A DNA stretch of 64,000 nt. Source: Asaia bogorensis NBRC 16594. Its GTDB lineage: Bacteria; Pseudomonadota; Alphaproteobacteria; Acetobacterales; Acetobacteraceae. Each line of letters begins with the position of its first letter. The first letter of the stretch is position 1. A program made the position numbers and the translations under genes. The stretch is from the NCBI RefSeq assembly GCF_001547995.1, contig NZ_AP014690.1, forward strand, positions 2,105,001 through 2,169,000. Direction: 5' to 3'. Of the stretch, positions 1-64,000 are shown piece after piece. The notes below the pieces were generated by a model that saw nothing but the letters and a program-made list of their open reading frames with translations, had not been told where the DNA came from and did no database searches.

Positions 1-2105
1 GCGGGATCGCCGAAAGCGTTGGTGTTGATATGGCTGATGCGCGTGCGGTTGAGGTTGAGCATCGCGCTCAGGTTGAGCGTGCCATAGCGGTGCAGATGCA
101 GCAGGTAGTCGGATTGCAGGTCGAGACCCTGTGTGCGCGTGCTGGCCACGTTGGCAAAGTAGTTGGCCGTCACGTTGCTGGGGTCGATTCCGCTTGGCAG
201 ATCCACGCCTGTCAGGGCGATCGCGTCCAGTGCTGTCTGACCATTGACCGTAGCCGAGCCGATAATGCGGTCACGGATATTGATCTGATAGACATCAACC
301 GAGACATGCCAGTCCTTCAGCGGTTCTGCGATGATGCCGCCTTCGGCGCTCGTCGACCGCTCGGGCTTCAGACGCTGGGCACCAATGGTCTTGCCTGCAG
401 CGCCAACAGTCTGGAGCAGGCCCGAAGCGCCAGTCGGTGAGACATTAAGCGCCGAGTAGTACTGCTCGGGCATGGTCGGCGCACGGAAGCCGTTGCTGAT
501 CGTGCCGCGGATTGCGAGCTTGCTGGTGATGTCGTAGCGCGTCGTGACCTTGCCGTTCTCGGTGTTGCCAAAATCGGTGTAATGCTCGAAGCGGCCTGCA
601 AAATCGAGGTCCCAGTGCGGCAGCGGGTGGAAGTCGCCATCCAGATAACCAGCCCAGATATTGCGCTGCCACTTGCCTGCGTTCTGCGGCGTCAGACCGG
701 CAAAGCCCTGTGTGCCGCCAAGCTCATACGAAGCCGGCTCGCCCGCCTTGATCGTGTACATTTCAAGGCGATGCTCGGCACCGAAGGCCAGCGTCATCGG
801 CACGACATCCGCGATACGGAAGTTGCGACGGGCATCGAAATTGCTGGTCCACTGGGCAAGAGAATAGCTCTGGGCGCGCACCGTGGTGGGCGAGAACCCA
901 TAGGCCTTGTAATAGTTCGGGTTGAAGGTGTTCTTGTTCCCGATATCGTCGTCATCTTGGCCGTACAGCGTGCTCAGATCCCAGCTGAAGCCGAACAGAT
1001 TATCGCCCTTGAGGCCCAGATTGGCCTGGAAGTCGTTCTCCTCGATCGTCTCCAACGGTGAGAAGCCATAAGGATAGGCGCTCGGTGCCACGGTGGGCAC
1101 ACGATAGTTCTCGTAAGCCTCGGAATGGCGATGGGCATAGGTGATCAGACCATAGGTCTCGATACCCTCCGTGATACCCTTGCCCCATTCGATGGAGAGA
1201 TTTTCGCGTGTTTCTTCCGGGTTGGAGAGGATGTTGTTGGAGTTGGCGGGCCAGCTCGAGCTGGTCGTCCAGCGATGGTCGTCGGTGCTCTTGAGCTTCG
1301 AGACCCAGTGATCGGTGTGATAGACCTGACCGCTCAGGTGGACGAAACCGTCATTGCCCCATTTGAGACCACCATCGGCACCAATCAGATACTGCCATCC
1401 GGTGCCGTTATAGGCATTGGCACCCGTCTGCGCGACAGTGTTGATGCCATGATTGGTCTTCTTGGTGATGATGTTCACGACACCAGCGATGGCATCGGAG
1501 CCGTAAAGGGCGGCTGCGCCGTCACGCAGGATTTCGATGTGATCGATCGCGCCCGCCGGGATCATGTTCAGATCGACCGGGGTCGAACCCTGCTGCGGGC
1601 CCGCATCGGCATAGATATTGGCTGTCGTATTACGGCGCTTGCCATCGACCAGCACCAGAACCTCGTTAGGATTCAGGCCACGCATACGGATCGCCGAGGT
1701 CAGCGCACCGGCATCGGCACCGTTGGCCGTGACTGTGATGGAGGGATCAACGCGCGTGATGGCGTCTGCCAGGTTCAGCTGGCCCGAACGGCGCAGGGTG
1801 GCGGCGGAAACCACGGTGACAGGCACGGCACTGTCGCGAGCCTTGCGATTGAAGGCGTGGGTACCCGTCACGATGACAGACTCACCGCTATCGCCGCTCG
1901 CATCGCGTGCCTTGCGGGTGCGGATCTTGGGAACGGAATGAAGGGGCTGATCCGAGCCGATTGACGTTCTGTGGTGAACGACGCCGCTCTTTTTTACCTT
2001 TGGCGCGGTCTGCTCGGCAGGCTGCGTAGCCGCCTGAGCGTAGCTGAACCCGAATGGGAAGGAGAGAAGGGTCGCCGCCGCCAGTATTCTTCGCTTTGTA
2101 AACAT
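1..2105 (-). CDS. TonB-dependent outer membrane receptor (3' end cut by window edge)
   Basis: Outer membrane gated channel that imports a ligand with energy from TonB-ExbB-ExbD; the ligand cannot be read from the sequence. The frame is open from an ATG at 2105 to the window edge, about 700 residues, so the last part of the beta-barrel lies outside. Visible in order: a signal peptide (MFTKRRILAA start, cleavage near residue 25), a basic linker, a TonB-box-like ESVIVTG segment, and a plug domain with the family motifs RMRGLNPNEVLVLVDGKR and IEILRDGAAALYGSDAIAGV. The barrel follows, ending in view with a LDLQSDYLLHLHRYGTLNL strand. A GGAGAG ribosome site lies just upstream. It stands alone and is divergent from the Rieske oxygenase. 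Family certain, substrate unknown. Confidence 0.93.
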   Translation of the reverse strand, partial: MFTKRRILAAATLLSFPFGFSYAQAATQPAEQTAPKVKKSGVVHHRTSIGSDQPLHSVPKIRTRKARDASGDSGESVIVTGTHAFNRKARDSAVPVTVVSAATLRRSGQLNLADAITRVDPSITVTANGADAGALTSAIRMRGLNPNEVLVLVDGKRRNTTANIYADAGPQQGSTPVDLNMIPAGAIDHIEILRDGAAALYGSDAIAGVVNIITKKTNHGINTVAQTGANAYNGTGWQYLIGADGGLKWGNDGFVHLSGQVYHTDHWVSKLKSTDDHRWTTSSSWPANSNNILSNPEETRENLSIEWGKGITEGIETYGLITYAHRHSEAYENYRVPTVAPSAYPYGFSPLETIEENDFQANLGLKGDNLFGFSWDLSTLYGQDDDDIGNKNTFNPNYYKAYGFSPTTVRAQSYSLAQWTSNFDARRNFRIADVVPMTLAFGAEHRLEMYTIKAGEPASYELGGTQGFAGLTPQNAGKWQRNIWAGYLDGDFHPLPHWDLDFAGRFEHYTDFGNTENGKVTTRYDITSKLAIRGTISNGFRAPTMPEQYYSALNVSPTGASGLLQTVGAAGKTIGAQRLKPERSTSAEGGIIAEPLKDWHVSVDVYQINIRDRIIGSATVNGQTALDAIALTGVDLPSGIDPSNVTANYFANVASTRTQGLDLQSDYLLHLHRYGTLNLSAMLNLNRTRISHINTNAFGDP

Positions 2106-2465
2106 CGTTCGAGCTGTCTCTCCATGGGATCGTGAACCAGGATCAGTCTAGGCAGCATCGAAAACTCGTTACAACGTCGAAATGGAATTTTCTTTCGTTA
2201 GCGGATCGAATGAGACAAAAAAAACACAGTTTGTCGCAGATAGCCAGCACAAACCGGCCAGTTTCAGCAATTATCTGTCGCCCGTTCTGTATTTCACGAC
2301 CATAAGTTCCCCAGTGAACATTCCTGACGCAAAGGTGCTGTTCCCTCTGGCCGCAAGCCTGCTAAACTTCGCTCCTGCACAGGGTTGCAAGGATTTCAGA
2401 GCCACGCTCAGGGCCGCCAGCTTGTTGCCAGGCCTGGCCATGAGGCGGTCAAGACAGGGATACCG
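2106..2465. other. intergenic region between divergent receptor and Rieske genes
   Basis: 360 bases. Apart from the candidate receptor promoter and an A-rich run near 2217-2226, I see no gene, hairpin or clear operator. A 95-codon plus-strand frame through it has no family-like sequence and no ribosome site, so I leave it out. Confidence 0.5.
2145..2174 (-). promoter_or_regulatory. candidate sigma-70 promoter for the TonB-dependent receptor
   Basis: On the minus strand a TTGTAA (2169-2174) is separated by 18 bases from TAGACT (2145-2150), about 40 bases before the receptor start. Each hexamer matches four of six consensus bases. The call rests on pattern matching only. Confidence 0.3.
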
Positions 2466-3632
2466 ATGACGGAAAGCCTTATTAACGACACATCCGAAAA
2501 CGCCAGATCAGGGCAGCGCTGTTCAGACGCCATGAGGCTGGGAAGCGACGTGGTTGATCTGCGCCGGGTCAAGTGTGATCCCGATTACTGGTACCCTGTC
2601 GCGTGGTCGCATGAGCTGCGCAAAGGCAAGACCATCGCGACACGTTTTGCCGGCCAGCCCATTGCGCTTGTGCGCCCGCAGGAAGGCACCGTGTTCGCTC
2701 TGGAGGATCGCTGCGCACACAGGCAGGTACCGCTCAGCAAGGGACGTGTCGAAGGCGAGGCGGTCCAGTGCTGCTATCATGGCTGGGCCTATGGCCGCTC
2801 GGGTCGCTGCATCGATGTGCCCTATCTGGGCAAGGGCAAACTCCCCAATGGTGTTCGCACCTATCCATGCCGTGAGGTGGAAGGGCTGATCTTCATCTTC
2901 CCCGGTGATCCAGCCAAGGCGGAAACGACCCCCTTCCCTCAGCTCGGCTCCGTTGCCGACCCAGCCTACAAGACCCGCCGTTTCGGCGAGCATGTAAACT
3001 GCCATTACAGCTTCATGCATGAGAACCTGATGGATATGAACCATCAGTTCATGCACTCGAAGCAGATGGGCAAGATGAAGCCCCGCTATCTTGGCGGTGC
3101 CGATGAGCCACGCATGGTCGAAGCGCGCTACAGCTTTGCCCGCGTGGGTGGAAAGCAGCCCTGGGGCGAGGCGCTGATCTTCGGAGAGCGTCGCGATGCC
3201 AGCGCGAAATTCGCGCATCGCGACGTCATGACCATCCGCACTGTCTATCCCTATCAGACGCTGCACATCCGTACCGGCGACGAACCACCCGTGATGGATC
3301 TCTGGATCGTCTACGTGCCTCAGGACGCTGAGCATCTTACATGCCGCGTATTCGGCCTGCTCTCGATTCGACGTCCCAAGCTCAAGGGAGCACTCGAACT
3401 CGCCTGGCCGCTCCTTGTCGGGTTCACGAACAGGATCTTCGCCGAGGACCGCGAGATTGTGGAACTTGAGCAGAAGGCGTGGCGTGAACTTGGCGGTGAT
3501 CGCAATCAGGAAGTCTTTCCGGTCATCAACGCCCTGCGCGACCTGTTGCGTCGTTCGGGCATTCAGCCGGAAACACAGGCTCAGGATGCCGAGGCACTGA
3601 CCGAACCGGATCGGGCTCAGGCCGCCGAATGA
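2466..3632 (+). CDS. Rieske-type ring-hydroxylating oxygenase, alpha subunit-like
   Basis: Predicted non-heme iron oxygenase using a Rieske [2Fe-2S] cluster and a mononuclear iron, 388 residues. The Rieske ligands are C83, H85, C102 and H105 (CAH, then CCYHGWAYG). The catalytic domain has the D190-x2-H193-x3-H197 iron site in a segment reading NLMDMNHQFMH. The start at 2466 is preferred over an upstream in-frame codon at 2385 because an AGGGA ribosome site precedes it. The stop overlaps the start of the GNAT-Nudix gene (ATGA), so the two are translationally coupled. No ferredoxin or reductase gene is adjacent, so the electron donor must be elsewhere. The substrate is unknown. Confidence 0.85.
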   Translation: MTESLINDTSENARSGQRCSDAMRLGSDVVDLRRVKCDPDYWYPVAWSHELRKGKTIATRFAGQPIALVRPQEGTVFALEDRCAHRQVPLSKGRVEGEAVQCCYHGWAYGRSGRCIDVPYLGKGKLPNGVRTYPCREVEGLIFIFPGDPAKAETTPFPQLGSVADPAYKTRRFGEHVNCHYSFMHENLMDMNHQFMHSKQMGKMKPRYLGGADEPRMVEARYSFARVGGKQPWGEALIFGERRDASAKFAHRDVMTIRTVYPYQTLHIRTGDEPPVMDLWIVYVPQDAEHLTCRVFGLLSIRRPKLKGALELAWPLLVGFTNRIFAEDREIVELEQKAWRELGGDRNQEVFPVINALRDLLRRSGIQPETQAQDAEALTEPDRAQAAE

Positions 3633-4591
3633 GTCTGATACTCGAGGTCTCGCCCTACCGTCTGCGCCCGCTTCAGCCGACCGATGGTGCCGCTGTACAC
3701 AATCTAGTCAACGACTGGAGTGTGGTGCGCATGCTCAGCCATCTCCCTTTCCCCTACCCGCGGGAGCTGGCTGATCAATGGATTGCGAGCACTATCGAGC
3801 GTCAGGAAGCCGGCAAAGCCTGGCATTTCGCCATTTGCGACAATGACAGGCTTGTCGGCTGCATTGGCTTGTCGATGGATCGATCGACCCAGACGGCAAG
3901 GATTGGCTACTGGGTGGGACGTCCTTTCTGGCAGAAAGGCATTGCAAGTGCCTGCGTGCGACGCGTGGTCGAATGGGCGTTCGAGACACTTCCGGTCACG
4001 AAGATCATGGCAGATGTGGCGGAAGACAACCTGCCTTCGATCGCTCTGCTTGACCGCCTAGCCTTCGTGCGCTCAGGCACGACGCGTATTCCCTTCATTT
4101 CACGCGGGTCGGAACCCTATCCGGTGCTTACCTATAGACTGGATCGCACAACGGAGAAGGCAACGCCCGTGACACAGGGTAGCGGACCGCGTGTTCTCCT
4201 GGTCGTCGCAGCCGTGCTGATCGACCAGGAGCAGCGCGTTCTTCTGGCCCGTCGGCCGCCCGGCAAACCGATGGCCGGGTTATGGGAGTTCCCGGGTGGC
4301 AAGGTCGAGCCCCATGAATCGCCCGAACAGGCACTGATTCGCGAACTGGATGAGGAACTCGGGGTCGATATCTCGTCGGGATGTATCGCCCCCTTCACTT
4401 TCGTTTCCGAAAACATAGGGGGGCGGCATTTACTGATGCCGCTCTATCTCTGCACACGCTGGCGACGCCAGCCAGTACCGCGTGAGGGACAGGAACTGGC
4501 CTGGGTGCCGGTGGATGAACTGGATCGCTTCCCCATGCCAGCGCCCGACCGCCCCCTGATTCCCCTCCTCAGGGAGCTGCTCGCCGGCTGA
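3629..4591 (+). CDS. GNAT acetyltransferase fused to a MutT-type Nudix hydrolase
   Basis: Two-domain protein of 320 residues. Residues 10-170 are a GNAT N-acetyltransferase of the RimJ/RimL type (RLRPLQPTDG start, acetyl-CoA loop around RPFWQKGIASACVRR). Residues 187-320 are a Nudix domain with an intact box G224-x5-E230-x7-RE-x2-EE-x-G245, as in MutT enzymes that hydrolyse oxidised (d)NTPs. Both catalytic motifs look intact, so a bifunctional protein is likely. This domain pairing is annotated in other Acetobacteraceae as far as I recall. It overlaps the Rieske gene by four bases and ends 14 bases from the convergent SMP-30 gene. Confidence 0.88.
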   Translation: MSLILEVSPYRLRPLQPTDGAAVHNLVNDWSVVRMLSHLPFPYPRELADQWIASTIERQEAGKAWHFAICDNDRLVGCIGLSMDRSTQTARIGYWVGRPFWQKGIASACVRRVVEWAFETLPVTKIMADVAEDNLPSIALLDRLAFVRSGTTRIPFISRGSEPYPVLTYRLDRTTEKATPVTQGSGPRVLLVVAAVLIDQEQRVLLARRPPGKPMAGLWEFPGGKVEPHESPEQALIRELDEELGVDISSGCIAPFTFVSENIGGRHLLMPLYLCTRWRRQPVPREGQELAWVPVDELDRFPMPAPDRPLIPLLRELLAG

Positions 4592-4605
4592 TCTGCAGGC
4601 GAGGT

Positions 4606-5514
4606 TCAGTCCGCCTTGACCAGAGCGATGCGATGCTGCGGCAACCCTGCCTTGTCGGCACGGAAAGTGAAAAGACTCCCCGATTGCGGATACCGGGCAA
4701 GGACTGCGTCGGAGAGGCCCTGACGCGCACTCGTGACATAGGCCGTCTTGCGATCATCACCACCAAAGGCGACTTTGGTGACATTCATGGCAGGCACAGC
4801 GAATGAGGCTCGTTCGACCCCATCGGGGGTGAAGCAGCGAACATGAGCGCCATTCCAGGTCGAACACCAGATATTGCCTTCGCTGTCTGACACAACGCCG
4901 TCCGGATAGCCCTTGTCCTCAGGCAGGTTCACGAAGATGCGCTTGTTCGACAAGGCCCCATCCGCGGAAAGGTCAAAACGGTAGATCACACCATTGGGGG
5001 TATCGCAGGCGTAGAGCAGCTTGCCATCGGGCGAGACTGCGGGGCCATTGGCGACCGTATATCCCGTGTCGTGGTGGCGCAGCACGAACCCTTCCGCCGT
5101 GTGATGGACCGAATAGAGAGAACCGCTCGGCGCTTCTTCCGAATCATCCATTGTGCCGAACCAGCCACGCCCGTGCAGGTCCACGCAGCCATCATTCAGG
5201 CGGTTGCCAGGCTTGTCGGCCTCGACATCCAGTTCCTTCTCGAAGCTGCTGGCCTGAGGGTCGAACCGGTAGAGCCCGTCAGGCAGCCCCGCCAGAAAGG
5301 TGCCGTCTTCCACTGGAAGCAGAAACGCGACCTTGCCGGGGGCGACCCAGTGATGGGCCTCGCCCAGCCCCGGTGTGAACCGATGGACCTTGCGACCGTT
5401 GATATCGACGAAATAGATGGCGTTTTCGCTGGAGATCCAGACCGGCCCCTCACCCAGATCGGCGCGGATGTCATAAGCGCATGATGCGCAGGGTTCGCTG
5501 TTCAGATCGCTCAT
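4606..5514 (-). CDS. SMP-30/gluconolactonase/LRE family protein
   Basis: Six-bladed beta-propeller lactonase-type protein, 302 residues, full length for the family. The metal site can be read: E in LGEGPVW (about residue 21), N in NRLNDGCVDLHG, N in VANGPAVSPDG and D in GYPDGVVSDSEGN. Members hydrolyse sugar lactones such as gluconolactone. In a sugar-oxidising bacterium that role would fit, but the family also contains other lactonases. No signal peptide is seen, so it is probably cytoplasmic. An AGGA ribosome site precedes the ATG. It is divergent from the MoaB/CinA-type gene and shares a 131-base control region with it. Confidence 0.88.
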   Translation of the reverse strand: MSDLNSEPCASCAYDIRADLGEGPVWISSENAIYFVDINGRKVHRFTPGLGEAHHWVAPGKVAFLLPVEDGTFLAGLPDGLYRFDPQASSFEKELDVEADKPGNRLNDGCVDLHGRGWFGTMDDSEEAPSGSLYSVHHTAEGFVLRHHDTGYTVANGPAVSPDGKLLYACDTPNGVIYRFDLSADGALSNKRIFVNLPEDKGYPDGVVSDSEGNIWCSTWNGAHVRCFTPDGVERASFAVPAMNVTKVAFGGDDRKTAYVTSARQGLSDAVLARYPQSGSLFTFRADKAGLPQHRIALVKAD

Positions 5515-5549
5515 TTCCTGTCTCCTGCGAAAAGGTCATAGTCAGGTTC

Positions 5550-5566
5550 ATCAACTCGAAGTTGAT
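5550..5566. promoter_or_regulatory. operator-like inverted repeat between divergent genes
   Basis: A perfect dyad ATCAACT-CGA-AGTTGAT sits in the 131-base gap between the SMP-30 gene (starts 5514, minus) and the MoaB/CinA-type gene (starts 5646, plus). Its size suits a dimeric helix-turn-helix repressor. No regulator gene is adjacent, so the binder is unknown. Confidence 0.4.
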
Positions 5567-5645
5567 CGACGTGTCGGGATTTAACGTCAGGACACCCTGT
5601 ATGGTTGACGAAGTTATCATTCCCCGGCGATCAGAGGGAAACCCC

Positions 5646-6398
5646 ATGCCACCCACCGCCTGTCTTCTCATCATCGGCAACGAAATCCTGTCTGGTCGCA
5701 CGCAGGATGCCAATATCCGCTTCATTGCGAACGGCCTCGCCCGCTCGGGAATTGCGCTGGAAGAGGTTCGCGTCATTCCGGACAAGGCCAGGCGCATCGT
5801 CGATACGGTTGCGACCTGTCGCGCCATGTTCGACCATGTGTTTACCACGGGCGGCATCGGCCCGACCCATGACGACATAACCGCCGCCTGCGTCGCGGAG
5901 GCCGTTGGAGTCCCCCTTGAAATTCACGAGGAAAGCTACCGGAAGCTGGAATCTTATCTGGGCAAGGAGAAATTCAACAAGGCGCGGCAGCGGATGGCCT
6001 GGCTACCGCGCGGCGCTGTCCCGATTGAGAACACCGTCTCGATTGCTCCGGGTTTTTCGATTGCCAATGTCCATGTGATGGCGGGCGTACCCTCGATCAT
6101 GCAATCCATGTTCAACGCTCTGCTCCCAACCCTTGAAGGCGGGGCCCCTCTATGCTCCGTGGCATGGCATGCGGATTTGCGTGAGGGGACATTGGCAGAG
6201 GGGTTAGAGGCAATCCAGAACGATTTCCCTACGCTCGACCTTGGCTCCTATCCGTTTGAACGTGCTGATGGGCGAAAGGGCGTGTCTCTCGTCGCCAAGG
6301 GCTACGATTCAGATCAGGTGGCGCAAGCCGGTGAGCGCATCCGACAACTGATCGATTCGCTTGGGGTGACGCCGATCGAGGGTGAACCTGCCCCCTGA
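5646..6398 (+). CDS. MoaB/Mog-domain (CinA N-terminal type) protein
   Basis: 250-residue protein with a molybdopterin-binding-like MoCF domain over its first 170 residues: LIIGNEILSGRTQDAN, then FTTGGIGPTHDDITAACVA, and VMAGVPSIMQ. This is the COG1058 family, the N-terminal half of CinA without the C-terminal deamidase domain. Related proteins act in pyridine nucleotide or molybdopterin metabolism, but the reaction is not established for short forms like this. I start at 5646 because AGAGGG precedes it with good spacing and the domain begins at once; an in-frame start at 5481 would add 55 residues without family character and overlap the neighbour. Confidence 0.85.
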   Translation: MPPTACLLIIGNEILSGRTQDANIRFIANGLARSGIALEEVRVIPDKARRIVDTVATCRAMFDHVFTTGGIGPTHDDITAACVAEAVGVPLEIHEESYRKLESYLGKEKFNKARQRMAWLPRGAVPIENTVSIAPGFSIANVHVMAGVPSIMQSMFNALLPTLEGGAPLCSVAWHADLREGTLAEGLEAIQNDFPTLDLGSYPFERADGRKGVSLVAKGYDSDQVAQAGERIRQLIDSLGVTPIEGEPAP

Positions 6399-6410
6399 GA
6401 GGCACAAAAA

Positions 6411-6438
6411 AACCGCCTGACCTGTTGGCCGGGCGGTT
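6411..6438. terminator. bidirectional rho-independent terminator
   Basis: Arms AACCGCC (6411-6417) and GGCGGTT (6432-6438) lie between two convergent genes. An A run just before the left arm gives a strong U tract for minus-strand transcripts (accA); the plus side has a shorter T-rich tail. Confidence 0.75.
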
Positions 6439-6488
6439 CTTCATCCTTCCGGGTCGGGGCCGTCAGACCCCGTCCGTAAATCGGTGCC

Positions 6489-7445
6489 TCAGAGCGTATC
6501 ACGCCCCATCGCAAGGAACTTCTCGCGTCGCTTTGCCACCAGATTCTCTCCCTCAAAGGGAATTAGCTCGGCCAGCACATCGCCAATGGCGTCACCGACA
6601 GCGGCAATCGCTTCTTCCGGGAAACGCTGCGCCCCGCCGATGGGCTCGGGGATGATACGATCGATCAGGTGCAGCTTGAGAAGATCCTGAGCTGTCAGCT
6701 TGAGCGCCTCGGCCGCCGTAGCCGCCTGCTTGGGGTCGCGCCAGAGGATGGACGCGGCGCCTTCCGGGGCAATGACCGAATAAATCGAATGTTCAAGCAT
6801 CAGAACGCGGTCACCGGCGCCGAGGGCAACAGCCCCGCCCGATCCGCCTTCACCGATGATGATGGCAATCAGCGGGACCGGTGCGCGGAGACAGCAATCG
6901 GTCGAACGGGCAATAGCCTGCGCCTGACCACGCTCTTCGGCATCGATGCCAGGCCATGCCCCTGACGTATCGATGAATGTCAGGATCGGCAGGCCAAAGC
7001 GGCCAGCCATCTCTACGAGGCGCTGCGCCTTGCGATAGCCTTCCGGCTTGGGCATGCCGAAATTATGACGCAGGCGCGACTCCATGTCGAAACCGCGCTC
7101 TGTGCCGATCACCATGACAGCCTGACCGCGGAAACGGGCAAGACCACCGACGATGGCCTGGTCATCGTGACCCAGACGATCACCGGCAAGCGGCGTATAT
7201 TCCTCAAGCAGCCCCTTGAAGTAATCAAGAGCGCGAGGACGCTGCGCATGGCGCGCGACCATGACCTTCTGCCACGGCGTCAGCTTGGTATAGGCAGCAC
7301 GAAGCTGCTTTTCCGCCTTGTCGGACAATTTGCCGATTTCGTCGGCAATGTTGATGCCTTCGCCGTCCTTGGCCATCTGGCGAAGTTCGGCAATCTTGTT
7401 TTCAAGCTCGGCAACCGGCTTTTCGAAATCGAGATACTGACGCAT
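6489..7445 (-). CDS. accA: acetyl-CoA carboxylase carboxyltransferase, alpha subunit
   Basis: Transfers the carboxyl group from biotin carboxyl carrier protein to acetyl-CoA, the committed step of fatty acid synthesis, as a complex with AccD. 318 residues, the normal length. The family start (QYLDFEKPVAELENKI) follows directly on the ATG at 7445; 12 further in-frame codons upstream do not belong. The crotonase-fold core with FGMPKPEGYRKAQRLVEMA, IDTSGAWPGIDAEERGQ and IGEGGSGGAVALGAGD is intact. It lies 48 bases downstream of xerD and is probably cotranscribed with it. accD is not in this window. Confidence 0.97.
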   Translation of the reverse strand: MRQYLDFEKPVAELENKIAELRQMAKDGEGINIADEIGKLSDKAEKQLRAAYTKLTPWQKVMVARHAQRPRALDYFKGLLEEYTPLAGDRLGHDDQAIVGGLARFRGQAVMVIGTERGFDMESRLRHNFGMPKPEGYRKAQRLVEMAGRFGLPILTFIDTSGAWPGIDAEERGQAQAIARSTDCCLRAPVPLIAIIIGEGGSGGAVALGAGDRVLMLEHSIYSVIAPEGAASILWRDPKQAATAAEALKLTAQDLLKLHLIDRIIPEPIGGAQRFPEEAIAAVGDAIGDVLAELIPFEGENLVAKRREKFLAMGRDTL

Positions 7446-7493
7446 GACCCGCCGATAGCACGGGTTCATGTTCCACAACAATCCGTCGCTTCA

Positions 7494-8420
7494 TCATGGC
7501 GCATCATCGGAAAGCGGGTGATGCTGGTTGAGCACCTGCCGTAGCCGCTCCTGCATCACATGGGTATAGATCTGGGTCGTCGCGATATCGGCGTGGCCAA
7601 GCAGCATCTGCAAGGCGCGCAGATCCGCCCCGCGCTCCAGCAGATGGGTTGCGAAGGAATGTCTCAGTACGTGAGGCGATACCAGATCGGGATCGATCCC
7701 GGCCTTGAGCGCTACATGGAGTAGGATCTTGTCGAATCCCTGACGGGTCAGGGCACGCGCCGGGTTGCGACCGGGAAAGAGGTAGGGGCTATCGATATCC
7801 CGGTCGTGATGAAGCAGCGCTAGAGCGGCTTCGCGGGCTGCGTGGGAAATCGGTATGAGCCGCTCGCGCCCGCCTTTCCCCCTTATCAGCACCATTTCCG
7901 ACTCACGCCTGAACAGACGCCCAGGCAGAGCGAGCAACTCCGAAATACGCAAACCGGTCGTATAAAGCAGTTCGAGCGCCGCACGGCTGACCAGATCGCG
8001 CCGCGGATCGTCATGGCCATGACATCCCTCATCGAGCAGACGCTCTACCTGTGCCTCCGACAGAAGTTTGGGTAAGGGCTTCTCCAGACGCGGCATCTGG
8101 ATGCTTTCCGTGGGGTCATGATCTGACCACCCCTCGCGCTGCACGAAACGGAAGAACTGGCGCAGGCATGAAAGCCGTCGTGCTGCGGTACTGGATGAAA
8201 GCCCCGAACGCCCCTGCCAGGCACCATAGGCAGCGATGCTTGTCTGCCCTGCCTCAAGCAGAGCCGCAGGCTCACCCTCATTCTGGCGCTTCAGGAAGGC
8301 AATGAAATCCGCAAGGTCCGAGGCGTAGGCCTGACGGGTGCGCGGGGCCGCATTGCGCTCCGCCGCCAGCATCTCCAGAAAAGCCTCTGCCGCCGGGGGG
8401 AGCCCTTCAACCCCGGACAT
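7494..8420 (-). CDS. xerD: site-specific tyrosine recombinase XerD
   Basis: Resolves chromosome dimers at dif together with XerC under FtsK control. 308 residues with a SAM-like core-binding N-terminus and a complete catalytic set: R158 (TTGLRISE), K182, H250 and R253 ([17 protein letters not shown]), H276 ([11 protein letters not shown]) and nucleophile Y285. XerD rather than XerC is inferred from overall sequence character and is less certain than the family. The start lies 11 bases after the stop of a small membrane protein gene, and accA follows, so the three genes look like one operon. Confidence 0.92.
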
Positions 8421-8431
8421 GGGGGATTGGC

Positions 8432-8683
8432 TCAGTGCTGGAGCGTGGGCGCTGCGACAGGCTCGGGCATGGCGGGCATGGGTTTGGCGGGGGCGGCACC
8501 CGGCATGGCCGGTGCGGAATCAGCCGCTGTCGCCGCGAACTGCGTTCCCGGCAGATCCTTGTGCACCATCGTCTGCACGGGCAGCGGCGGGTTCATCCCC
8601 AGCTTCAGAAAAGCTCCGCCAAGACCCAGAACGATCAGGACAACGAGTGCAAGGGCGATCCGGGGAAAGCTCAGCGTGGACAT
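8432..8683 (-). CDS. small single-pass membrane protein, unknown function
   Basis: 83 residues: a short N-terminus, one membrane helix (about residues 8-26, [17 protein letters not shown]) and a Pro/Ala/Met-rich tail predicted to be periplasmic. The start at 8683 is chosen because CTGGAG lies seven bases upstream; a longer frame from 8728 would add an untypical leader. It is the first gene before xerD-accA and shares its promoter region with the divergent aroKB gene. I do not recognise a family. The operon position makes it a real gene, but the composition carries little functional information. Confidence 0.65.
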
Positions 8684-8830
8684 GAAAAACTCCAGAAAGA
8701 CGGGCGCGTGGGCAAGATTTTCAGCCACAGGCCGCGCCCTGCCGGGGCTGCTCGGTGGCGAGCCGCTTTCCTGTATGTTAGCCTTGCCCGAATGTCACGC
8801 CCCACCTTTTTTTCCGATCGAACCGAACCG

Positions 8831-10513
8831 ATGCCCGACCTGCCTGATCCCGTAACCGGATCGGACTTCCCTGCCCCGAACCCTGCTGACCCGATCATTG
8901 TTCTCGTCGGCCTGATGGGCGCCGGAAAGACGACAATCGGCCGCCGTCTGGCGGCTCGACTCGGTCTGGAATTCGTGGATGCCGATCTTGAGATTGAGCG
9001 TGCTGCGGGCTGCACCATTTCGGAGATCTTCGCCCGGCATGGCGAGCCGGCATTTCGTGATGGTGAGAGACGGGTGATCCAGCGCCTGCTGCAGGGGCCT
9101 GCCAAGGTGCTCGCAACAGGGGGCGGCGCCTTCATCGACGCGCAGACGCGCCGTCTGGTGAAGGCCCACGCCCGGTCGGTCTGGCTGCGTTGCCCCCTGC
9201 CCGTGTTGGTGCGTCGCGTTTCGGGCCGCACAGGTCGCCCCCTGCTCGACAAGGGGAATGTCGAATCAACGCTTGCCGCGCTTCAGGCGCAGCGCCACCC
9301 CATTTATGCAGAGGCAGATATCGTCGTGGATTGTGGAGATGACAGCATCGATCATGGTGCTCAGCGCATTATTGAGGCGCTCGATTCCTATGCCCACCCA
9401 CTTCGGGTACCCGTAACGCTTGAGTCGCATCGTTACGAGGTTCTGATCGGGTCTGACCTGATCAGCCGTGCCGGGGCCTATCTGGCGCCCATCCTGCCCC
9501 AGAAGCGTGCGGTGGTGATCACCGATGAAACCGTGGCGAAACTCCACCTCCCGCGCCTGCTTGGTGCTCTGGCTGAGACCGGTATCGACGCCACCCCTTT
9601 CGTGGTTCCGGTGGGTGAAGAGTCGAAATCGCTCACCCGTTATGCAGCGCTGATCAATGACATTCTGGACCACGGGATGGAACGCCATACAACGGTCATC
9701 GGCCTTGGCGGTGGCGTGGTGGGCGATCTTTCCGGATTTGTGGCGTCCAGCGTTCTGCGTGGCGTTCCCTTTGTCCAGATCCCGACAACACTGCTCTCTC
9801 AGGTCGACAGCTCGGTAGGGGGCAAGACGGGGCTCAATGCCCGCGCCGGCAAAAATCTGGTCGGCGCCTTCTACCAGCCTCGCATCGTTCTGGCCGACAG
9901 TTCGGCGCTGGCGACGCTCTCACGCCGTGAACGCGTCGCGGGTTATGCCGAGATCGTCAAGGCAGGCATTATTGCCGATCCCGCCCTGTTTGCCTGGTGC
10001 GAAGCCCACGGCGCCGACCTTCTAGACGGTGACCCGGCCGCCCTTGGCGAGGCGGTGCAACGTGCCTGCGCCTTCAAGGCGAAAGTCGTGATGGACGATG
10101 AAAAGGAAACGGCTGCACAGGATGGAAGGGCCCTGCTCAACCTTGGTCACTCCTTCGGTCACGCTCTGGAGGCCCATTTCCGCTATGACGGGCGCCTGCT
10201 TCATGGTGAGGCCGTGTCGATCGGGCTCCATCTGGCCGCTGCCCTCTCTGTTGCTCTGGGCCTGTGCCCACGTGCGGACATGGAACGCATCGACACCCAT
10301 CTGCGTGGCCTTGGCATGCCCGCTGGTCTCGACTGGTTCGATGAGACGCTGAGCGCCAGCGAACTGATCGCCTCGATGGCACGCGACAAGAAGGTGCTCA
10401 ACGGACGCCTTTCATTCGTCCTCTTGCGCGGGATAGGCCAGGCTTTCACAACCCGTGATGTTGAAATGGACACGGTGCGTGACGTTTTGGTTCAGGAAGG
10501 TTGCTCGCCCTGA
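8831..10513 (+). CDS. aroKB: fused shikimate kinase / 3-dehydroquinate synthase
   Basis: Two shikimate pathway enzymes in one 560-residue chain. Residues 20-190 are shikimate kinase: P-loop GLMGAGKTT (27-35), the substrate-binding D-x-D ([10 protein letters not shown]), [19 protein letters not shown] and the lid R in RTGRPLLD. Residues 200-560 are dehydroquinate synthase: [41 protein letters not shown] and the metal site H in [13 protein letters not shown] and [10 protein letters not shown]. The reactions are steps 5 and 2 of the pathway, so it is not a channel between consecutive steps. The start is unsure: 8831 and an in-frame ATG at 8792 are both possible, neither with a good ribosome site. 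It is divergent from the xerD operon. Confidence 0.93.
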
Positions 10514-10823
10514 GGTGACGTGGGGGCTCGGTGATTTTTCCTTACAGAACAGCCATTCTCCTCACGATCCCTTGATGCCGTGATTCATGAACAAACCCGC
10601 TAGAACGGCTCGCTGCATAAGAAATTGTTAATCGGGCGGAATGGAGTGTTGCAGTTTGGACACGGCTATTTCGTCTAATCGTCAAATACCCATGGAACTC
10701 ACTTCCTGAACCGGAACTGACGGCTCTATACGCACTTATGCATCGCGCTGAGCTTGTTGTCGCTTCGCCTCTGCGGAGGGAAAACGGCAGGCTTGAATGG
10801 ATGAATTTATGAGGACGAAACTA
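10514..10823. other. intergenic region before the OmpA gene
   Basis: 310 bases. No gene is visible. The stretch 10610-10700 is richer in A/T than its surroundings and presumably holds the OmpA promoter, but I cannot pick a convincing -35/-10 pair. No clear terminator follows aroKB. Confidence 0.45.
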
Positions 10824-11969
10824 ATGCGTCTCCGCACGGCACTTCTGGCCATGACGTCGATGGCAGCCGCCCCGACGATCGCCATGGCGAGCACCATCAC
10901 CGGCCCGTATGTCAATATCGGCGGTGGCTACAATCTGGTTCAGACCCAGCACGCTCACTTCTCTCCGACGACCCAGGCCGACGGCACGACCGGCAATGGC
11001 GGCACGAGCTCGAAGTTCCGTCACAAGGACGGCTTCACGGGCTTCGGTTCGTTCGGTTGGGGCTTCGGCAACGGCCTGCGCGCTGAAATCGAAGGCGTCT
11101 ACAACTACTCCCAGATCAACCACCGCAACACGACACCGGTGACCGGTTCGACCAGCGGTTCCGACCAGTCCTATGGCGGCTTTGTCAACGTTCTGTATGA
11201 TATCGATCTGGCCCAGTTCGGCATCAACGTGCCCGTCACGCCGTTCGTCGGTGTCGGTGCAGGTTACCTGTGGCAGCACTACAACCCGATCACCACCGCC
11301 TACACCAATGGCGCTGTTAATCGCGTTGGCGGCACGCAGGGTGGCTTTGCCTATCAGGGCATCGTCGGTGCAGCTTACGACATTCCGGGCGTTCCGGGCC
11401 TCGCGCTCACGACCGAATACCGTATGATCGGCCAGACCTTCACGGATGGTGCATACCGCTCCACCTCGTGGAACCGTAACGGCACGGGCCTGCACAAGGG
11501 CAACGTGAACTTCGGTGATCGCTTCCAGCACCAGTTCATCCTGGGCCTGCGTTATGCCTTCGACACGGCTCCGCCGCCGCCGCCGCCGGTTGCCGTCGTT
11601 GCTCCCCCGGTCGTGCAGCCTGCTCGCACGTACCTGGTGTTCTTCGATTGGGACAAGTCGAACCTGACGGGCCGCGCTCGTGAGATCGTTGCCCAGGCAG
11701 CTCAGGCTTCCACGCACGTCCAGACGACGCGCATCGAAGTCAACGGCTACACCGACAACTCTGCTGCTCACCCCGGTGCACGCGGCCAGAAGTACAACAT
11801 GGGCCTCTCGGTCCGTCGCGCACAGTCGGTCAAGGCTGAGCTGATCCGTGACGGCGTTCCTGCCGCTGCGATCGACATCCACGGCTACGGCGAGCAGCAC
11901 CCGCTGGTCCCGACGGGTCCGAACACCCGTGAGCCGCAGAACCGTCGCGTCGAAATCATCCTGCGCTGA
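10824..11969 (+). CDS. OmpA family outer membrane protein
   Basis: 381 residues. Order of parts: a signal peptide (residues 1-22, cleavage after AMA), an eight-strand beta-barrel (about 25-245, starting YVNIGGGYNL and ending FILGLRYAFD), a Pro-rich hinge (PPPPPPVAVVAPPVVQPA), and an OmpA C-terminal peptidoglycan-binding domain with FDWDKSNLT, NGYTDNS, LSVRRAQSVKAELIRDG and EPQNRRVEI. It links outer membrane and cell wall. I start at 10824 because GAGGA lies eight bases upstream; ATG codons at 10809 and 10797 are also in frame. Codon use is strongly biased to C/G-ending codons, as in highly expressed genes. Confidence 0.92.
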   Translation: MRLRTALLAMTSMAAAPTIAMASTITGPYVNIGGGYNLVQTQHAHFSPTTQADGTTGNGGTSSKFRHKDGFTGFGSFGWGFGNGLRAEIEGVYNYSQINHRNTTPVTGSTSGSDQSYGGFVNVLYDIDLAQFGINVPVTPFVGVGAGYLWQHYNPITTAYTNGAVNRVGGTQGGFAYQGIVGAAYDIPGVPGLALTTEYRMIGQTFTDGAYRSTSWNRNGTGLHKGNVNFGDRFQHQFILGLRYAFDTAPPPPPPVAVVAPPVVQPARTYLVFFDWDKSNLTGRAREIVAQAAQASTHVQTTRIEVNGYTDNSAAHPGARGQKYNMGLSVRRAQSVKAELIRDGVPAAAIDIHGYGEQHPLVPTGPNTREPQNRRVEIILR

Positions 11970-12022
11970 TTTCGGCCTGAGAAAGAGGTCTCCCCGGAGG
12001 CCTCTTGATCGGTTCCAGAATA

Positions 12023-12055
12023 AAGGCCTCCGGCATTCGTGCCGGGGGCCTTTTT
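12023..12055 (+). terminator. rho-independent terminator of the OmpA gene
   Basis: A 13-base stem (AAGGCCTCCGGCA, 12023-12035, against 12040-12052) closes a TTCG tetraloop and runs into TTTTT. A weaker hairpin (AGAGGTCT/AGGCCTCT) lies just before it at about 11986-12006. Confidence 0.88.
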
Positions 12056-12155
12056 CTTTGCAATCTCCCCTTGTCTCACCGACCAAAGTATTACATATAA
12101 GTAATGTGTTCGGAGGATAAGCAGTTCACGCTTTGCCCCTCCGGGGAGGTTGGCC

Positions 12156-12299
12156 ATGGCTCAGACTTATCATATCGATCGTTCGGACCGCACCGGCATT
12201 ACGCCGCTTCATCATGAGGGCGAGAATGTCTTCCTTATGCTCGGCGCTCTCGTGGGTGGGCTTTTCGCTCTTGGGGCGATCGCTTTATTGACCCTCTGA
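12156..12299 (+). CDS. 47-residue single-pass membrane protein, unknown function
   Basis: A short gene with good support: GGGGAGGT lies five bases before the ATG, the frame starts MAQTYHIDRSDRTG, and residues 27-47 form one hydrophobic helix (FLMLGALVGGLFALGAIALL) ending at the C-terminus. The N-terminal half is polar with two His pairs. It is flanked by a strong terminator on each side (12023-12055 and 12322-12347), so it is its own transcription unit. I do not recognise a family. A tail-anchored or small regulatory membrane peptide is possible, but nothing points to a particular partner. Confidence 0.65.
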   Translation: MAQTYHIDRSDRTGITPLHHEGENVFLMLGALVGGLFALGAIALLTL

Positions 12300-12321
12300 A
12301 CGACACGTTCTTAAGGCAAAA

Positions 12322-12350
12322 AAAAGCCCCGGTCTCCCGGGGCTTTTTTC
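12322..12350. terminator. bidirectional rho-independent terminator
   Basis: Stem AAAAGCCCCGG (12322-12332) and CCGGGGCTTTT (12337-12347) with loop TCTC, flanked by A8 on the left and T6 on the right. It serves the small membrane protein gene (plus) and prfC (minus). Confidence 0.9.
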
Positions 12351-12410
12351 ATTCCAGACAACGTCATGTTGGGTCTTACTCGAACAGCATCCCGCAGAGC
12401 AGCCAGCTGA

Positions 12411-13973
12411 TCAGTTACTCAGGCCGATCTGCTTGATATCGTGAAACGCCAGATCGGGATTCATCTCGACCATGCGACGCATCATGAAGTTCGAGCTCGC
12501 AAGAAAAACGGGATCGCCGTCAAGATCATCTGCCATGGCTGAGCGGTTCGCCATGGAATAGGCTTCGATCTTGGTACGTTCGCCCGTCACCCAGCGGGCA
12601 ATCGTATAGGGCGTCGATTCGAAGCCGATGGCGACGCCATATTCGCCCTGCAAACGCGACTGCAACACATCAAGCTGAAGTGTGCCTACGACGCCCACGA
12701 TGGGTGGCAGCCCATCCTGCGGGCGAAATAGCTGCACAACACCCTCCTCTGCCAGTTCCACAAGCGCCTGACGCAGCTTCTTCGCTTTCATCGCGTCATC
12801 CAGGCGCACACGGCGCAGAATTTCGGGCGCGAAATGCGGCACGCCCGTAAAACGAAGCTCTTCACTCTCGCTGAGCGTATCGCCAATGCGCAACGTGCCG
12901 TGATTGGGCAGCCCCACAACGTCACCCGCAAAGGCCTCCTCCGCAAGCTGACGATCACGCGCAAAGAAGAACTGTGGCGTATGCAGCGCAAACTGCTTGC
13001 CTGTGCGGACATGCTTCAGGCGCATGCCGCGCGTCAGCCGCCCCGAGCAGATACGGGCGAAAGCCATACGGTCGCGATGATTGGGGTCCATATTGGCCTG
13101 GATCTTGAAGATCAGCGCCGTTACCTGCTCCTCGTCGGCTTTGACCTCGCGCGTCTCACTGGGCTGGGCACGCGGCTCGGGACCATAAGCCACCAAGGCA
13201 TCCAGCAGATCGGTCACGCCAATTTCCTTCATGGCGCTACCGAAGAACACAGGCGTCAAATGCCCGGCGTCGAAAGACTCTCGATCAAACAAGGGAAGCG
13301 CCGCCTCGGCAAGTTCGAGCTCTTCGGAAAGCGCAACCATACGAGCGTCGGATTGCGAGAGCGTCGCGGCCTCACCGCGTATCTCACGCGTGCGCATGTC
13401 ATAGGTCCCAGCAAAATGTCCGGCACGCCCAATCGGCCATGTGGCAGGCGAGGTATCCAGCGCCAGTGTCGACGCAATTTCATCCAGCAGCCCGAAGCAG
13501 TCCTGCGCCTCGCGGTCCATCTTGTTGATGAAGGTTACGATAGGGATATCGCGCAGGCGGCAGATCTCGAACAGCTTGCGCGTACGGTCCTCAATACCCT
13601 TGGCTGCGTCGATCACCATGACGGCGCAATCGACAGCCGTCAGCGTACGGTAGGTGTCCTCGGAGAAGTCTTCATGGCCCGGCGTGTCGAGCAGATTGAA
13701 CACGCAGCCGCCATATTCGAAGGTCATGACTGAGGTCACAACCGAGATACCGCGGTCACGTTCGATACCCATCCAGTCGGATTTGGTACGGCGGCGCTCA
13801 CCCTTGGCGCGTACATTGCCTGCAAGCTGGATGGCGCCACCCGCGCGCAGGATACGCTCTGTCAGGGTCGTCTTACCGGCGTCAGGATGCGAAATGATGG
13901 CGAAGGTCCGGCGTCGCCGGATCTCGCTGGCAAGGCCCGTGGCAGAAACGGAGGCGGACGCGGCTTCGGACAT
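12411..13973 (-). CDS. prfC: peptide chain release factor 3
   Basis: GTPase that recycles release factors RF1 and RF2 from the ribosome after termination. 520 residues, normal length. GTPase motifs are intact: P-loop SHPDAGKTTLTE, switch region RGISVVTSVM, DTPGHEDFSEDT and NKMD. The RF3-specific middle part (MAFARICSGRLTRGMRLKH) and C-terminal domain (GTLQLDVLQSRLQGEYGV) distinguish it from EF-G and other translational GTPases. It lies downstream of rpsD on the same strand, separated by a strong hairpin, so it may depend on read-through or its own promoter. Confidence 0.96.
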   Translation of the reverse strand: MSEAASASVSATGLASEIRRRRTFAIISHPDAGKTTLTERILRAGGAIQLAGNVRAKGERRRTKSDWMGIERDRGISVVTSVMTFEYGGCVFNLLDTPGHEDFSEDTYRTLTAVDCAVMVIDAAKGIEDRTRKLFEICRLRDIPIVTFINKMDREAQDCFGLLDEIASTLALDTSPATWPIGRAGHFAGTYDMRTREIRGEAATLSQSDARMVALSEELELAEAALPLFDRESFDAGHLTPVFFGSAMKEIGVTDLLDALVAYGPEPRAQPSETREVKADEEQVTALIFKIQANMDPNHRDRMAFARICSGRLTRGMRLKHVRTGKQFALHTPQFFFARDRQLAEEAFAGDVVGLPNHGTLRIGDTLSESEELRFTGVPHFAPEILRRVRLDDAMKAKKLRQALVELAEEGVVQLFRPQDGLPPIVGVVGTLQLDVLQSRLQGEYGVAIGFESTPYTIARWVTGERTKIEAYSMANRSAMADDLDGDPVFLASSNFMMRRMVEMNPDLAFHDIKQIGLSN

Positions 13974-14016
13974 CGAAAACTAACCTTCGGTAAAACGGCA
14001 AATACCAGAAACGACA

Positions 14017-14076
14017 AATGCCGGACCGGGGGTGAACCCGATCCGGCATTGGCCAGAAACACCCGGAAGAAACGGG
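14017..14076 (-). terminator. tandem hairpins downstream of rpsD
   Basis: Two hairpins follow the rpsD stop on the minus strand. The first pairs ACCCG with CGGGT around a short loop (about 14061-14076). The second is a 14-base stem (14017-14030 with 14037-14050, one G-U pair, loop six bases) followed by a T-rich stretch. They probably end or attenuate rpsD transcripts before prfC. Confidence 0.6.
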
Positions 14077-14080
14077 TCTT

Positions 14081-14698
14081 TTAGCGCGAGTAGAACTCGA
14101 CCACGAGGTTCGGTTCCATCTGCACGGGGTACGGCACATCGGACAGACGCGGGCTGCGAACGAACTTGCCCTTCATCTGGCGATGATCGACCTCGATGTA
14201 TTCCGGCACGTCACGCTCGGCGGACTGGGCGGCATCGAGAACGACAGCAAGCTGCTTGGACTTCTCACGCACTTCAATGACGTCACCGTCACGGACGAGG
14301 TAGGAAGGGATGTTCACCTTGCGACCATTGACCGTCACGTGGCCATGGCTGACGAACTGACGGGCAGCGAACGGGGTGATCGCGAACTTGAGGCGGTAGA
14401 TCACCGCATCCAGGCGACGCTCCAGCAGGTCGATCAGGTTCTCTGACGTGTCGCCCTTACGACGGACGGCTTCGTCATAGTACTTGCGGAACTGCTTCTC
14501 GCTGATGTTGCCGTAGTAGCCCTTGAGCTTCTGCTTGGCCATCAGCTGGATCGAGAAGTCGGAGGGCTTCTGCTTGCGGCGCTGGCCATGCTGACCGGGG
14601 CCGTATTCCCGCTTGTTGACCGGCGACTTGGCGCGGCCCCACAGGTTTACGCCCAGACGGCGATTGATTTTATACTTGCTCTCTTGGCGCTTGCTCAT
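14081..14698 (-). CDS. rpsD: 30S ribosomal protein S4
   Basis: Primary 16S rRNA-binding protein that nucleates small-subunit assembly. 205 residues from the ATG at 14698, exactly the usual size. The start [21 protein letters not shown] and the S4 RNA-binding domain ([34 protein letters not shown]) are intact. It belongs to the zinc-free type, lacking the N-terminal Cys cluster. A longer in-frame reading to 14866 exists but its extra 56 residues are unlike S4. The gene stands outside the alpha operon, as is common in Alphaproteobacteria. Confidence 0.97.
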
Positions 14699-15084
14699 GT
14701 GCAAGAACTCGCTTCGACTTCGGGTTGTCCTGACGCTGCGCGACAACCGCATGTTGCGCCGGTAGGCCTTCCCCCGAATTAGGAAAGACGGGCGCATCCC
14801 TCGAACCGCTGTCACGGGATGCAGAACCCGATCTGACAACGGCCGGCATGTCCACGTTCCCGGCAATAGCGGCGGCTCCTACAGGACCCCCTCCGCGGTG
14901 TCAATCAAATTTGCCCGTATCTGCAGCGGCGGGGCTGGCCTTTCACCCACCTGCACGAGTCTGGAGATCTCGCATGGCTCACAAATTTCGGATCGACGGA
15001 ACAACACAAGGGCGGCTGCGTCTGCATGGATGCACGCCATGTCTCATGGCATAATAATCAGAAGTTATCCGAGGGAGGACCACC
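14699..15084. other. divergent promoter region between rpsD and the Kbp-like gene
   Basis: 386 bases without a supported gene. Toward the plus strand a TAATAAT (about 15051-15057) lies shortly before the AGGGAGGA ribosome site of the next gene and could be a -10 element. I see no rpsD leader structure that I can assign with confidence. Confidence 0.4.
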
Positions 15085-15555
15085 ATGGCCATTTTCAAGT
15101 TCAATCGTGCTGCCGGGCGCAAGCTTGACGAGCAAGCGAAGGTTGCGGCCATCAACCCGGCAGGTGCCCCCGCACCCAAGGCTCCGCATGAGAGCCTCAT
15201 CAAGCGCGCCTTCAAGCAATATGGCATGTCGCAGCTTTCCGTCTCGCACATCACGGTTCGCGACAGCACCATCGCCCTGAAGGGCAAGGCCGAAAGCGCG
15301 GCCGAACGCGATGCCATGATCCTCGCCGCCGGGAATATTGCCGGCATCGACACGGTGCATGCCGATATCACAGTGCCTGAAGGTACCCCTGCTCCGGTAT
15401 TTCACCAGGTCTCACCCGGAGAGACGCTGCATGCCATTGCCGAGAAAACGGATGCGGATGTCACAGCAGAGGATTTGCATAAGGCCAATGAAGCCGAGCT
15501 GGCCCATCATGACGGCGTCTATCCCGGCCAGACGATCCGTATCCCGGAGGCCTGA
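15085..15555 (+). CDS. kbp: BON-LysM protein, Kbp (YgaU) family
   Basis: 156-residue cytoplasmic-type protein without a signal peptide. Residues 35-100 form a BON domain (VSHITVRDSTIALKGKAESA, IAGIDTVHADI) and residues 105-155 a LysM domain (HQVSPGETLHAIAEKT, DGVYPGQTIRIPE). This is the architecture of E. coli Kbp, a K+-binding protein that stabilises cells at high external potassium. The potassium role here is transferred from the family. A very good ribosome site (GGGAGGACCACC) sets the start. It is a single gene, convergent with the MATE gene. Confidence 0.88.
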   Translation: MAIFKFNRAAGRKLDEQAKVAAINPAGAPAPKAPHESLIKRAFKQYGMSQLSVSHITVRDSTIALKGKAESAAERDAMILAAGNIAGIDTVHADITVPEGTPAPVFHQVSPGETLHAIAEKTDADVTAEDLHKANEAELAHHDGVYPGQTIRIPEA

Positions 15556-15599
15556 TCTCTCCGCATCCCACCGATCACGGTGCAATAAACGGGGCCTGC

Positions 15600-17027
15600 T
15601 CAGGCGGGCTCCGCACAGGCTGGGGGCAGCGTCCCCTGCCCCTCTCGCAGTTTGCGTCGTAGCGTAACCACCAGTCTTATCGACAGCAGGACCGATAAAA
15701 TACCGAGCCCGGTAGCCAAGCCAATCCAGAGCCCCGCAGCCCCGTAACCTGCCTTGAACGCCAGCCAGTCGCCTCCGAGGATGGATACGGGGATATAGGT
15801 CACCACCATCAGAACCATTGGCATGAACGTGTCATGGCAACCGCGCAGGGCACCAGAACAGACGCATTGCACGCCATCGAGAATCTGGAAGATCCCCGCA
15901 ATTTTAAGAAGCGTCACAGCCAGTGGAATGACCTGTGCCGCATCCTGACCATGCGAATCGACATAGAAACCGGCGATGTATCCCGGGAAGACGAGCAGGA
16001 TCGTAGCGGTAAAGGATGTCCACAAAACCACCAGCATGACCGCCCCGAGCGTGGCGCGCAGGGCCGCCGCAGGAGCACCAGCGCCCAGCCAGTACGCAAC
16101 CCGGATATTCACCGCCTGAGAGAGCGCCAGACTGATCATGAATGCGGTACTGGTCACGCTGAGCGCTATCTGGTGCGCTGCCGACGAGACAGCCCCCAAC
16201 GCGCCAGCGTGAAGCCCTGTCATCTGGAATGCCAGCAATTCTGCGCCGGTTGCGCCCATCATGGGCAGCCCCAGACGCAGCATTTCCATCATGGCGCGTG
16301 GATCGGGCCGCGTCAGCCGAAGATGCGGCCTGAGTAAGGACTGGCGCCGGGCAAGGATTACCAGCAGGATGGCAACCGACCAGCCCGTCACGATGGTCGC
16401 GCAGGCCGAACCCCACAGCCCCATACGCGGCAGACCAAAGCGCCCATGGATCAGACCTGCATTGAGAAAGCCGTTCATGACCGCCATACCCGGCATGGTC
16501 CAGAGCAGCAGACGTTCACTGCCAAACGCAGGCAGGATGATGCGCAGGAGCCCGATAATGACCAGATTGGGCAGAAGCGCCCATAGCAGCAGATGCATGA
16601 AGCGGCTGCCCTGTGAAACGATCAGGGCGGGCTCGTTGAAGAAACTAAGCAGCGACCCCGCAGGCAGTAGAATGGCCAGCACTGGCAGACAGAGCAGCAG
16701 AGCGAGCAAGACGCCTGATGTCACGATGCCCGAGAGATCTTCCAGACGCTCCTGCGACGCGAAGGCACGGCCGCGTGCCCGCGCGATGAGGATGCTGGCC
16801 CCACCCAGCGCCGCCTGAAACGTGATGAACGTGCAGAAAAAGAGATTGGTGGTCATGCCACCCACCGCCAGCGCCGTGGCACCCAGACTGCCAAGCAGCA
16901 CCGTATCGGTGACATTCATGGCCATTTCGCTCAACTGCGAAAAACTCAGCGGCGCGGCAATTCTGATAAGCGCACGCAGGTGTTCACCCCAGCGCGGGGC
17001 CGTTGCGGAAGAGCGAATTTCTGTCAT
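15600..17027 (-). CDS. MATE family multidrug/metabolite exporter
   Basis: Cation-coupled inner membrane exporter of the NorM type, 475 residues with twelve predicted helices in two homologous halves. Typical elements: SQLSEMAMNVTDTVLLGSLG near the N-terminus, the second-half counterpart GATGAELLAFQMTGLHAG, and the C-terminal CSGALRGCHDTFMPM. The start at 17027 is preferred over a frame extending to 17111 because the family sequence begins here. Substrate unknown. It is divergent from cysS. Confidence 0.9.
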   Translation of the reverse strand: MTEIRSSATAPRWGEHLRALIRIAAPLSFSQLSEMAMNVTDTVLLGSLGATALAVGGMTTNLFFCTFITFQAALGGASILIARARGRAFASQERLEDLSGIVTSGVLLALLLCLPVLAILLPAGSLLSFFNEPALIVSQGSRFMHLLLWALLPNLVIIGLLRIILPAFGSERLLLWTMPGMAVMNGFLNAGLIHGRFGLPRMGLWGSACATIVTGWSVAILLVILARRQSLLRPHLRLTRPDPRAMMEMLRLGLPMMGATGAELLAFQMTGLHAGALGAVSSAAHQIALSVTSTAFMISLALSQAVNIRVAYWLGAGAPAAALRATLGAVMLVVLWTSFTATILLVFPGYIAGFYVDSHGQDAAQVIPLAVTLLKIAGIFQILDGVQCVCSGALRGCHDTFMPMVLMVVTYIPVSILGGDWLAFKAGYGAAGLWIGLATGLGILSVLLSIRLVVTLRRKLREGQGTLPPACAEPA

Positions 17028-17036
17028 GCAGCCCTG

Positions 17037-17045
17037 ATTATAGCA
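17037..17045 (-). promoter_or_regulatory. extended -10 promoter element of the MATE gene
   Basis: The minus strand reads TGCTATAAT, a perfect -10 hexamer with the extended TG motif. It ends only nine bases before the ATG at 17027, so transcription would begin within a few bases of the start codon and the mRNA would be almost leaderless. No good -35 box is present, which suits an extended -10 promoter. Confidence 0.45.
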
Positions 17046-17123
17046 GTGCCGAAAGAAAACCAGCACCAAAAGCCGTAAATTAGAGTTGCATGGGGCGCGG
17101 GGCTGACGCATCTACTCAACTCC

Positions 17124-18479
17124 ATGGCCACCCCACCCTATACCCTGTCCCTTCATGACAGCCAGACGCGGCGGAAACAGGTTTTCACGCCCCTGGACCC
17201 TGAAAATGTGCGCGTTTATTACTGTGGACCCACGGTTTATGACGCCGTGCATATCGGCAATCTGCGTGCCATGCTCAGCGCCGACATTCTGGTCCGCCTG
17301 CTGCGTGCGCTGTTCCCGCGTGTGACCTTTGTCCGCAACATTACGGATGTGGATGACAAGATCACCGCCAGGGCGCGGGATAATGGTGAGGATATCGCGA
17401 GCCTGACGGCCCGCACGACCATCGCCTTTCATGAAGATGTCGCAGCGCTGGGCATCCAGCCACCTGACATCGAGCCCCGCGCCACGCACCATATCGACGA
17501 CATGCTGGCCATGATTGCCCAGCTGATCGCAAGCGGCCACGCCTACGAGGCAGAAGGCCATGTTCTCTTCGCAGTCGATCGTTGCGCAAGTTATGGCGCC
17601 CTGTCCGGACGTAGCCCGGACGATCTGCTGGCCGGTGCACGGGTAGAGATCGCGCCCTACAAGCGTCACCCCGGTGATTTCGTCCTGTGGAAGCCCTCCT
17701 CGCCGGAACAGCCCGGATGGGACAGTCCGTATGGCCGCGGCCGCCCCGGCTGGCATATCGAATGTTCGGCCATGTCCCATCGTTATCTGGGTGAGAGTTT
17801 CGACATTCATGGCGGGGGCGACGATCTGCTTTTCCCGCATCATGAGAACGAACGGGCCCAGTCTCTCTGCTGTAATCCGGGCAGCAGCTTTGCGCGATAC
17901 TGGCTGCATAACGCCATGCTGCTCTCCAATGGGGAGAAAATGTCCAAGTCTCTGGGCAATTTCTTCACCATTCGCGAGGTGCTGACCCGCGCCCCGGCCG
18001 AGGCGCTGCGCCTGCTCATGCTTGGTGCCCATTACCGTTCCGTGCTCGATTTCACTTGGGAAAAACTTGAGGACGCAAAACGGACGCTCGATCGGTTCTA
18101 TCGCGCCCTTGAGAAACACCCGTCTGTCACACCCGGCGCAGTCGATGCGGATTTCATGTCCGCCCTTTGCGATGACATGAACACACCTCTCGCCCTTTCC
18201 TGCCTGCACCCGCTGGCCGACGCTGCCCTCGCTGGCGATGCACAGGCAGCCGCTTCGCTCAAGGCTTCTGGCGCCATGATCGGCCTGCTTGGCCAGTCGG
18301 CCGATGACTGGTTCCGTGCCGGATCGGATGACGGAGCCATTGATGCCCTGATCGTCCAGCGCGCCGAGGCCAAGAAAGCACGTGATTTCGCCCTGGCAGA
18401 CTCCATCAGGACCGATCTGGCCGCGCAGGGGATTATTCTTGAAGATACCGCACAGGGAACGAAATGGAGGCGCGCATGA
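17124..18479 (+). CDS. cysS: cysteinyl-tRNA synthetase
   Basis: Class I aminoacyl-tRNA synthetase, 451 residues. The HIGH-type motif reads HIGN in YYCGPTVYDAVHIGNLRAML, with the zinc Cys just before it; the other zinc ligands lie in HIECSAMSHRYLG and FPHHENERAQS. The KMSKS loop is exact (GEKMSKSLGNFF). The C-terminal DALR-type domain ends in FALADSIRTDLAAQGIILEDT. It overlaps the trmJ start by four bases, so translation is coupled. Confidence 0.97.
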   Translation: MATPPYTLSLHDSQTRRKQVFTPLDPENVRVYYCGPTVYDAVHIGNLRAMLSADILVRLLRALFPRVTFVRNITDVDDKITARARDNGEDIASLTARTTIAFHEDVAALGIQPPDIEPRATHHIDDMLAMIAQLIASGHAYEAEGHVLFAVDRCASYGALSGRSPDDLLAGARVEIAPYKRHPGDFVLWKPSSPEQPGWDSPYGRGRPGWHIECSAMSHRYLGESFDIHGGGDDLLFPHHENERAQSLCCNPGSSFARYWLHNAMLLSNGEKMSKSLGNFFTIREVLTRAPAEALRLLMLGAHYRSVLDFTWEKLEDAKRTLDRFYRALEKHPSVTPGAVDADFMSALCDDMNTPLALSCLHPLADAALAGDAQAAASLKASGAMIGLLGQSADDWFRAGSDDGAIDALIVQRAEAKKARDFALADSIRTDLAAQGIILEDTAQGTKWRRA

Positions 18480-19255
18480 CGGGTCGTGATGGTGGCGCCG
18501 ATATCGGACCGATCGGGGCCTTCAGCCCGGTCGTGATTCTGGTACGCCCGCAGCTTGCGGAGAATATCGGAACGACGGCCCGTGCCATGGCCAATGGCGG
18601 CCTCTTCCATCTGCGTATCGTCGCGCCGCGTGATGGCTGGCCGCAGGAGCGCGCCTGGTATGCCTCTTCCGGTGCCGACCGGATTCTGGACGAGGCGCAG
18701 GTTTTTGACACTGTGGATGAGGCTGTTGCCGATCTCCACCATGTCATGGCGACCTGCCCGCGCCCGCGCCATATCGTCAAGACCGTCATGACGGCCCGTG
18801 GTGCCGCGTCAGAACTGCGCGCAATTGCCGATCGGGGGCTCAAGGCAGGGCTGCTTTTCGGTCCGGAGCGCGCAGGGCTCGATAATGAGGACATGGCGCG
18901 CGCCGATATCCTCATACGCTATCCGCTCAACCCCGATTTCATGTCACTCAACCTCGCTCAGGCGGTGCTGATCATGGCCTATGAGTGGTGGATGGCCTGC
19001 GAAACCACGCCGCCGCGCACACTGATGACAAACGAGACCCATGTAGCGACCAAGGGTGAGCTGGAAAACTTCCTCGGCCATCTCACGCGAGATCTCGACG
19101 AGTGCGGCTTCCTGCGCAATGAGCAGAAGCGCCCTGGTATGGTGCGCAATCTGCGCCATCTGTTCCAGCGTGGGGAAGTGACCGAGCAGGAACTCCGCAC
19201 CATGCATGGCGTCGTGACAGAACTCTCCAATGGCCGCAAAGCCCGTCAGCAATAG
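18476..19255 (+). CDS. trmJ: tRNA/rRNA 2'-O-methyltransferase, TrmJ type
   Basis: SPOUT-fold RNA methyltransferase of the TrmH/TrmJ group, 259 residues. The three knot motifs are visible: LVRPQLAENIGTTARAMANGG (motif 1), LLFGPERAGLDNED (motif 2) and LNPDFMSLNLAQAVLIMAYE (motif 3). The C-terminal extension (LENFLGHLTRDLDECGFL) is that of TrmJ, which methylates position 32 of tRNAs; substrate assignment is by family. GGAGG five bases upstream fixes the start at 18476, forming an ATGA overlap with cysS. A closely following glyoxalase gene may be in the same operon. Confidence 0.9.
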   Translation: MTGRDGGADIGPIGAFSPVVILVRPQLAENIGTTARAMANGGLFHLRIVAPRDGWPQERAWYASSGADRILDEAQVFDTVDEAVADLHHVMATCPRPRHIVKTVMTARGAASELRAIADRGLKAGLLFGPERAGLDNEDMARADILIRYPLNPDFMSLNLAQAVLIMAYEWWMACETTPPRTLMTNETHVATKGELENFLGHLTRDLDECGFLRNEQKRPGMVRNLRHLFQRGEVTEQELRTMHGVVTELSNGRKARQQ

Positions 19256-19265
19256 GCGTCAGACG

Positions 19266-19646
19266 ATGTTCAACGGCGTCCATCATATCGCGATCATCGC
19301 CTCGGATTATCAGAAATCGCGCAGCTTCTATACTGAGGTGCTGGGGCTGGAAATTATCCGTGAGGTCTGGCGTGCGCAGCGACAGTCGTGGAAATGCGAC
19401 ATCGCCATTGGCGATACCCAGATCGAGCTTTTCTCGTTTCCAACCCCACCTTCGCGACCGACCCAGCCGGAGGCTGCCGGGCTGCGTCATCTCGCCTTTT
19501 CCGTGAGCAACATGCAGGACGCCGTCGATCATCTGACGGGGCATGGCGTGGCCTGCGAGCCGATCCGTACTGACCCGTATACAGGCAAGCTCTATACCTT
19601 CTTTACCGACCCTGATGGCCTGCCGCTGGAGCTCTATCAGAGCTGA
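19266..19646 (+). CDS. gloA2: VOC family glyoxalase-like protein (GloA2/SMU1112c type)
   Basis: 126-residue protein of the vicinal oxygen chelate fold with two beta-alpha-beta-beta-beta modules. The four metal ligands are present: H in VHHIAI, E in TQIELFSF, H in LRHLAFSV and E in LPLELYQ. Members of this subgroup are annotated as lactoylglutathione lyase-like, but the substrate is rarely proven. The ATG at 19266 lies ten bases after trmJ, so cotranscription is likely. The ribosome site is weak. Confidence 0.82.
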   Translation: MFNGVHHIAIIASDYQKSRSFYTEVLGLEIIREVWRAQRQSWKCDIAIGDTQIELFSFPTPPSRPTQPEAAGLRHLAFSVSNMQDAVDHLTGHGVACEPIRTDPYTGKLYTFFTDPDGLPLELYQS

Positions 19647-19762
19647 CCGCAGAACCGTTCGTTCGAGAACAGACCTAGCGGAGCAGCTGCCGCACGATAC
19701 TGCCTCCTCCCTGATCTGGGGGCTACGCCCGTGATACGCCGTCTGGATCAGGAGCGAATTGT

Positions 19763-21271
19763 TCATGCGCCAGAGCGCATCGCCTCCTGCTCGCGAGCCG
19801 CATAGAGGGCAGAGAGCGGCGGGGCCACCTCCTCAAGCGAGCGGTTTTCGGCATCGACACCCCAGATCCAGGCGACAACGCTGGCCACCAGCATCAGCGC
19901 GGCAGCCACGAGATACCCGGCGACCAGCAGCGATAGCCGACCCGTGCCAATCAAATGGCCGAAGATGACAGGTGCCGCGACACCCCCGAAAAGGGTGCCC
20001 ACGGCATAGAAGACCGCAATGGCAAATGCCCGCATTTCCAGCGGAAACAGTTCGCTTGCGGTGAGATAGGCTGATGATGCTGCTGCCGAGGCAAAGAAGA
20101 AGATCGCGCACCATGAGAGCGTCTGGGTCGTGGCTGTCAGCAGATCAGCCCCCATGGCCCAGGCAACGATGACCATCAGGGCGCCCGATATGGCGTAACT
20201 CAGGCCAATCATGCGGCGCCGTCCCCAGGTATCGAACCAGCGCGCCAGAACAAGGGGGCCGATCAGATTGCCGATTGCGAGCGGGAGAATGTACCAGCCA
20301 ACTTCGCGCGCAGAGACGCCGTGATACTGAGTGAGAACCATGCCGTAGGTGAAGAAAACGGCATTGTAGAGAAACGCCTGCGATATCATCAGGACCAGCA
20401 CGTAGAGCGACCGTCCGCGATAGCGCTGCACCATGATGCGGATCATCTCCATCGGGCTGAAGACCCCGGCCGGATAGATAAGCACCGTGGGCAGCTTGCT
20501 CGCCCATCCTCCGTGCGGTTCGGCACAATGCGATTCAACGTGGCTGACGATAGCATCGGCCTCCTCCACACGCCTGTGAGTGATGAGCCAGCGGGGGCTT
20601 TCCGGCACGAAGGTGCGCAACAGCAGCACGGCCACACCAAGCAGGGCGCCAAGGGCAAAGGCCACGCGCCAGGCCAGCCATACAGGGATAAGCGCGGTAT
20701 TCAGCAGCCACACCGAGCCGAGTGCGCCAAAAGCCGCCCCAGCCCAGAAAGTGCCGTTGACCATGACATCCACCCGCCCTCGCAGCCGGGCTGGCACGAG
20801 CTCGTCGATGGCAGAATTGATGGCGGAATATTCCCCTCCGATACCCATGCCCGTCAGGAAACGGGCAACGGCGAAGCTGCCCAGATTCCAGGAGAAAGCC
20901 GATGCGCCAACGCCCACGACATAAAGGGCCAGAGTGAGAAAGAAGATCTGTTTCCGCCCGAGCTGGTCCGTCATCCAGCCAAACAGCAACGCCCCCAGCA
21001 CAGCACCCGCGACATAGGACGACGAGGCGAAACCAATCCCATCGGCGCTCAGACCGAGCGTATCGCCGCGTTCAAGCGATGGGGCCAGCGAGCCAATGAT
21101 TGTGACCTCCAGCCCATCCAGAATCCAGGTAATGCCAAGGGCCACGACGATGAGCATGTGGAAACGCGACCAGGGCAGCCTGTCCAGTCGGGCTGGGATA
21201 TCCGTCTCGATGGGCCTGCCATGGTCTTTCACGCTATCTGCCCGATGCGACCGGTCGGAAAATGAATGCAC
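19763..21271 (-). CDS. MFS transporter, metabolite:H+ symporter-like
   Basis: 502-residue inner membrane transporter with twelve helices. The major facilitator motif A occurs twice (GWMTDQLGRKQIF after helix 2, ARWFDTWGRRRMIG after helix 8), and PESPRWLI follows helix 6, as in sugar and aromatic acid porters. The long central loop (residues 225-275) is usual for the group. A sugar, sugar acid or aromatic acid substrate is possible; the sequence does not decide. It lies downstream of the DUF4349 gene, separated by a hairpin. Confidence 0.88.
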   Translation of the reverse strand: MHSFSDRSHRADSVKDHGRPIETDIPARLDRLPWSRFHMLIVVALGITWILDGLEVTIIGSLAPSLERGDTLGLSADGIGFASSSYVAGAVLGALLFGWMTDQLGRKQIFFLTLALYVVGVGASAFSWNLGSFAVARFLTGMGIGGEYSAINSAIDELVPARLRGRVDVMVNGTFWAGAAFGALGSVWLLNTALIPVWLAWRVAFALGALLGVAVLLLRTFVPESPRWLITHRRVEEADAIVSHVESHCAEPHGGWASKLPTVLIYPAGVFSPMEMIRIMVQRYRGRSLYVLVLMISQAFLYNAVFFTYGMVLTQYHGVSAREVGWYILPLAIGNLIGPLVLARWFDTWGRRRMIGLSYAISGALMVIVAWAMGADLLTATTQTLSWCAIFFFASAAASSAYLTASELFPLEMRAFAIAVFYAVGTLFGGVAAPVIFGHLIGTGRLSLLVAGYLVAAALMLVASVVAWIWGVDAENRSLEEVAPPLSALYAAREQEAMRSGA

Positions 21272-21342
21272 AGAGCGAACCCCTCACCGATTACAGAATT
21301 TTTAATCTTCGATATCGGTTCTGACGCATCGCAGCTGCAAGG

Positions 21343-21376
21343 GTTCGCCGGCTCACTTTAAGCTGAGCCAGCGAAC
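21343..21376 (-). terminator. hairpin between the DUF4349 and MFS genes
   Basis: A 13-base stem with one G-U pair on the minus strand (21364-21376 with 21343-21355, loop eight bases) lies just past the DUF4349 stop. No U tract follows, so it may be a weak terminator or an mRNA-stabilising hairpin. Confidence 0.5.
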
Positions 21377-21384
21377 GATGATCC

Positions 21385-22281
21385 CTAGTCGCGTCTGAAC
21401 CAGCCTTTGCGTATCGCACGACGAACCAGCAGGAGGCCTATCAGGACCAGAGGAGCCCAGACCACGGCCTGAATCAGGAAGAACCAGACGTCGCCTAGTG
21501 TCTCCATGAAAATCCGTGTGCTCTCGTTCCATCGCTGTCGGACAGGTGTGGACGTTGCCCTCGCGCCCTCGAAGCTGACATCGACCCTCTCGGTATCAAT
21601 GCGGCGGGAGAGGCCGTTCTTCTCCTTCTGTGCATCTTCAAGCGAGGATTGTACTTCAGAGAGTTCCTTGGCGACCTTGATCAGGTCGTCGGTACGGCCG
21701 GCACTTTGGGCCTCAAGGGCTTCCAGCCTGTCGCGGTAGGCCGTCATCTGCGCCAGACGCCGATCCACATCCATGACGTCATTTTGCAGGTCGGTCTCGC
21801 TCGTCGTCGCTGCACGCGTGACAATATCACGGCTTTCCTCGCTCGGCAGGGGCGATGAAGCAGCTTTGATAAAGGCCTCGACACGATCATGGGGCAATCG
21901 CACGGCGATACGGGCAGAATGTTGCGATATGCCCTGCCCCAGTTCCTCCGTATTCTCATTCGACGAAACGAGTTCGCACGACACCGCCGCCGCGCAGGCC
22001 GCGCGCGCCGCATCCAGATGGGCACCGACAAGATGATCGGGGACGGTAAGGTCCAGCCGGTGCTCGTAGGCCATGAACGCCTGCCCGGCCCGTTGACTGA
22101 CACCATGTTTGAAGAAGCGCAGGCTCATCGCCGGCGCGGGGGCCACGGCGGGCATGGGCGGTGGAGAAGGATCCTCTTCGCGTTGCGTGGTGTGATGGTG
22201 CTTGCAGCCAGGCAGAAGCGCGAGGGTCAGAAAGACGCCGGATAAGGAAAGTAACCGTAGGGTTCGCTTAGAAGAACTCAT
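21385..22281 (-). CDS. DUF4349 domain lipoprotein
   Basis: 298 residues. A lipoprotein signal ends in LLPGC with the lipid-anchored Cys at 26. A Pro-rich spacer follows, then the DUF4349 region with a coiled coil (about 175-240, DVDRRLAQMTAYRDRLEALEA and following) and a C-terminal membrane helix (LIQAVVWAPLVLIGLLLV) with a basic tail. It would be anchored at both ends in the envelope. The start is taken at 22281, next to AGGTGAT; an ATG at 22293 is also possible. The family has no established function; a few members are linked to membrane stress. Confidence 0.82.
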   Translation of the reverse strand: MSSSKRTLRLLSLSGVFLTLALLPGCKHHHTTQREEDPSPPPMPAVAPAPAMSLRFFKHGVSQRAGQAFMAYEHRLDLTVPDHLVGAHLDAARAACAAAVSCELVSSNENTEELGQGISQHSARIAVRLPHDRVEAFIKAASSPLPSEESRDIVTRAATTSETDLQNDVMDVDRRLAQMTAYRDRLEALEAQSAGRTDDLIKVAKELSEVQSSLEDAQKEKNGLSRRIDTERVDVSFEGARATSTPVRQRWNESTRIFMETLGDVWFFLIQAVVWAPLVLIGLLLVRRAIRKGWFRRD

Positions 22282-22417
22282 ATCACCTGCCATCTCTCTG
22301 CCCGGATTTGAGCAAATCGCCACCAGCAACGTGGCCTAATGTCAGGCTGGGAGGGAAATAGGGCGGAATTCCGCATCAGGCCGGTTCATTACTTCATGAT
22401 GCCTGAGAGGGCAGAAG

Positions 22418-22464
22418 TTATCCCCAGATTCAAGGAACAACTCTGCGGATCAGCCTGTGCATAA
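22418..22464. promoter_or_regulatory. two DnaA-box-like sites in the gntK/DUF4349 gap
   Basis: TTATCCCCA at 22418-22426 differs by one base from the consensus TTATCCACA, and the complement of 22456-22464 reads TTATGCACA, which fits TTATNCACA exactly. A third partial match (ATCCACA) is at 22512-22518. The 274-base gap 22282-22555 holds no gene and no clear terminator. Whether DnaA binds here is unknown. Confidence 0.35.
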
Positions 22465-22555
22465 GCTGTTCACGAGCTTGGATAGAATCTGATGACAGCC
22501 TTTTTGGATCGATCCACAAACTGCACGTGAATCGATCCGGATGTTGAGGAAAAGC

Positions 22556-23092
22556 CTAGCCGGCCTTGGATTTCAATGATGCGATCAGCTTTGCCATGAC
22601 GATCTCGGGCGTACCCGCACTATCCACAGTCACCACATTCTCGTCCGGGCCTGGCGGCTCCAGCGTGGCAAGCTGGCTGGGCAGCAGCGATGGCGGCATG
22701 AAATGGCCGATGCGATGCTTCAGGCGCTCGGCAATCGTGCGCTCGCTGGTCTCGAGATAGACGAAGGTGACATTCAACCCGCTACGCAGGGTGTCGCGAT
22801 ACTTGCGCTTGAGGGCCGAGCAGGTCAGAACGCCGCCGGTTGACGCATGATCACGAAGCCATTCGTGGCAGATCTTGAGCCACGGCGCGCGGTCTGAGTC
22901 GTCCAGTGGGATGCCGCTATGCATCTTGGCAACATTGGCGGGCGGGTGAAGGTCATCCCCCTCCTGAAACGGCCATCCAAAATGATCGGCAAGCCCCTGT
23001 GCCACGGTTGTCTTGCCGCAGCCCGATACCCCCATGACGACAAAAAGCCCGGGCGCCGCACGATCGGCGGCAGGGTTATGCGCGGCGCTCAT
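22556..23092 (-). CDS. gntK: gluconokinase
   Basis: Phosphorylates gluconate to 6-phosphogluconate, feeding it into the pentose phosphate pathway. 178 residues with P-loop GVSGCGKTT, the gluconokinase motif FQEGDDLHPPANVAKMHSG and CSALKRKYRDTLR. Acetic acid bacteria make gluconate in the periplasm, so this gene connects that pool to the neighbouring zwf, pgl and gnd genes. The ATG overlaps the rpiA stop by four bases, so it is the last gene of a coupled pgl-rpiA-gntK unit. Confidence 0.96.
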   Translation of the reverse strand: MSAAHNPAADRAAPGLFVVMGVSGCGKTTVAQGLADHFGWPFQEGDDLHPPANVAKMHSGIPLDDSDRAPWLKICHEWLRDHASTGGVLTCSALKRKYRDTLRSGLNVTFVYLETSERTIAERLKHRIGHFMPPSLLPSQLATLEPPGPDENVVTVDSAGTPEIVMAKLIASLKSKAG

Positions 23093-23808
23093 GCCTTGAG
23101 CCTCTGAAGACCGGACACGCCCGCCACCAGCACTTCGGTGGTGATGTCCAGAAACAGCCCATGATCAACCACACCCGTGATCGAGATGATGCGGTCAGCC
23201 AGGCCACGCGGGTTTTCGATGCGCTCGTAATCGCAATCGATGATGATGTTGTGGTTGTCGGTCATGTAGAGCGACCCGTCCTCATTACGACGCGGTATGC
23301 AGCTCTTGGCACCCGTCTGACGCAGCAGGTTCTCGACACGCTCCCAGCCCCAGGGGATAATTTCGACGGGCACAGGCATATGAGTGCCGAGATCCGTCAC
23401 AATCTTGCTCTCATCAACGATCACGATGAACTTGCGCGCCGAGACCGCCACGATCTTCTCACGCAGCAACGCGCCGCCGCGTCCCTTGATGAGGAATAGC
23501 GAGCCAGTCTGGACCTCATCGGCGCCGTCAATGGCGACATCGAGATACGGATCATCGGCAAAATTGGTGATGGGGATGTTCAGGCTCTGGGCCTGGGCCG
23601 CGCTGGCCTCTGAGGTCGGAATTGCGCGTATCTTGAGCCCTTCACGACGGACGCGCTCTCCGAGCGCGTCGATCATGAACTTTGCGGTGCTGCCCGTGCC
23701 AAGACCGACGGCCATGCCATCTTCGATATAGGCAATGGCGTGGGTCGCAGCCTCTCGTTTCAGCTCGGCGACACGTGCTGCGGCATCCTGTGCGCTGAGA
23801 TCAGCCAT
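23089..23808 (-). CDS. rpiA: ribose-5-phosphate isomerase A
   Basis: Interconverts ribulose 5-phosphate and ribose 5-phosphate. 239 residues from the ATG at 23808. Family motifs: GLGTGSTAKFMIDALG, DGADEVQ, LIKGRGGALLREKIVA with the catalytic residues, and VDESK. Its start lies inside the end of pgl (eight-base overlap) and its stop overlaps gntK, so all three are translated together. A longer frame to 23895 would run through pgl and is not used. Confidence 0.97.
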   Translation of the reverse strand: MADLSAQDAAARVAELKREAATHAIAYIEDGMAVGLGTGSTAKFMIDALGERVRREGLKIRAIPTSEASAAQAQSLNIPITNFADDPYLDVAIDGADEVQTGSLFLIKGRGGALLREKIVAVSARKFIVIVDESKIVTDLGTHMPVPVEIIPWGWERVENLLRQTGAKSCIPRRNEDGSLYMTDNHNIIIDCDYERIENPRGLADRIISITGVVDHGLFLDITTEVLVAGVSGLQRLKA

Positions 23809-24550
23809 TTGCCAGATCTCCGGCAGCTGCCTTGTCCGTAAGGAACACGACCTCACCTTCCGACGTGATATGCGATGACGGCAACGAGGCGTCACCCGCC
23901 CTCACACGTGCAAGCATCTCGGCTTTGCCTGCCCCTTCGATCAGGAACACTACAGCACGGCTGGAATGGATGGCTGTGTAGGTCAGTGACACGCGGTCAT
24001 GCGGTGCGTTGTCAGGTGTGCAGGCCGCCACCCATTTCTCGCGCTCCTGCAGGATAGGCTGACGCGGAAAAAGCGATGCCGTGTGACCGTCGGGGCCCAT
24101 GCCCAGCATGACCACGTCGAAAAGCGGGCGCCCCGGGATGAGGTGATGGCTGCCATAAACATCCACCAAGGCGGCCTGATAAAGAGCCGCATCATGCTCG
24201 GGTGTGCCATCGGCCGGGATGGGATGAACGTTCTCGGGCGGCAGGTCGACCTGATCGATCAGGATTTCGCTCGTCATGCGGAAATTGCTGTCTTCATGGG
24301 TGAAGGGCACATGCCTGTCATCACCAAAGAAGATCTGGGTACGACGCCACGGAAACTGGGCGGCATAAGCCGGCTCAGCCATGATCTTGAACAGGCGCTT
24401 GGGGGTCGAGCCACCCGAGAGCGCGACAACGAACGGGCCGTCTTTCTTTGCAAGCGCCTGATCGAGAAGCCACTGCGCCATCTTGCGGGCTACGGCCTCG
24501 CCATCTTCCAGAACCACGAGCCGGGCCGAGGTCACATCATGTCCACTCAT
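23801..24550 (-). CDS. pgl: 6-phosphogluconolactonase
   Basis: Hydrolyses 6-phosphogluconolactone, the product of Zwf. 249 residues of the DevB/NagB-like type with ALSGGSTPKRLF, FFGDDRHVPFTHEDSNFRM and VMLGMGPDGHTASLFP. The gene lies between a HAD phosphatase (95-base gap) and rpiA (overlap), in line with pathway order. Confidence 0.97.
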   Translation of the reverse strand: MSGHDVTSARLVVLEDGEAVARKMAQWLLDQALAKKDGPFVVALSGGSTPKRLFKIMAEPAYAAQFPWRRTQIFFGDDRHVPFTHEDSNFRMTSEILIDQVDLPPENVHPIPADGTPEHDAALYQAALVDVYGSHHLIPGRPLFDVVMLGMGPDGHTASLFPRQPILQEREKWVAACTPDNAPHDRVSLTYTAIHSSRAVVFLIEGAGKAEMLARVRAGDASLPSSHITSEGEVVFLTDKAAAGDLANG

Positions 24551-24645
24551 CTATCTCATTCCTTCTTCTAGGGCTTCCAGGGGGGCCTTGCGCAGCGCCG
24601 TCGCGCCGCTATGCCGCACGACGATTCCACTTTCAGGCCCGCGCC

Positions 24646-25509
24646 TCAGGCCGCGCCCGGTGCACGGGGGAGAACGTAGTCACGCATGGCTTGCGCCCAG
24701 CCATCTGCGTCGTTTCGCCCTGTCGTCACATGGGCATGAGCGCTGACTTCCTCACTGGCATTTCCCATTGCGATGCCGAGCCCGGCAATGCTGAGCATCG
24801 GGACATCATTGGACATGTCCCCAATGCAGGCAACCTCACTCATGGGTATGCCAAGCCGCTCTGCCAGAGCACGGGCAGCGAAGCCCTTATTGGCATCCTT
24901 GTGCGTGATATCGAGGTAATAATCCGACGACCGGTGCACACTGGCCTGCCCTTTGAGCATGGCCCCGATCTCGATTTCCATACGCTGCAGAAGCGCAAAA
25001 TTGCTGCTGGCCGCCATGATCTTGCCGACACCGGCCATGTAGGGTCGGAAGTCAGGAACGACAACAGGCTCGATACCGACCGATTTGCGTTCATGGGCCA
25101 CGTAATAGGCGCCCGGATCGCGGATCAGCCAGTCATGGTCACGAAACAGCCAGGTGTCGATTTTGTGAACCGACAGGGTATCGCAGGCCGAGACCACGCA
25201 GCTTTCGGGCAGGACGAGGTGAGAGAGAATCTCGTCATCCGGGCTGACAATCAGACCACCATTAAGCGCTCCGAAAGGCGTCTGGAGCGCCAATTCGCGA
25301 TGGTAGCGCAAAATACCCTCTGCCGAACGGGAGCTGACCAGACACAGGGCAATCCCGGCCTTAGCCAGATCCTGCGCGGCCGCGAGTGTCGACGGTGCCA
25401 GGGATTTGTCAGGGCCGATCAGCGTGCCGTCGATATCGGAGACGACAAGCCGAATTCTGGATGCCTCGGGCGGGAGAGCATCGTGAATGGCATCCAGTTC
25501 GATTGTCAT
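24646..25509 (-). CDS. Cof-type HAD family phosphatase
   Basis: 287 residues of the haloacid dehalogenase superfamily, subclass IIB. Motif 1 reads VVSDIDGTLIGPD (nucleophile and acid Asp), motif 3 the Lys in ITHKDANKGFAARAL, and motif 4 GDMSNDVPML. Members remove phosphate from sugar phosphates or cofactors such as FMN and PLP; the substrate cannot be read here. It lies between zwf (28-base gap) and pgl, so a sugar phosphate of this pathway, or removal of a damaged side product, is a fair guess only. Confidence 0.88.
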   Translation of the reverse strand: MTIELDAIHDALPPEASRIRLVVSDIDGTLIGPDKSLAPSTLAAAQDLAKAGIALCLVSSRSAEGILRYHRELALQTPFGALNGGLIVSPDDEILSHLVLPESCVVSACDTLSVHKIDTWLFRDHDWLIRDPGAYYVAHERKSVGIEPVVVPDFRPYMAGVGKIMAASSNFALLQRMEIEIGAMLKGQASVHRSSDYYLDITHKDANKGFAARALAERLGIPMSEVACIGDMSNDVPMLSIAGLGIAMGNASEEVSAHAHVTTGRNDADGWAQAMRDYVLPRAPGAA

Positions 25510-25537
25510 GAGGTCTCCTGTCGTTTTTCCAACGATC

Positions 25538-27085
25538 TTAGTTGTTCAGATCAAGCCAGCGACGACCAGAACGCGCGAGTAGCTCATCGGCTTCACGCGG
25601 GCCGTCCAGTCCGCCCGGATAGAAGCAGAGCGGGGACTTGTCAGCGATGTTCTGCGTGAAGGCAGGTTCCACAATGCGCCAGCCTTCTTCGATGGTATCG
25701 GCGCGCTGATAGAGCGTCTGGTCACCGATCATGCAGTCATAGATCAACGTTTCATAGCCGGTGCTCGGCCCCTCGCTGAACCAGTCGGAATAGTCGAACT
25801 TCATGCGCACACCGCCGAGGCGGACCGAAGGACCCGGCACCTTGGCCGAAAACTGCATGGTCACGCCTTCGGTCGGCTGGATATGCAGCACCATGATATT
25901 GGGGGTGAGCTTGTCCACCGGCGTATCGCGGAACAGCGCAAAGGGTGCCTGCTTGAAGTGAATGGCAATCTCGGTCTTGCGACGACGCAGACGCTTGCCT
26001 GTGCGCAGATAGAACGGCACGCCAGCCCAGCGCCAGTTATCGATGCGCAGCTTCATCGCCACATAGGTTTCTGTCTGGCTGCCCATCGCGACATCGGGCT
26101 CCTCGCGATAACCGCGAAGCGCCTCAGCCTCATCACCCACGCCGAAAGAACCGCTGACATACTGACCGCGCACGACCTGAGAGAGGTCGATGGGCTGGAT
26201 GGCACTCAGCACCTTGGCCTTCTCGTCACGCACGGCCTCAGCATCGAAGGAGGTCGGGGCTTCCATGGCAACCATGGAGAGAAGCTGCATCAGATGGTTC
26301 GGCACCATGTCACGAATGGCACCCGTGCTTTCGTAGAAGCGACCGCGGCGTTCGACACCAACGGTTTCCGCTGCCGTGATCTGTACGTGGTCGATATTCT
26401 GGCGGTTCCAGAGCGGCTCGAAGAAGCCGTTGGAAAAGCGCAGGGCCAGGATGTTCTGGACCGTTTCCTTGCCGAGATAATGATCGATACGATAGATCTG
26501 GTTTTCGTCCAGCGAGCGCAGCAGACGGGCATTCAGCGCCTTGGCCGATTCCAGATCCGCACCGAAAGGCTTTTCGATGATCACGCGGCGGGAGATCGTA
26601 TCGGTCTGGTCGGCCAGCCCTGACTCACCCAGAAGATCGACGATCGGACCGAAGAACCTTGCAGCAACTGCGAGATAGAACACGGCAGAACGCTCACCGA
26701 GACGTTCCTTGAGGGCCTCAAAGGTCGAGAGCTCCTCAAAGGAGCCACGCAGATAGGTGATGCTTTGCGAAAGGCGGTTCCACACATCCTGACGCAGCGT
26801 CGTGGCGTTGGTCCCACGCTTGCTGACGAAGTCATCCAGCGCGCCTTTGAGCTGCTCGAGCAGCCCTTCTGTCGTCATCTCGGCCCAGTCGACCACGATG
26901 ATCGAGAAATCCTCACTGAGAAGACCGGCGGAGTCCAGATTATAGATAGCAGGGACGAGAAGACGTTTGGTCAGGTCGCCACCACCGCCGAAAATGACCA
27001 TGGACCCGGGAGGCGCCTGGCGAACCCCACGCGTTGTCTCGTTATTGGACAATGCCGCATGTGCTGAAGCGGAAACGTCGACCAT
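25538..27085 (-). CDS. zwf: glucose-6-phosphate 1-dehydrogenase
   Basis: Oxidises glucose 6-phosphate to 6-phosphogluconolactone with NAD(P)+. 515 residues with the N-terminal cofactor motif [15 protein letters not shown], the active-site signature [15 protein letters not shown] and EKPFG. A strong terminator after gnd lies just upstream, so zwf probably heads its own unit zwf-HAD-pgl-rpiA-gntK. An AAGG site lies eight bases before the ATG. Confidence 0.97.
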
Positions 27086-27175
27086 ATGCCAAACCTTTTT
27101 AGTCGATAATCGGAAAGCCGGAGTGCGAGCGGGAGCATTCGGACTCCCGCTGGCATTCAGGCAGACAGCTTAGGG

Positions 27176-27212
27176 AAAAAAAAAGGGCCGGGACCAGAGA
27201 AGGTCCCGGCCC
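27176..27212 (-). terminator. strong rho-independent terminator of gnd
   Basis: An 11-base perfect stem (27202-27212 with 27185-27195, GGGCCGGGACC) with a six-base loop is followed on the minus strand by nine T (27184-27176). Confidence 0.92.
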
Positions 27213-27218
27213 GTCATG

Positions 27219-28214
27219 TCACTTCTTCTCGACGTGACCGCCGAAACCAAAGCGCATCGCAGAGAGGATCTTCTCTGCGTAGTTGTTGCCCGAACGCGAG
27301 CGGAAGCGCGTAAAGAGCGAGGCCGTCATGACCGGAACCGGCACCGATTCCTCGATAGCGGCTTCGATCGTCCAGCGACCTTCACCGGAATCGGCCACTT
27401 CGCCCGAGAACTCGGAGAGGGATTCGTTCTTGGCGAGTGCATCGGCGGTCAGGTCGAGCAGCCAGGACGACACGACGCTGCCGCGACGCCAGACTTCAGC
27501 AATATCGGCCATGTTCAGGTCGAAGCGCTGGTCTTCCTGCAGGACCGGCGAATTCTTCGACTTCATGACGTCAAAGCCTTCAGCGAAAGCCTGCATCATG
27601 CCGTATTCGATGCCGTTATGGACCATCTTGACGAAGTGACCCGAGCCGGCCGGGCCGCAATGCAGATAGCCTTCCTCGGCGCGGGGATCGAGGCCCTCAC
27701 GGTCGCGACCGATGGTGCGCACGACGTCGCCCTTGCCCGGTGCCAGAGCCTTCAGGATCGGGTCGATATGATCGGCCGAATCCTTGGTGCCGCCGTACAT
27801 CATGCAATAGCCGCGATCGAGGCCCCAGACACCGCCCGACGTGCCGACGTCGATGTAGTGGATGCCCTTCTCCATCAGCTCATGAGCGCGACGGACATCG
27901 TCCTTGTAATAGCTGTTGCCACCATCGATCACGATGTCGTCCTTGCCGAGCAGGCCGCGCAGTTCCTGCACGCAGGCTTCGGTGATCTCACCGGCCGGCA
28001 GCATGACCCAGACGATCTTGCGCTCTGCCGAAAGCTTGCTGACCAGATCGGCCACCGAGTTCGCGGCGATCGCACGGCCCTTCTCGGCACGGTCGAACGT
28101 CTTGGTCACAACTTCAGGCGTGCGGTCGAACAGCACGACGTCATGACCATGACGGGTCAGGCGCACTGCAATGTTGCCGCCCATACGGCCAAGGCCAACA
28201 ATACCGATTTGCAT
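27219..28214 (-). CDS. gnd: 6-phosphogluconate dehydrogenase, decarboxylating, short form
   Basis: Converts 6-phosphogluconate to ribulose 5-phosphate and CO2. 331 residues, the short NAD-preferring class rather than the 470-residue NADP class. Visible: the Rossmann start [36 protein letters not shown], the substrate motif [17 protein letters not shown], and catalytic K in [24 protein letters not shown] lies eight bases before the ATG. The Asp after the GxGxxG strand (VVLFDRT) is consistent with NAD use; cofactor preference is inference. Confidence 0.95.
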
Positions 28215-28261
28215 CTCTAAAACTCCTGCACAGTTTTCCTGTGCCCTCTAACTACAACGTC

Positions 28262-28297
28262 AAAAAACAATCCGCCCCGTTGGAGCGGGGCGGATTG
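28262..28297 (-). terminator. strong rho-independent terminator of tal-pgi
   Basis: A 12-base perfect stem (28286-28297 with 28268-28279, CAATCCGCCCCG) and a six-base loop, followed on the minus strand by six T (28267-28262). Confidence 0.92.
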
Positions 28298-28305
28298 CGT
28301 CAGTC

Positions 28306-31173
28306 TCAGACGGCTTTCTTGATGACCGTCGCCAGTTCGGCGAGGCCAGCTTCAAGCGGTCCCTTGATATGCACACGCAGGGCGCGACGGCCACGCTCGG
28401 ACAGCACGTCGAAATCGCCGCGCGCCTGAGCTGCCTTCACCACACTGAACGTGAAGCGTTCACCCGGCACAGCGAGATCGGCATGATCATCTGCCGTGAT
28501 CTGAAGGAACACACCGCTATCAGGGCCGCCCTTATAGGCCTGGCCGGTCGAATGTAGAAAGCGCGGGCCGAATTCGGCTGCCGTTGCGACCTTGAGCTGG
28601 TCACGCAGGTTGAGGCGAACGTTCTGGATCCACTCGCGCGTCTTCAGATCACGCTCCACATAGGCGAGAACACCCACGTAGTCGCCAGCCTTCACACGAC
28701 CGAAATGCGCCTTCAGGATTGCAAGCGCATCGCCACCGCCCAATGCCTTGGCATTGGTGTCGTCAGCGAAGAACTCGAACGCACCCGAGGTTGCAAACGG
28801 CGTCTCGGCCGGAAGCTTGCCCGTCTCGTTGAAGGCGGTCGTGAGCTTCTTGGTCTCGATCTTGCTGAACTCGACATCCGGCTGATCGAACGGATCGATT
28901 GCCAGCACCGAGCCCGCAACGGCCGTGGCATACTCCCAATGGAAGAATGCCTGGGCGATATCGAGCTTGTCAGCCAGGTCGATCGTCACAACCGGCTCAC
29001 CAGCGGCAACGAGAGCGGCAATGGCCTTTTCCTGGTTCGGGCAAGGCGCATCCGTCAGGCGCAGATAGGCGAAGACGCGATCCTTGCCGTAAACGCCCGG
29101 CGCACCGAGGGTCTCGTCATCAATCGGGATCAGGCCAGTGCCCTTCTTGCCGGTCGATTCAGCCAGAAGCTGCTCAAGCCACGCGCCAAGGTCATAGATC
29201 GCAGGCGAAGCGATGATCGTCACCTTGTCACGACCAAACTTCGTTGCGGCCGCGCCAAGGATGGCACCGAGCTGAAGCGCCGTGTTCTGCGCCGGCGGGG
29301 TGCTGGCCGAAGCGCCCTTTACGGAACGCAAAGCCGATTCGAGGAACGCACGAACGTTCAGACCAGCGGCCGCTGCGGGGACGAGACCGAAATTGGACAG
29401 CACGGAGAAACGGCCACCAATTTGCTTCTCACCGTAGAAGGTCTTCCAGAAGCCATCGCCCTTTGCCACCTGCTCCATATGCGAGCCAGGATCGGTCACG
29501 GCAACGAAATGCTTGCCGGGGGCCGAGCCGAGCGCCTTTTCGGCAGCGGCGAAGAAGTAGGCCTTCAGAATGTTCGGCTCCAGCGTGCCGCCCGACTTAG
29601 ACGAGACGATGAAAAGCGTGTTCTTCAGGTCAACAGCATTCTCGTACGTCTTCACCTGCTGCGGGTCCGTGCTGTCGAGCACGTGCAGCTTGGGGAAGCC
29701 TGCGATCTGGCCGAAGGTCTCCGAAATCACTTCCGGGCCGAGGCTCGAACCGCCCATACCGAGCAGCAGCACATCGCTAAAGCCCTTGGCCTTGACTTCG
29801 CTGGCGAAGGCTTCGAGCTCGGCGGCATGAGCCAGACGCTCATCGACGATATCGAGCCATTTCAGCCAGCTGGCTTCGTCACCGCCAGTCCAGACAGAGG
29901 CGTCCTTGGCCCAGAGCTTGCGGCCCTTGCCGGTCTTGCGCCAGTCTTCGAGAACCGCATCAGAGGCGGCTTTCAGATCGGCCGGTAGTTCGGCCTTCTG
30001 CTCGATCAGTTTGGACCCGAGAAACGTGGCCTGCTTGTTTGCTACCGCCCCAAGCAGCTGGTCGAAAGCGTCGCAGAACGAAGCGCAGCCTTCTGTTACA
30101 AGGGTCTTGGTGACGCCATCGAGGTCGAGGCCGAGCTTGGCCTGCTGCTCGAGCACCTTGAAGGCATCTTCCACGTTTTCGGTCAGGCTGGCGCGCAGCT
30201 TGCCATGATCACGGAAGGCATCGAAGGTTGCGGGCGGGATGGTGTTGACCGTGTCCTCACCGATCAGCTCTTCAACATAAAGAACGTCCGAGAAGGTCTT
30301 GTCCTTGGTGCCCGTCGAGGCCCAGAGCAGACGCTGCGGCTGAGCGCCAGCAGCGGCCAGCTTCTTCCAGCGCTCGGAAGCGGTCACTTCGAGATAGTGC
30401 TGATAGGCAACCTTGGCGTTCGCGATGGCAACCTTGCCACGCAGAGCCTTCAGCGCCTCGGCATCCTTGTCGCCTTCCTTCACGCGGCGGTCGATGGCAC
30501 CATCGATCTTGCCGTCGATGCGCGACACGAAGAACGACGCCACGCTGGCGATCTTGCTGATATCCTTGCCCGCTGCATGACGGATCTCAAGGCCCTTGAT
30601 GTAGGCTTCGAGAACGTTCTTGTAGGCTTCGAGCGAGAAAAGAAGCGTGACGTTGACGCTGATGCCTTCCGAGGTAACTTCCTGGAATGCCGGAACACCT
30701 TCAGGCGTGCCCGGAATCTTGATCATCAGGTTTTCTTCGCTCACGGCAGCCCACAGACGGCGGGCTTCGTCAGCCGTGGCCTTGGTGTCGAAAGCGAGAT
30801 AAGGCGAAACCTCAAGGCTCACATAACCATCGAGGCCCTTGGTCTGCACGAATACCGGGTGCATGACCTTGGCGGTTGCCTTGATGTCGGTGATGGCCAG
30901 CTTCTCGTAAAGCTCACCGGGGGAGAGGATTTCCTTCGCCAGCAGATCCTTGATCTGGGCGTCGTAATCCGTGCCATACCCCATGGCCTTCTCGAAGATG
31001 GCGGGGTTGGAAGTGACGCCACGCAGGCCATCTTCGTCCACCAGCTTCTTCAGGCTGCCATCGGCAGTATAGGATCTCTGGATGAAGTCCAGCCAGGGTG
31101 ACTGGCCAAATTTGGAAAGGTCACGCAGCGGGTTCCCGCTCGTGGCGGCACCCTGCTTCTGTTCGACGTCCAT
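28306..31173 (-). CDS. tal-pgi: bifunctional transaldolase / glucose-6-phosphate isomerase
   Basis: 955 residues holding two complete enzymes. Residues 1-370: transaldolase (GVTSNPAIFEKAM, MIKIPGTPEGVPA with the Schiff-base Lys, NVTLLFSLEAYKNV). Residues 380-955: glucose-6-phosphate isomerase (LLGMGGSSLGPEV, SSKSGGTLEPN, GRFSVLSNFGLVPAAAAG). The fusion is known from Gluconobacter and other acetic acid bacteria. It joins the non-oxidative pentose phosphate branch to re-formation of glucose 6-phosphate, supporting a cyclic pathway where glycolysis is incomplete. GGAG eight bases before 31173 sets the start; an in-frame codon at 31194 is less good. It has its own terminator and lies 157 bases after tkt. 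Confidence 0.95.
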   Translation of the reverse strand: MDVEQKQGAATSGNPLRDLSKFGQSPWLDFIQRSYTADGSLKKLVDEDGLRGVTSNPAIFEKAMGYGTDYDAQIKDLLAKEILSPGELYEKLAITDIKATAKVMHPVFVQTKGLDGYVSLEVSPYLAFDTKATADEARRLWAAVSEENLMIKIPGTPEGVPAFQEVTSEGISVNVTLLFSLEAYKNVLEAYIKGLEIRHAAGKDISKIASVASFFVSRIDGKIDGAIDRRVKEGDKDAEALKALRGKVAIANAKVAYQHYLEVTASERWKKLAAAGAQPQRLLWASTGTKDKTFSDVLYVEELIGEDTVNTIPPATFDAFRDHGKLRASLTENVEDAFKVLEQQAKLGLDLDGVTKTLVTEGCASFCDAFDQLLGAVANKQATFLGSKLIEQKAELPADLKAASDAVLEDWRKTGKGRKLWAKDASVWTGGDEASWLKWLDIVDERLAHAAELEAFASEVKAKGFSDVLLLGMGGSSLGPEVISETFGQIAGFPKLHVLDSTDPQQVKTYENAVDLKNTLFIVSSKSGGTLEPNILKAYFFAAAEKALGSAPGKHFVAVTDPGSHMEQVAKGDGFWKTFYGEKQIGGRFSVLSNFGLVPAAAAGLNVRAFLESALRSVKGASASTPPAQNTALQLGAILGAAATKFGRDKVTIIASPAIYDLGAWLEQLLAESTGKKGTGLIPIDDETLGAPGVYGKDRVFAYLRLTDAPCPNQEKAIAALVAAGEPVVTIDLADKLDIAQAFFHWEYATAVAGSVLAIDPFDQPDVEFSKIETKKLTTAFNETGKLPAETPFATSGAFEFFADDTNAKALGGGDALAILKAHFGRVKAGDYVGVLAYVERDLKTREWIQNVRLNLRDQLKVATAAEFGPRFLHSTGQAYKGGPDSGVFLQITADDHADLAVPGERFTFSVVKAAQARGDFDVLSERGRRALRVHIKGPLEAGLAELATVIKKAV

Positions 31174-31289
31174 GACGTACTCCTGTCTGTCCACCTGACG
31201 GGTTCCCTGTGGACACCCGTCTCAGCTCAGGTCGGCCTTCCGACCCTGACCTCAAATTGAGGGGGCCAAAGCACGCTAGGGCCCCGAAA

Positions 31290-31318
31290 GGCCCGACCGC
31301 CGAGGAAGCGGTCAGGCC
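31290..31318 (-). terminator. terminator of tkt
   Basis: An 11-base stem with one G-U pair (31308-31318 with 31290-31300) and seven-base loop just after the tkt stop; on the minus strand it is followed by TTT and a second GC-rich stretch. Confidence 0.7.
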
Positions 31319-31330
31319 CCGGTAGTCGTC

Positions 31331-33451
31331 TTACTTGCGGGCAGCCTGCTCGCGGGCCGCGTCGTAAACCTTCTCCGGCGTGAAGCCGAACTTGGTGAGA
31401 AGGCTCTTGAGCGGTGCCGAGGCGCCGAAGCTGTTCATCGCGATGATCGAACCGCCGATGCCGGTGTAACGATCCCACCCGAAAGCGGCAGCCTGTTCAA
31501 CAGCCACACGTCCCTTGACGTCCGGCGGCAGCACGCTGTCCTTATAGGCCTGATCCTGCTCCTCGAAGAGGTCGAAGGACGGGAAGGAAACGACGCGGGC
31601 CTTGATGCCTTCGGCCGTCAGCTTCTCATAGGCGTCAACCACCAGCGAGACTTCCGAACCAGAAGCCATCAGGATCACATCCGGCTTGCCTTCACAGCTT
31701 GCCAGGACATAAGCGCCCTTTGCCACGCCAGCGGCGGAGGCATACTTGCTGCGGTCCAGCGTCGGCAGGTTCTGACGGCTCAGAACGAGCACGGCAGGCT
31801 TGTGCGTCTGCGGGATCAGGGTGCGCCAGGCTTCAGACACTTCGTTGGCGTCGCCGGGACGAATGGTCATGATACCAGGTGTGGCGCGCAGCTGGGCCAG
31901 CTGCTCGATCGGCTGATGTGTCGGACCGTCTTCACCAACACCGATGGAGTCATGGGTGAAGATGTAGATGACCGGCAGCTCCATGAGAGCCGACAGACGG
32001 ATCGGGGCCTTCATGTAATCCGAGAAGATCAGGAAGCCCGAACCGTAGGTGCGCAGGCCAGCCAGCGCCATACCGTTGCAGATCGACCCCATGGCGTGTT
32101 CGCGAATGCCGAAATGGACATTGCGGCCGCCATAAGTACCACCCCACTGCGGCGGCTGGAACGAACCAGCGCCCTCGAAGGTCAGGTTCGTCTTGGTCGA
32201 GGGCGAAAGGTCAGCCGAACCACCGATCATCCAGGGGATGTTCTTGGCGACGGCGTTGATCAGCTTGCCCGAGCTGGCGCGCGAGGCAACACCCTTGGCG
32301 TCGGCTTCCCAAACCGGAATATCCTTGTCCCAGCCTTCCGGCAGACGACGCTCGAAGATCGCGCGCAGCTCGGCGGCTTCCTTCGGATATTCGCTGGTGT
32401 AGCGGTCGAACAGCGCATGCCATTCCGCACGAGCCTTGGCACCGCGCTTGCCGAGGCCTTCCTGGAAGTGCTCCAGAACGCCTTCCGGCACATGGAAAGC
32501 ATCGGTCCAGGGCCAGTGATAGGCCTTCTTCGCGCCGGCGATTTCTTCTTCGCCAAGCGGCTCGCCATGGGCAGAGGCCGTACCGGCCTTCTTGGGCGCA
32601 CCGAAACCGATCACCGTGTGCATCACGATGAGGCTCGGACGATCCTTGACCGAACGGGCTTCCTCAAGAGCCTTGCTGACAGCGGCGATGTCATTGACAT
32701 CGTTGACCGTCACCACGTGCCACTTATAGGCGCGGAAACGCTCAGCCACGTTTTCCGTGAAGGCGAGATCGGTCGAACCTTCGATCGAAATCTGGTTGGA
32801 GTCATACAGCCAGATCAGGTTGCCCAGACCCAGGTGACCCGCCATCGAAGCCGCTTCAGATGAAACGCCTTCCATCATGTCGCCGTCACCACAGAACACA
32901 TAGGTGTGGTAGTCGAACAGATCGAAGCCGGGGCGGTTGTAATGGGCAGCGAGATACTTCTCGGCCATTGCCATACCGACGGAGTTGCCACAGCCCTGAC
33001 CCAGCGGGCCGGTGGTGGTCTCAACGCCGGAGGTGTGGCGGAATTCCGGATGACCAGGGGTCTTGGAATTCAGCTGACGGAACTGCTTGAGATCTTCGAG
33101 GGTCAGCGACGGGCTGTCGAGAACCTTGTCCTTCACCACATCGCGGATGCCGGTCAGGTAAATCGTCGAATACAGCAGCATCGACGCGTGACCGACGGAC
33201 AGCACGAAACGGTCGCGGCCAGGCCACAGCGGATCGGCCGGATCGTATTTCAGGTCGTTCTGCCAGAGGGTGTACATGACAGGAGCCAGCGCCATGGCCG
33301 TTCCCGGATGGCCTGAGTCGGCCTTTTCCACACCATCCATCGACAGGGTGCGGATGGTGTTGATGCTCAGCTGCGCGATGTCAGAGACACTGGCGCCGGC
33401 CGCTCCACCGGTTTCCGCGCCGAACGCGGACGGGTTGCTACAAGAACGCAT
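31331..33451 (-). CDS. tkt: transketolase
   Basis: Thiamine diphosphate enzyme of the non-oxidative pentose phosphate branch. 706 residues. Motifs: SGHPGTAMALAPVMYTL, GPLGQGCGNSVGMAMAEKYL, the ThDP motif FCGDGDMMEGVSSEAAS, and EHAMGSICNGMALAG and THDSIGVGEDGPTHQPIEQ in the pyrimidine domain. The start is ambiguous: ATG at 33451 lies ten bases after GGAGG, while a TTG directly before it (33454) is seven bases away. It is the first gene of the carbon block. Confidence 0.96.
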   Translation of the reverse strand: MRSCSNPSAFGAETGGAAGASVSDIAQLSINTIRTLSMDGVEKADSGHPGTAMALAPVMYTLWQNDLKYDPADPLWPGRDRFVLSVGHASMLLYSTIYLTGIRDVVKDKVLDSPSLTLEDLKQFRQLNSKTPGHPEFRHTSGVETTTGPLGQGCGNSVGMAMAEKYLAAHYNRPGFDLFDYHTYVFCGDGDMMEGVSSEAASMAGHLGLGNLIWLYDSNQISIEGSTDLAFTENVAERFRAYKWHVVTVNDVNDIAAVSKALEEARSVKDRPSLIVMHTVIGFGAPKKAGTASAHGEPLGEEEIAGAKKAYHWPWTDAFHVPEGVLEHFQEGLGKRGAKARAEWHALFDRYTSEYPKEAAELRAIFERRLPEGWDKDIPVWEADAKGVASRASSGKLINAVAKNIPWMIGGSADLSPSTKTNLTFEGAGSFQPPQWGGTYGGRNVHFGIREHAMGSICNGMALAGLRTYGSGFLIFSDYMKAPIRLSALMELPVIYIFTHDSIGVGEDGPTHQPIEQLAQLRATPGIMTIRPGDANEVSEAWRTLIPQTHKPAVLVLSRQNLPTLDRSKYASAAGVAKGAYVLASCEGKPDVILMASGSEVSLVVDAYEKLTAEGIKARVVSFPSFDLFEEQDQAYKDSVLPPDVKGRVAVEQAAAFGWDRYTGIGGSIIAMNSFGASAPLKSLLTKFGFTPEKVYDAAREQAARK

Positions 33452-34872
33452 CAAAAATCGACCTCCGAATTAACTCTCTGCGATGGAAAACCATCAGCCG
33501 GACAGACACCAATGTTCAAGACCGGTTTGCTGTCCGAGACAACCCCATCGGGGATCCTTTTCGTATCGGCGACCATGCAGAGTCAGCGACCACCCTCACC
33601 TTGCACGGCGCACCGTGGGGAGGCGGTTTCCAAACACCCTGACCATACGCCCTGGTCAGCGCGATGTTCCGCTGGACTGCACATATTGCCTCAAATTCCC
33701 GACAGCATTGAAACCAGACTGAAGCCTACCGGCCAGGCAATACATTGCGTTGCGCATAAAGCGCCCATTGCCCACATTGTGCTAGAGCCAAAACCATCAC
33801 GACTGCTCGACTACACGAAAATTTGCAGCATTTGCCGCGACGCGGTCGCAACTGGGGCCGCGCAACGATGGATGGAGTTGCTGTAAACCCGCCTCTTATC
33901 GCTTTTCCCCGCCCAACGGCCCATCCAAGGCGTGTCGGTGGCTCCGCCGGGGTTGTCATACGATCTTCATGATGAGCGACGAAATCGAGACGGGGCGGCT
34001 CACCAACCTGACGCCCGTCTGTTTCACTTTTCTCGCAGAGGGCGCTGCTGGCCGGGCCGTCGTGAAACTCATATGTCCTACACAGGTCGTTCTGCGCTGA
34101 GGCGACCGGGTAGCGGGCGCTTTGAGGGACTGCACCAGCTTGCCCCTCGCGCCGCCAGCCACTTCAACACTTCGCCCCGACGCGCACTTGGTTGGAGAGC
34201 TCCCCATCATCCACTTCCCGCGAACGCGAATTCCAGCCAGACCACCCTCTTGTGACGATCAACACGCATAGCGCCGGGAAGGTGCCGGTCCATTCACGCG
34301 TTTACGGGTCGGGTGCATCATCATGGCAAAGGAATGATAAGGCGTTGCTATCCTCGCTCCCGTGATGGCGCCCCCTTGGGCGCACCCCGCGTCAGCAGAG
34401 CCATGCAACAAGGTGTTCTTCCACCCTCTGAGGCGCCCGGTCGCCCGGTATCGATACCACCTGCTTCCGGCCCTGAATCAACGGCTTGGGGCGCTTTATC
34501 TCGTGCTGCCTCGCATCGGCACCCAATGACCCACGAGACGCTCCGCGCGATCTCCAGATGGCTCTCGAGCAGACGACAACCATCAGCAATCGAGCGATGG
34601 CACCACACAAGCGAGCCCACCATTTGCAAAGGTCCATCTGATGGATAGCAGCCCTTAGCCCCCTGCCCATTGGCCGAACCAAACAGGCTCGCTGCATCGC
34701 CCGACTACCTCGCAAGGTGCGCTTCGAGCGCAGCATCAGAGGGCAAGTCACCACAGGACACGAGCCATCTAAATCTACAGGGCTTCTTTCGGATCGACCG
34801 GGGCTCGGCTATGATTTCTCTCTGCGATCCCCGTGACCGCGCCAGTTCAGGAATGAGAGTCTCCACCCCACG
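33452..34872. other. 1.4 kb stretch without a recognisable gene
   Basis: Several 60-125 codon frames exist on both strands, but none has a family-like sequence, a good ribosome site or a plausible domain. The tkt promoter must lie in the first part. Visible structures are the dyad at 33639-33659, an imperfect hairpin around 33991-34015 (AGACGGGGCG against CGCCCGTCT) and GCGCCC-CTT-GGGCGC-type pairing near 34369-34385. I looked for tmRNA, RNase P RNA and SRP RNA signatures and found none. A TATGAT at about 34810 could be a -10 box for the ankyrin gene. Confidence 0.5.
33639..33659. promoter_or_regulatory. operator-like inverted repeat upstream of tkt
   Basis: A perfect dyad CTGACCA-N7-TGGTCAG lies about 190 bases before the tkt start in a region without genes. 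The form suits a dimeric regulator. No second copy was noticed before zwf or gnd. Confidence 0.35.
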
Positions 34873-35388
34873 ATGACCGAGATGATGCCGGCAGGCAGTT
34901 TTTCGCCAGAACAGATCACCGCGCTTTTCATCGATGCCGCCCGCGTGGACGACACCGACATGCTGACGCAATTTCTCGATGCAGGCATGACAGTCGATGC
35001 ACAGGACAGCCGCGGCTACACGGCTTTGATCGTAGCGGCCTATAATGGCGTCCTGCCCGCGACGGCGCTGCTTCTTGAACGCGGCGCCAACCCTGACATG
35101 CAGGATGCAAAAGGTGCGACAGCCCTGTCGGGGGTCGCCTTCAAGGGGCATCTTGCCGTGGCCGAATTGCTCGTCAGCGCAGGCGCCAGTCTCGATATAC
35201 CCAGCCATCTGGGCCGCACGCCGCTCATGTTTGCCGTCATGTTCGGACGTCAGGATATGGTGCGGTTTCTGCTCTCGAAGGGTGCCAATCCTGCCCATCG
35301 TGATGCAGAAGGCCTGTCCGTGCTCGATATCGCGGAATCGCATGGGCAGAGCCATCTTTTCACCTCAAGCGAAGCGGATTTCTCATGA
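34873..35388 (+). CDS. ankyrin repeat protein
   Basis: 171 residues, almost entirely four ankyrin repeats of 33 residues, with repeat cores such as DSRGYTALIVAAYNG, DAKGATALSGVAFKGHLAVAELL and SHLGRTPLMFAVMFGRQDMVRFLL. No signal peptide or membrane helix is seen, so it should be a cytoplasmic protein-binding module. Small bacterial ankyrin proteins of this type often sit beside catalase genes, but no catalase is here. Its stop overlaps the hisC start (ATGA), so the two are translationally coupled. The partner is unknown. Confidence 0.88.
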   Translation: MTEMMPAGSFSPEQITALFIDAARVDDTDMLTQFLDAGMTVDAQDSRGYTALIVAAYNGVLPATALLLERGANPDMQDAKGATALSGVAFKGHLAVAELLVSAGASLDIPSHLGRTPLMFAVMFGRQDMVRFLLSKGANPAHRDAEGLSVLDIAESHGQSHLFTSSEADFS

Positions 35389-36452
35389 GCCGGTTCTGGA
35401 ACCCGCTGGTTGCGGATCTGCACCCCTATATCCCGGGCGAGCAGCCGCATTTCACTGATATCCTCAAGCTCAACACCAACGAGCTTCCCTATGGACCGAG
35501 CCCGGCCGCGCTGAGCGTCATGCAGGAAGGCTGCAACGATAGCCTGCGGCTCTATCCGGACCCCACAGCCCGTGATCTGCGCCAGAGCATCGCGTCGGTC
35601 TATGACACGGTGCCGGAGCGCGTTTTTGTCGGTAACGGGTCTGACGAAGTGCTGGCCCATGCCTTTCGGGCGCTGATCGCACCGGAAGCGCCCATGCTCT
35701 TTGCCGATGTGAGCTACGGGTTCTATCCCGTCTATTGCGGTCTGTTCGGTCAACCCTATCAGGAAATACCGCTCAACGAACGCTTCGAGATCGACATCGA
35801 GGATTATGCCATCCCGTGCGGCGGCATCGCAATTGCCAATCCTAACGCCAATACCGGGCACGCCCTGTCACTCGGGGCGATCTCGCGCCTTGCAACGCTG
35901 CAGCCTGACCGCACCATCATCATCGACGAAGCCTATGTCGATTTTGGCGCCGAGTCCGCTGTGTCCCTCACCCGGGAGCATGACAATCTGCTGGTCGTGC
36001 AAACCCTTTCGAAGTCGCGCGCCCTAGCCGGATTGCGGGTTGGTTACGCCATAGGCCACCCGGACCTGATTGAGGGACTGATCCGGGTCAAGGACAGTTT
36101 CAACTCCTATCCGCTCAGCCGCCTCGCCCAGGCCGGGGCCTCTGCCGCCATTGCCGATACGGCCTGGCTGATTTCGACCACCGGGCGGGTTATGGCGAGC
36201 CGCGACAGGTTTGTGCAGGCCATGAGCGGGTTGGGCTTTGACATTCTGCCCTCCTGTGCCAATTTCGTTCTGGTGCACCATCCCGCGCACAAAGCTGGCG
36301 ATCTGCTGGCCGGGCTTCGGGAGCGCCACATCATCGTCCGGCAGCTGAGTGCCCCTCGCATACGCGACTGGCTTCGCATCACGATCGGCACGGATGATGA
36401 GATGAGCCGCCTGATCGAGGCGCTTGCTTCAATGGGTCTGACCGCGCGCTGA
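35385..36452 (+). CDS. hisC: histidinol-phosphate aminotransferase
   Basis: PLP-dependent aminotransferase of fold type I, 355 residues, acting in histidine synthesis on imidazole acetol phosphate and possibly also on aromatic keto acids. Motifs: KLNTNELPYGPSP, GNGSDEVLAHAFRAL, NPNANTGHALS, IDEAYVDFG and the PLP Lys in TLSKSRALAGLRVGYA. Other his genes are not in the window, so it is a dispersed copy. It is coupled to the ankyrin gene upstream. Confidence 0.93.
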   Translation: MSRFWNPLVADLHPYIPGEQPHFTDILKLNTNELPYGPSPAALSVMQEGCNDSLRLYPDPTARDLRQSIASVYDTVPERVFVGNGSDEVLAHAFRALIAPEAPMLFADVSYGFYPVYCGLFGQPYQEIPLNERFEIDIEDYAIPCGGIAIANPNANTGHALSLGAISRLATLQPDRTIIIDEAYVDFGAESAVSLTREHDNLLVVQTLSKSRALAGLRVGYAIGHPDLIEGLIRVKDSFNSYPLSRLAQAGASAAIADTAWLISTTGRVMASRDRFVQAMSGLGFDILPSCANFVLVHHPAHKAGDLLAGLRERHIIVRQLSAPRIRDWLRITIGTDDEMSRLIEALASMGLTAR

Positions 36453-36576
36453 GTGTCAGCGCAGTCACCCTTCTGACCTTCACATGACGGGGCTGGCCCG
36501 GCGCGATGAGTCGTCGGTCTGGTTCCATGCCGAAAAACGAGTCCCGGGCTGACCGGGCAGATAAAGAGATTTTACG

Positions 36577-36861
36577 ATGCGTTCGTACACAGGACAGCTT
36601 TCAGACAACCAGCCCATCCGGCGCAACTTGGCCGAGAAGCAGAAGCAGCTGCGTGACCTCAAGGAAACGCTCGCGACAATGAAGCCGCATACATCGCCTT
36701 CGCTGAAGGAAAGTGTGCAACGTCGTATCCGCGAACTCGAGGTCGAGATCCGTACCGCGCCACGCAATGACAAACCCGCGACGCAGGACAAGGCACAGCG
36801 CAACGAGCGTCAGCGCCGTGCGCCGCGCCGCGCCCATCATGCCGAGACATTTGGCGAGTAA
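36577..36861 (+). CDS. small basic coiled-coil protein, unknown function
   Basis: 94 residues, very rich in Arg, Lys, Glu and Gln. Residues 15-60 are predicted coiled coil (NLAEKQKQLRDLKETLATM, then SVQRRIRELEVEI), followed by a disordered, strongly basic tail (RQRRAPRRAHHAE). No family recognised. The ribosome site is modest (AAGAGA). An RNA- or DNA-associated small protein is conceivable from charge alone. Confidence 0.6.
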   Translation: MRSYTGQLSDNQPIRRNLAEKQKQLRDLKETLATMKPHTSPSLKESVQRRIRELEVEIRTAPRNDKPATQDKAQRNERQRRAPRRAHHAETFGE

Positions 36862-36874
36862 TCTCGTTCGATCA

Positions 36875-36905
36875 GGCGCCCCTCACCCGAGGTGAGCAGG
36901 GCGCC
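36875..36905 (+). terminator. GC-rich hairpin after the small coiled-coil gene
   Basis: GGCGCCCCTCACC (36875-36887) pairs with GGTGAG-CA-GGGCGCC (36891-36905) around a three-base loop, with a two-base bulge. There is no T run, so termination is uncertain; it lies in the leader of the next gene. Confidence 0.45.
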
Positions 36906-36947
36906 GACCCGGAGTCGAACAAAGGCTTGCCCCGCAGGAGAAACGTG

Positions 36948-38189
36948 ATGTCTGAAGCCACCCTCTCATTCACCGAGCGTCTCGACAGACTCGGCGAAGT
37001 TGCCGTTCGTATCGGGCTGAATCTCCAGCCCGGCCAGGAACTGGTGATTTCAGCGCCGCTTGAGGCCGTCTCGCTGGTGCGCCGCATCACCGAGCACGCC
37101 TATCGCGCCGGCGCGAGCCTCGTCACCACGCAATATGCCGATGATGAGGCAACGCTGGCACGCTACCGCTTTGCTTCCGATGAGAGCCTCGACAAGAGCG
37201 CCCAGTGGATGGCGGATGGCATTGCACGGGCCTATCGGGAAGGTGCCGCGCGTCTGGCCATTACCGGCAGTAACCCGACCCTGCTCAACGGGCAGGATCC
37301 GGCCCGTGTGTCGCGCGCAAGCCGCGCTGCATCGCGTGCCAGCCGTGAGGCCATGGAGATCATCACGCGCTTTGACACCAACTGGACGATTGTTGCCTAT
37401 GCAACAGCCAGCTGGGCGGCGCAGGTCTTTCCCGATCTGCCGACACAGGAAGCGCAGGATCGACTCTGGAACGCCATATTTGCCTCGTCCCGACTGGATG
37501 CTGCTGATCCTGTCATCGCCTGGAAACAGCATAATGCAACCCTGCATGCCAAGGCGGCGATGCTGAATGAGCGCCGCTTTCATGCCCTGCACTTCACCGG
37601 CCCCGGCACGGATCTGACTGTGGGTCTTGCAGATGGTCATGCCTGGGCGGGCGGTGCCGAGCGCACGACAAACGGGATCGATTGCAACCCGAATATCCCG
37701 ACCGAAGAGGTCTTTACGACTCCTCACAGCCATCGGGTGAGCGGGCACGTTTCAAGCACCAAGCCGCTCTTCCATCAGGGCACGCTGATCGACGAAATCC
37801 GCGTGACCTTTGCTGAGGGGCGTATCATCGAGGCCCACGCTGGCAAGGGAGAAGATGCGCTGCGCCGGATTCTGGAAACAGATGAAGGCGCCGCCCGCCT
37901 TGGCGAAGTGGCTCTGGTGCCCCATGCTTCGCCCATCTCGGACACCGGCATCCTGTTCCGCAACACGCTGTTCGATGAAAATGCCTCGAGCCATATTGCG
38001 CTTGGTCAGGCCTACACCAAATGCCTGTTCGACACCGAAGGGGCCTCGGCTGAAATGCTCGCTGCCCGCGGTGCCAATACAAGCATGATCCATATCGACT
38101 GGATGATCGGCTCGGACAAGATCGACCTCGATGGTCTGGCTGACGACGGCACAGCGACACCGCTGATGCGCAAGGGAGCGTGGGTATGA
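36948..38189 (+). CDS. M29 family aminopeptidase
   Basis: Metal-dependent aminopeptidase of the AmpS/PepS/thermophilic type, 413 residues, cytoplasmic. The two-metal site of the family can be followed: the Glu pair in IPTEEVFTTPHSHRVSG, GEVALVPHASPIS, LFDENASSHIALGQAY and the His-x-Asp in MIHIDWMIGSDKIDLDGL. It releases N-terminal residues in peptide turnover. GGAG seven bases upstream fixes 36948; an in-frame codon at 36927 is not needed. The stop overlaps the start of a secreted protein gene (ATGA). Confidence 0.92.
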   Translation: MSEATLSFTERLDRLGEVAVRIGLNLQPGQELVISAPLEAVSLVRRITEHAYRAGASLVTTQYADDEATLARYRFASDESLDKSAQWMADGIARAYREGAARLAITGSNPTLLNGQDPARVSRASRAASRASREAMEIITRFDTNWTIVAYATASWAAQVFPDLPTQEAQDRLWNAIFASSRLDAADPVIAWKQHNATLHAKAAMLNERRFHALHFTGPGTDLTVGLADGHAWAGGAERTTNGIDCNPNIPTEEVFTTPHSHRVSGHVSSTKPLFHQGTLIDEIRVTFAEGRIIEAHAGKGEDALRRILETDEGAARLGEVALVPHASPISDTGILFRNTLFDENASSHIALGQAYTKCLFDTEGASAEMLAARGANTSMIHIDWMIGSDKIDLDGLADDGTATPLMRKGAWV

Positions 38190-38713
38190 TGAGAATGCAC
38201 CTGACAAAACTCGCTGCGCTAGGCTTTGCGCTTGGCGCCTCACCTTCTCTGGTAGCAACCAACGCCTTGGCGCAGAACGCGCCTGGTGGTGCGCAGAGCC
38301 AGCAGAGCATCCCGCCCGAAATGAGGCAGGATATCGAGGCAGGGCTGGGTTATCCCCTGCCTGCCGACTTCATGCCGCGTGCAGCCCAGACCGTGCAGGC
38401 GCTTCAGGCGGCCAATATCCGACCGCCCAACTCCACCCAGATATCGCTGCGGGCGACAATCGCCCAGATGCAATCCATCCCGGGTTTGCCTGCCATCCTG
38501 AGCGCACACGGCTTCACGCCAGAGACATTCGTGATGGGCATGACCGCCTTCGGGATGACAGTTGCTGCGACAAATGGTCAGCCTCTGCCCGCTGGTCTGC
38601 CTGCACCGAACCCGGCCAATATTGCCCTCTTTCACGCCCATCCGGATCAGGTGACTACACTGATGCAGGCTATGGGAACACCACCGGGGCAGATGCAGGG
38701 TCAGGATAACTGA
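38186..38713 (+). CDS. secreted protein of unknown function
   Basis: 175 residues with a signal peptide (1-29, cleavage after NALA). The mature part has a Gln-rich start, then a helical region (AAQTVQALQAANIRPP, ATIAQMQSIPGLPAILSAHGF) and a Pro/Met-rich end (MGTPPGQMQGQ). I do not recognise a family. Start chosen at 38186, seven bases after GGAG, giving an ATGA overlap with the aminopeptidase gene, so the two are coupled in translation although one product is exported and the other is not. Confidence 0.7.
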   Translation: MMRMHLTKLAALGFALGASPSLVATNALAQNAPGGAQSQQSIPPEMRQDIEAGLGYPLPADFMPRAAQTVQALQAANIRPPNSTQISLRATIAQMQSIPGLPAILSAHGFTPETFVMGMTAFGMTVAATNGQPLPAGLPAPNPANIALFHAHPDQVTTLMQAMGTPPGQMQGQDN

Positions 38714-38783
38714 ACCGGGCATCCTGAAGGTCATATCCGGGCCACGCCAGGTCCGGATATCCTTGAAGCAGAAAGTAGCAGAC

Positions 38784-39191
38784 ATGAAGGAATTTGCCCT
38801 CGACCCGGCAACCCTGCCCGAGGCCGATATCCTCGGCCTGGCGCAAACGGGACAGCTTTTACGGGCGGAGCGTCAGACACCTGAGAATGGTATTCCGGCG
38901 TTCATCTCCCGCGAAGACTGGGATCGTACGCGGGCGCGTTTTGGTGCGTGTGGCAGGGACAGCGGTGATCTTCTTACCGCCCTCGAGAAGGCCGTGCAGC
39001 GCCTTATGGGTCATGCCGCCGAAACCCTTGCAACGCGTGAAGCCGGTGTGGTCAGCGCCATCCTGAGCGCCCGCACCGACCTGTTCGACGATGGTGGACC
39101 AACCTATCTCTCTTTCCTCCGCGACGCCACCCACCCGGTTGCGTGCGTCATCATTGGCAGTCGCCCGTGGCTCACGACTGACGCGGCCTGA
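38784..39191 (+). CDS. conserved-looking hypothetical protein
   Basis: 135 residues, no signal peptide or membrane helix. It starts MKEFALDPATLPEADILGLAQ and ends near a hydrophobic strand HPVACVIIGSRPWL; the middle is amphipathic helix. No family recognised. It lies 70 bases after the secreted protein gene and could be in the same transcript. The ribosome site is weak. Confidence 0.55.
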   Translation: MKEFALDPATLPEADILGLAQTGQLLRAERQTPENGIPAFISREDWDRTRARFGACGRDSGDLLTALEKAVQRLMGHAAETLATREAGVVSAILSARTDLFDDGGPTYLSFLRDATHPVACVIIGSRPWLTTDAA

Positions 39192-39281
39192 AAACGCACT
39201 GCCTCAGCATTATCGGATTGCGTCAGCGACACCCCGAGACGTTCAGCCTCTAGACATAGGCCCAACCGGCCTGCAAGGCGC

Positions 39282-39677
39282 TTATGCTTTGGGGGCATCG
39301 CTCAAAGCTTCAGCCTCTCCCTGCCCCGTCCCCTCAGTCGTGCTTCCTGTTTGCGAGCGTTTGATAGCGGCGCGCGCCTGTATGAATGCCTGATACGCCA
39401 CGGCAACATCAATGGCGACCTCGCGCTCCGCGAGTCTCGCCCGTTCAATCGACGCACGGGCTTCTGGAAGCCAGTTGACGAACCCTTCAACGGCGCTGTC
39501 CTCATCGTTGGAAGCCAGCACATTGCGCTCGGCACTGACGATTTCGGCCTCGGCATTACGCCTGGCGCGCCGTACGCCGGTCTCTCGTCGCAGGACCGCA
39601 GTCAGGGCCTGCGCCCGATCCATCATCTCATGCCATCTTTGCAGCCGGGTGCTCTTTCTGATTCGCACGGCACTCAC
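39282..39677 (-). CDS. small helical protein, possibly FliJ-like
   Basis: 131 residues, nearly all predicted alpha-helix with high Arg, Ala and Glu content: a basic start (VRIRKSTRLQRWHEMMDRAQ) and two long helices around residues 20-60 and 70-105. Length and helix pattern resemble flagellar FliJ or other export chaperones, but no sequence motif proves this, and no other flagellar gene is in the window. It is divergent from the CtrA gene with a 458-base shared upstream region. Confidence 0.5.
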   Translation of the reverse strand: MSAVRIRKSTRLQRWHEMMDRAQALTAVLRRETGVRRARRNAEAEIVSAERNVLASNDEDSAVEGFVNWLPEARASIERARLAEREVAIDVAVAYQAFIQARAAIKRSQTGSTTEGTGQGEAEALSDAPKA

Positions 39678-39893
39678 TTCTCATTACCGGCCCGTCGACG
39701 CGCGTGACTTGCCAAAATACATGACGAAATCATCAACATCGCCATCGTTGAGCAGCCGAGGTTAGTTAATTTCACGATCAAAGGCACATGCCGTTGGAGT
39801 GATCAATGAAGAATAGGCGCTTGAAAATACAACCTGTGCGCGCATCCCGTGTGTCGCGGCGCTCTCTACAAGACGAGCTTAGGTCGAGGCTCG

Positions 39894-40066
39894 TTAACGG
39901 CCGTTAAATAATCTATATGTTAGTGTAATCAAAACTATAAAACACTCCGACAAACCTCAGATACAGCTTCGATTTACCCGAGGATTCGAAAGCCTGTTTC
40001 AGAGAAATTGTAAGATTAATCCGTTAAAGACTCGTTACCTACACCAAGAAATGTTTTGCCGTTAAA
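39894..40066 (+). promoter_or_regulatory. TTAA/GANTC-rich control region upstream of the CtrA gene
   Basis: The gap 39678-40135 is clearly richer in A/T than its surroundings. It holds a perfect 14-base palindrome TTAACGGCCGTTAA (39894-39907), three exact copies of CCGTTAAA (39901, 40021, 40059), and TTAA-N7-TTAC (40024-40038), close to the CtrA box TTAA-N7-TTAA. GANTC sites, the target of the CcrM methylase, are at 39983, 40029 and 40109. In Caulobacter such elements control ctrA; their function here is inferred. Confidence 0.5.
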
Positions 40067-40135
40067 CAAGTATTTTTCTTGCCGACAGCAACCTTAGGTA
40101 GTAACTACGACTCATCAACCCTGGAGATTGATGAG

Positions 40136-40879
40136 ATGCGCCTCCTTCTTGTGGAAAGCGACCAAGCTACAGCTCAAGCGCTGATCAAAACACTCAAACA
40201 GGGCGGTATTACTGTTGATCATGCCCAGACCGGGCATGAAGCAATCGATATGCTGCGCCATTATGATTATGATCTTGCCCTTACAGAACTGACACTCGAA
40301 GATCTGGAAGGATATGAAGTCATCCGACGGGTCCGTAAAACCCAAATCCAGACCCCGATTATTGTCCTGAGCGGAATGACGCGCCCCCAGGCCAAGATAA
40401 AGGCACTTCATGCCGGAGCCGATGACTACATCACCAAGCCGTTCGATACTGACGAATTGCTGGCGCGACTTCAGGCTGTACTGCGCAGGTCAAGAGGGTT
40501 CAGCACAACGGTCATGACGGTAGGACCGCTTTCGCTCGACCTCAACGCAAAGAGTGCATCGGTCAATGGCAATCCTGTGCAGTTGACCGGCAAGGAATAC
40601 GCCATACTGGAGCTATTGGTGCTACGGCGTGGGAATGTTTTGACGAAGGACGCCTTCCTCAACCACCTTTATGGTGGCATCGACGAGCCTGAAATGAAGA
40701 TCATCGACGTGTTCATCTGCAAGCTACGGCGCAAATTGCAGCAATTTGGCGCGGGCCAGATGATTGGCACAGTCTGGGGTCGGGGTTACGTTCTGCGTGA
40801 CGAAAACAAGCCTGTCTCTGTGGTCCCGGTTACGGAGCCATCCCAGCATTCTCTTGGAGCGCTACAGCCCGCGCTCTGA
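40136..40879 (+). CDS. ctrA: CtrA-family response regulator with Glu at the phosphoacceptor site
   Basis: OmpR-type cell cycle/motility regulator, 247 residues. Residues 1-118 are the receiver domain, 125-230 the winged helix DNA-binding domain. The latter is close to Caulobacter CtrA as I recall it (LTGKEYAILELL, FLNHLYGGIDEPEMKIIDVF, ETVWGRGYVLR-like GTVWGRGYVLR). The receiver aligns with Caulobacter CtrA without gaps, yet the phosphorylated Asp51 is Glu (codon GAA, 40286-40288; LTELTLEDLEGYEV) and Asp8 of the acidic pocket is Ser, while S79 and K101 are kept. The tail ends in PAL, not the Ala-Ala of the ClpXP degron. Start at 40136 follows GGAG by nine bases. Its last 18 bases overlap the thiD 3' end. 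Confidence 0.88.
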   Translation: MRLLLVESDQATAQALIKTLKQGGITVDHAQTGHEAIDMLRHYDYDLALTELTLEDLEGYEVIRRVRKTQIQTPIIVLSGMTRPQAKIKALHAGADDYITKPFDTDELLARLQAVLRRSRGFSTTVMTVGPLSLDLNAKSASVNGNPVQLTGKEYAILELLVLRRGNVLTKDAFLNHLYGGIDEPEMKIIDVFICKLRRKLQQFGAGQMIGTVWGRGYVLRDENKPVSVVPVTEPSQHSLGALQPAL

Positions 40880-41662
40880 CGAAGGAAGATGGTTCATCGG
40901 GCGGGCAGTTCCCTTTCCATAGGAGGGTGCCTGCAAGATGGCCTGCCGGACATAATGACGCGCCCGCGTCACCGCCGCCGGAGCATCCAGCCCCTGCGCA
41001 AGACCGGTAGCGATCGCGCTGGCTAGAGTGCACCCTGTGCCGTGAGTGTGAAGCGTCTCGATCCGTTCATCGGTGTAAAAGCGTGTGGTTTCCCTATGCA
41101 CAAGGATATCCGTCAAATGTGGCCCTGTAAGATGGCCACCCTTTGCCAGAACCCATTCGATCCCCTGTGACCGAGCCAGCCCCCGCGCGGCCTCAAGCAT
41201 GTCATCCCTGCAGGACAGGGCATCACCATGAAGCACCTCAAGTTCCGGCAGGTTGGGCGTTAGCATGAAACAGCGCTTATAGAGCCGCGCCAAGGCGACC
41301 TCACCATCCGGGGCCATCAATTTCGCGCCGCTCGTGGCGACCATCACAGGGTCAATCACACAGGGGATGGAGGGGTATTTGGCCAGAACCTGGCCCACAG
41401 CCTCCATGATGCCCGCATTGCCGAGCATCCCGAGCTTGATGACGTCAGCGCCGATATCCTCGAGCACCATCGTCATCTGCTCTGCCACCATATCGGGCGC
41501 CATATACTCGATCCGGCTCACGCCTGACGTATTTTGCGCGGTCACGGCGGTCAGGGCCGTCATGGCAAAGCCGCCCAGTGCGGTGACCGTCTTGATATCG
41601 GCCTGTATTCCGGCGCCTCCACCGGAATCGCTGCCTGCTACAATGAGGACCCGGCCTTGCAT
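40862..41662 (-). CDS. thiD: hydroxymethylpyrimidine/phosphomethylpyrimidine kinase
   Basis: Performs both phosphorylations of HMP in thiamine synthesis. 266 residues of the ribokinase fold: SDSGGGAGIQADIKT near the start, QNTSGV, DPVMVATSGAKLM and the catalytic GTGCTLASAIATGLA motif. Thiamine diphosphate serves the transketolase encoded in this window. It overlaps glmM by one base (TGATG) and so is coupled to it, and overlaps the convergent CtrA gene by 18 bases at the 3' ends. Confidence 0.95.
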   Translation of the reverse strand: MQGRVLIVAGSDSGGGAGIQADIKTVTALGGFAMTALTAVTAQNTSGVSRIEYMAPDMVAEQMTMVLEDIGADVIKLGMLGNAGIMEAVGQVLAKYPSIPCVIDPVMVATSGAKLMAPDGEVALARLYKRCFMLTPNLPELEVLHGDALSCRDDMLEAARGLARSQGIEWVLAKGGHLTGPHLTDILVHRETTRFYTDERIETLHTHGTGCTLASAIATGLAQGLDAPAAVTRARHYVRQAILQAPSYGKGTARPMNHLPSSERGL

Positions 41663-43029
41663 CAGGCAGCGACGGCTCGCTGAACGGCATCACAGATCAA
41701 AGCGACAATTTCCTCGACAAGAGCGGGGTCTTCGGCCTCGGCCATGACACGGATGAGCGGCTCCGTTCCACTCTTGCGCAGTACCAGACGACCAGTGCTT
41801 CCAAGACGCGTTTCCGCCGCCTTCCTCGCCTGTGCCAGCACATCAGTCGAGAGCGGATCGCCTCCCTGATAACGCACATTGCGCAACAGCTGGGGATACG
41901 GCTCGAATACACGAAGGATCTCGCTGGCTGGCCTCCCTTCCTCAACCAGCACTGCGAGGACCTGCAACGCAGCAATCAGTCCGTCACCGGTGGTTGCGAA
42001 ATCGGACAGGATCATATGGCCTGACTGCTCGCCACCAAGCTTGATCCCCTGCTCGCGCATCTTCTCAACCACGTAGCGATCACCGACCGCTGTGCGATGT
42101 AGCGTGATCCCATGCCCGGCGAGTTTCTTTTCCAGACCGAGATTGGACATGATCGTTGCGACAGCGTCATTGCTGCCAAGACGCTCGTTCTTCTGGAGGA
42201 ACAACACGATCAGACCAAGGATCTGATCCCCATCCACAATCTGGCCTTTCTCGTCGACGACGATCAGGCGGTCGGCATCTCCATCGAGCGCAATCCCGAG
42301 ATGGGCACCATGCTCCAGCACGGCACGCTGCAAGGTCTCCGGGTGGGTTGATCCGCAAGCCGCGTTGATATTCACCCCGTTGGGCTCGCACCCGATCTTG
42401 ATGACTTCGGCACCCAACTCCCATAGGGCTGCCGGGGCTACGCGATACGCCGCTCCATTGGCGCAGTCGAGCACGATACGCAGGCCGTCGAGTCGTGATC
42501 CCTTGGGAAAGGCTGCCTTGGCCGACTCGATATAGCGCCCGGCTGCATCGTTGAGGCGCGACGCACGACCCACTTCTTCAGGAGAGGCCATTTGATTCGT
42601 CAGATCCTGGGCCATCATGGACTCGATCTCTGCCTCGACCTCATCCGAGAGCTTGAAGCCATCAGGACCGAACAGCTTGATCCCGTTATCCCCGAACGGG
42701 TTGTGCGAGGCCGAAATCATGACCCCCAGATCGGCGCGCAAGGAGCGTGCGAGCATCGCAATGGCCGGTGTGGGCAGAGGCCCAACAAGGATGACGTCCA
42801 TACCAGCCGACAGGAAGCCTGATACGAGGGCGCTCTCAATCATGTAACCCGAGAGGCGGGTGTCCTTGCCAAGTACAACGCTGTGACGATGGGCACCACG
42901 ACGGAAATAGAGACCGGCTGCCTGCCCAAGGCGGAGGGCAACGTCCACGGTCATGGGAAAAGTATTGGCCTCGCCTCGGATACCGTCAGTGCCAAACAGC
43001 TTGCGGCCTGTACTGGATTGCTTGCTCAT
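41662..43029 (-). CDS. glmM: phosphoglucosamine mutase
   Basis: Converts glucosamine 6-phosphate to glucosamine 1-phosphate for UDP-GlcNAc, peptidoglycan and LPS. 455 residues with [11 protein letters not shown] at the start, the phosphoserine loop [20 protein letters not shown], the metal-binding DGDADRL and the phosphate-binding [12 protein letters not shown]. It comes after ftsH, as in many Proteobacteria, but folP, often located between them, is missing. A strong terminator behind ftsH gives glmM-thiD its own unit. Confidence 0.97.
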
Positions 43030-43095
43030 GATCGCCCTTCCTGTCGCTTGCTTCTGCGCGAGACATGAGGTTCTTCAAGCACACCGCGCCATACG

Positions 43096-43118
43096 AAAAA
43101 AGGGGGCTTGCGCCCCCT
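43096..43118 (-). terminator. strong rho-independent terminator of ftsH
   Basis: A perfect seven-base stem AGGGGGC/GCCCCCT (43101-43118) with a four-base loop is followed on the minus strand by TTTTTT. Confidence 0.88.
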
Positions 43119-43138
43119 CTCCTCAATAGTTGCGAGCC

Positions 43139-45061
<1,923 letters not shown>

Positions 45062-45227
45062 CACGGTCTCTATTGTTTCCAAATAACAGGTGCCAGGCCA
45101 TGCGGCCGGCGTGCCTCCAGAGGAGAGACGTCGGCGTCGGTAGCCCCGTCTGCTGCCCTGAACCGACAACAGCGCTGATCTTTTTCATAACATAAGCATT
45201 TGAGGGGACGTTCCCACCCCCTGACGA

Positions 45228-46517
45228 TCAAGTTTTCACGGTTTCCCGGTAATCTGGCCATCTTGACCGGTCACTCAGGCTCACGGCAGGCTCGAACGCG
45301 ACTTCGAAGCCGGGCCAGTCCCGTGAAATGCCCTCACCCAGCGTCGGTACACCCACGACGCTGCCGCCTCGCCATAAGGCCGGAACAGCGGCCAACACCC
45401 GAGAGGGCAATGGATGGTGACGATAGCGGCGTGATTCCGGCCCCAGGGCGCCGACACTCAGCCCGGGCTGCATCGGCGCACCCCGCACCTTGAATCGCCG
45501 GTCCCACCAGAGCCCCTGATACAAGGCTGACTGCGCGCGGATCGCCGCTGCCTCGCGTGCCAGGATCCACCCCTCGCCATACCGCCCTGCCTTAAACAGG
45601 ATACCCCCTGAATGCGTCATAGCACGCGGCGACGCGATCAATCCGGCTAGGTCCGATGGAGAGGGAGGATAAGTCGCGCCGGATATCATCTGCCAGAGCT
45701 GCCCCAGGAGGGCCGGGTCATCGGGTAAAGCCGCCATCACGGCATATCCGGCAGGATCAAGACGGATCGAGGCGAGCCAACGTGCAGCGGCCTCCGATCG
45801 CCTGTTGCGTAGCGCTCCGTAAATACCTGCCTCAACCAGCGTTTCGCACCGCGTTGCGGCGTTCATATACTGCCGTATACGGACACGCTCGAAGCATCGT
45901 TTCTGGTTACTGGGGTCCTCCACCCATTCTATATCCTGCGCCTGCAGTGTGGCACGAAGCCGCTCCGGCGCAATCGACAGCAGAGGGCGAAGATAGCGCA
46001 GATGCGGCGTCTCACGACTGAGCGCCATGGAAGCAAGACCATAGGGTGTGCTGCCACGCGCTTTGCGCATGAGGAAGGTCTCCGCCTGATCGCCGGCATG
46101 ATGCCCCAATGCAAGATCGAGAATACCATGGGCGGCGCAGGCCTCGGCAAGGATCTGATAACGGGCCGCCCTCGCGGTCTCCTGCAATCGTCGCGTGCCA
46201 TCGAGCGCCTGAATGCACAGAACGCTCACGGGGATATCGAGCGCCTCAAGTCTGGACGCTGTCAGCGCAGCCTCGGCTGCGGAGCCTTCCCGCAACCCAT
46301 GATCGACGACAAACGCCCTGAGGGAACGGCGCCAGCGTCGCAGCAACCAGGCGAGACAGAGACTATCTGCACCACCCGAAACTGCGACACCGAGTGGAAA
46401 GCGGGGCTCATCACATGGAAAAGCCCCGAAGCCCTGCATGAGGGCCGCGAACTCCCCCGCCGCGATGGCCCCTGCACCCGGATGGGAGGGCCGGTCCACA
46501 ATTTCATCTTCAGGCAT
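45228..46517 (-). CDS. tilS: tRNA(Ile)-lysidine synthase
   Basis: Modifies C34 of the CAU-anticodon tRNA-Ile to lysidine so that it reads AUA. 429 residues with the PP-loop SGGADS (47-52) and the N-type ATPase region LALGHHAGDQAETFLMRKARGS, followed by YLRPLLSI. The C-terminal part is divergent, as is normal. It lies eight bases after cpoB and is probably cotranscribed with it. Confidence 0.93.
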   Translation of the reverse strand: MPEDEIVDRPSHPGAGAIAAGEFAALMQGFGAFPCDEPRFPLGVAVSGGADSLCLAWLLRRWRRSLRAFVVDHGLREGSAAEAALTASRLEALDIPVSVLCIQALDGTRRLQETARAARYQILAEACAAHGILDLALGHHAGDQAETFLMRKARGSTPYGLASMALSRETPHLRYLRPLLSIAPERLRATLQAQDIEWVEDPSNQKRCFERVRIRQYMNAATRCETLVEAGIYGALRNRRSEAAARWLASIRLDPAGYAVMAALPDDPALLGQLWQMISGATYPPSPSDLAGLIASPRAMTHSGGILFKAGRYGEGWILAREAAAIRAQSALYQGLWWDRRFKVRGAPMQPGLSVGALGPESRRYRHHPLPSRVLAAVPALWRGGSVVGVPTLGEGISRDWPGFEVAFEPAVSLSDRSRWPDYRETVKT

Positions 46518-46525
46518 CAGCCCGT

Positions 46526-47386
46526 TCAGTGACAGTTGGCACGGCCCTTGAAGCTTGTGACGGCAGCCTTCACGCGCGGTGTGGGCGAAGGAAACTCGGA
46601 ATCGAGCTTCTGCAGGGCCTGACAGGCCGAGTTCTTGTCGCCCATTGCCAGCATGGAGGCGGAGACGCCAAGCAGGGCTTCCTGCGCGCGCGTGGACTTG
46701 GGGGAGCGATTATACGCGTCGTAATAGGCAACCGCGGAGTCGCGATACTGCTTCTGCCCCGCGAGAGACTGGGCGAGCAGAAATTGGGATTCGAGCTTCC
46801 CATTGGCCGTCTTGGCCAGTTTCAGCGCCTGCTCGGCGTTGCTCTGTGCCGTGGCATAGTCACGGCTCTTAAGGGCAGCCTGACCGGATTTGAGCAAATC
46901 CAGCGCGGTCGCCGGTTTATCCGCGGGCGCTGCGGGTGGCGCAGTGGAAGTGGCTGGCGCAGTCACGGCACCGGCACTGGATGCAGCGCCTGCGGCAGCG
47001 CCACCGGCTCCATTCTGCGCGGCAAACTGCATATCGCCAATCTGCTTGGTCAGCGTCGCATTCTGCGTCTGCACCTGGTTGGTCAGCTGATCGAGCTCTC
47101 CGCGCATCTCCCGGTTCTCGTTCTCGAGCGTCGAGACGCGCTGCAGAAGCTGGGAAACGAGATCGCCGTTGCCTGAACTGACGGCAGGTGCGGCATTGCC
47201 ACTCACCGGCACGGAGGATGCACTGGACTGCACCTGCTGAAGCTGCTGCGAGAGCTGCTGGATCTGGTTTTGCAGCGCGATACCCTCGCGGCTCGTGACC
47301 TGAGCCTGTGCAGACGAGAGCCCCAACCCTGTTGCAGCGGCGACGGTTGAGAGAATGAGGAAGCGGGAAACTCGGGCACCGCGCAT
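46526..47386 (-). CDS. cpoB: cell division coordinator CpoB (YbgF)
   Basis: Periplasmic protein that links Tol-Pal with peptidoglycan synthesis at the septum. 286 residues from the ATG at 47386, with AAGGA seven bases upstream: signal peptide (cleavage near residue 28), a Gln-rich N-terminal coiled coil for trimerisation (about 30-55 and 80-130), an Ala/Pro-rich linker, and three TPR-like repeats (170-286; RDYATAQSNAEQALKLA, FLLAQSLAGQKQYRDSAVAYYDA). It sits after pal, as expected. Confidence 0.93.
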   Translation of the reverse strand: MRGARVSRFLILSTVAAATGLGLSSAQAQVTSREGIALQNQIQQLSQQLQQVQSSASSVPVSGNAAPAVSSGNGDLVSQLLQRVSTLENENREMRGELDQLTNQVQTQNATLTKQIGDMQFAAQNGAGGAAAGAASSAGAVTAPATSTAPPAAPADKPATALDLLKSGQAALKSRDYATAQSNAEQALKLAKTANGKLESQFLLAQSLAGQKQYRDSAVAYYDAYNRSPKSTRAQEALLGVSASMLAMGDKNSACQALQKLDSEFPSPTPRVKAAVTSFKGRANCH

Positions 47387-47481
47387 GGCGCATCCTTCGG
47401 TCAGATCGTGATGGCTGGCATCATGCCGCGCATGATCCCTCGCCGTATAGCTCAAAAGAACTTGTAAATCAGACGTTCCAT

Positions 47482-47518
47482 AAAACAAAACCGGCCGATG
47501 CCGAAGCACCAGCCGGTT
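47482..47518 (-). terminator. terminator between pal and cpoB
   Basis: A 13-base stem including G-U pairs (47506-47518 with 47489-47501, loop of four) is followed on the minus strand by a T-rich run. It should end most pal transcripts. Confidence 0.8.
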
Positions 47519-47645
47519 TCGTCAGATCCGAATTCGTCCCCTGCAGGAAACAGAGGAGAATCAATCGTCAGAGTTGGCAGGTTGTCGAGGCGCTGACGTG
47601 AAAAATCAGGTCAGAACCACGAACAACCCGGCAGCCTCGAACCGA

Positions 47646-48122
47646 TTACTTGACCGAGGTGATCGCGTTACGGTTCTGAGCCCATGCCTGCTCGTCGTCA
47701 CCATCAGCGGTCGGACGGTCCTTGCCGTAGGAGATCGTAGTGATGCGCGAAGGAGCAACGCCCTTGGCAACCAGATAGTCACGAGCCGCATTTGCACGAC
47801 GCTGGCCAAGCGCAATGTTGTACTCTTCCGTGCCACGGTCATCGCAGTTACCAGCGATTTCGACGCTGACCTGCGGGTAGCGGGCGAGCCATGCTGCCTG
47901 CTTGTCCAGAGTTGCCTGCGCGTCGCTGGAGAGCGTGTTGCGGTTCAGGTCAAAGAAGACGCGATCGCCGACATTGGCGACCAGATCGGCTTCGCTACCG
48001 GGCGCAGCGCCGGTTTCCTGAGCCGTTGCGCCTGCACCGGTCGATGCACCCTTGTTTGATTCGTCCGAGCATGCAGCCAGAACGACTGCAAGGCCAAGCG
48101 CACCGAGAAGCTTGAAATTCAT
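47646..48122 (-). CDS. pal: peptidoglycan-associated lipoprotein Pal
   Basis: Outer membrane lipoprotein that binds peptidoglycan and TolB. 158 residues: lipobox VLAAC with lipid-carrying Cys18, a short disordered linker, and an OmpA-like domain (FFDLNRNTLSSDAQATL, EIAGNCDDRGTEEYNIALGQRRA). The ATG at 48122 is used rather than an in-frame TTG at 48131. A 276-base gap to tolB with a hairpin suggests pal has its own promoter. Confidence 0.95.
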   Translation of the reverse strand: MNFKLLGALGLAVVLAACSDESNKGASTGAGATAQETGAAPGSEADLVANVGDRVFFDLNRNTLSSDAQATLDKQAAWLARYPQVSVEIAGNCDDRGTEEYNIALGQRRANAARDYLVAKGVAPSRITTISYGKDRPTADGDDEQAWAQNRNAITSVK

Positions 48123-48210
48123 TTTTGCCAACCCTGAATATAGTCCCCATCCGGGACCAGGAAGCGTGACGACAACTAATTACGAAGGTCGGAGTTCCCG
48201 TTTTGCTTGC

Positions 48211-48225
48211 TGGTTACCATAACCA
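48211..48225. promoter_or_regulatory. inverted repeat in the pal leader
   Basis: TGGTTA-CCA-TAACCA lies about 90 bases before the pal start. It could be an operator, but is short and may be chance. Confidence 0.25.
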
Positions 48226-48345
48226 TTGGGCCTTACCGATCCCGACGACCAAGATCGGCCATACTCATTCCCGCGAAGCGCGGTCAAGCGGCATGACTAC
48301 CATCGCGCACCAAGTCGCGTGGATTTCATTAGAAATTCAGAATTA

Positions 48346-48382
48346 GTGTCTCCGACGCCACAAAAAGCGGCGTCAGAGACAC
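48346..48382 (-). terminator. hairpin after tolB
   Basis: 14-base arms (48346-48359 and 48369-48382) with one mismatch and a nine-base loop follow the tolB stop. The minus strand continues with an A/T-rich but not T-only stretch. Confidence 0.6.
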
Positions 48383-48398
48383 AGCCTCACGGCTTAAT

Positions 48399-49778
48399 TC
48401 AGCCCTGAAGCGGCGACCAGGCCGGATCAGAAGCGCCCGTGCTGGTGCGTACGGGACGCTCATGGAATCCTGTGATATCGATCGTGCCGATTCCGCTAGA
48501 GAATCCGGCGCCCCCCGCCCCTGCTGCCGACTGGCGGCAGAAGGCGATAACGCGACCATTCGGACAGAAGGTCGGGCTCTCGACCGTAAAGCCCTCGGTC
48601 AGGATGCGCTCTCCCGTTCCGTCCGGCCCCATCACGCCCAGCGAGAAGCGACCATTGGCAATACGGGTGAAGGCAATCACATCACCACGGGGCGACCAGA
48701 CCGGCGACCCGTACGTGCCATGACCGTAGGAGATACGACGCGCGCCGCCGCCCGAAGGGCTCATGATGTAGAGCTGCGGCGATCCACCACGGTCAGAGTT
48801 GAACACGATCTGGCTGCCGTCAGGGCTGAAGCACGGGCTCGTATCGATCGCACCGGAATTAGTAATCTGGCGCTTGGAGCCCGAACCCAGATCGACAACG
48901 AAAATGTCCGACCCGCCACCACGCGTTGCAGAGAGCACAACCTGGCTGCCATTGGGGGAGAAACGGGGCGCAAAGGAGATGCCCTCGAATTCACCCAACA
49001 TACGCTGGCTGCCCGAGCCGAGATCAAACGTATAAACGCGCGGACGGTTATTGGCGTAGGACATGAACGCAATCTGGTCGCGCACCGGGTTGAAACGCGG
49101 TGTGAGCGTCAGCCATTGACCCGAGGTCAGCATGTGGCTGTTGGCGCCGTCCTGATCCATCACCGCAAGACGCGTGATCTGGTGATGGCGCGGGCCAGTA
49201 CGGGCGATATACGCAATGCGCGTATCGAAATAGCCCTTCTCACCCAGCATGCGCTCATAGATCACGTCAGCAATCGTATGGGCGATGCGACGCCAGTTGC
49301 CAGCTGAAGCCGTATAGGCCGTGCCCTGGATCTGCTCACCTGTCAGAACGTTCCACAGACGCATCTCGACGCGCGTGCTGCTCGAACCCGCAGCACTCCC
49401 CGTGACAGCGGCACGTGCACCCTGCGCCTTGAGCGCGGCAAAATCCGGCGTGCCAGAGGAGCCGGGCAGGATCGTAAACAGGCCGGTACTGTCGAGATCG
49501 GCAGAGACCACACTGGTGATCTGCTCGCCCAGTCCGGGACCGAAAGACGGGATGGAGATGGGAATAGGAGCGGTACGGGCCTGATCAACAGTGATCTCCG
49601 CCTCGCCGGGCGCATTGCCAGCGGCATTCTGCGCGAAGGCGCCAATCGGCGTGGCCAACAGACCACCAGCAGCAAGGGACGCGCCGAGAACCGAGCGTCG
49701 TGAGAACAAGGAGGAGAGGCTCTGCGCCTGGTCGTCGGTCAGCAGGGGCCTGTCGAAACTGAACGTATCGCGTGACAT
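48399..49778 (-). CDS. tolB: Tol-Pal system beta-propeller protein TolB
   Basis: Periplasmic protein that cycles between Pal and TolA. 459 residues: an N-terminal alpha/beta domain (IPSFGPGLGEQITSVVSADL) and a six-bladed propeller with repeats such as SYANNRPRVYTFDLGSG, FSPNGSQVVLSAT and FSPDGSQIVFNSDRGG. The signal region is unusual: a 27-residue leader, then SRRSVLGAS, a hydrophobic stretch and AFA cleavage, which looks like a twin-arginine signal. The start at 49778 is not certain; an ATG at 49811 is also in frame and better spaced from tolA. Confidence 0.94.
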   Translation of the reverse strand: MSRDTFSFDRPLLTDDQAQSLSSLFSRRSVLGASLAAGGLLATPIGAFAQNAAGNAPGEAEITVDQARTAPIPISIPSFGPGLGEQITSVVSADLDSTGLFTILPGSSGTPDFAALKAQGARAAVTGSAAGSSSTRVEMRLWNVLTGEQIQGTAYTASAGNWRRIAHTIADVIYERMLGEKGYFDTRIAYIARTGPRHHQITRLAVMDQDGANSHMLTSGQWLTLTPRFNPVRDQIAFMSYANNRPRVYTFDLGSGSQRMLGEFEGISFAPRFSPNGSQVVLSATRGGGSDIFVVDLGSGSKRQITNSGAIDTSPCFSPDGSQIVFNSDRGGSPQLYIMSPSGGGARRISYGHGTYGSPVWSPRGDVIAFTRIANGRFSLGVMGPDGTGERILTEGFTVESPTFCPNGRVIAFCRQSAAGAGGAGFSSGIGTIDITGFHERPVRTSTGASDPAWSPLQG

Positions 49779-49824
49779 GAATGCGGGTCTCTTGCGGTCT
49801 GGGAGGATCATGAACCTGAAAACC

Positions 49825-50820
49825 TCAGGGGCGGAACACGAATTTGAGCTCGTGCGTCTTGCCCAGAAGGTTCGAGGGGATGGGAAGTTTCGAGCAGGTC
49901 GGGCTGAGCACGGCATCGCGTGCACGCTCGGCCAGCGCCCGATAGGACGGGTCGGAAGCTGCCTTCGCCTGGGTGTCGGGAGCAAAACGCGCCATTCTCG
50001 CCTCTCCGGTCGCATCGATCGTCACGATCAGATGCGCGCTAAATGAGGCATAATTACGCGCTTCGGTATCTTCCGAATAACAACGGCGCACCGAGCCACC
50101 AATCGCCTTCTGCTGGGCAGAACTCAGCGCGTTGGTGATGTCGCCATTCGGCGCACCACCCCCGTTGGGCGCCCCGCCCTGCTGCGGGTTGGCGCGCGCC
50201 TTCGGCGGATGCGTCTGCTTCTGGTCAGCGCGCAACGCATCGAGTGTCGCGAGCAGCGAGTGCGAATCCGCCTGGGTCTTCTTCGCCGCATTGGGTTGCG
50301 TGATATGCGAGAAGGTCGGCGTTTCAGGCAGCTTATCCACTGGCTGTGTCTGGGGCGAAGGCGGCGCAACCTGCTTCGAAGCGGAAGGGGGAGACGGCTT
50401 GGGCGGCGAGGCCTTGATAGGCTCGGCCGAGTCGTCAACCATCTTCTGCGGTGTCTTCACGTCAGGCAGAGGCGGCGTCTTGCTTTCCGCCGGAGGCGGA
50501 ACGGGCGGCGGCGGCGGCGCAGGTGGTGGCGGCTCCTCCACAGGCTGAGGAGTCGGCGGCGTCGGAGCGGGCGGCGCGTCTGTCGGCGTAGGGGCTGGCG
50601 CCGGCGCTGGCTTGGGTGCTGGCGTATCGGCCTTGTGCGGCGTGGCAGGAGGACCGGAATCCTCGAAAGCCATCTCGATTGGCGGCGGTTCGGGGGGCTC
50701 GGGGGGCTTGCTCATGGGCAGCCGCACGAGAAGGAAGCCGATGAACAGCGCATGCGCTGCAACCGACGCTCCCAGCGCATAGCGGAAGCGCCGGACATCG
50801 GACCGACGGGGACGCAGCAA
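49825..50820 (-). CDS. tolA: TolA-type energy transducer with Pro-rich linker
   Basis: 331 residues: one membrane helix (about 14-34, YALGASVAAHALFIGFLLV), a linker of more than 100 residues made mostly of Pro, Ala and Glu, and a TolA/TonB-like C-terminal domain (about 225-331, SVRRCYSEDTEARNY, VTIDATGEARM). The linker lacks the long helix of E. coli TolA and resembles TonB, but the place in the Tol cluster argues for TolA. It starts with TTG at 50820: GAGGAG (50829-50834) is eight bases away and any later ATG would lose the membrane helix. Confidence 0.9.
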   Translation of the reverse strand: MLRPRRSDVRRFRYALGASVAAHALFIGFLLVRLPMSKPPEPPEPPPIEMAFEDSGPPATPHKADTPAPKPAPAPAPTPTDAPPAPTPPTPQPVEEPPPPAPPPPPVPPPAESKTPPLPDVKTPQKMVDDSAEPIKASPPKPSPPSASKQVAPPSPQTQPVDKLPETPTFSHITQPNAAKKTQADSHSLLATLDALRADQKQTHPPKARANPQQGGAPNGGGAPNGDITNALSSAQQKAIGGSVRRCYSEDTEARNYASFSAHLIVTIDATGEARMARFAPDTQAKAASDPSYRALAERARDAVLSPTCSKLPIPSNLLGKTHELKFVFRP

Positions 50821-50837
50821 GGCTGCTTCTCCTCTGG

Positions 50838-51272
50838 TTACTGGCCCGCGGCGGGCTGCTGGGCGAGCAGCGCCACGTGCGTGAAGCCACCTGAGGTAAT
50901 CTTCCCCATGATGTCCATCACCTGTCCGTAATTGATATGAGCATCAGCGCGGACGAAGATGCGATGCTCCCTGTCGTTCTGTGCGGCCTGCTGAAGCTGG
51001 GCGACGAGCTGGTCGGCCGAAACCGGGTCATCTCCCAGATAGGTCCCACCATCGGCCTTGATCGAGACCGTTATGGGTTTGGTATCAGCATTGAGCGGGC
51101 TGGCATCGGTCTTGGGGAGATCCACATTCACGCCGCTCGTCATCATGGGGGCTGTCACCATGAAGATGATGAGCAGCACAAGCATGACGTCCACCAGCGG
51201 TGTGACGTTGATTTCCGACGCCGGGCGTCGCCTGCGGCCGCGTGCGGGGCCGCCCCCTGCAGACATGCCCAT
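50838..51272 (-). CDS. tolR: Tol-Pal system protein TolR
   Basis: ExbD/TolR family inner membrane protein, 144 residues, with a basic N-terminus (ARGRRRRPASEINVTPLVDVML), one membrane helix holding the proton-pathway Asp (LVDVMLVLLIIFMV), and a periplasmic domain (DQLVAQLQQAAQNDREHRIFVRAD). It works with TolQ as a proton-driven motor for TolA. It lies five bases after tolQ. Confidence 0.96.
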   Translation of the reverse strand: MGMSAGGGPARGRRRRPASEINVTPLVDVMLVLLIIFMVTAPMMTSGVNVDLPKTDASPLNADTKPITVSIKADGGTYLGDDPVSADQLVAQLQQAAQNDREHRIFVRADAHINYGQVMDIMGKITSGGFTHVALLAQQPAAGQ

Positions 51273-51277
51273 GGGTC

Positions 51278-51994
51278 TTAGCTCCGCTCTTCCGACTGTC
51301 GCGACAGGATCGCGGCAAATTCGGTACCGAACGCATCCATGCGCTCAGCGAAATGATCAAGGGCAGAGCTGGTCACGTTATAAGCCACATAGGCCGGAAT
51401 TGCTGTGACGAGGCCAATTGCCGTTGCGAAAAGGGCTTCGGAAATACCGGGAGCCACAACAGCGAGGTTCGTGTTGTGCATGGCCGCGATCGAGCCGAAG
51501 GCATGCATGATGCCCCACACCGTGCCGAATAGACCGACAAACGGGGCAACGGGACCAATCGTGGCGAGAGCCACCACGCGACGGCTCAGCCGATCCATTT
51601 CACGGGCGACCGTGATGTTGATCGCGCGATCCACGCGATCACGCACACCACCGCGCGCCAGATCGATCCCCGTGATGCGGGCGGAGCGGCGCCATTCGCC
51701 CATGGCCGCACCAAAGACGGCAGCCATCGGGTGGAGCGGCTTAGCCCCGTCGGAATCGTAAAGATCCTCCAGGCTGCCGCCAGACCAGAAACGATCCTCG
51801 AATTCCGTCGCTTCGCGATTGACGCGGCGAATCAGGATGATCTTCTCGATGATCACGGCCCAGACGAAGGCGCTGCACAAGATCAGCCCCACCATGACCA
51901 GCTGCACCACGATGGATGCATGCAGGAACAAGTCCAACGGTGACAAACCAGAAGCGGCGGCCCCAAGGTCAGCCGCATTTACCGCTCGATCCAA
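51278..51994 (-). CDS. tolQ: Tol-Pal system protein TolQ
   Basis: MotA/TolQ/ExbB proton channel, 238 residues, three membrane helices (about 20-45, 145-165, 180-200) with VGLFGTVWGIMHAF and GISEALFATAIGLVTAIPAYVAYN. The start codon is TTG at 51994: a perfect AGGAGG (52000-52005) lies five bases away and the next in-frame ATG would cut into helix 1. It is the first gene of tolQRAB, 99 bases after ybgC. Confidence 0.95.
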   Translation of the reverse strand: MDRAVNAADLGAAASGLSPLDLFLHASIVVQLVMVGLILCSAFVWAVIIEKIILIRRVNREATEFEDRFWSGGSLEDLYDSDGAKPLHPMAAVFGAAMGEWRRSARITGIDLARGGVRDRVDRAINITVAREMDRLSRRVVALATIGPVAPFVGLFGTVWGIMHAFGSIAAMHNTNLAVVAPGISEALFATAIGLVTAIPAYVAYNVTSSALDHFAERMDAFGTEFAAILSRQSEERS

Positions 51995-52093
51995 AAAAAC
52001 CTCCTGAGGCTTCGTTCTGCGTCACGCCTATACAGTGCATGCCTCATACGCGCCTATCCCGAATCGTCACGCATCATCACATGCCGCCTGTCC

Positions 52094-52507
52094 TCAGGTC
52101 TGGCTCGACAATGCCTCCAAGGATGCACGCCATCGCGGCGGAATTCGGGCAGGCCGCCCGGAATTCTGCATGATGCATGCCAGCTCGACTGTCAGCGTGG
52201 CGGCGTGCATGTCGCCACACGACACGATCTGACGCAACTGGCAACGTGCAGAGCCAACAGATTCAATCGTGGTTGTGATCTCTGCCCAGTCATCCAGGCG
52301 TAATGGGCGTAGATACTCCACCGTAAGCTTCGTTACGACAAAGACGAGACCCGTTTCTTCCTGCAACATCGAAACGGGTGTGCCTGACATACGCAGGGCC
52401 TCGGTTCGTGCCCGCTCGGCAAAGGCCAGATAGCGGGCGTGGTAAACAATTCCGCCCGCATCCGTATCTTCGTAATAGACACGATAACCGATCTTATGAA
52501 CCTTCAT
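52094..52507 (-). CDS. ybgC: acyl-CoA thioesterase YbgC
   Basis: Hot-dog-fold thioesterase of the Tol-Pal cluster, 137 residues. The catalytic signature [25 protein letters not shown] holds the conserved Asp. It acts on acyl-CoA or acyl-ACP and is linked to membrane phospholipid metabolism. It starts 14 bases inside ruvB and precedes tolQ. Confidence 0.94.
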
Positions 52508-53552
52508 CGCTCTCCCTCAACAGATCGAACTGTGCCTCACTGGCCGAGGCCGGCGCCGCAAGGCCGAGATGGGTCCAGCCACGCTCTCCAAGCATGCGCC
52601 CCCGCGAGGTGCGCAGCACAAGCCCTTCCTGAATCAGATAGGGCTCGATCACATCTTCTAGCGTGTCACGCGCCTCAGCCAGCGCCGCAGCCAGGGTCTC
52701 GACTCCGACAGGGCCACCATGATGATGCTCGGCAATGCGCTTGAGATAGCGCCTGTCCATGGCATCCAGCCCGACCGAATCGACTTCAAGCCTCGTGAGC
52801 GCGGCATCAGCCATCACGCGCGTGATCGCCCGGTCATGCGGCGCCCCCACAGCAGCGAAATCACGCACACGACGCAGGAGCCTGCCCGCAATACGCGGTG
52901 TCCCACGCGAGCGCCTCGCGATTTCCTCTGCCCCTTCCTCGGTCAGGTTCATGCCCAGCTTGGCGGCGCCACGGGACACGATCAGCCGCAGTTCCTCAGG
53001 CGTATAGAACACGAGCCTCAGCGGGATACCGAAACGGTCGCGCAGAGGTGTCGCAAGCAGGCCTGCCCTCGTTGTGGCCGCAACAAGGGTAAAAGGCGCC
53101 AGATCGATACGCACCGAGCGAGCGGCTGGCCCCTCGCCGATAATCAGATCGAGCTGGAAATCCTCCATCGCCGGATAGAGCACTTCCTCGATGGCAGGTT
53201 GCAGACGATGGATCTCGTCAATGAACAGCACATCATTGGGCTGCAGATTGGTCAGAATGGCTGCAAGATCACCCGCGCGCTGAATCACCGGACCCGATGT
53301 GGCACGAAACCCCACGCCAAGCTCGCGCGCCACAATCTGTGCCAGCGTCGTCTTGCCGAGGCCCGGTGGCCCGTGCAGCAGGACATGGTCCAGCGCCTCG
53401 CCCCGGCTGCGGGCTGCCTGGATGAAAACGGACAGGTTTTCGCGGCTGGCCCGCTGCCCAGTGAAGTCATCGAGCGTCTGGGGACGCAAACCGTGATCGG
53501 TATCTTCCATACGACGCTCGGGGGTCAGTGGGCCTCTATCCGTGTCATTCAT
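52494..53552 (-). CDS. ruvB: Holliday junction branch migration helicase RuvB
   Basis: AAA+ motor of the RuvAB complex, 352 residues. [15 protein letters not shown], Walker [13 protein letters not shown], Walker B FIDEIHRL, sensor and arginine finger region [13 protein letters not shown], and a C-terminal winged helix are all intact. It lies 55 bases after ruvA, in the conserved order ruvC-ruvA-ruvB. Confidence 0.97.
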
Positions 53553-53607
53553 GCTCTCGCCCCTGTTCCCCTGCTGCTGGTCTCATTTGACCGGGCCATG
53601 CCTTGCG

Positions 53608-54213
53608 TCATCGCGCCAGATCCTTGAGCGCCAGACGAATGACCTTGTCCAGCGTTGCCCCCTCATGCTCGACCAGAATGCGACTGAGCACAGGCCAGGC
53701 CTCGGCGCGGCGGAAACCGAGACCGGCCAGTGCCTGCAACGCGTCACTTTCCACAGAGCCTGCATTGCCCGTGACGCTACGCCCGACCGCAGTCGCGCCG
53801 CCTGCGGGCATTTTGCCCACCTTGCTTTTGAGCTCTGTCACGATGCGCTCGGCCAGACGGACACCAACGCCCGCCGCACGGGTCAGCGCCGCCTTGTCGC
53901 CAGCGCTGATGGACAGAACCAGGTCGCCCGGTGTCGCCACAGAAAGAATGGCCAGCGCCACCTTGGCCCCGACACCCTGAACGGTGGTTAGCAGACGGAA
54001 CCATTCCTGCTCATCCGAAGTCAGGAAGCCGAAAAGCTGGATTGCGTCCTCGCGCACCACGGTCTCAATGAGCAGTCGTGTCTTTTCAGGGGCCGCAGGC
54101 AGATTTGCCAGGGTCCGGCTCGACGCCGAGACGAGATAGCCCACGCCATTGACGTCGAGAATACAGCGATCCGTATCCGTGCTTACCACGATACCTGTCA
54201 GTAGCCCGATCAT
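53608..54213 (-). CDS. ruvA: Holliday junction binding protein RuvA
   Basis: Junction-binding tetramer subunit, 201 residues from the ATG at 54213, preceded by GAGG. OB-fold N-terminus (MIGLLTGIVVSTDTD, EDAIQLFGFLT), helix-hairpin-helix pair (LLTTVQGVGAKVALAIL, LTRAAGVGVRLAERIV) and the RuvB-binding domain III (ALAGLGFRRAEAWPVL) are visible. Confidence 0.96.
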   Translation of the reverse strand: MIGLLTGIVVSTDTDRCILDVNGVGYLVSASSRTLANLPAAPEKTRLLIETVVREDAIQLFGFLTSDEQEWFRLLTTVQGVGAKVALAILSVATPGDLVLSISAGDKAALTRAAGVGVRLAERIVTELKSKVGKMPAGGATAVGRSVTGNAGSVESDALQALAGLGFRRAEAWPVLSRILVEHEGATLDKVIRLALKDLAR

Positions 54214-54289
54214 GCCCACCTCACTTTACGCGTCATGGCACCCCGCCCCGAGCCCTGTTGTCTTGTTATCAATCAGGCTGCGAGCCCGA

Positions 54290-54796
54290 TCAGGCCATAC
54301 GCCTGCCAGACATGACCTGCCGCGCCGTCTCCCGGTGATGGGCGTGGCAGATCGCCACCGCCAGCGCATCGGATGCATCCGCCTTGTGAATGACCGCACC
54401 CGGCAGGAGGCGCTTGACCATCATGGTCACCTGCTCCTTCGTGGCGGCCCCGGTGCCGACAACGGATTTCTTGACCATCATGGCGCCGTATTCCGCCACG
54501 GGCAGCCCTTCATAGGCCGGCGTCAGCAAGGCGACACCGCGCGCATAACCGAGCTTGAGAGTCGAAGCTCCGTTGCGGTTGACATATGTTTCCTCAACCG
54601 CCGCTTCGGCAGGCCGATAATCGCGTATCAGCTTCTGCAGGGCACCATGAAGCTCGCACAAGCGCAGCGGTACAGACTCGGCGCCATCCGTGGCAATTAC
54701 GCCGGAGGCGACGTGCTGCAACCGGTTGCCTTCGACATCAATCAGCCCCCAGCCCATGAAACGCAGGCCGGGATCGATACCGAGCAGACGGATCAA
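54290..54796 (-). CDS. ruvC: crossover junction endodeoxyribonuclease RuvC
   Basis: Cuts Holliday junctions after branch migration. 168 residues with the RNase H-like acidic residues in [26 protein letters not shown] and the C-terminal [17 protein letters not shown]. The start appears to be TTG at 54796, which overlaps the yebC stop (TTGA); no ATG or GTG is nearby, so translation is probably coupled to yebC. Confidence 0.95.
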
Positions 54797-55542
54797 GCAG
54801 CGAGTGCCTGGGCAACGTCGTCGGGAATGTCGAAATTCGCGTAGACGGCCTGGATGTCGTCATTGTCTTCCAGAACGTCGATGAGTTTGAGCACCGAGCG
54901 TGCCTTTTCCTCATCCAGTGTCACGGTGTTTTCCGGGCGCCAGTCAAGCTTGGCCGAGCTTGGCTCGCCAAAACGTGCTTCGAGCGCATCACGCACTGCA
55001 AAGAGGTTTTCCATGGCGCAGGTGATCTCGTGGCCATCAGCCATGAGCTCGGCATTATCGGCACCCGCCTCAATGGCCGCATCCAGCATGTCTTCCTCGG
55101 AAGCCGCGGCAACCGGGTAGGTAACGACCCCCAGACGCTGGAACATGAAGGACACGGAGTTGCTCTCGCCCATCGACCCGCCATGCTTGGAGAACGCAGC
55201 ACGCACTTCGCTCGCGGTACGGTTGCGGTTATCCGTCAGCCCCTCGACGATCACGGCAACACCCGCCGGGCCATAGCCCTCGTAGCGGACTTCCACGTAA
55301 TCCTCACCGCCACCGGCACCACTGGCCTTCTTGATGGCACGCTCGACATTGTCCTTGGGCATGTTGGCTTCACGGGCCGCAATCATGGCGGCGCGCAGGC
55401 GCGGGTTGGATGACGGATCAGGCAGGCCCGAGCGCGCAGCAACCGTGATTTCACGCAGGATCTTCGCAAACTGCTTGGCACGCTTGGCGTCCTGCGCACC
55501 TTTGCGATGCATGATGTTCTTGAATTGCGAATGACCGGCCAT
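54793..55542 (-). CDS. yebC: YebC/PmpR family regulatory or translation factor
   Basis: 249 residues, full length, starting [23 protein letters not shown], with [16 protein letters not shown] and [17 protein letters not shown]. The family was described as transcriptional regulators; recent work shows that YebC-type proteins help ribosomes through difficult Pro-containing stretches. The nearby Pro-rich TolA shows there are such targets, but that link is speculation. GGAGG lies five bases before the ATG. It is followed by ruvC, as in most bacteria. Confidence 0.96.
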
Positions 55543-55578
55543 CAGAGCCTCCTAAACCGTATGACTGTTCGTTCTTCT

Positions 55579-58326
55579 TCAGGCCAGACGGCCATGACAA
55601 TGCTTGAATTTCTTGCCCGACCCGCACGGGCAAGGCGCGTTGCGCGGGGTTTCCTGCGCATAGCTACCCTCGGCCTCGGGCACATTCATGCCCATGCCTG
55701 ACGGGGCCTGGAACATCCCGCCCGGCTGCATGCCTACCTGCCGCGGCTCAAGCCCGGCCGATGAGGCCCCCTCATCGGAGGACGCAAAGATCTGCTGCCC
55801 CTCGAAACCGGCATGACCATCGAAACCGGGGAACGGATCGGCCTGCTGGACCACCTCGATGCGCGACATGGTCGAGGTGGCGCGGATACGCATGTCGTCC
55901 AGCATGGCGGTAAAGAGCTGGAAAGCTTCGTGCTTGTATTCGTTGAGCGGGTCACGCTGACCGTAGGCGCGCAGGCCGATGCCCTGACGCAGCTGATCAA
56001 GCGCGTGAAGATGCTCTTTCCACACCCCGTCAAACGAGGTGAGCAGCACCTGCTTTTCGATATGACGCATGATCTCAGGCCCGATATTGGCCGAGCGTGC
56101 GGCCTGCGCCTGCGTAGCAGCCTCTTCCACACGCTGGATGATCAGATCGGCATCCATGCCGTCTTCCTTCGCCCAATCGCGAATCGGCAGGGTCAGGTTG
56201 AGCAGCGACAGCAGATCGGCTTCGAGCGCCTCGCTCTCCCACTGTTCGGCAAAGGCCTTCTCGGGCACGCGGGCATGGACCATCTCTTCGATGCTCTGCT
56301 CGCGCAGTTCCTGCAGGATACCCGATACATCGTCCATCGCCATGTATTCACGGCGCTGGGCATAAACCTCCTTGCGCTGATCGTTCATGACGTCGTCGTA
56401 TTTCAGGACGTTCTTGCGCATGTCGAAATTGCGCGCTTCAACCTTCTTCTGGGCACGCTCAAGCGCCTTGTTCAGCCAGGGATGAACAATGGCCTCGCCT
56501 TCCTTCATGCCCAGCTTGGTCCAGAACGCGCCCATGCGCTCGCCGCCATAGATGCGCATCAGGTCGTCTTCGAGCGACAGGAAGAAGCGTGATGCCCCCG
56601 GATCACCCTGACGGCCGGAACGGCCACGCAGCTGGTTGTCGATACGGCGGCTCTCATGGCGCTCGGTACCGATCACATACAGGCCGCCAAGCTCCTTGAC
56701 CTTGCCATGATTGACCGCGATTTCCTCACGCAGACGGAGGATCTCGGCTTCATGCGCTGCCTCATCCTCGATCTTCTCGAGGCTCTGGCGGATCAGCATA
56801 TCCAGATTGCCGCCGAGTTTGATGTCCGTACCACGTCCCGCCATGTTGGTGGCAATGGTGATGGCACCCGGCGCACCGGCCTGTGCCACGATCTGCGATT
56901 CCATTTCATGGAAGCGGGCGTTCAGTACGGAATGAGGGATTTTCTTGGAGCTGAGCAGGTTGGAAAGATGCTCGCTCTTTTCGATGGAGGTCGTCCCCAC
57001 CAGCACCGGCTGTCCTGATTTTGCAACGTCCTGAATCAGGTTCGCTACAGCCTCGAACTTCTCGCGGGCCGTGATGTAGACCTCGTCATCCGTATCCTTG
57101 CGCGCGACGGGGAGATTGGTGGGAATCTCGACCACATCGAGCTTGTAGATCTCGGCAAACTCGTCAGCTTCGGTCATGGCCGTGCCGGTCATGCCCGAAA
57201 GCTTGGGATAGAGACGGAAATAGTTCTGGAAGGTGATCGAGGCCAGCGTCTGGTTCTCAGGCTGGATCTCGACGTGTTCCTTGGCCTCAAGTGCCTGATG
57301 CAACCCGTCGGAATAACGACGGCCATCCATCATGCGGCCGGTGAACTCGTCGATGATGACCACCTTGCCGCTACGGACGATATATTCGACATCGCGGGCG
57401 AAAAGCGTGTGGGCACGCAGGGATTGCTGGACGTGGTGCATGACGGCGATGTTGTGCACGTCATAAAGGCCGCCCTCATGCAGGACGCCGGCCTCACGCA
57501 GCATTTCCTCGACCATGTCGGAGCCCTGTTCGGTCAGGATGACCGTACGCAGCTTCTCGTCCCGCTCGAAGGCCTCGGGATGCTTGACGAGCTGAACCAC
57601 CACGTCATCCACCCCGCGATACAGCTCGGAACTGTCATCAGCAGGGCCGGAGATGATGAGCGGTGTACGCGCCTCATCGATCAGGATGGAATCCACCTCA
57701 TCGACGATCGCATGATAGAAAGGACGCTGGACCATTTCTTCCAGCGTGTATTTCATGTTGTCGCGCAGATAATCGAAGCCGAATTCGTTGTTCGTGCCGT
57801 AGGTGATGTCCGACCCATAGGCAGCGCGGCGCTCATCGTCCGACAGATTGGGAATGATCACGCCCGTGGTCAGGCCGAGGAAGCTGTAGAGCTTGCTCAT
57901 CTCCTCGGCATCGCGCTTGGCAAGATAGTCGTTCACCGTCACGACGTGCACGCCCTTACCGGCCAGCGCACTGAGATAGACAGCAAGCGTCGCCACCAGC
58001 GTTTTGCCCTCACCCGTGCGCATCTCAGCGATACGGCCGGAATGAAGCACCATGCCGCCCACGAGCTGAACGTCGAAATGACGCATGCCGAGCACACGGC
58101 GCGATGCCTCGCGGCACACGGCGAAGGCCTCAGGCATGATCTTGTCGAGGCTCTCACCTCCGGCGATACGGCCCTTGAATTCCTCGGTCTTTGCGCGCAG
58201 TGCATCATCGTCGAGAGCCTGAATGGCAGGCTCAAGCGCGTTGATTTCAGGCAGGCGCTTCTGATAGCCCTTCAGTGAGCGATCATTGGCGGTGCCGAAC
58301 ATGGCGCGGGCAATACGAGCGAACAT
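55579..58326 (-). CDS. secA: preprotein translocase ATPase SecA
   Basis: Motor that drives secretory proteins through SecYEG. 915 residues: Walker A in [34 protein letters not shown], the preprotein cross-linking region, [20 protein letters not shown], the [13 protein letters not shown] motif, the helical wing, and a C-terminal zinc/SecB site [18 protein letters not shown] precedes the ATG. It is divergent from the parvulin gene, which encodes one of its export substrates. Confidence 0.98.
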
Positions 58327-58688
58327 GACTGTCCTTCTGGCGAACTGGTCCGCTAGAAGCAGGACCGCGAACTGGAGTGCGGATCATCCCGACCCGCCTG
58401 CACCGATGAATTCGCCCGGTTGAGAGGCGGCGATCGGTCAAGGCGGTCACGCGAAACATCCGCCGAAGCCGGATCGGGATTGTCCACGCGGGAAATGAGA
58501 TAAGGCGCGCCCTTGCCCCGGTCAACCGAGCAGCATGGCGTTCAGCGTTGCTCAAAGCCCCGCAACGCACGTTTTCTTCATGCAGAGCGCTATCAAAACC
58601 CGATATCGCGCCCCTGTCGGCCTTGCCGAGCGCCCAAGCCTGCGCCATGCTGGACAAAGTTCCACGAGTTTTTCGAGGTTATTTCTCC
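58327..58688. other. divergent promoter region between secA and the parvulin gene
   Basis: 362 bases. I see no gene, secM-like leader or riboswitch fold that I could defend. An upstream extension of the parvulin frame to 58548 has no signal-peptide character and is discounted. Confidence 0.45.
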
Positions 58689-59609
58689 ATGCGGCTTACC
58701 CGCCCGGCCCTTTTCTGCGCCGCTCTCATCTCCGGCACGACTCTGGCGGCTCCGGCTTTCGCAGCCCCTGCCCCTGCCGCCCCGGCGAATGCGGCTCCGG
58801 CCGCTGCCCCGGCTGCCCCTGCCGATGCCAACCCGCTGATTGCCTCTGTCAATGGACAGAAGATCTATCTGGATGACGTCAAGCACGCTGCTGCCAGCCT
58901 GCCCCCGCAGGCGCGCCAGCTGCCGCCGAACACGCTGGTCAACATTCTGCTGAACCAGCTGGTCAGCCAGAAGGCCATTCAGATCGACGCACTCAAGGAA
59001 GGCCTCGACAAGAAGCCGGACGTGAAGGCCCAGATGCAGGATGCCGCCGACAACGCGCTGCAGAATGCCTATCTGCAGGAAAAGGTTGCGCCGCTGGTGA
59101 CGGAAGACGCCATCAAGCAGGCCTATCAGGCGAATTACGCCTCCAAGAAGGGTGAGCAGGAAATCCATGCCCGCCATATTCTTGTGGCCGATGAAGCAAC
59201 CGCGAAGGACGTGATCAAACAGCTCGACAAGGGCGCAAAGTTCGAGGATCTCGCCAAGAAGCTCTCGACCGACAAGGGATCGGGCGCAAGCGGCGGTGAT
59301 CTTGGCTGGTTCAAGAAAGACGACATGCTGCCGGAATTCTCGAAGGCCGCTTTCGCCATGAAGCCCGGCACGATCAGCCAGACCCCGGTCAAGACCCAGT
59401 ATGGCTGGCACGTCATTCAGGTTCTGGCCTCACGCGAAGCTCCTGTGCCGCCGCTGGACCAGGTGCATGACGAAATCCGTCAGCAGCTGATCCGTGACAA
59501 CGTGCGCAAGATCGTCGATGACGCGCAGAAGAAGGTCAAGATCGTGCGCTACGACGCCCAGGGCAAGCCCATCAGCGATGCCCCGGTTGCAGCCCCGGCG
59601 AAGAAGTAA
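58689..59609 (+). CDS. periplasmic PpiC-type peptidyl-prolyl isomerase
   Basis: 306 residues: signal peptide (cleavage near A25), an Ala/Pro-rich linker, a SurA-like N-terminal helical domain (VNGQKIYLDDVKHAAASL, NILLNQLVSQKAIQIDA), one parvulin domain (about 180-265; EIHARHILVADEATAKDVI, LSTDKGSGASGGDLGWFKKDDM, TQYGWHVIQVL) and a C-terminal helix with an Ala/Pro/Lys tail. It should help fold exported proteins such as outer membrane barrels. The start at 58689 begins the signal peptide; GAGG lies ten bases upstream. Confidence 0.92.
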   Translation: MRLTRPALFCAALISGTTLAAPAFAAPAPAAPANAAPAAAPAAPADANPLIASVNGQKIYLDDVKHAAASLPPQARQLPPNTLVNILLNQLVSQKAIQIDALKEGLDKKPDVKAQMQDAADNALQNAYLQEKVAPLVTEDAIKQAYQANYASKKGEQEIHARHILVADEATAKDVIKQLDKGAKFEDLAKKLSTDKGSGASGGDLGWFKKDDMLPEFSKAAFAMKPGTISQTPVKTQYGWHVIQVLASREAPVPPLDQVHDEIRQQLIRDNVRKIVDDAQKKVKIVRYDAQGKPISDAPVAAPAKK

Positions 59610-59622
59610 TCGCCACATGGAG

Positions 59623-59645
59623 GTGAGCATCTAACGCTCACTTTT
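59623..59645 (+). terminator. terminator of the parvulin gene
   Basis: GTGAGC (59623-59628) pairs with GCTCAC (59636-59641) around a seven-base loop and is followed by TTTT. Confidence 0.75.
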
Positions 59646-59748
59646 CACTCAGAATTCCGGTCTTTTCGCCCCATTGCGGGGCGGGGGGCTGGACCTGAGC
59701 CCCAAGCCGTGCATCCTCTTTCCGACGTTTAAAGCTCGGAGACAGATC

Positions 59749-60984
59749 ATGGCAAAAGCCCTCCCCCGCTCCCCCCTCGCCCAACCCCTGCCGCGCCTTC
59801 TGCCGGTGGCTGGTGTCAGGCTGGGCGCTGTTGCCGCGCAGATCCGCTACAAGGATCGCACTGACCTCATGATGATGGAGTTCGTGCCTGGCACAACGGC
59901 GGCGGGCGTGTTCACGCGCAGCAAATGCCCTGGCGCTCCCATCGACTGGAGCCGTGCAGCTCTGGCGCAGGGCAAGGCGCGTGCGCTGGTGGTGAATTCG
60001 GGCAATGCCAATGTCTTTACCGGCCGCGCGGGCGTGATCGCCACGCAAATCTCGGCGGCCGCCGCTGCGCGTGTCGTGCATTGTCCAGCAACAGAGGTAT
60101 TTCTTGCTTCGACCGGCGTCATTGGCGAGCCACTCGACGCCGAGCGCATCAGTGATGCGATGCCTCAGCTCTATGAGGCGCTTTCGCCCGAAGGCTGGGA
60201 AGACGCCGCCCGCGCCATCATGACCACCGACACCTTCCCCAAGGCTGCCACGAGGCAGGTCGAGATCGGGGGCAAGACCGTCACCCTGCAGGGCATTGCC
60301 AAAGGCAGCGGCATGATCGCACCCGACATGGCCACCATGCTGGGCTTTGTGGTGACCGATGCCGCGATTTCCCATGATGTGCTGCAATCGCTCCTGCGCG
60401 AGGGCACAGAACGCAGCTTCAATGCCATTACGGTCGATTCCGACACATCAACGTCCGACATGGTGCTGGTTTTCGCCACGGCGCAGGCCGGCCATGACGA
60501 GATCACGTCCCTGACCGATCCAGCACTGGCGGCTTTTCGTGAAGCCCTCGATTCTCTGCTGCTCGAACTGGCCCTGATGGTCGTTCGTGACGGTGAAGGG
60601 GCAACGAAGATGTTCACGGTGCGTGTCAGCGGCGCCGTCTCGGACGAATCGGCCAAGAAGATCGCGCTCGCCGTTGGCAACTCCCCGCTGGTCAAGACGG
60701 CTATTGCCGGTGAGGACGCGAACTGGGGCCGCGTCGTCATGGCTGTTGGCAAGAGCGGTGAGCCAGCCAATCGCGATACGCTCTCGGTCGCCATCGGCAA
60801 TGTCTGGATCGCCCGACAGGGAACGGTTGTCGAAGGCTATGATGAAACCCCCGTGGTGGCCCATATGAAGGGTCAGGACATCGATATCCAGATTGATCTC
60901 GGGCTGGCCAATGGCCACGCACAGATCTGGAGCTGTGATCTTACCCACGGTTATATCGACATCAACGGCTCCTACCGGAGCTGA
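59749..60984 (+). CDS. argJ: bifunctional ornithine acetyltransferase / N-acetylglutamate synthase
   Basis: Recycles the acetyl group from N-acetylornithine to glutamate in arginine synthesis. 411 residues. The precursor cuts itself before the nucleophile Thr: here A195-T196 in KGSGMIAPDMATML. VVNSGNANVFTG, the oxyanion region STGVIGEPL and the C-terminal LGLANGHAQIWSCDLTHGYIDINGSYRS are intact. GGAGA seven bases upstream of 59749 sets the start. Confidence 0.96.
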   Translation: MAKALPRSPLAQPLPRLLPVAGVRLGAVAAQIRYKDRTDLMMMEFVPGTTAAGVFTRSKCPGAPIDWSRAALAQGKARALVVNSGNANVFTGRAGVIATQISAAAAARVVHCPATEVFLASTGVIGEPLDAERISDAMPQLYEALSPEGWEDAARAIMTTDTFPKAATRQVEIGGKTVTLQGIAKGSGMIAPDMATMLGFVVTDAAISHDVLQSLLREGTERSFNAITVDSDTSTSDMVLVFATAQAGHDEITSLTDPALAAFREALDSLLLELALMVVRDGEGATKMFTVRVSGAVSDESAKKIALAVGNSPLVKTAIAGEDANWGRVVMAVGKSGEPANRDTLSVAIGNVWIARQGTVVEGYDETPVVAHMKGQDIDIQIDLGLANGHAQIWSCDLTHGYIDINGSYRS

Positions 60985-61346
60985 ACCACGACCGCTGGGC
61001 CCGCCAACCGGGCCCAGCATGGCGGCCTTCGCTCTAGCGATCCTCTTCTGCGTGACCGCTGGAGCCCGAGCGCTTAGGCGCTCCCCTCCCTTTCCCGAAT
61101 CCAGCGGGCAGACTTCTCTTCAACAGCGTCTGCGTCCGTTCTCTGTGCCTTCGTGCGGCATTGCGCCTCATCCTTTTCTGATTTAGTACCGTAGTCGTCC
61201 TTTTTTGATCGCTGCGACGCATCTCGCGTCTGGACGACCGCGTTGATTGCTCCCACATTATGAGTTGAGAGCGAGACGCGCTCACAACAAGAGCAATCAT
61301 ATCAGTGTCGTAATTCCTGCCCGGACGACACTGCGGAGGAAACTTC
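60985..61346. other. intergenic region before the NDH-2 gene
   Basis: 362 bases. Besides the argJ hairpin, there is a minus-strand frame of about 88 codons (61034-61300) with an extremely Arg-rich product and no ribosome site, which I do not accept as a gene. The plus-strand promoter of the next gene should lie in the last 100 bases. Confidence 0.45.
60994..61018 (+). terminator. hairpin after argJ
   Basis: A perfect 10-base stem GCTGGGCCCG/CGGGCCCAGC with a five-base loop lies ten bases after the argJ stop. No T run follows, so efficiency is uncertain. Confidence 0.6.
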
Positions 61347-62582
61347 ATGGCTAATGGATTTCGCGTGGTCATCATCGGCGGCGGTGTTGCCGGGATGGAA
61401 ACAGCGATGACCCTCGGTCGCGGCCGCCATCGCAACATCGAAACCACGCTGATCGACAAGGGCGCCGTCCATTACTGGAAACCCATGCTGCACGAATTTG
61501 CAGCGGGTACGGGTGAGGAAACGCGGGATTGTACGACCTTTGTGGAGGCCAGCCGCCGTTTCGGCTTCCGCTTCATCCAGAGTTCGCTGAGCAGCGTTGA
61601 TCGAGAGAAGCACGAGATACGCCTCGCGAATGACGAGATCGTACCCTACGACATGCTGGTGGTCTCACTTGGCTCGCGCTCGAATGATTTCGGCATTACG
61701 GGCGTTATGGCCAATTGCACCTTTATCGATTCACTGCCGGATGCAAGCTCGTTCCATGAGAAATTCCGGGCAGCTTTCCGTGATGCAGCGGCTAGCAACC
61801 GCAAGCTTGAAGTCGGTATTGTCGGCGGTGGCGCAACCGGCACGCAGCTCGCCGCCGAATTGTGCAGCGCCATCGATCTCGCTCCCGGTTATGGCAAGGA
61901 TGCAAGACGCAACGTGCTGCGCCTCTCCCTGATCGAGACGGGCAAGCGTATTCTCCCCGCCTTCCCCGAGCGCGTTTCGAACGATGCGCGCAAGCAGCTC
62001 GAGGCTCTGGGCGTGTCCGTTCTGACCGAGGCCATGGTGACTTCAGTGGATGAGGAAGGGTTTCACCTCAAGGACGGGCGCGTCATCCCGGCCTCGCTGC
62101 GTGTATGGGCTGCCGGTGTGCGCGCCAGTGCTGCAACCGAACTGTTCGAGGGGCTGGAAATCGCCCGTGGCGGCCAGCTTGTCGTGAACCATCACATGCA
62201 GTCCACGAGCGATACGTCGATTTTTGCCCTGGGCGACTGCGCGCGTATCAACGACGCACCGCTTCCCGCCACAGCCCAGGTTGCGCGCCAGCAGGGCATC
62301 TATCTTGGCCGCGCCATACCGGTCATCGCTCAGGGACGCGAGCCCTCGACATTTGTTTACCGCGACCGTGGTGCGGTCGTGTCTCTGGGAGACTATAACG
62401 GGTGGGGCATGGTTGGTGCCTCGACGAGTTTCGGTGGCGGCTTCCTGCGTGGCCTCGCCCCGAGATGGCTTCATGATCTGATCTTCCGTCAGCATCAGAT
62501 TGGCGTCATGGGGCTGGCCCGCGGAACGGCTGCCTTCCTCAAGGCTCATCTGAACCCGACCCGCCCACGTCTGGACCAATAA
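61347..62582 (+). CDS. ndh: type II NADH:quinone oxidoreductase
   Basis: Peripheral membrane flavoenzyme that passes electrons from NADH to ubiquinone without pumping protons. 411 residues with two dinucleotide motifs: FAD-binding VVIIGGGVAGMETAM near the start and NAD-binding VGIVGGGATGTQLAAEL (about 155-171), plus FALGDCARIN for the flavin and a C-terminal amphipathic part for membrane contact. In acetic acid bacteria NDH-2 is important for fast NADH reoxidation. GGAGGAAACTTC before the ATG is a strong ribosome site. Confidence 0.93.
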   Translation: MANGFRVVIIGGGVAGMETAMTLGRGRHRNIETTLIDKGAVHYWKPMLHEFAAGTGEETRDCTTFVEASRRFGFRFIQSSLSSVDREKHEIRLANDEIVPYDMLVVSLGSRSNDFGITGVMANCTFIDSLPDASSFHEKFRAAFRDAAASNRKLEVGIVGGGATGTQLAAELCSAIDLAPGYGKDARRNVLRLSLIETGKRILPAFPERVSNDARKQLEALGVSVLTEAMVTSVDEEGFHLKDGRVIPASLRVWAAGVRASAATELFEGLEIARGGQLVVNHHMQSTSDTSIFALGDCARINDAPLPATAQVARQQGIYLGRAIPVIAQGREPSTFVYRDRGAVVSLGDYNGWGMVGASTSFGGGFLRGLAPRWLHDLIFRQHQIGVMGLARGTAAFLKAHLNPTRPRLDQ

Positions 62583-62608
62583 CACCCGATCAACGGTAGT
62601 CTCAATTC

Positions 62609-63367
62609 ATGCCCCTGCAACGGTCACAGCCCCTCCCCCCCGCCGAGGCACAACGCCTTGATGATATGGTCGCCACGCTGCAGGCGCGTGGCTTTGCCTT
62701 CGAGCGTGGGCCCGACATGCGCTCCTTCCTCAAGTCTTTCGGTTTCGAGGACTGGGAGCGCTTTGCCGAAAGCTGGAACCGGCTGGGGCTCGACCGGTAC
62801 ATGGCGGATGGCGGGCGCTATCGCAAACGGCGTTACGCCACCTATGCCTTGGCAGGTGGGCGTATCGACCGCAAGCGTCATCAGCCCCACTATCAGAGCC
62901 GCGATTACAATCTGCTCAATGGTGGGATCGAGCGCTGGTTTGGCCCGATCGAGGACGCCATCGCCTCGCATCCGGTCATGCTTTCCATTCTCAATGCCGC
63001 CCATCTTCTGGCATTGCGTATGACGCCGGCCTCGACCCAACCCGATAGCTGGCATGCGGAAGTGCATCAGTTCCGTATCGAGGCTCAGGCTGGCAGCCAG
63101 GGCCGCCCCACGCCGGAGGGGATGCATCGTGATGGTGTGGACTGGGTTTTCGTTCTGATGGTCAGTCGCGAAAATGTCGCCTCCGGCGTTACGACGATCC
63201 ACGACGATCATCGTCAGGAAGTCGGTTCGTTCACGCTCGAGTCCCCCCTCGACACGGCTCTGGTCGATGACCATCGTGTGTACCACGGGGTCACCCCCGT
63301 CGAGCCAATCGACCCCGCCCGCCCGGCCTATCGCGATGTACTGGTCGTTACGCTCAGACATGCGTAA
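62609..63367 (+). CDS. 2OG-Fe dioxygenase family protein
   Basis: 252 residues of the 2-oxoglutarate/Fe(II) dioxygenase family that includes free L-isoleucine hydroxylases. The iron site can be read as H173-x-D175 in GMHRDGVDWVF and H226 in VYHGVTP, and an Arg of YRDVLVVTLR near the end probably holds 2-oxoglutarate. The N-terminal half carries family segments (FLKSFGFEDWERFAESWNR, YRKRRYATY). A free amino acid is a likely substrate by family, but unproven. It lies 26 bases after ndh and may share its transcript. Confidence 0.85.
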   Translation: MPLQRSQPLPPAEAQRLDDMVATLQARGFAFERGPDMRSFLKSFGFEDWERFAESWNRLGLDRYMADGGRYRKRRYATYALAGGRIDRKRHQPHYQSRDYNLLNGGIERWFGPIEDAIASHPVMLSILNAAHLLALRMTPASTQPDSWHAEVHQFRIEAQAGSQGRPTPEGMHRDGVDWVFVLMVSRENVASGVTTIHDDHRQEVGSFTLESPLDTALVDDHRVYHGVTPVEPIDPARPAYRDVLVVTLRHA

Positions 63368-63411
63368 TAAACCGGCGTGAAAGAACGGCCCCTGCGATTC
63401 GTGCGGGCAAA

Positions 63412-63990
63412 ATGAAAGACAATCCGATGCGTTTTCGTGTGGTATTGGCGGGTATTGCCATCACAGGCCTTATGGCAGCACCTGCCCTGGCCCGGACGCA
63501 TCAGAAGTCGGCCCCATCAGGCAATGGGCCGCGTCCAGTCATTCTCACGGCGCAGCCTGGTACCAATCTCGATCAGGAGGCCCGTCAACTGAGCGCGGGC
63601 GATCTGGCCGATGCCGCCAAACATGATGATCAGCCTGTCGTTCTGGTTGCCTCGGCCCCGCTCTCGACAGACCGGGGCGATATGGCACTTTTCGTGCAAC
63701 TGCAATCCGCCCGCCTTTGCGGTTCGGCGGGCTGTTCCACTTCGGTCTATCTGCGTCACAAGGGTGGCTGGAAGCTTGTGCTCGACTCGGTAAGCGGGGC
63801 CATATCTGTCTTGTCGAGCCGTCACAACGGCATGCATGATCTGCTGATCGACAAGAACGATCGCTGGACCTGGAATGGAACAGCCTATCAGGACGGTGCG
63901 CCCGTCACGGCGCCGGCACCGCAAAAGGCGAACAAAGACAGCAAGGACAAGGGTGAGGAGACCCCGAAGAAAAAGCTTCTTCGCGGGTAG
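63412..63990 (+). CDS. secreted protein of unknown function
   Basis: 192 residues with a signal peptide (cleavage near A27, APALA). The mature protein has a region of beta-strands with a Cys pair (RLCGSAGCSTSVYL) that may form a disulfide, a repeated Trp/Gly pattern (HKGGWKLVLDSVSG, DRWTWNGTAYQDG) and a Lys-rich disordered tail. I do not recognise a family. ATG codons at 63412 and 63427 are both possible starts; the second begins directly at the basic n-region. It lies 44 bases after the dioxygenase gene. Confidence 0.7.
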   Translation: MKDNPMRFRVVLAGIAITGLMAAPALARTHQKSAPSGNGPRPVILTAQPGTNLDQEARQLSAGDLADAAKHDDQPVVLVASAPLSTDRGDMALFVQLQSARLCGSAGCSTSVYLRHKGGWKLVLDSVSGAISVLSSRHNGMHDLLIDKNDRWTWNGTAYQDGAPVTAPAPQKANKDSKDKGEETPKKKLLRG

Positions 63991-64000
63991 TCTCAGCACC

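Follow-up and report, generated by a model that had tools for sequence, protein, structure and literature searches.

The sole CtrA orthologue that sequence comparison reveals in the genome of Asaia bogorensis NBRC 16594, encoded by the reading frame at 40136–40879, has a natural glutamate at the position of the phosphoacceptor aspartate (residue 51). We think it probable that this form of CtrA, a regulator of cell cycle and motility, works without phosphorylation, with Glu51 standing in for phospho-Asp. The gene lies in the window, the whole 64,000-nucleotide stretch of DNA that was analyzed (contig NZ_AP014690.1, positions 2,105,001–2,169,000), and its features are collected in Table 1.

Table 1. 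Features of ctrA and its upstream region, in positions of the window
Feature	Position	Strand	Basis or remark
Distal CtrA-like box (7 of 8 bases), 242 bp upstream of the ctrA start	39894..39908	+	Shared with G085; G149 and G008 have none listed
CtrA-like box TTAA-N7-TTAC, 7 of 8 bases, 112 bp upstream of the ctrA start	40024..40038	+	Same place in G085, G149 and G008
GACTC (GANTC) site overlapping the box at 112 bp	40029-40033		
ctrA orthologue, 247 aa, OmpR-type response regulator	40136..40879	+	Translation from ATG 40136, NCBIfam, Pfam
Receiver domain, residues 1-118, putatively pseudo-phosphorylated (S8, E51, K101)	40136..40489	+	Ungapped alignment to 4qpj_C
Codon 8, Ser for the acidic-pocket Asp	40157..40159	+	Sequence
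Codon 51 (GAA), Glu for the phosphoacceptor Asp	40286..40288	+	Sequence
Codon 101, conserved receiver Lys, kept	40436..40438	+	Translation
Trans_reg_C DNA-binding domain, residues 145-220	40568..40795	+	Pfam PF00486, 74.1 bits
Variable C-terminal tail, residues 223-247	40802..40876	+	Comparison with same-genus G085

Pfam recognized Response_reg and Trans_reg_C domains in the reading frame, and the top NCBIfam model was CtrA (NF045991) with 318 bits (runner-up model, 173 bits), a score below the curated cut-off of 350 for a model whose short name points to the Rhodobacterales. The best model, an ungapped receiver, an OmpR-type DNA-binding domain and a box at its own promoter are shared with canonical CtrA and, together with uniqueness in the genome, identify the protein as a CtrA orthologue. 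We aligned its receiver with a solved CtrA receiver (4qpj_C) and found no gap over residues 1–118. A preliminary description, made from the DNA letters alone, had claimed a gapless match to Caulobacter CtrA up to residue 101, and this held with 4qpj_C as the reference. The stretches ...IEDD... and ...LLDLNLPD... of 4qpj_C are ...VESD... and ...LTELTLED... in Asaia (E7-S8-D9, T50-E51 and K101). Since 4qpj_C has Asp at residues 8 and 51, the Ser and Glu found there in the Asaia protein are real departures from canonical CtrA, and both substitutions named in the preliminary description were thereby upheld. Lacking the Asp phosphoacceptor and the acidic pair, the protein does not have the makings of a phosphorylatable response regulator. 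Unlike canonical CtrA, it is without the phosphoacceptor, has an incomplete acidic pocket and comes from a genome in which ChpT and CckA were not found. The tail is the variable part of the product: 12 of its 25 positions are identical to G085, a genome of the same genus, as against 94 of 98 over residues 125–222.

The engineered CtrA(D51E) alleles have the same residue at the same position. That the engineered Caulobacter variant is active, as the preliminary description stated, stood in part: a D51E allele is called stable and active, and this allele also has a C-terminal change (PMC5189948). In R. capsulatus (Rhodobacter capsulatus), D51E is described as phosphomimetic (PMC6363796). The Asaia case differs from the engineered alleles in that the glutamate is natural in many genomes and is accompanied by changes at residues 8, 55 and 80 and by no detected relay. 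We infer from these comparisons that CtrA with Glu51 is active.

We surveyed residue 51 in 150 genomes of the family, 123 of which had a CtrA match at E ≤ 1e-60. The residue was Asp in 94, Glu in 26, Ala in two and unreadable in one, a truncated copy (G062). Both GAA and GAG encode the glutamate among these genomes, and two further members of the genus (G085 and G149) and a close neighbour (G008) have E7-S8-D9 and TELTLEDL exactly as in Asaia CtrA. Had Glu51 been a sequencing error or a mutation of this strain, it would be confined to this genome. It recurs in G085 and G149 and in 26 of the 123 family genomes, encoded by two codons, and is due to neither chance nor error; we ruled this explanation out and give it next to no credence. 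The preliminary description had taken glutamate to be the natural state and had named an error at this codon, or lack of conservation in relatives combined with a second, canonical CtrA, as what would speak against it; the survey bears out the natural state and gave no sign of an error or of lacking conservation.

Nine genomes had two CtrA matches at this threshold; the seven second matches that were read are excluded from the 123, and those of G059 and G007 lie outside the reading. Some of the second CtrA relatives in ChpT-bearing genomes have an altered receiver (L243 and L245–L248), with Gly51 in G016 and Thr101 in G051, and those of G067, G111 and G020 have Gln-Gly-His at residues 7–9 and keep D51. 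Among the 27 genomes below the threshold, 24 had matches at E ≤ 1e-30, many of them plainly other regulators; some of those read are relatives of CtrA that have drifted far and show R, S, E or A at residue 51. The CtrA of G086 was recovered as pieces only, cut at contig ends. A scan of genome contigs gave at least 80 loci, mostly from other phyla, and the three that were read among the matches listed (L045–L047) all have D51.

For the other part of that condition, a second, canonical CtrA, we searched the complete genome (one contig of 3,198,265 bases). The closest other matches are 35%–36% identical to CtrA, and by best NCBIfam model no second canonical CtrA was found among eight other OmpR-type regulators (L007 and L009 were left out). 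A separate CtrA-like OmpR regulator lies on the minus strand at G000:C1:2592352-2593155 (locus L264:7353-8156), with CtrA as its best NCBIfam model (150 bits) and no Pfam receiver match. Its neighbours are T3SS/flagellar ATPase, MotB, MotA, FlgD and FlgF-type genes. This regulator had matches at E ≤ 1e-45 in nine of the 70 genomes searched, its own included, and all nine have Gln at the would-be phosphoacceptor position; we are reminded of Rem and FtcR, which we take to be flagellar regulators that likewise lack this Asp.

We then turned to the phosphorelay. The ChpT family (PF10090) was over cut-off in 90 of the 150 family genomes. We called ChpT in 85, namely the 94 genomes that match at E ≤ 0.001 minus nine in which the matching part falls within a long reading frame of a kinase (G149, G001, G009, G017, G027, G075, G099, G114 and G130). 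In this family-wide search the A. bogorensis genome had no PF10090 match. Of its 16 HisKA places, five were scanned against NCBIfam, and three of these are hybrid kinases that resemble CckA. Two scored higher with a generic kinase model than with the CckA model (469 versus 390 bits and 342 versus 311 bits), and the third was about level (294 bits for CckA, 283 for the generic model), compared with 476 and 489 bits for CckA versus 305 and 310 for the generic model in the CckA proteins of two relay-bearing relatives. The curated cut-off of the Brucella CckA model was tried as a caller and rejected, as none of the 150 family genomes passed it and neither did a Caulobacter control. We therefore replaced that model with a profile built from the CckA of four relatives, scoring only eight first-look candidates per genome (five for the Brucella model). 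With E ≤ 1e-100 as the threshold for a CckA call, 74 of the 150 genomes matched the profile and A. bogorensis did not. By these searches its genome has neither the ChpT nor the CckA of a CckA-ChpT-CtrA phosphorelay, which fits the earlier, conditional proposal that the regulator is not under the control of this relay. A divergent kinase or phosphotransfer protein could slip past the profiles, and this counts against the reading of CtrA as independent of phosphorylation; even if one did, Glu51 would not accept phosphate in the normal way.

Relay calls and residue 51 go together across the family. Among the Glu51 genomes, 25 of 26 were without ChpT and all 26 without CckA, the lone genome with a ChpT match being G133; in the Asp51 genomes we called ChpT in 74 of 94 and CckA in 64 of 94. 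The association of Glu51 with ChpT absence (Fisher p = 1.6e-12) ignores kinship, so it is descriptive and no evidence of dependence. Some Glu51 genomes are incomplete (G146, 81%; G133, 88%), and absence is weaker there for that reason.

To place these changes we used a SecA tree of 68 genomes, made by a quick method and with no inferred root; G146 and G057 are off it, having no SecA match at E ≤ 1e-100. A. bogorensis falls in a group of 28 genomes (SH-aLRT 97), hereafter the window's clade, which by our reading are acetic acid bacteria. Neither ChpT nor CckA was called in any of the 28. Residue 51 is Glu in 22, Asp in four (G030, G046, G126 and G060) and Ala in two (G066 and G032). Branches drawn beside the clade are also without ChpT and CckA (G013, G040/G122, G086/G071/G056/G132 and G001), and relay loss and Glu51 broadly coincide on the tree. 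Exchange between Asp and Glu requires eight changes, five of them forced by well-supported branches, and the same-genus pair G060 (Asp) and G135 (Glu) indicates that the site still shifts between the two acids. A tree-aware test had no power, as the relay state differed in fewer than one of five independent pairs on average. The four clade genomes with Asp51 and no detected relay imply that Glu51 is common and not obligatory, and with the two Ala51 genomes they imply that Glu is not required.

In G032 a frame shift separates the receiver and DNA-binding halves of ctrA (L301/L330, G032:C12:342000-345000); in G118, a neighbour from the same genus, the gene is uninterrupted and has E51. Owing to the frame shift, the Ala51 of G032 comes from a separate match, and this genome is missing from the column-51 count within the clade (26 of 27 genomes acidic). 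A side lineage without a detected relay (G068, G140, G023 and G096; L300, L303, L305 and L306) has CtrA relatives with Arg or Ser at residue 51, which is a further route of receiver decay.

We next asked which receiver positions eroded. Across 60 relay-bearing genomes, each with calls for ChpT, CckA and CtrA, conservation reached at least 95% in 35 columns of the receiver. The least retained of these in the window's clade were columns 8 (7%), 51 (15%), 80 (22%) and 55 (26%), followed by 103 (54%) and 101 (64%), all of which we take to lie in or around the receiver active site. The remaining 29 columns were retained in at least 67% of the clade (columns 20 and 5 in 67% and 74%), and columns 96, 97, 111, 114, 117 and 118 were among those retained in 100%; these six lie in what is presumably the dimer face of an OmpR-type receiver. 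Mean pairwise identity of the receiver is 0.521 in the clade versus 0.698 in the relay-bearing genomes, and that of residues 125–222, the DNA-binding part, is 0.715 versus 0.759, in line with the earlier claim of a well-preserved DNA-binding domain. On sequence, erosion is not confined to the active site, as the whole receiver has diverged. It has diverged most at active-site positions, and conservation persists in the DNA-binding domain and at the putative dimer face.

This pattern also bears on the explanation that the receiver is a relic: the relay is gone, residue 51 drifted neutrally (GAY to GAR is one base and a conservative exchange) and CtrA acts through its DNA-binding domain, as happens with the unphosphorylated protein in some alphaproteobacteria. 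The faster divergence of the receiver than of the DNA-binding domain speaks for such drift, as do A, R or S at residue 51 in other lineages without a detected relay and the Asp kept by four clade members. In a published model for R. capsulatus, CtrA activates gafA in its unphosphorylated form (PMC6363796). Against drift, an acid occupies residue 51 in 26 of the 28 clade genomes, whereas column 8, which is Asp in 58 of 59 relay-bearing relatives, is free to be S, N, P, D, G, Y or T (seven residues in 27 clade genomes). The fully retained columns of the putative dimer face argue the same way, as does the presence of Glu51 beyond the clade in four genomes (G081, G146, G148 and G133) and two drifted receivers (G040 and G122). 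By conservation within the clade, column 51 ranks only 37th of 118 receiver columns; this, like the erosion outside the active site, speaks against Glu51 as a substitute for phospho-Asp. We judge neutral drift to be unlikely, and the weaker explanation when set beside Glu51 as a substitute for phospho-Asp.

We propose that the CckA-ChpT relay would have been lost in the ancestry of the window's clade and that Asp8, Asp51, Pro55 and Gly80 would have been replaced after this loss, with Glu at residue 51 in most lineages. The receiver of Asaia CtrA would then no longer be a phosphorylation switch. Glu51, Lys/Arg101 (K in 18, R in nine and L in one of 28 clade genomes), Ser/Thr79 and the conserved putative dimer face may hold it in an active-like, dimerizing state, so that CtrA would bind TTAA-N7-TTAA-type sites constitutively. 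Control would probably pass to the amount of CtrA, through synthesis (autoregulation at its own promoter) or degradation. We are less confident in extending this to the clade as a whole: that its CtrA became hard-wired by relay loss and an Asp-to-Glu lock-on, with control by synthesis or decay, we put at a little short of an even chance. The Glu51 receivers outside the clade suggest that there were perhaps several independent lock-ons. Replacement of the receiver phosphoacceptor Asp by Glu has a precedent in the pseudo-response regulators of the plant clock; their output domains and kingdom differ, and the likeness is the Asp replacement, which other atypical receivers show as well.

The proposed binding sites were sought in the 300 bp upstream of ctrA and compared with 200 dinucleotide shuffles. 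Upstream regions of 27 clade genomes hold six perfect TTAA-N7-TTAA boxes versus a shuffle mean of 1.0, and 34 sites with at least seven of eight bases versus 13.8 (no shuffle out of 200 was as high in either case); near-copies among these genomes inflate the enrichment, and 10 of the 27 have no box of seven or eight bases. In some related pairs of genomes (G060/G135, G136/G061 and G025/G079) seven or eight arm bases are kept and the spacer differs. The 74 ChpT-bearing genomes have three perfect boxes versus 0.18 and 13 with at least seven of eight bases versus 4.8. Across the A. bogorensis genome as a whole, perfect boxes show no enrichment (eight sites versus 16 for a reversed control), and with so few sites we dropped the attempt to derive a CtrA regulon from them. 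Seven of the eight lie outside kept reading frames and one (L403) inside; one lies ∼150 bp upstream of a gene for a chemotaxis receptor (MCPsignal), after which comes cheA. Farther upstream of ctrA are three reading frames without a Pfam match at E 0.1 (39282-39677 on the minus strand, and 38763-39191 and 38180-38713 on the plus strand).

Some other signal, such as a protein partner, a small molecule or a non-canonical kinase, might switch the pseudo-receiver by a route other than phospho-Asp51. Atypical receivers that use other inputs exist, and the retained receiver fold and many retained surface columns are what such an input would call for. One candidate is SciP, a partner of CtrA in Caulobacter; its family (PF06627) had no match in A. 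bogorensis and was over cut-off in one of 150 family genomes, which weighs against this idea. We consider it improbable as the main explanation, and it could hold together with phosphorylation-independent activity of CtrA.

Relay loss in this order is known in outline. Brilli et al. (2010; PMC2877005) report that some Rhodospirillales have a degenerate relay from which chpT is missing, and chpT, cckA and divL occur in only 27%–36% of the Rhodospirillales genomes surveyed by PMC8116508. The Asaia case resembles these degenerate relays in that relay members are missing, chpT among them. Brilli et al. count cckA among the genes that such organisms have, whereas the Asaia kinases score as generic hybrids. 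The main text of PMC2877005 does not mention D51, a phosphorylation site, a receiver domain or any word beginning with aspart- or glutam-, and the main text of PMC8116508 has no word containing 'aspart'. The available part of PMC12733265 mentions CtrA for Caulobacter only, CtrA is absent from the main text of PMC13214618, and the available part of PMC6378743 has nothing on Glu receivers. In the open-licence literature, at the level of titles and the starts of abstracts, we found no treatment of a natural D51E in CtrA, and the natural glutamate appears to be undescribed there.

CtrA is a model for the timing of the bacterial cell cycle by a phosphorelay, and a natural lineage with a fixed charge in place of the switch would amount to a ready-made experiment on the contribution of phosphorylation. 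The finding is of interest for the repurposing of response regulators that have lost their kinase. For acetic acid bacteria, which are used in industry and occur as insect symbionts, it is also relevant to motility and surface traits.
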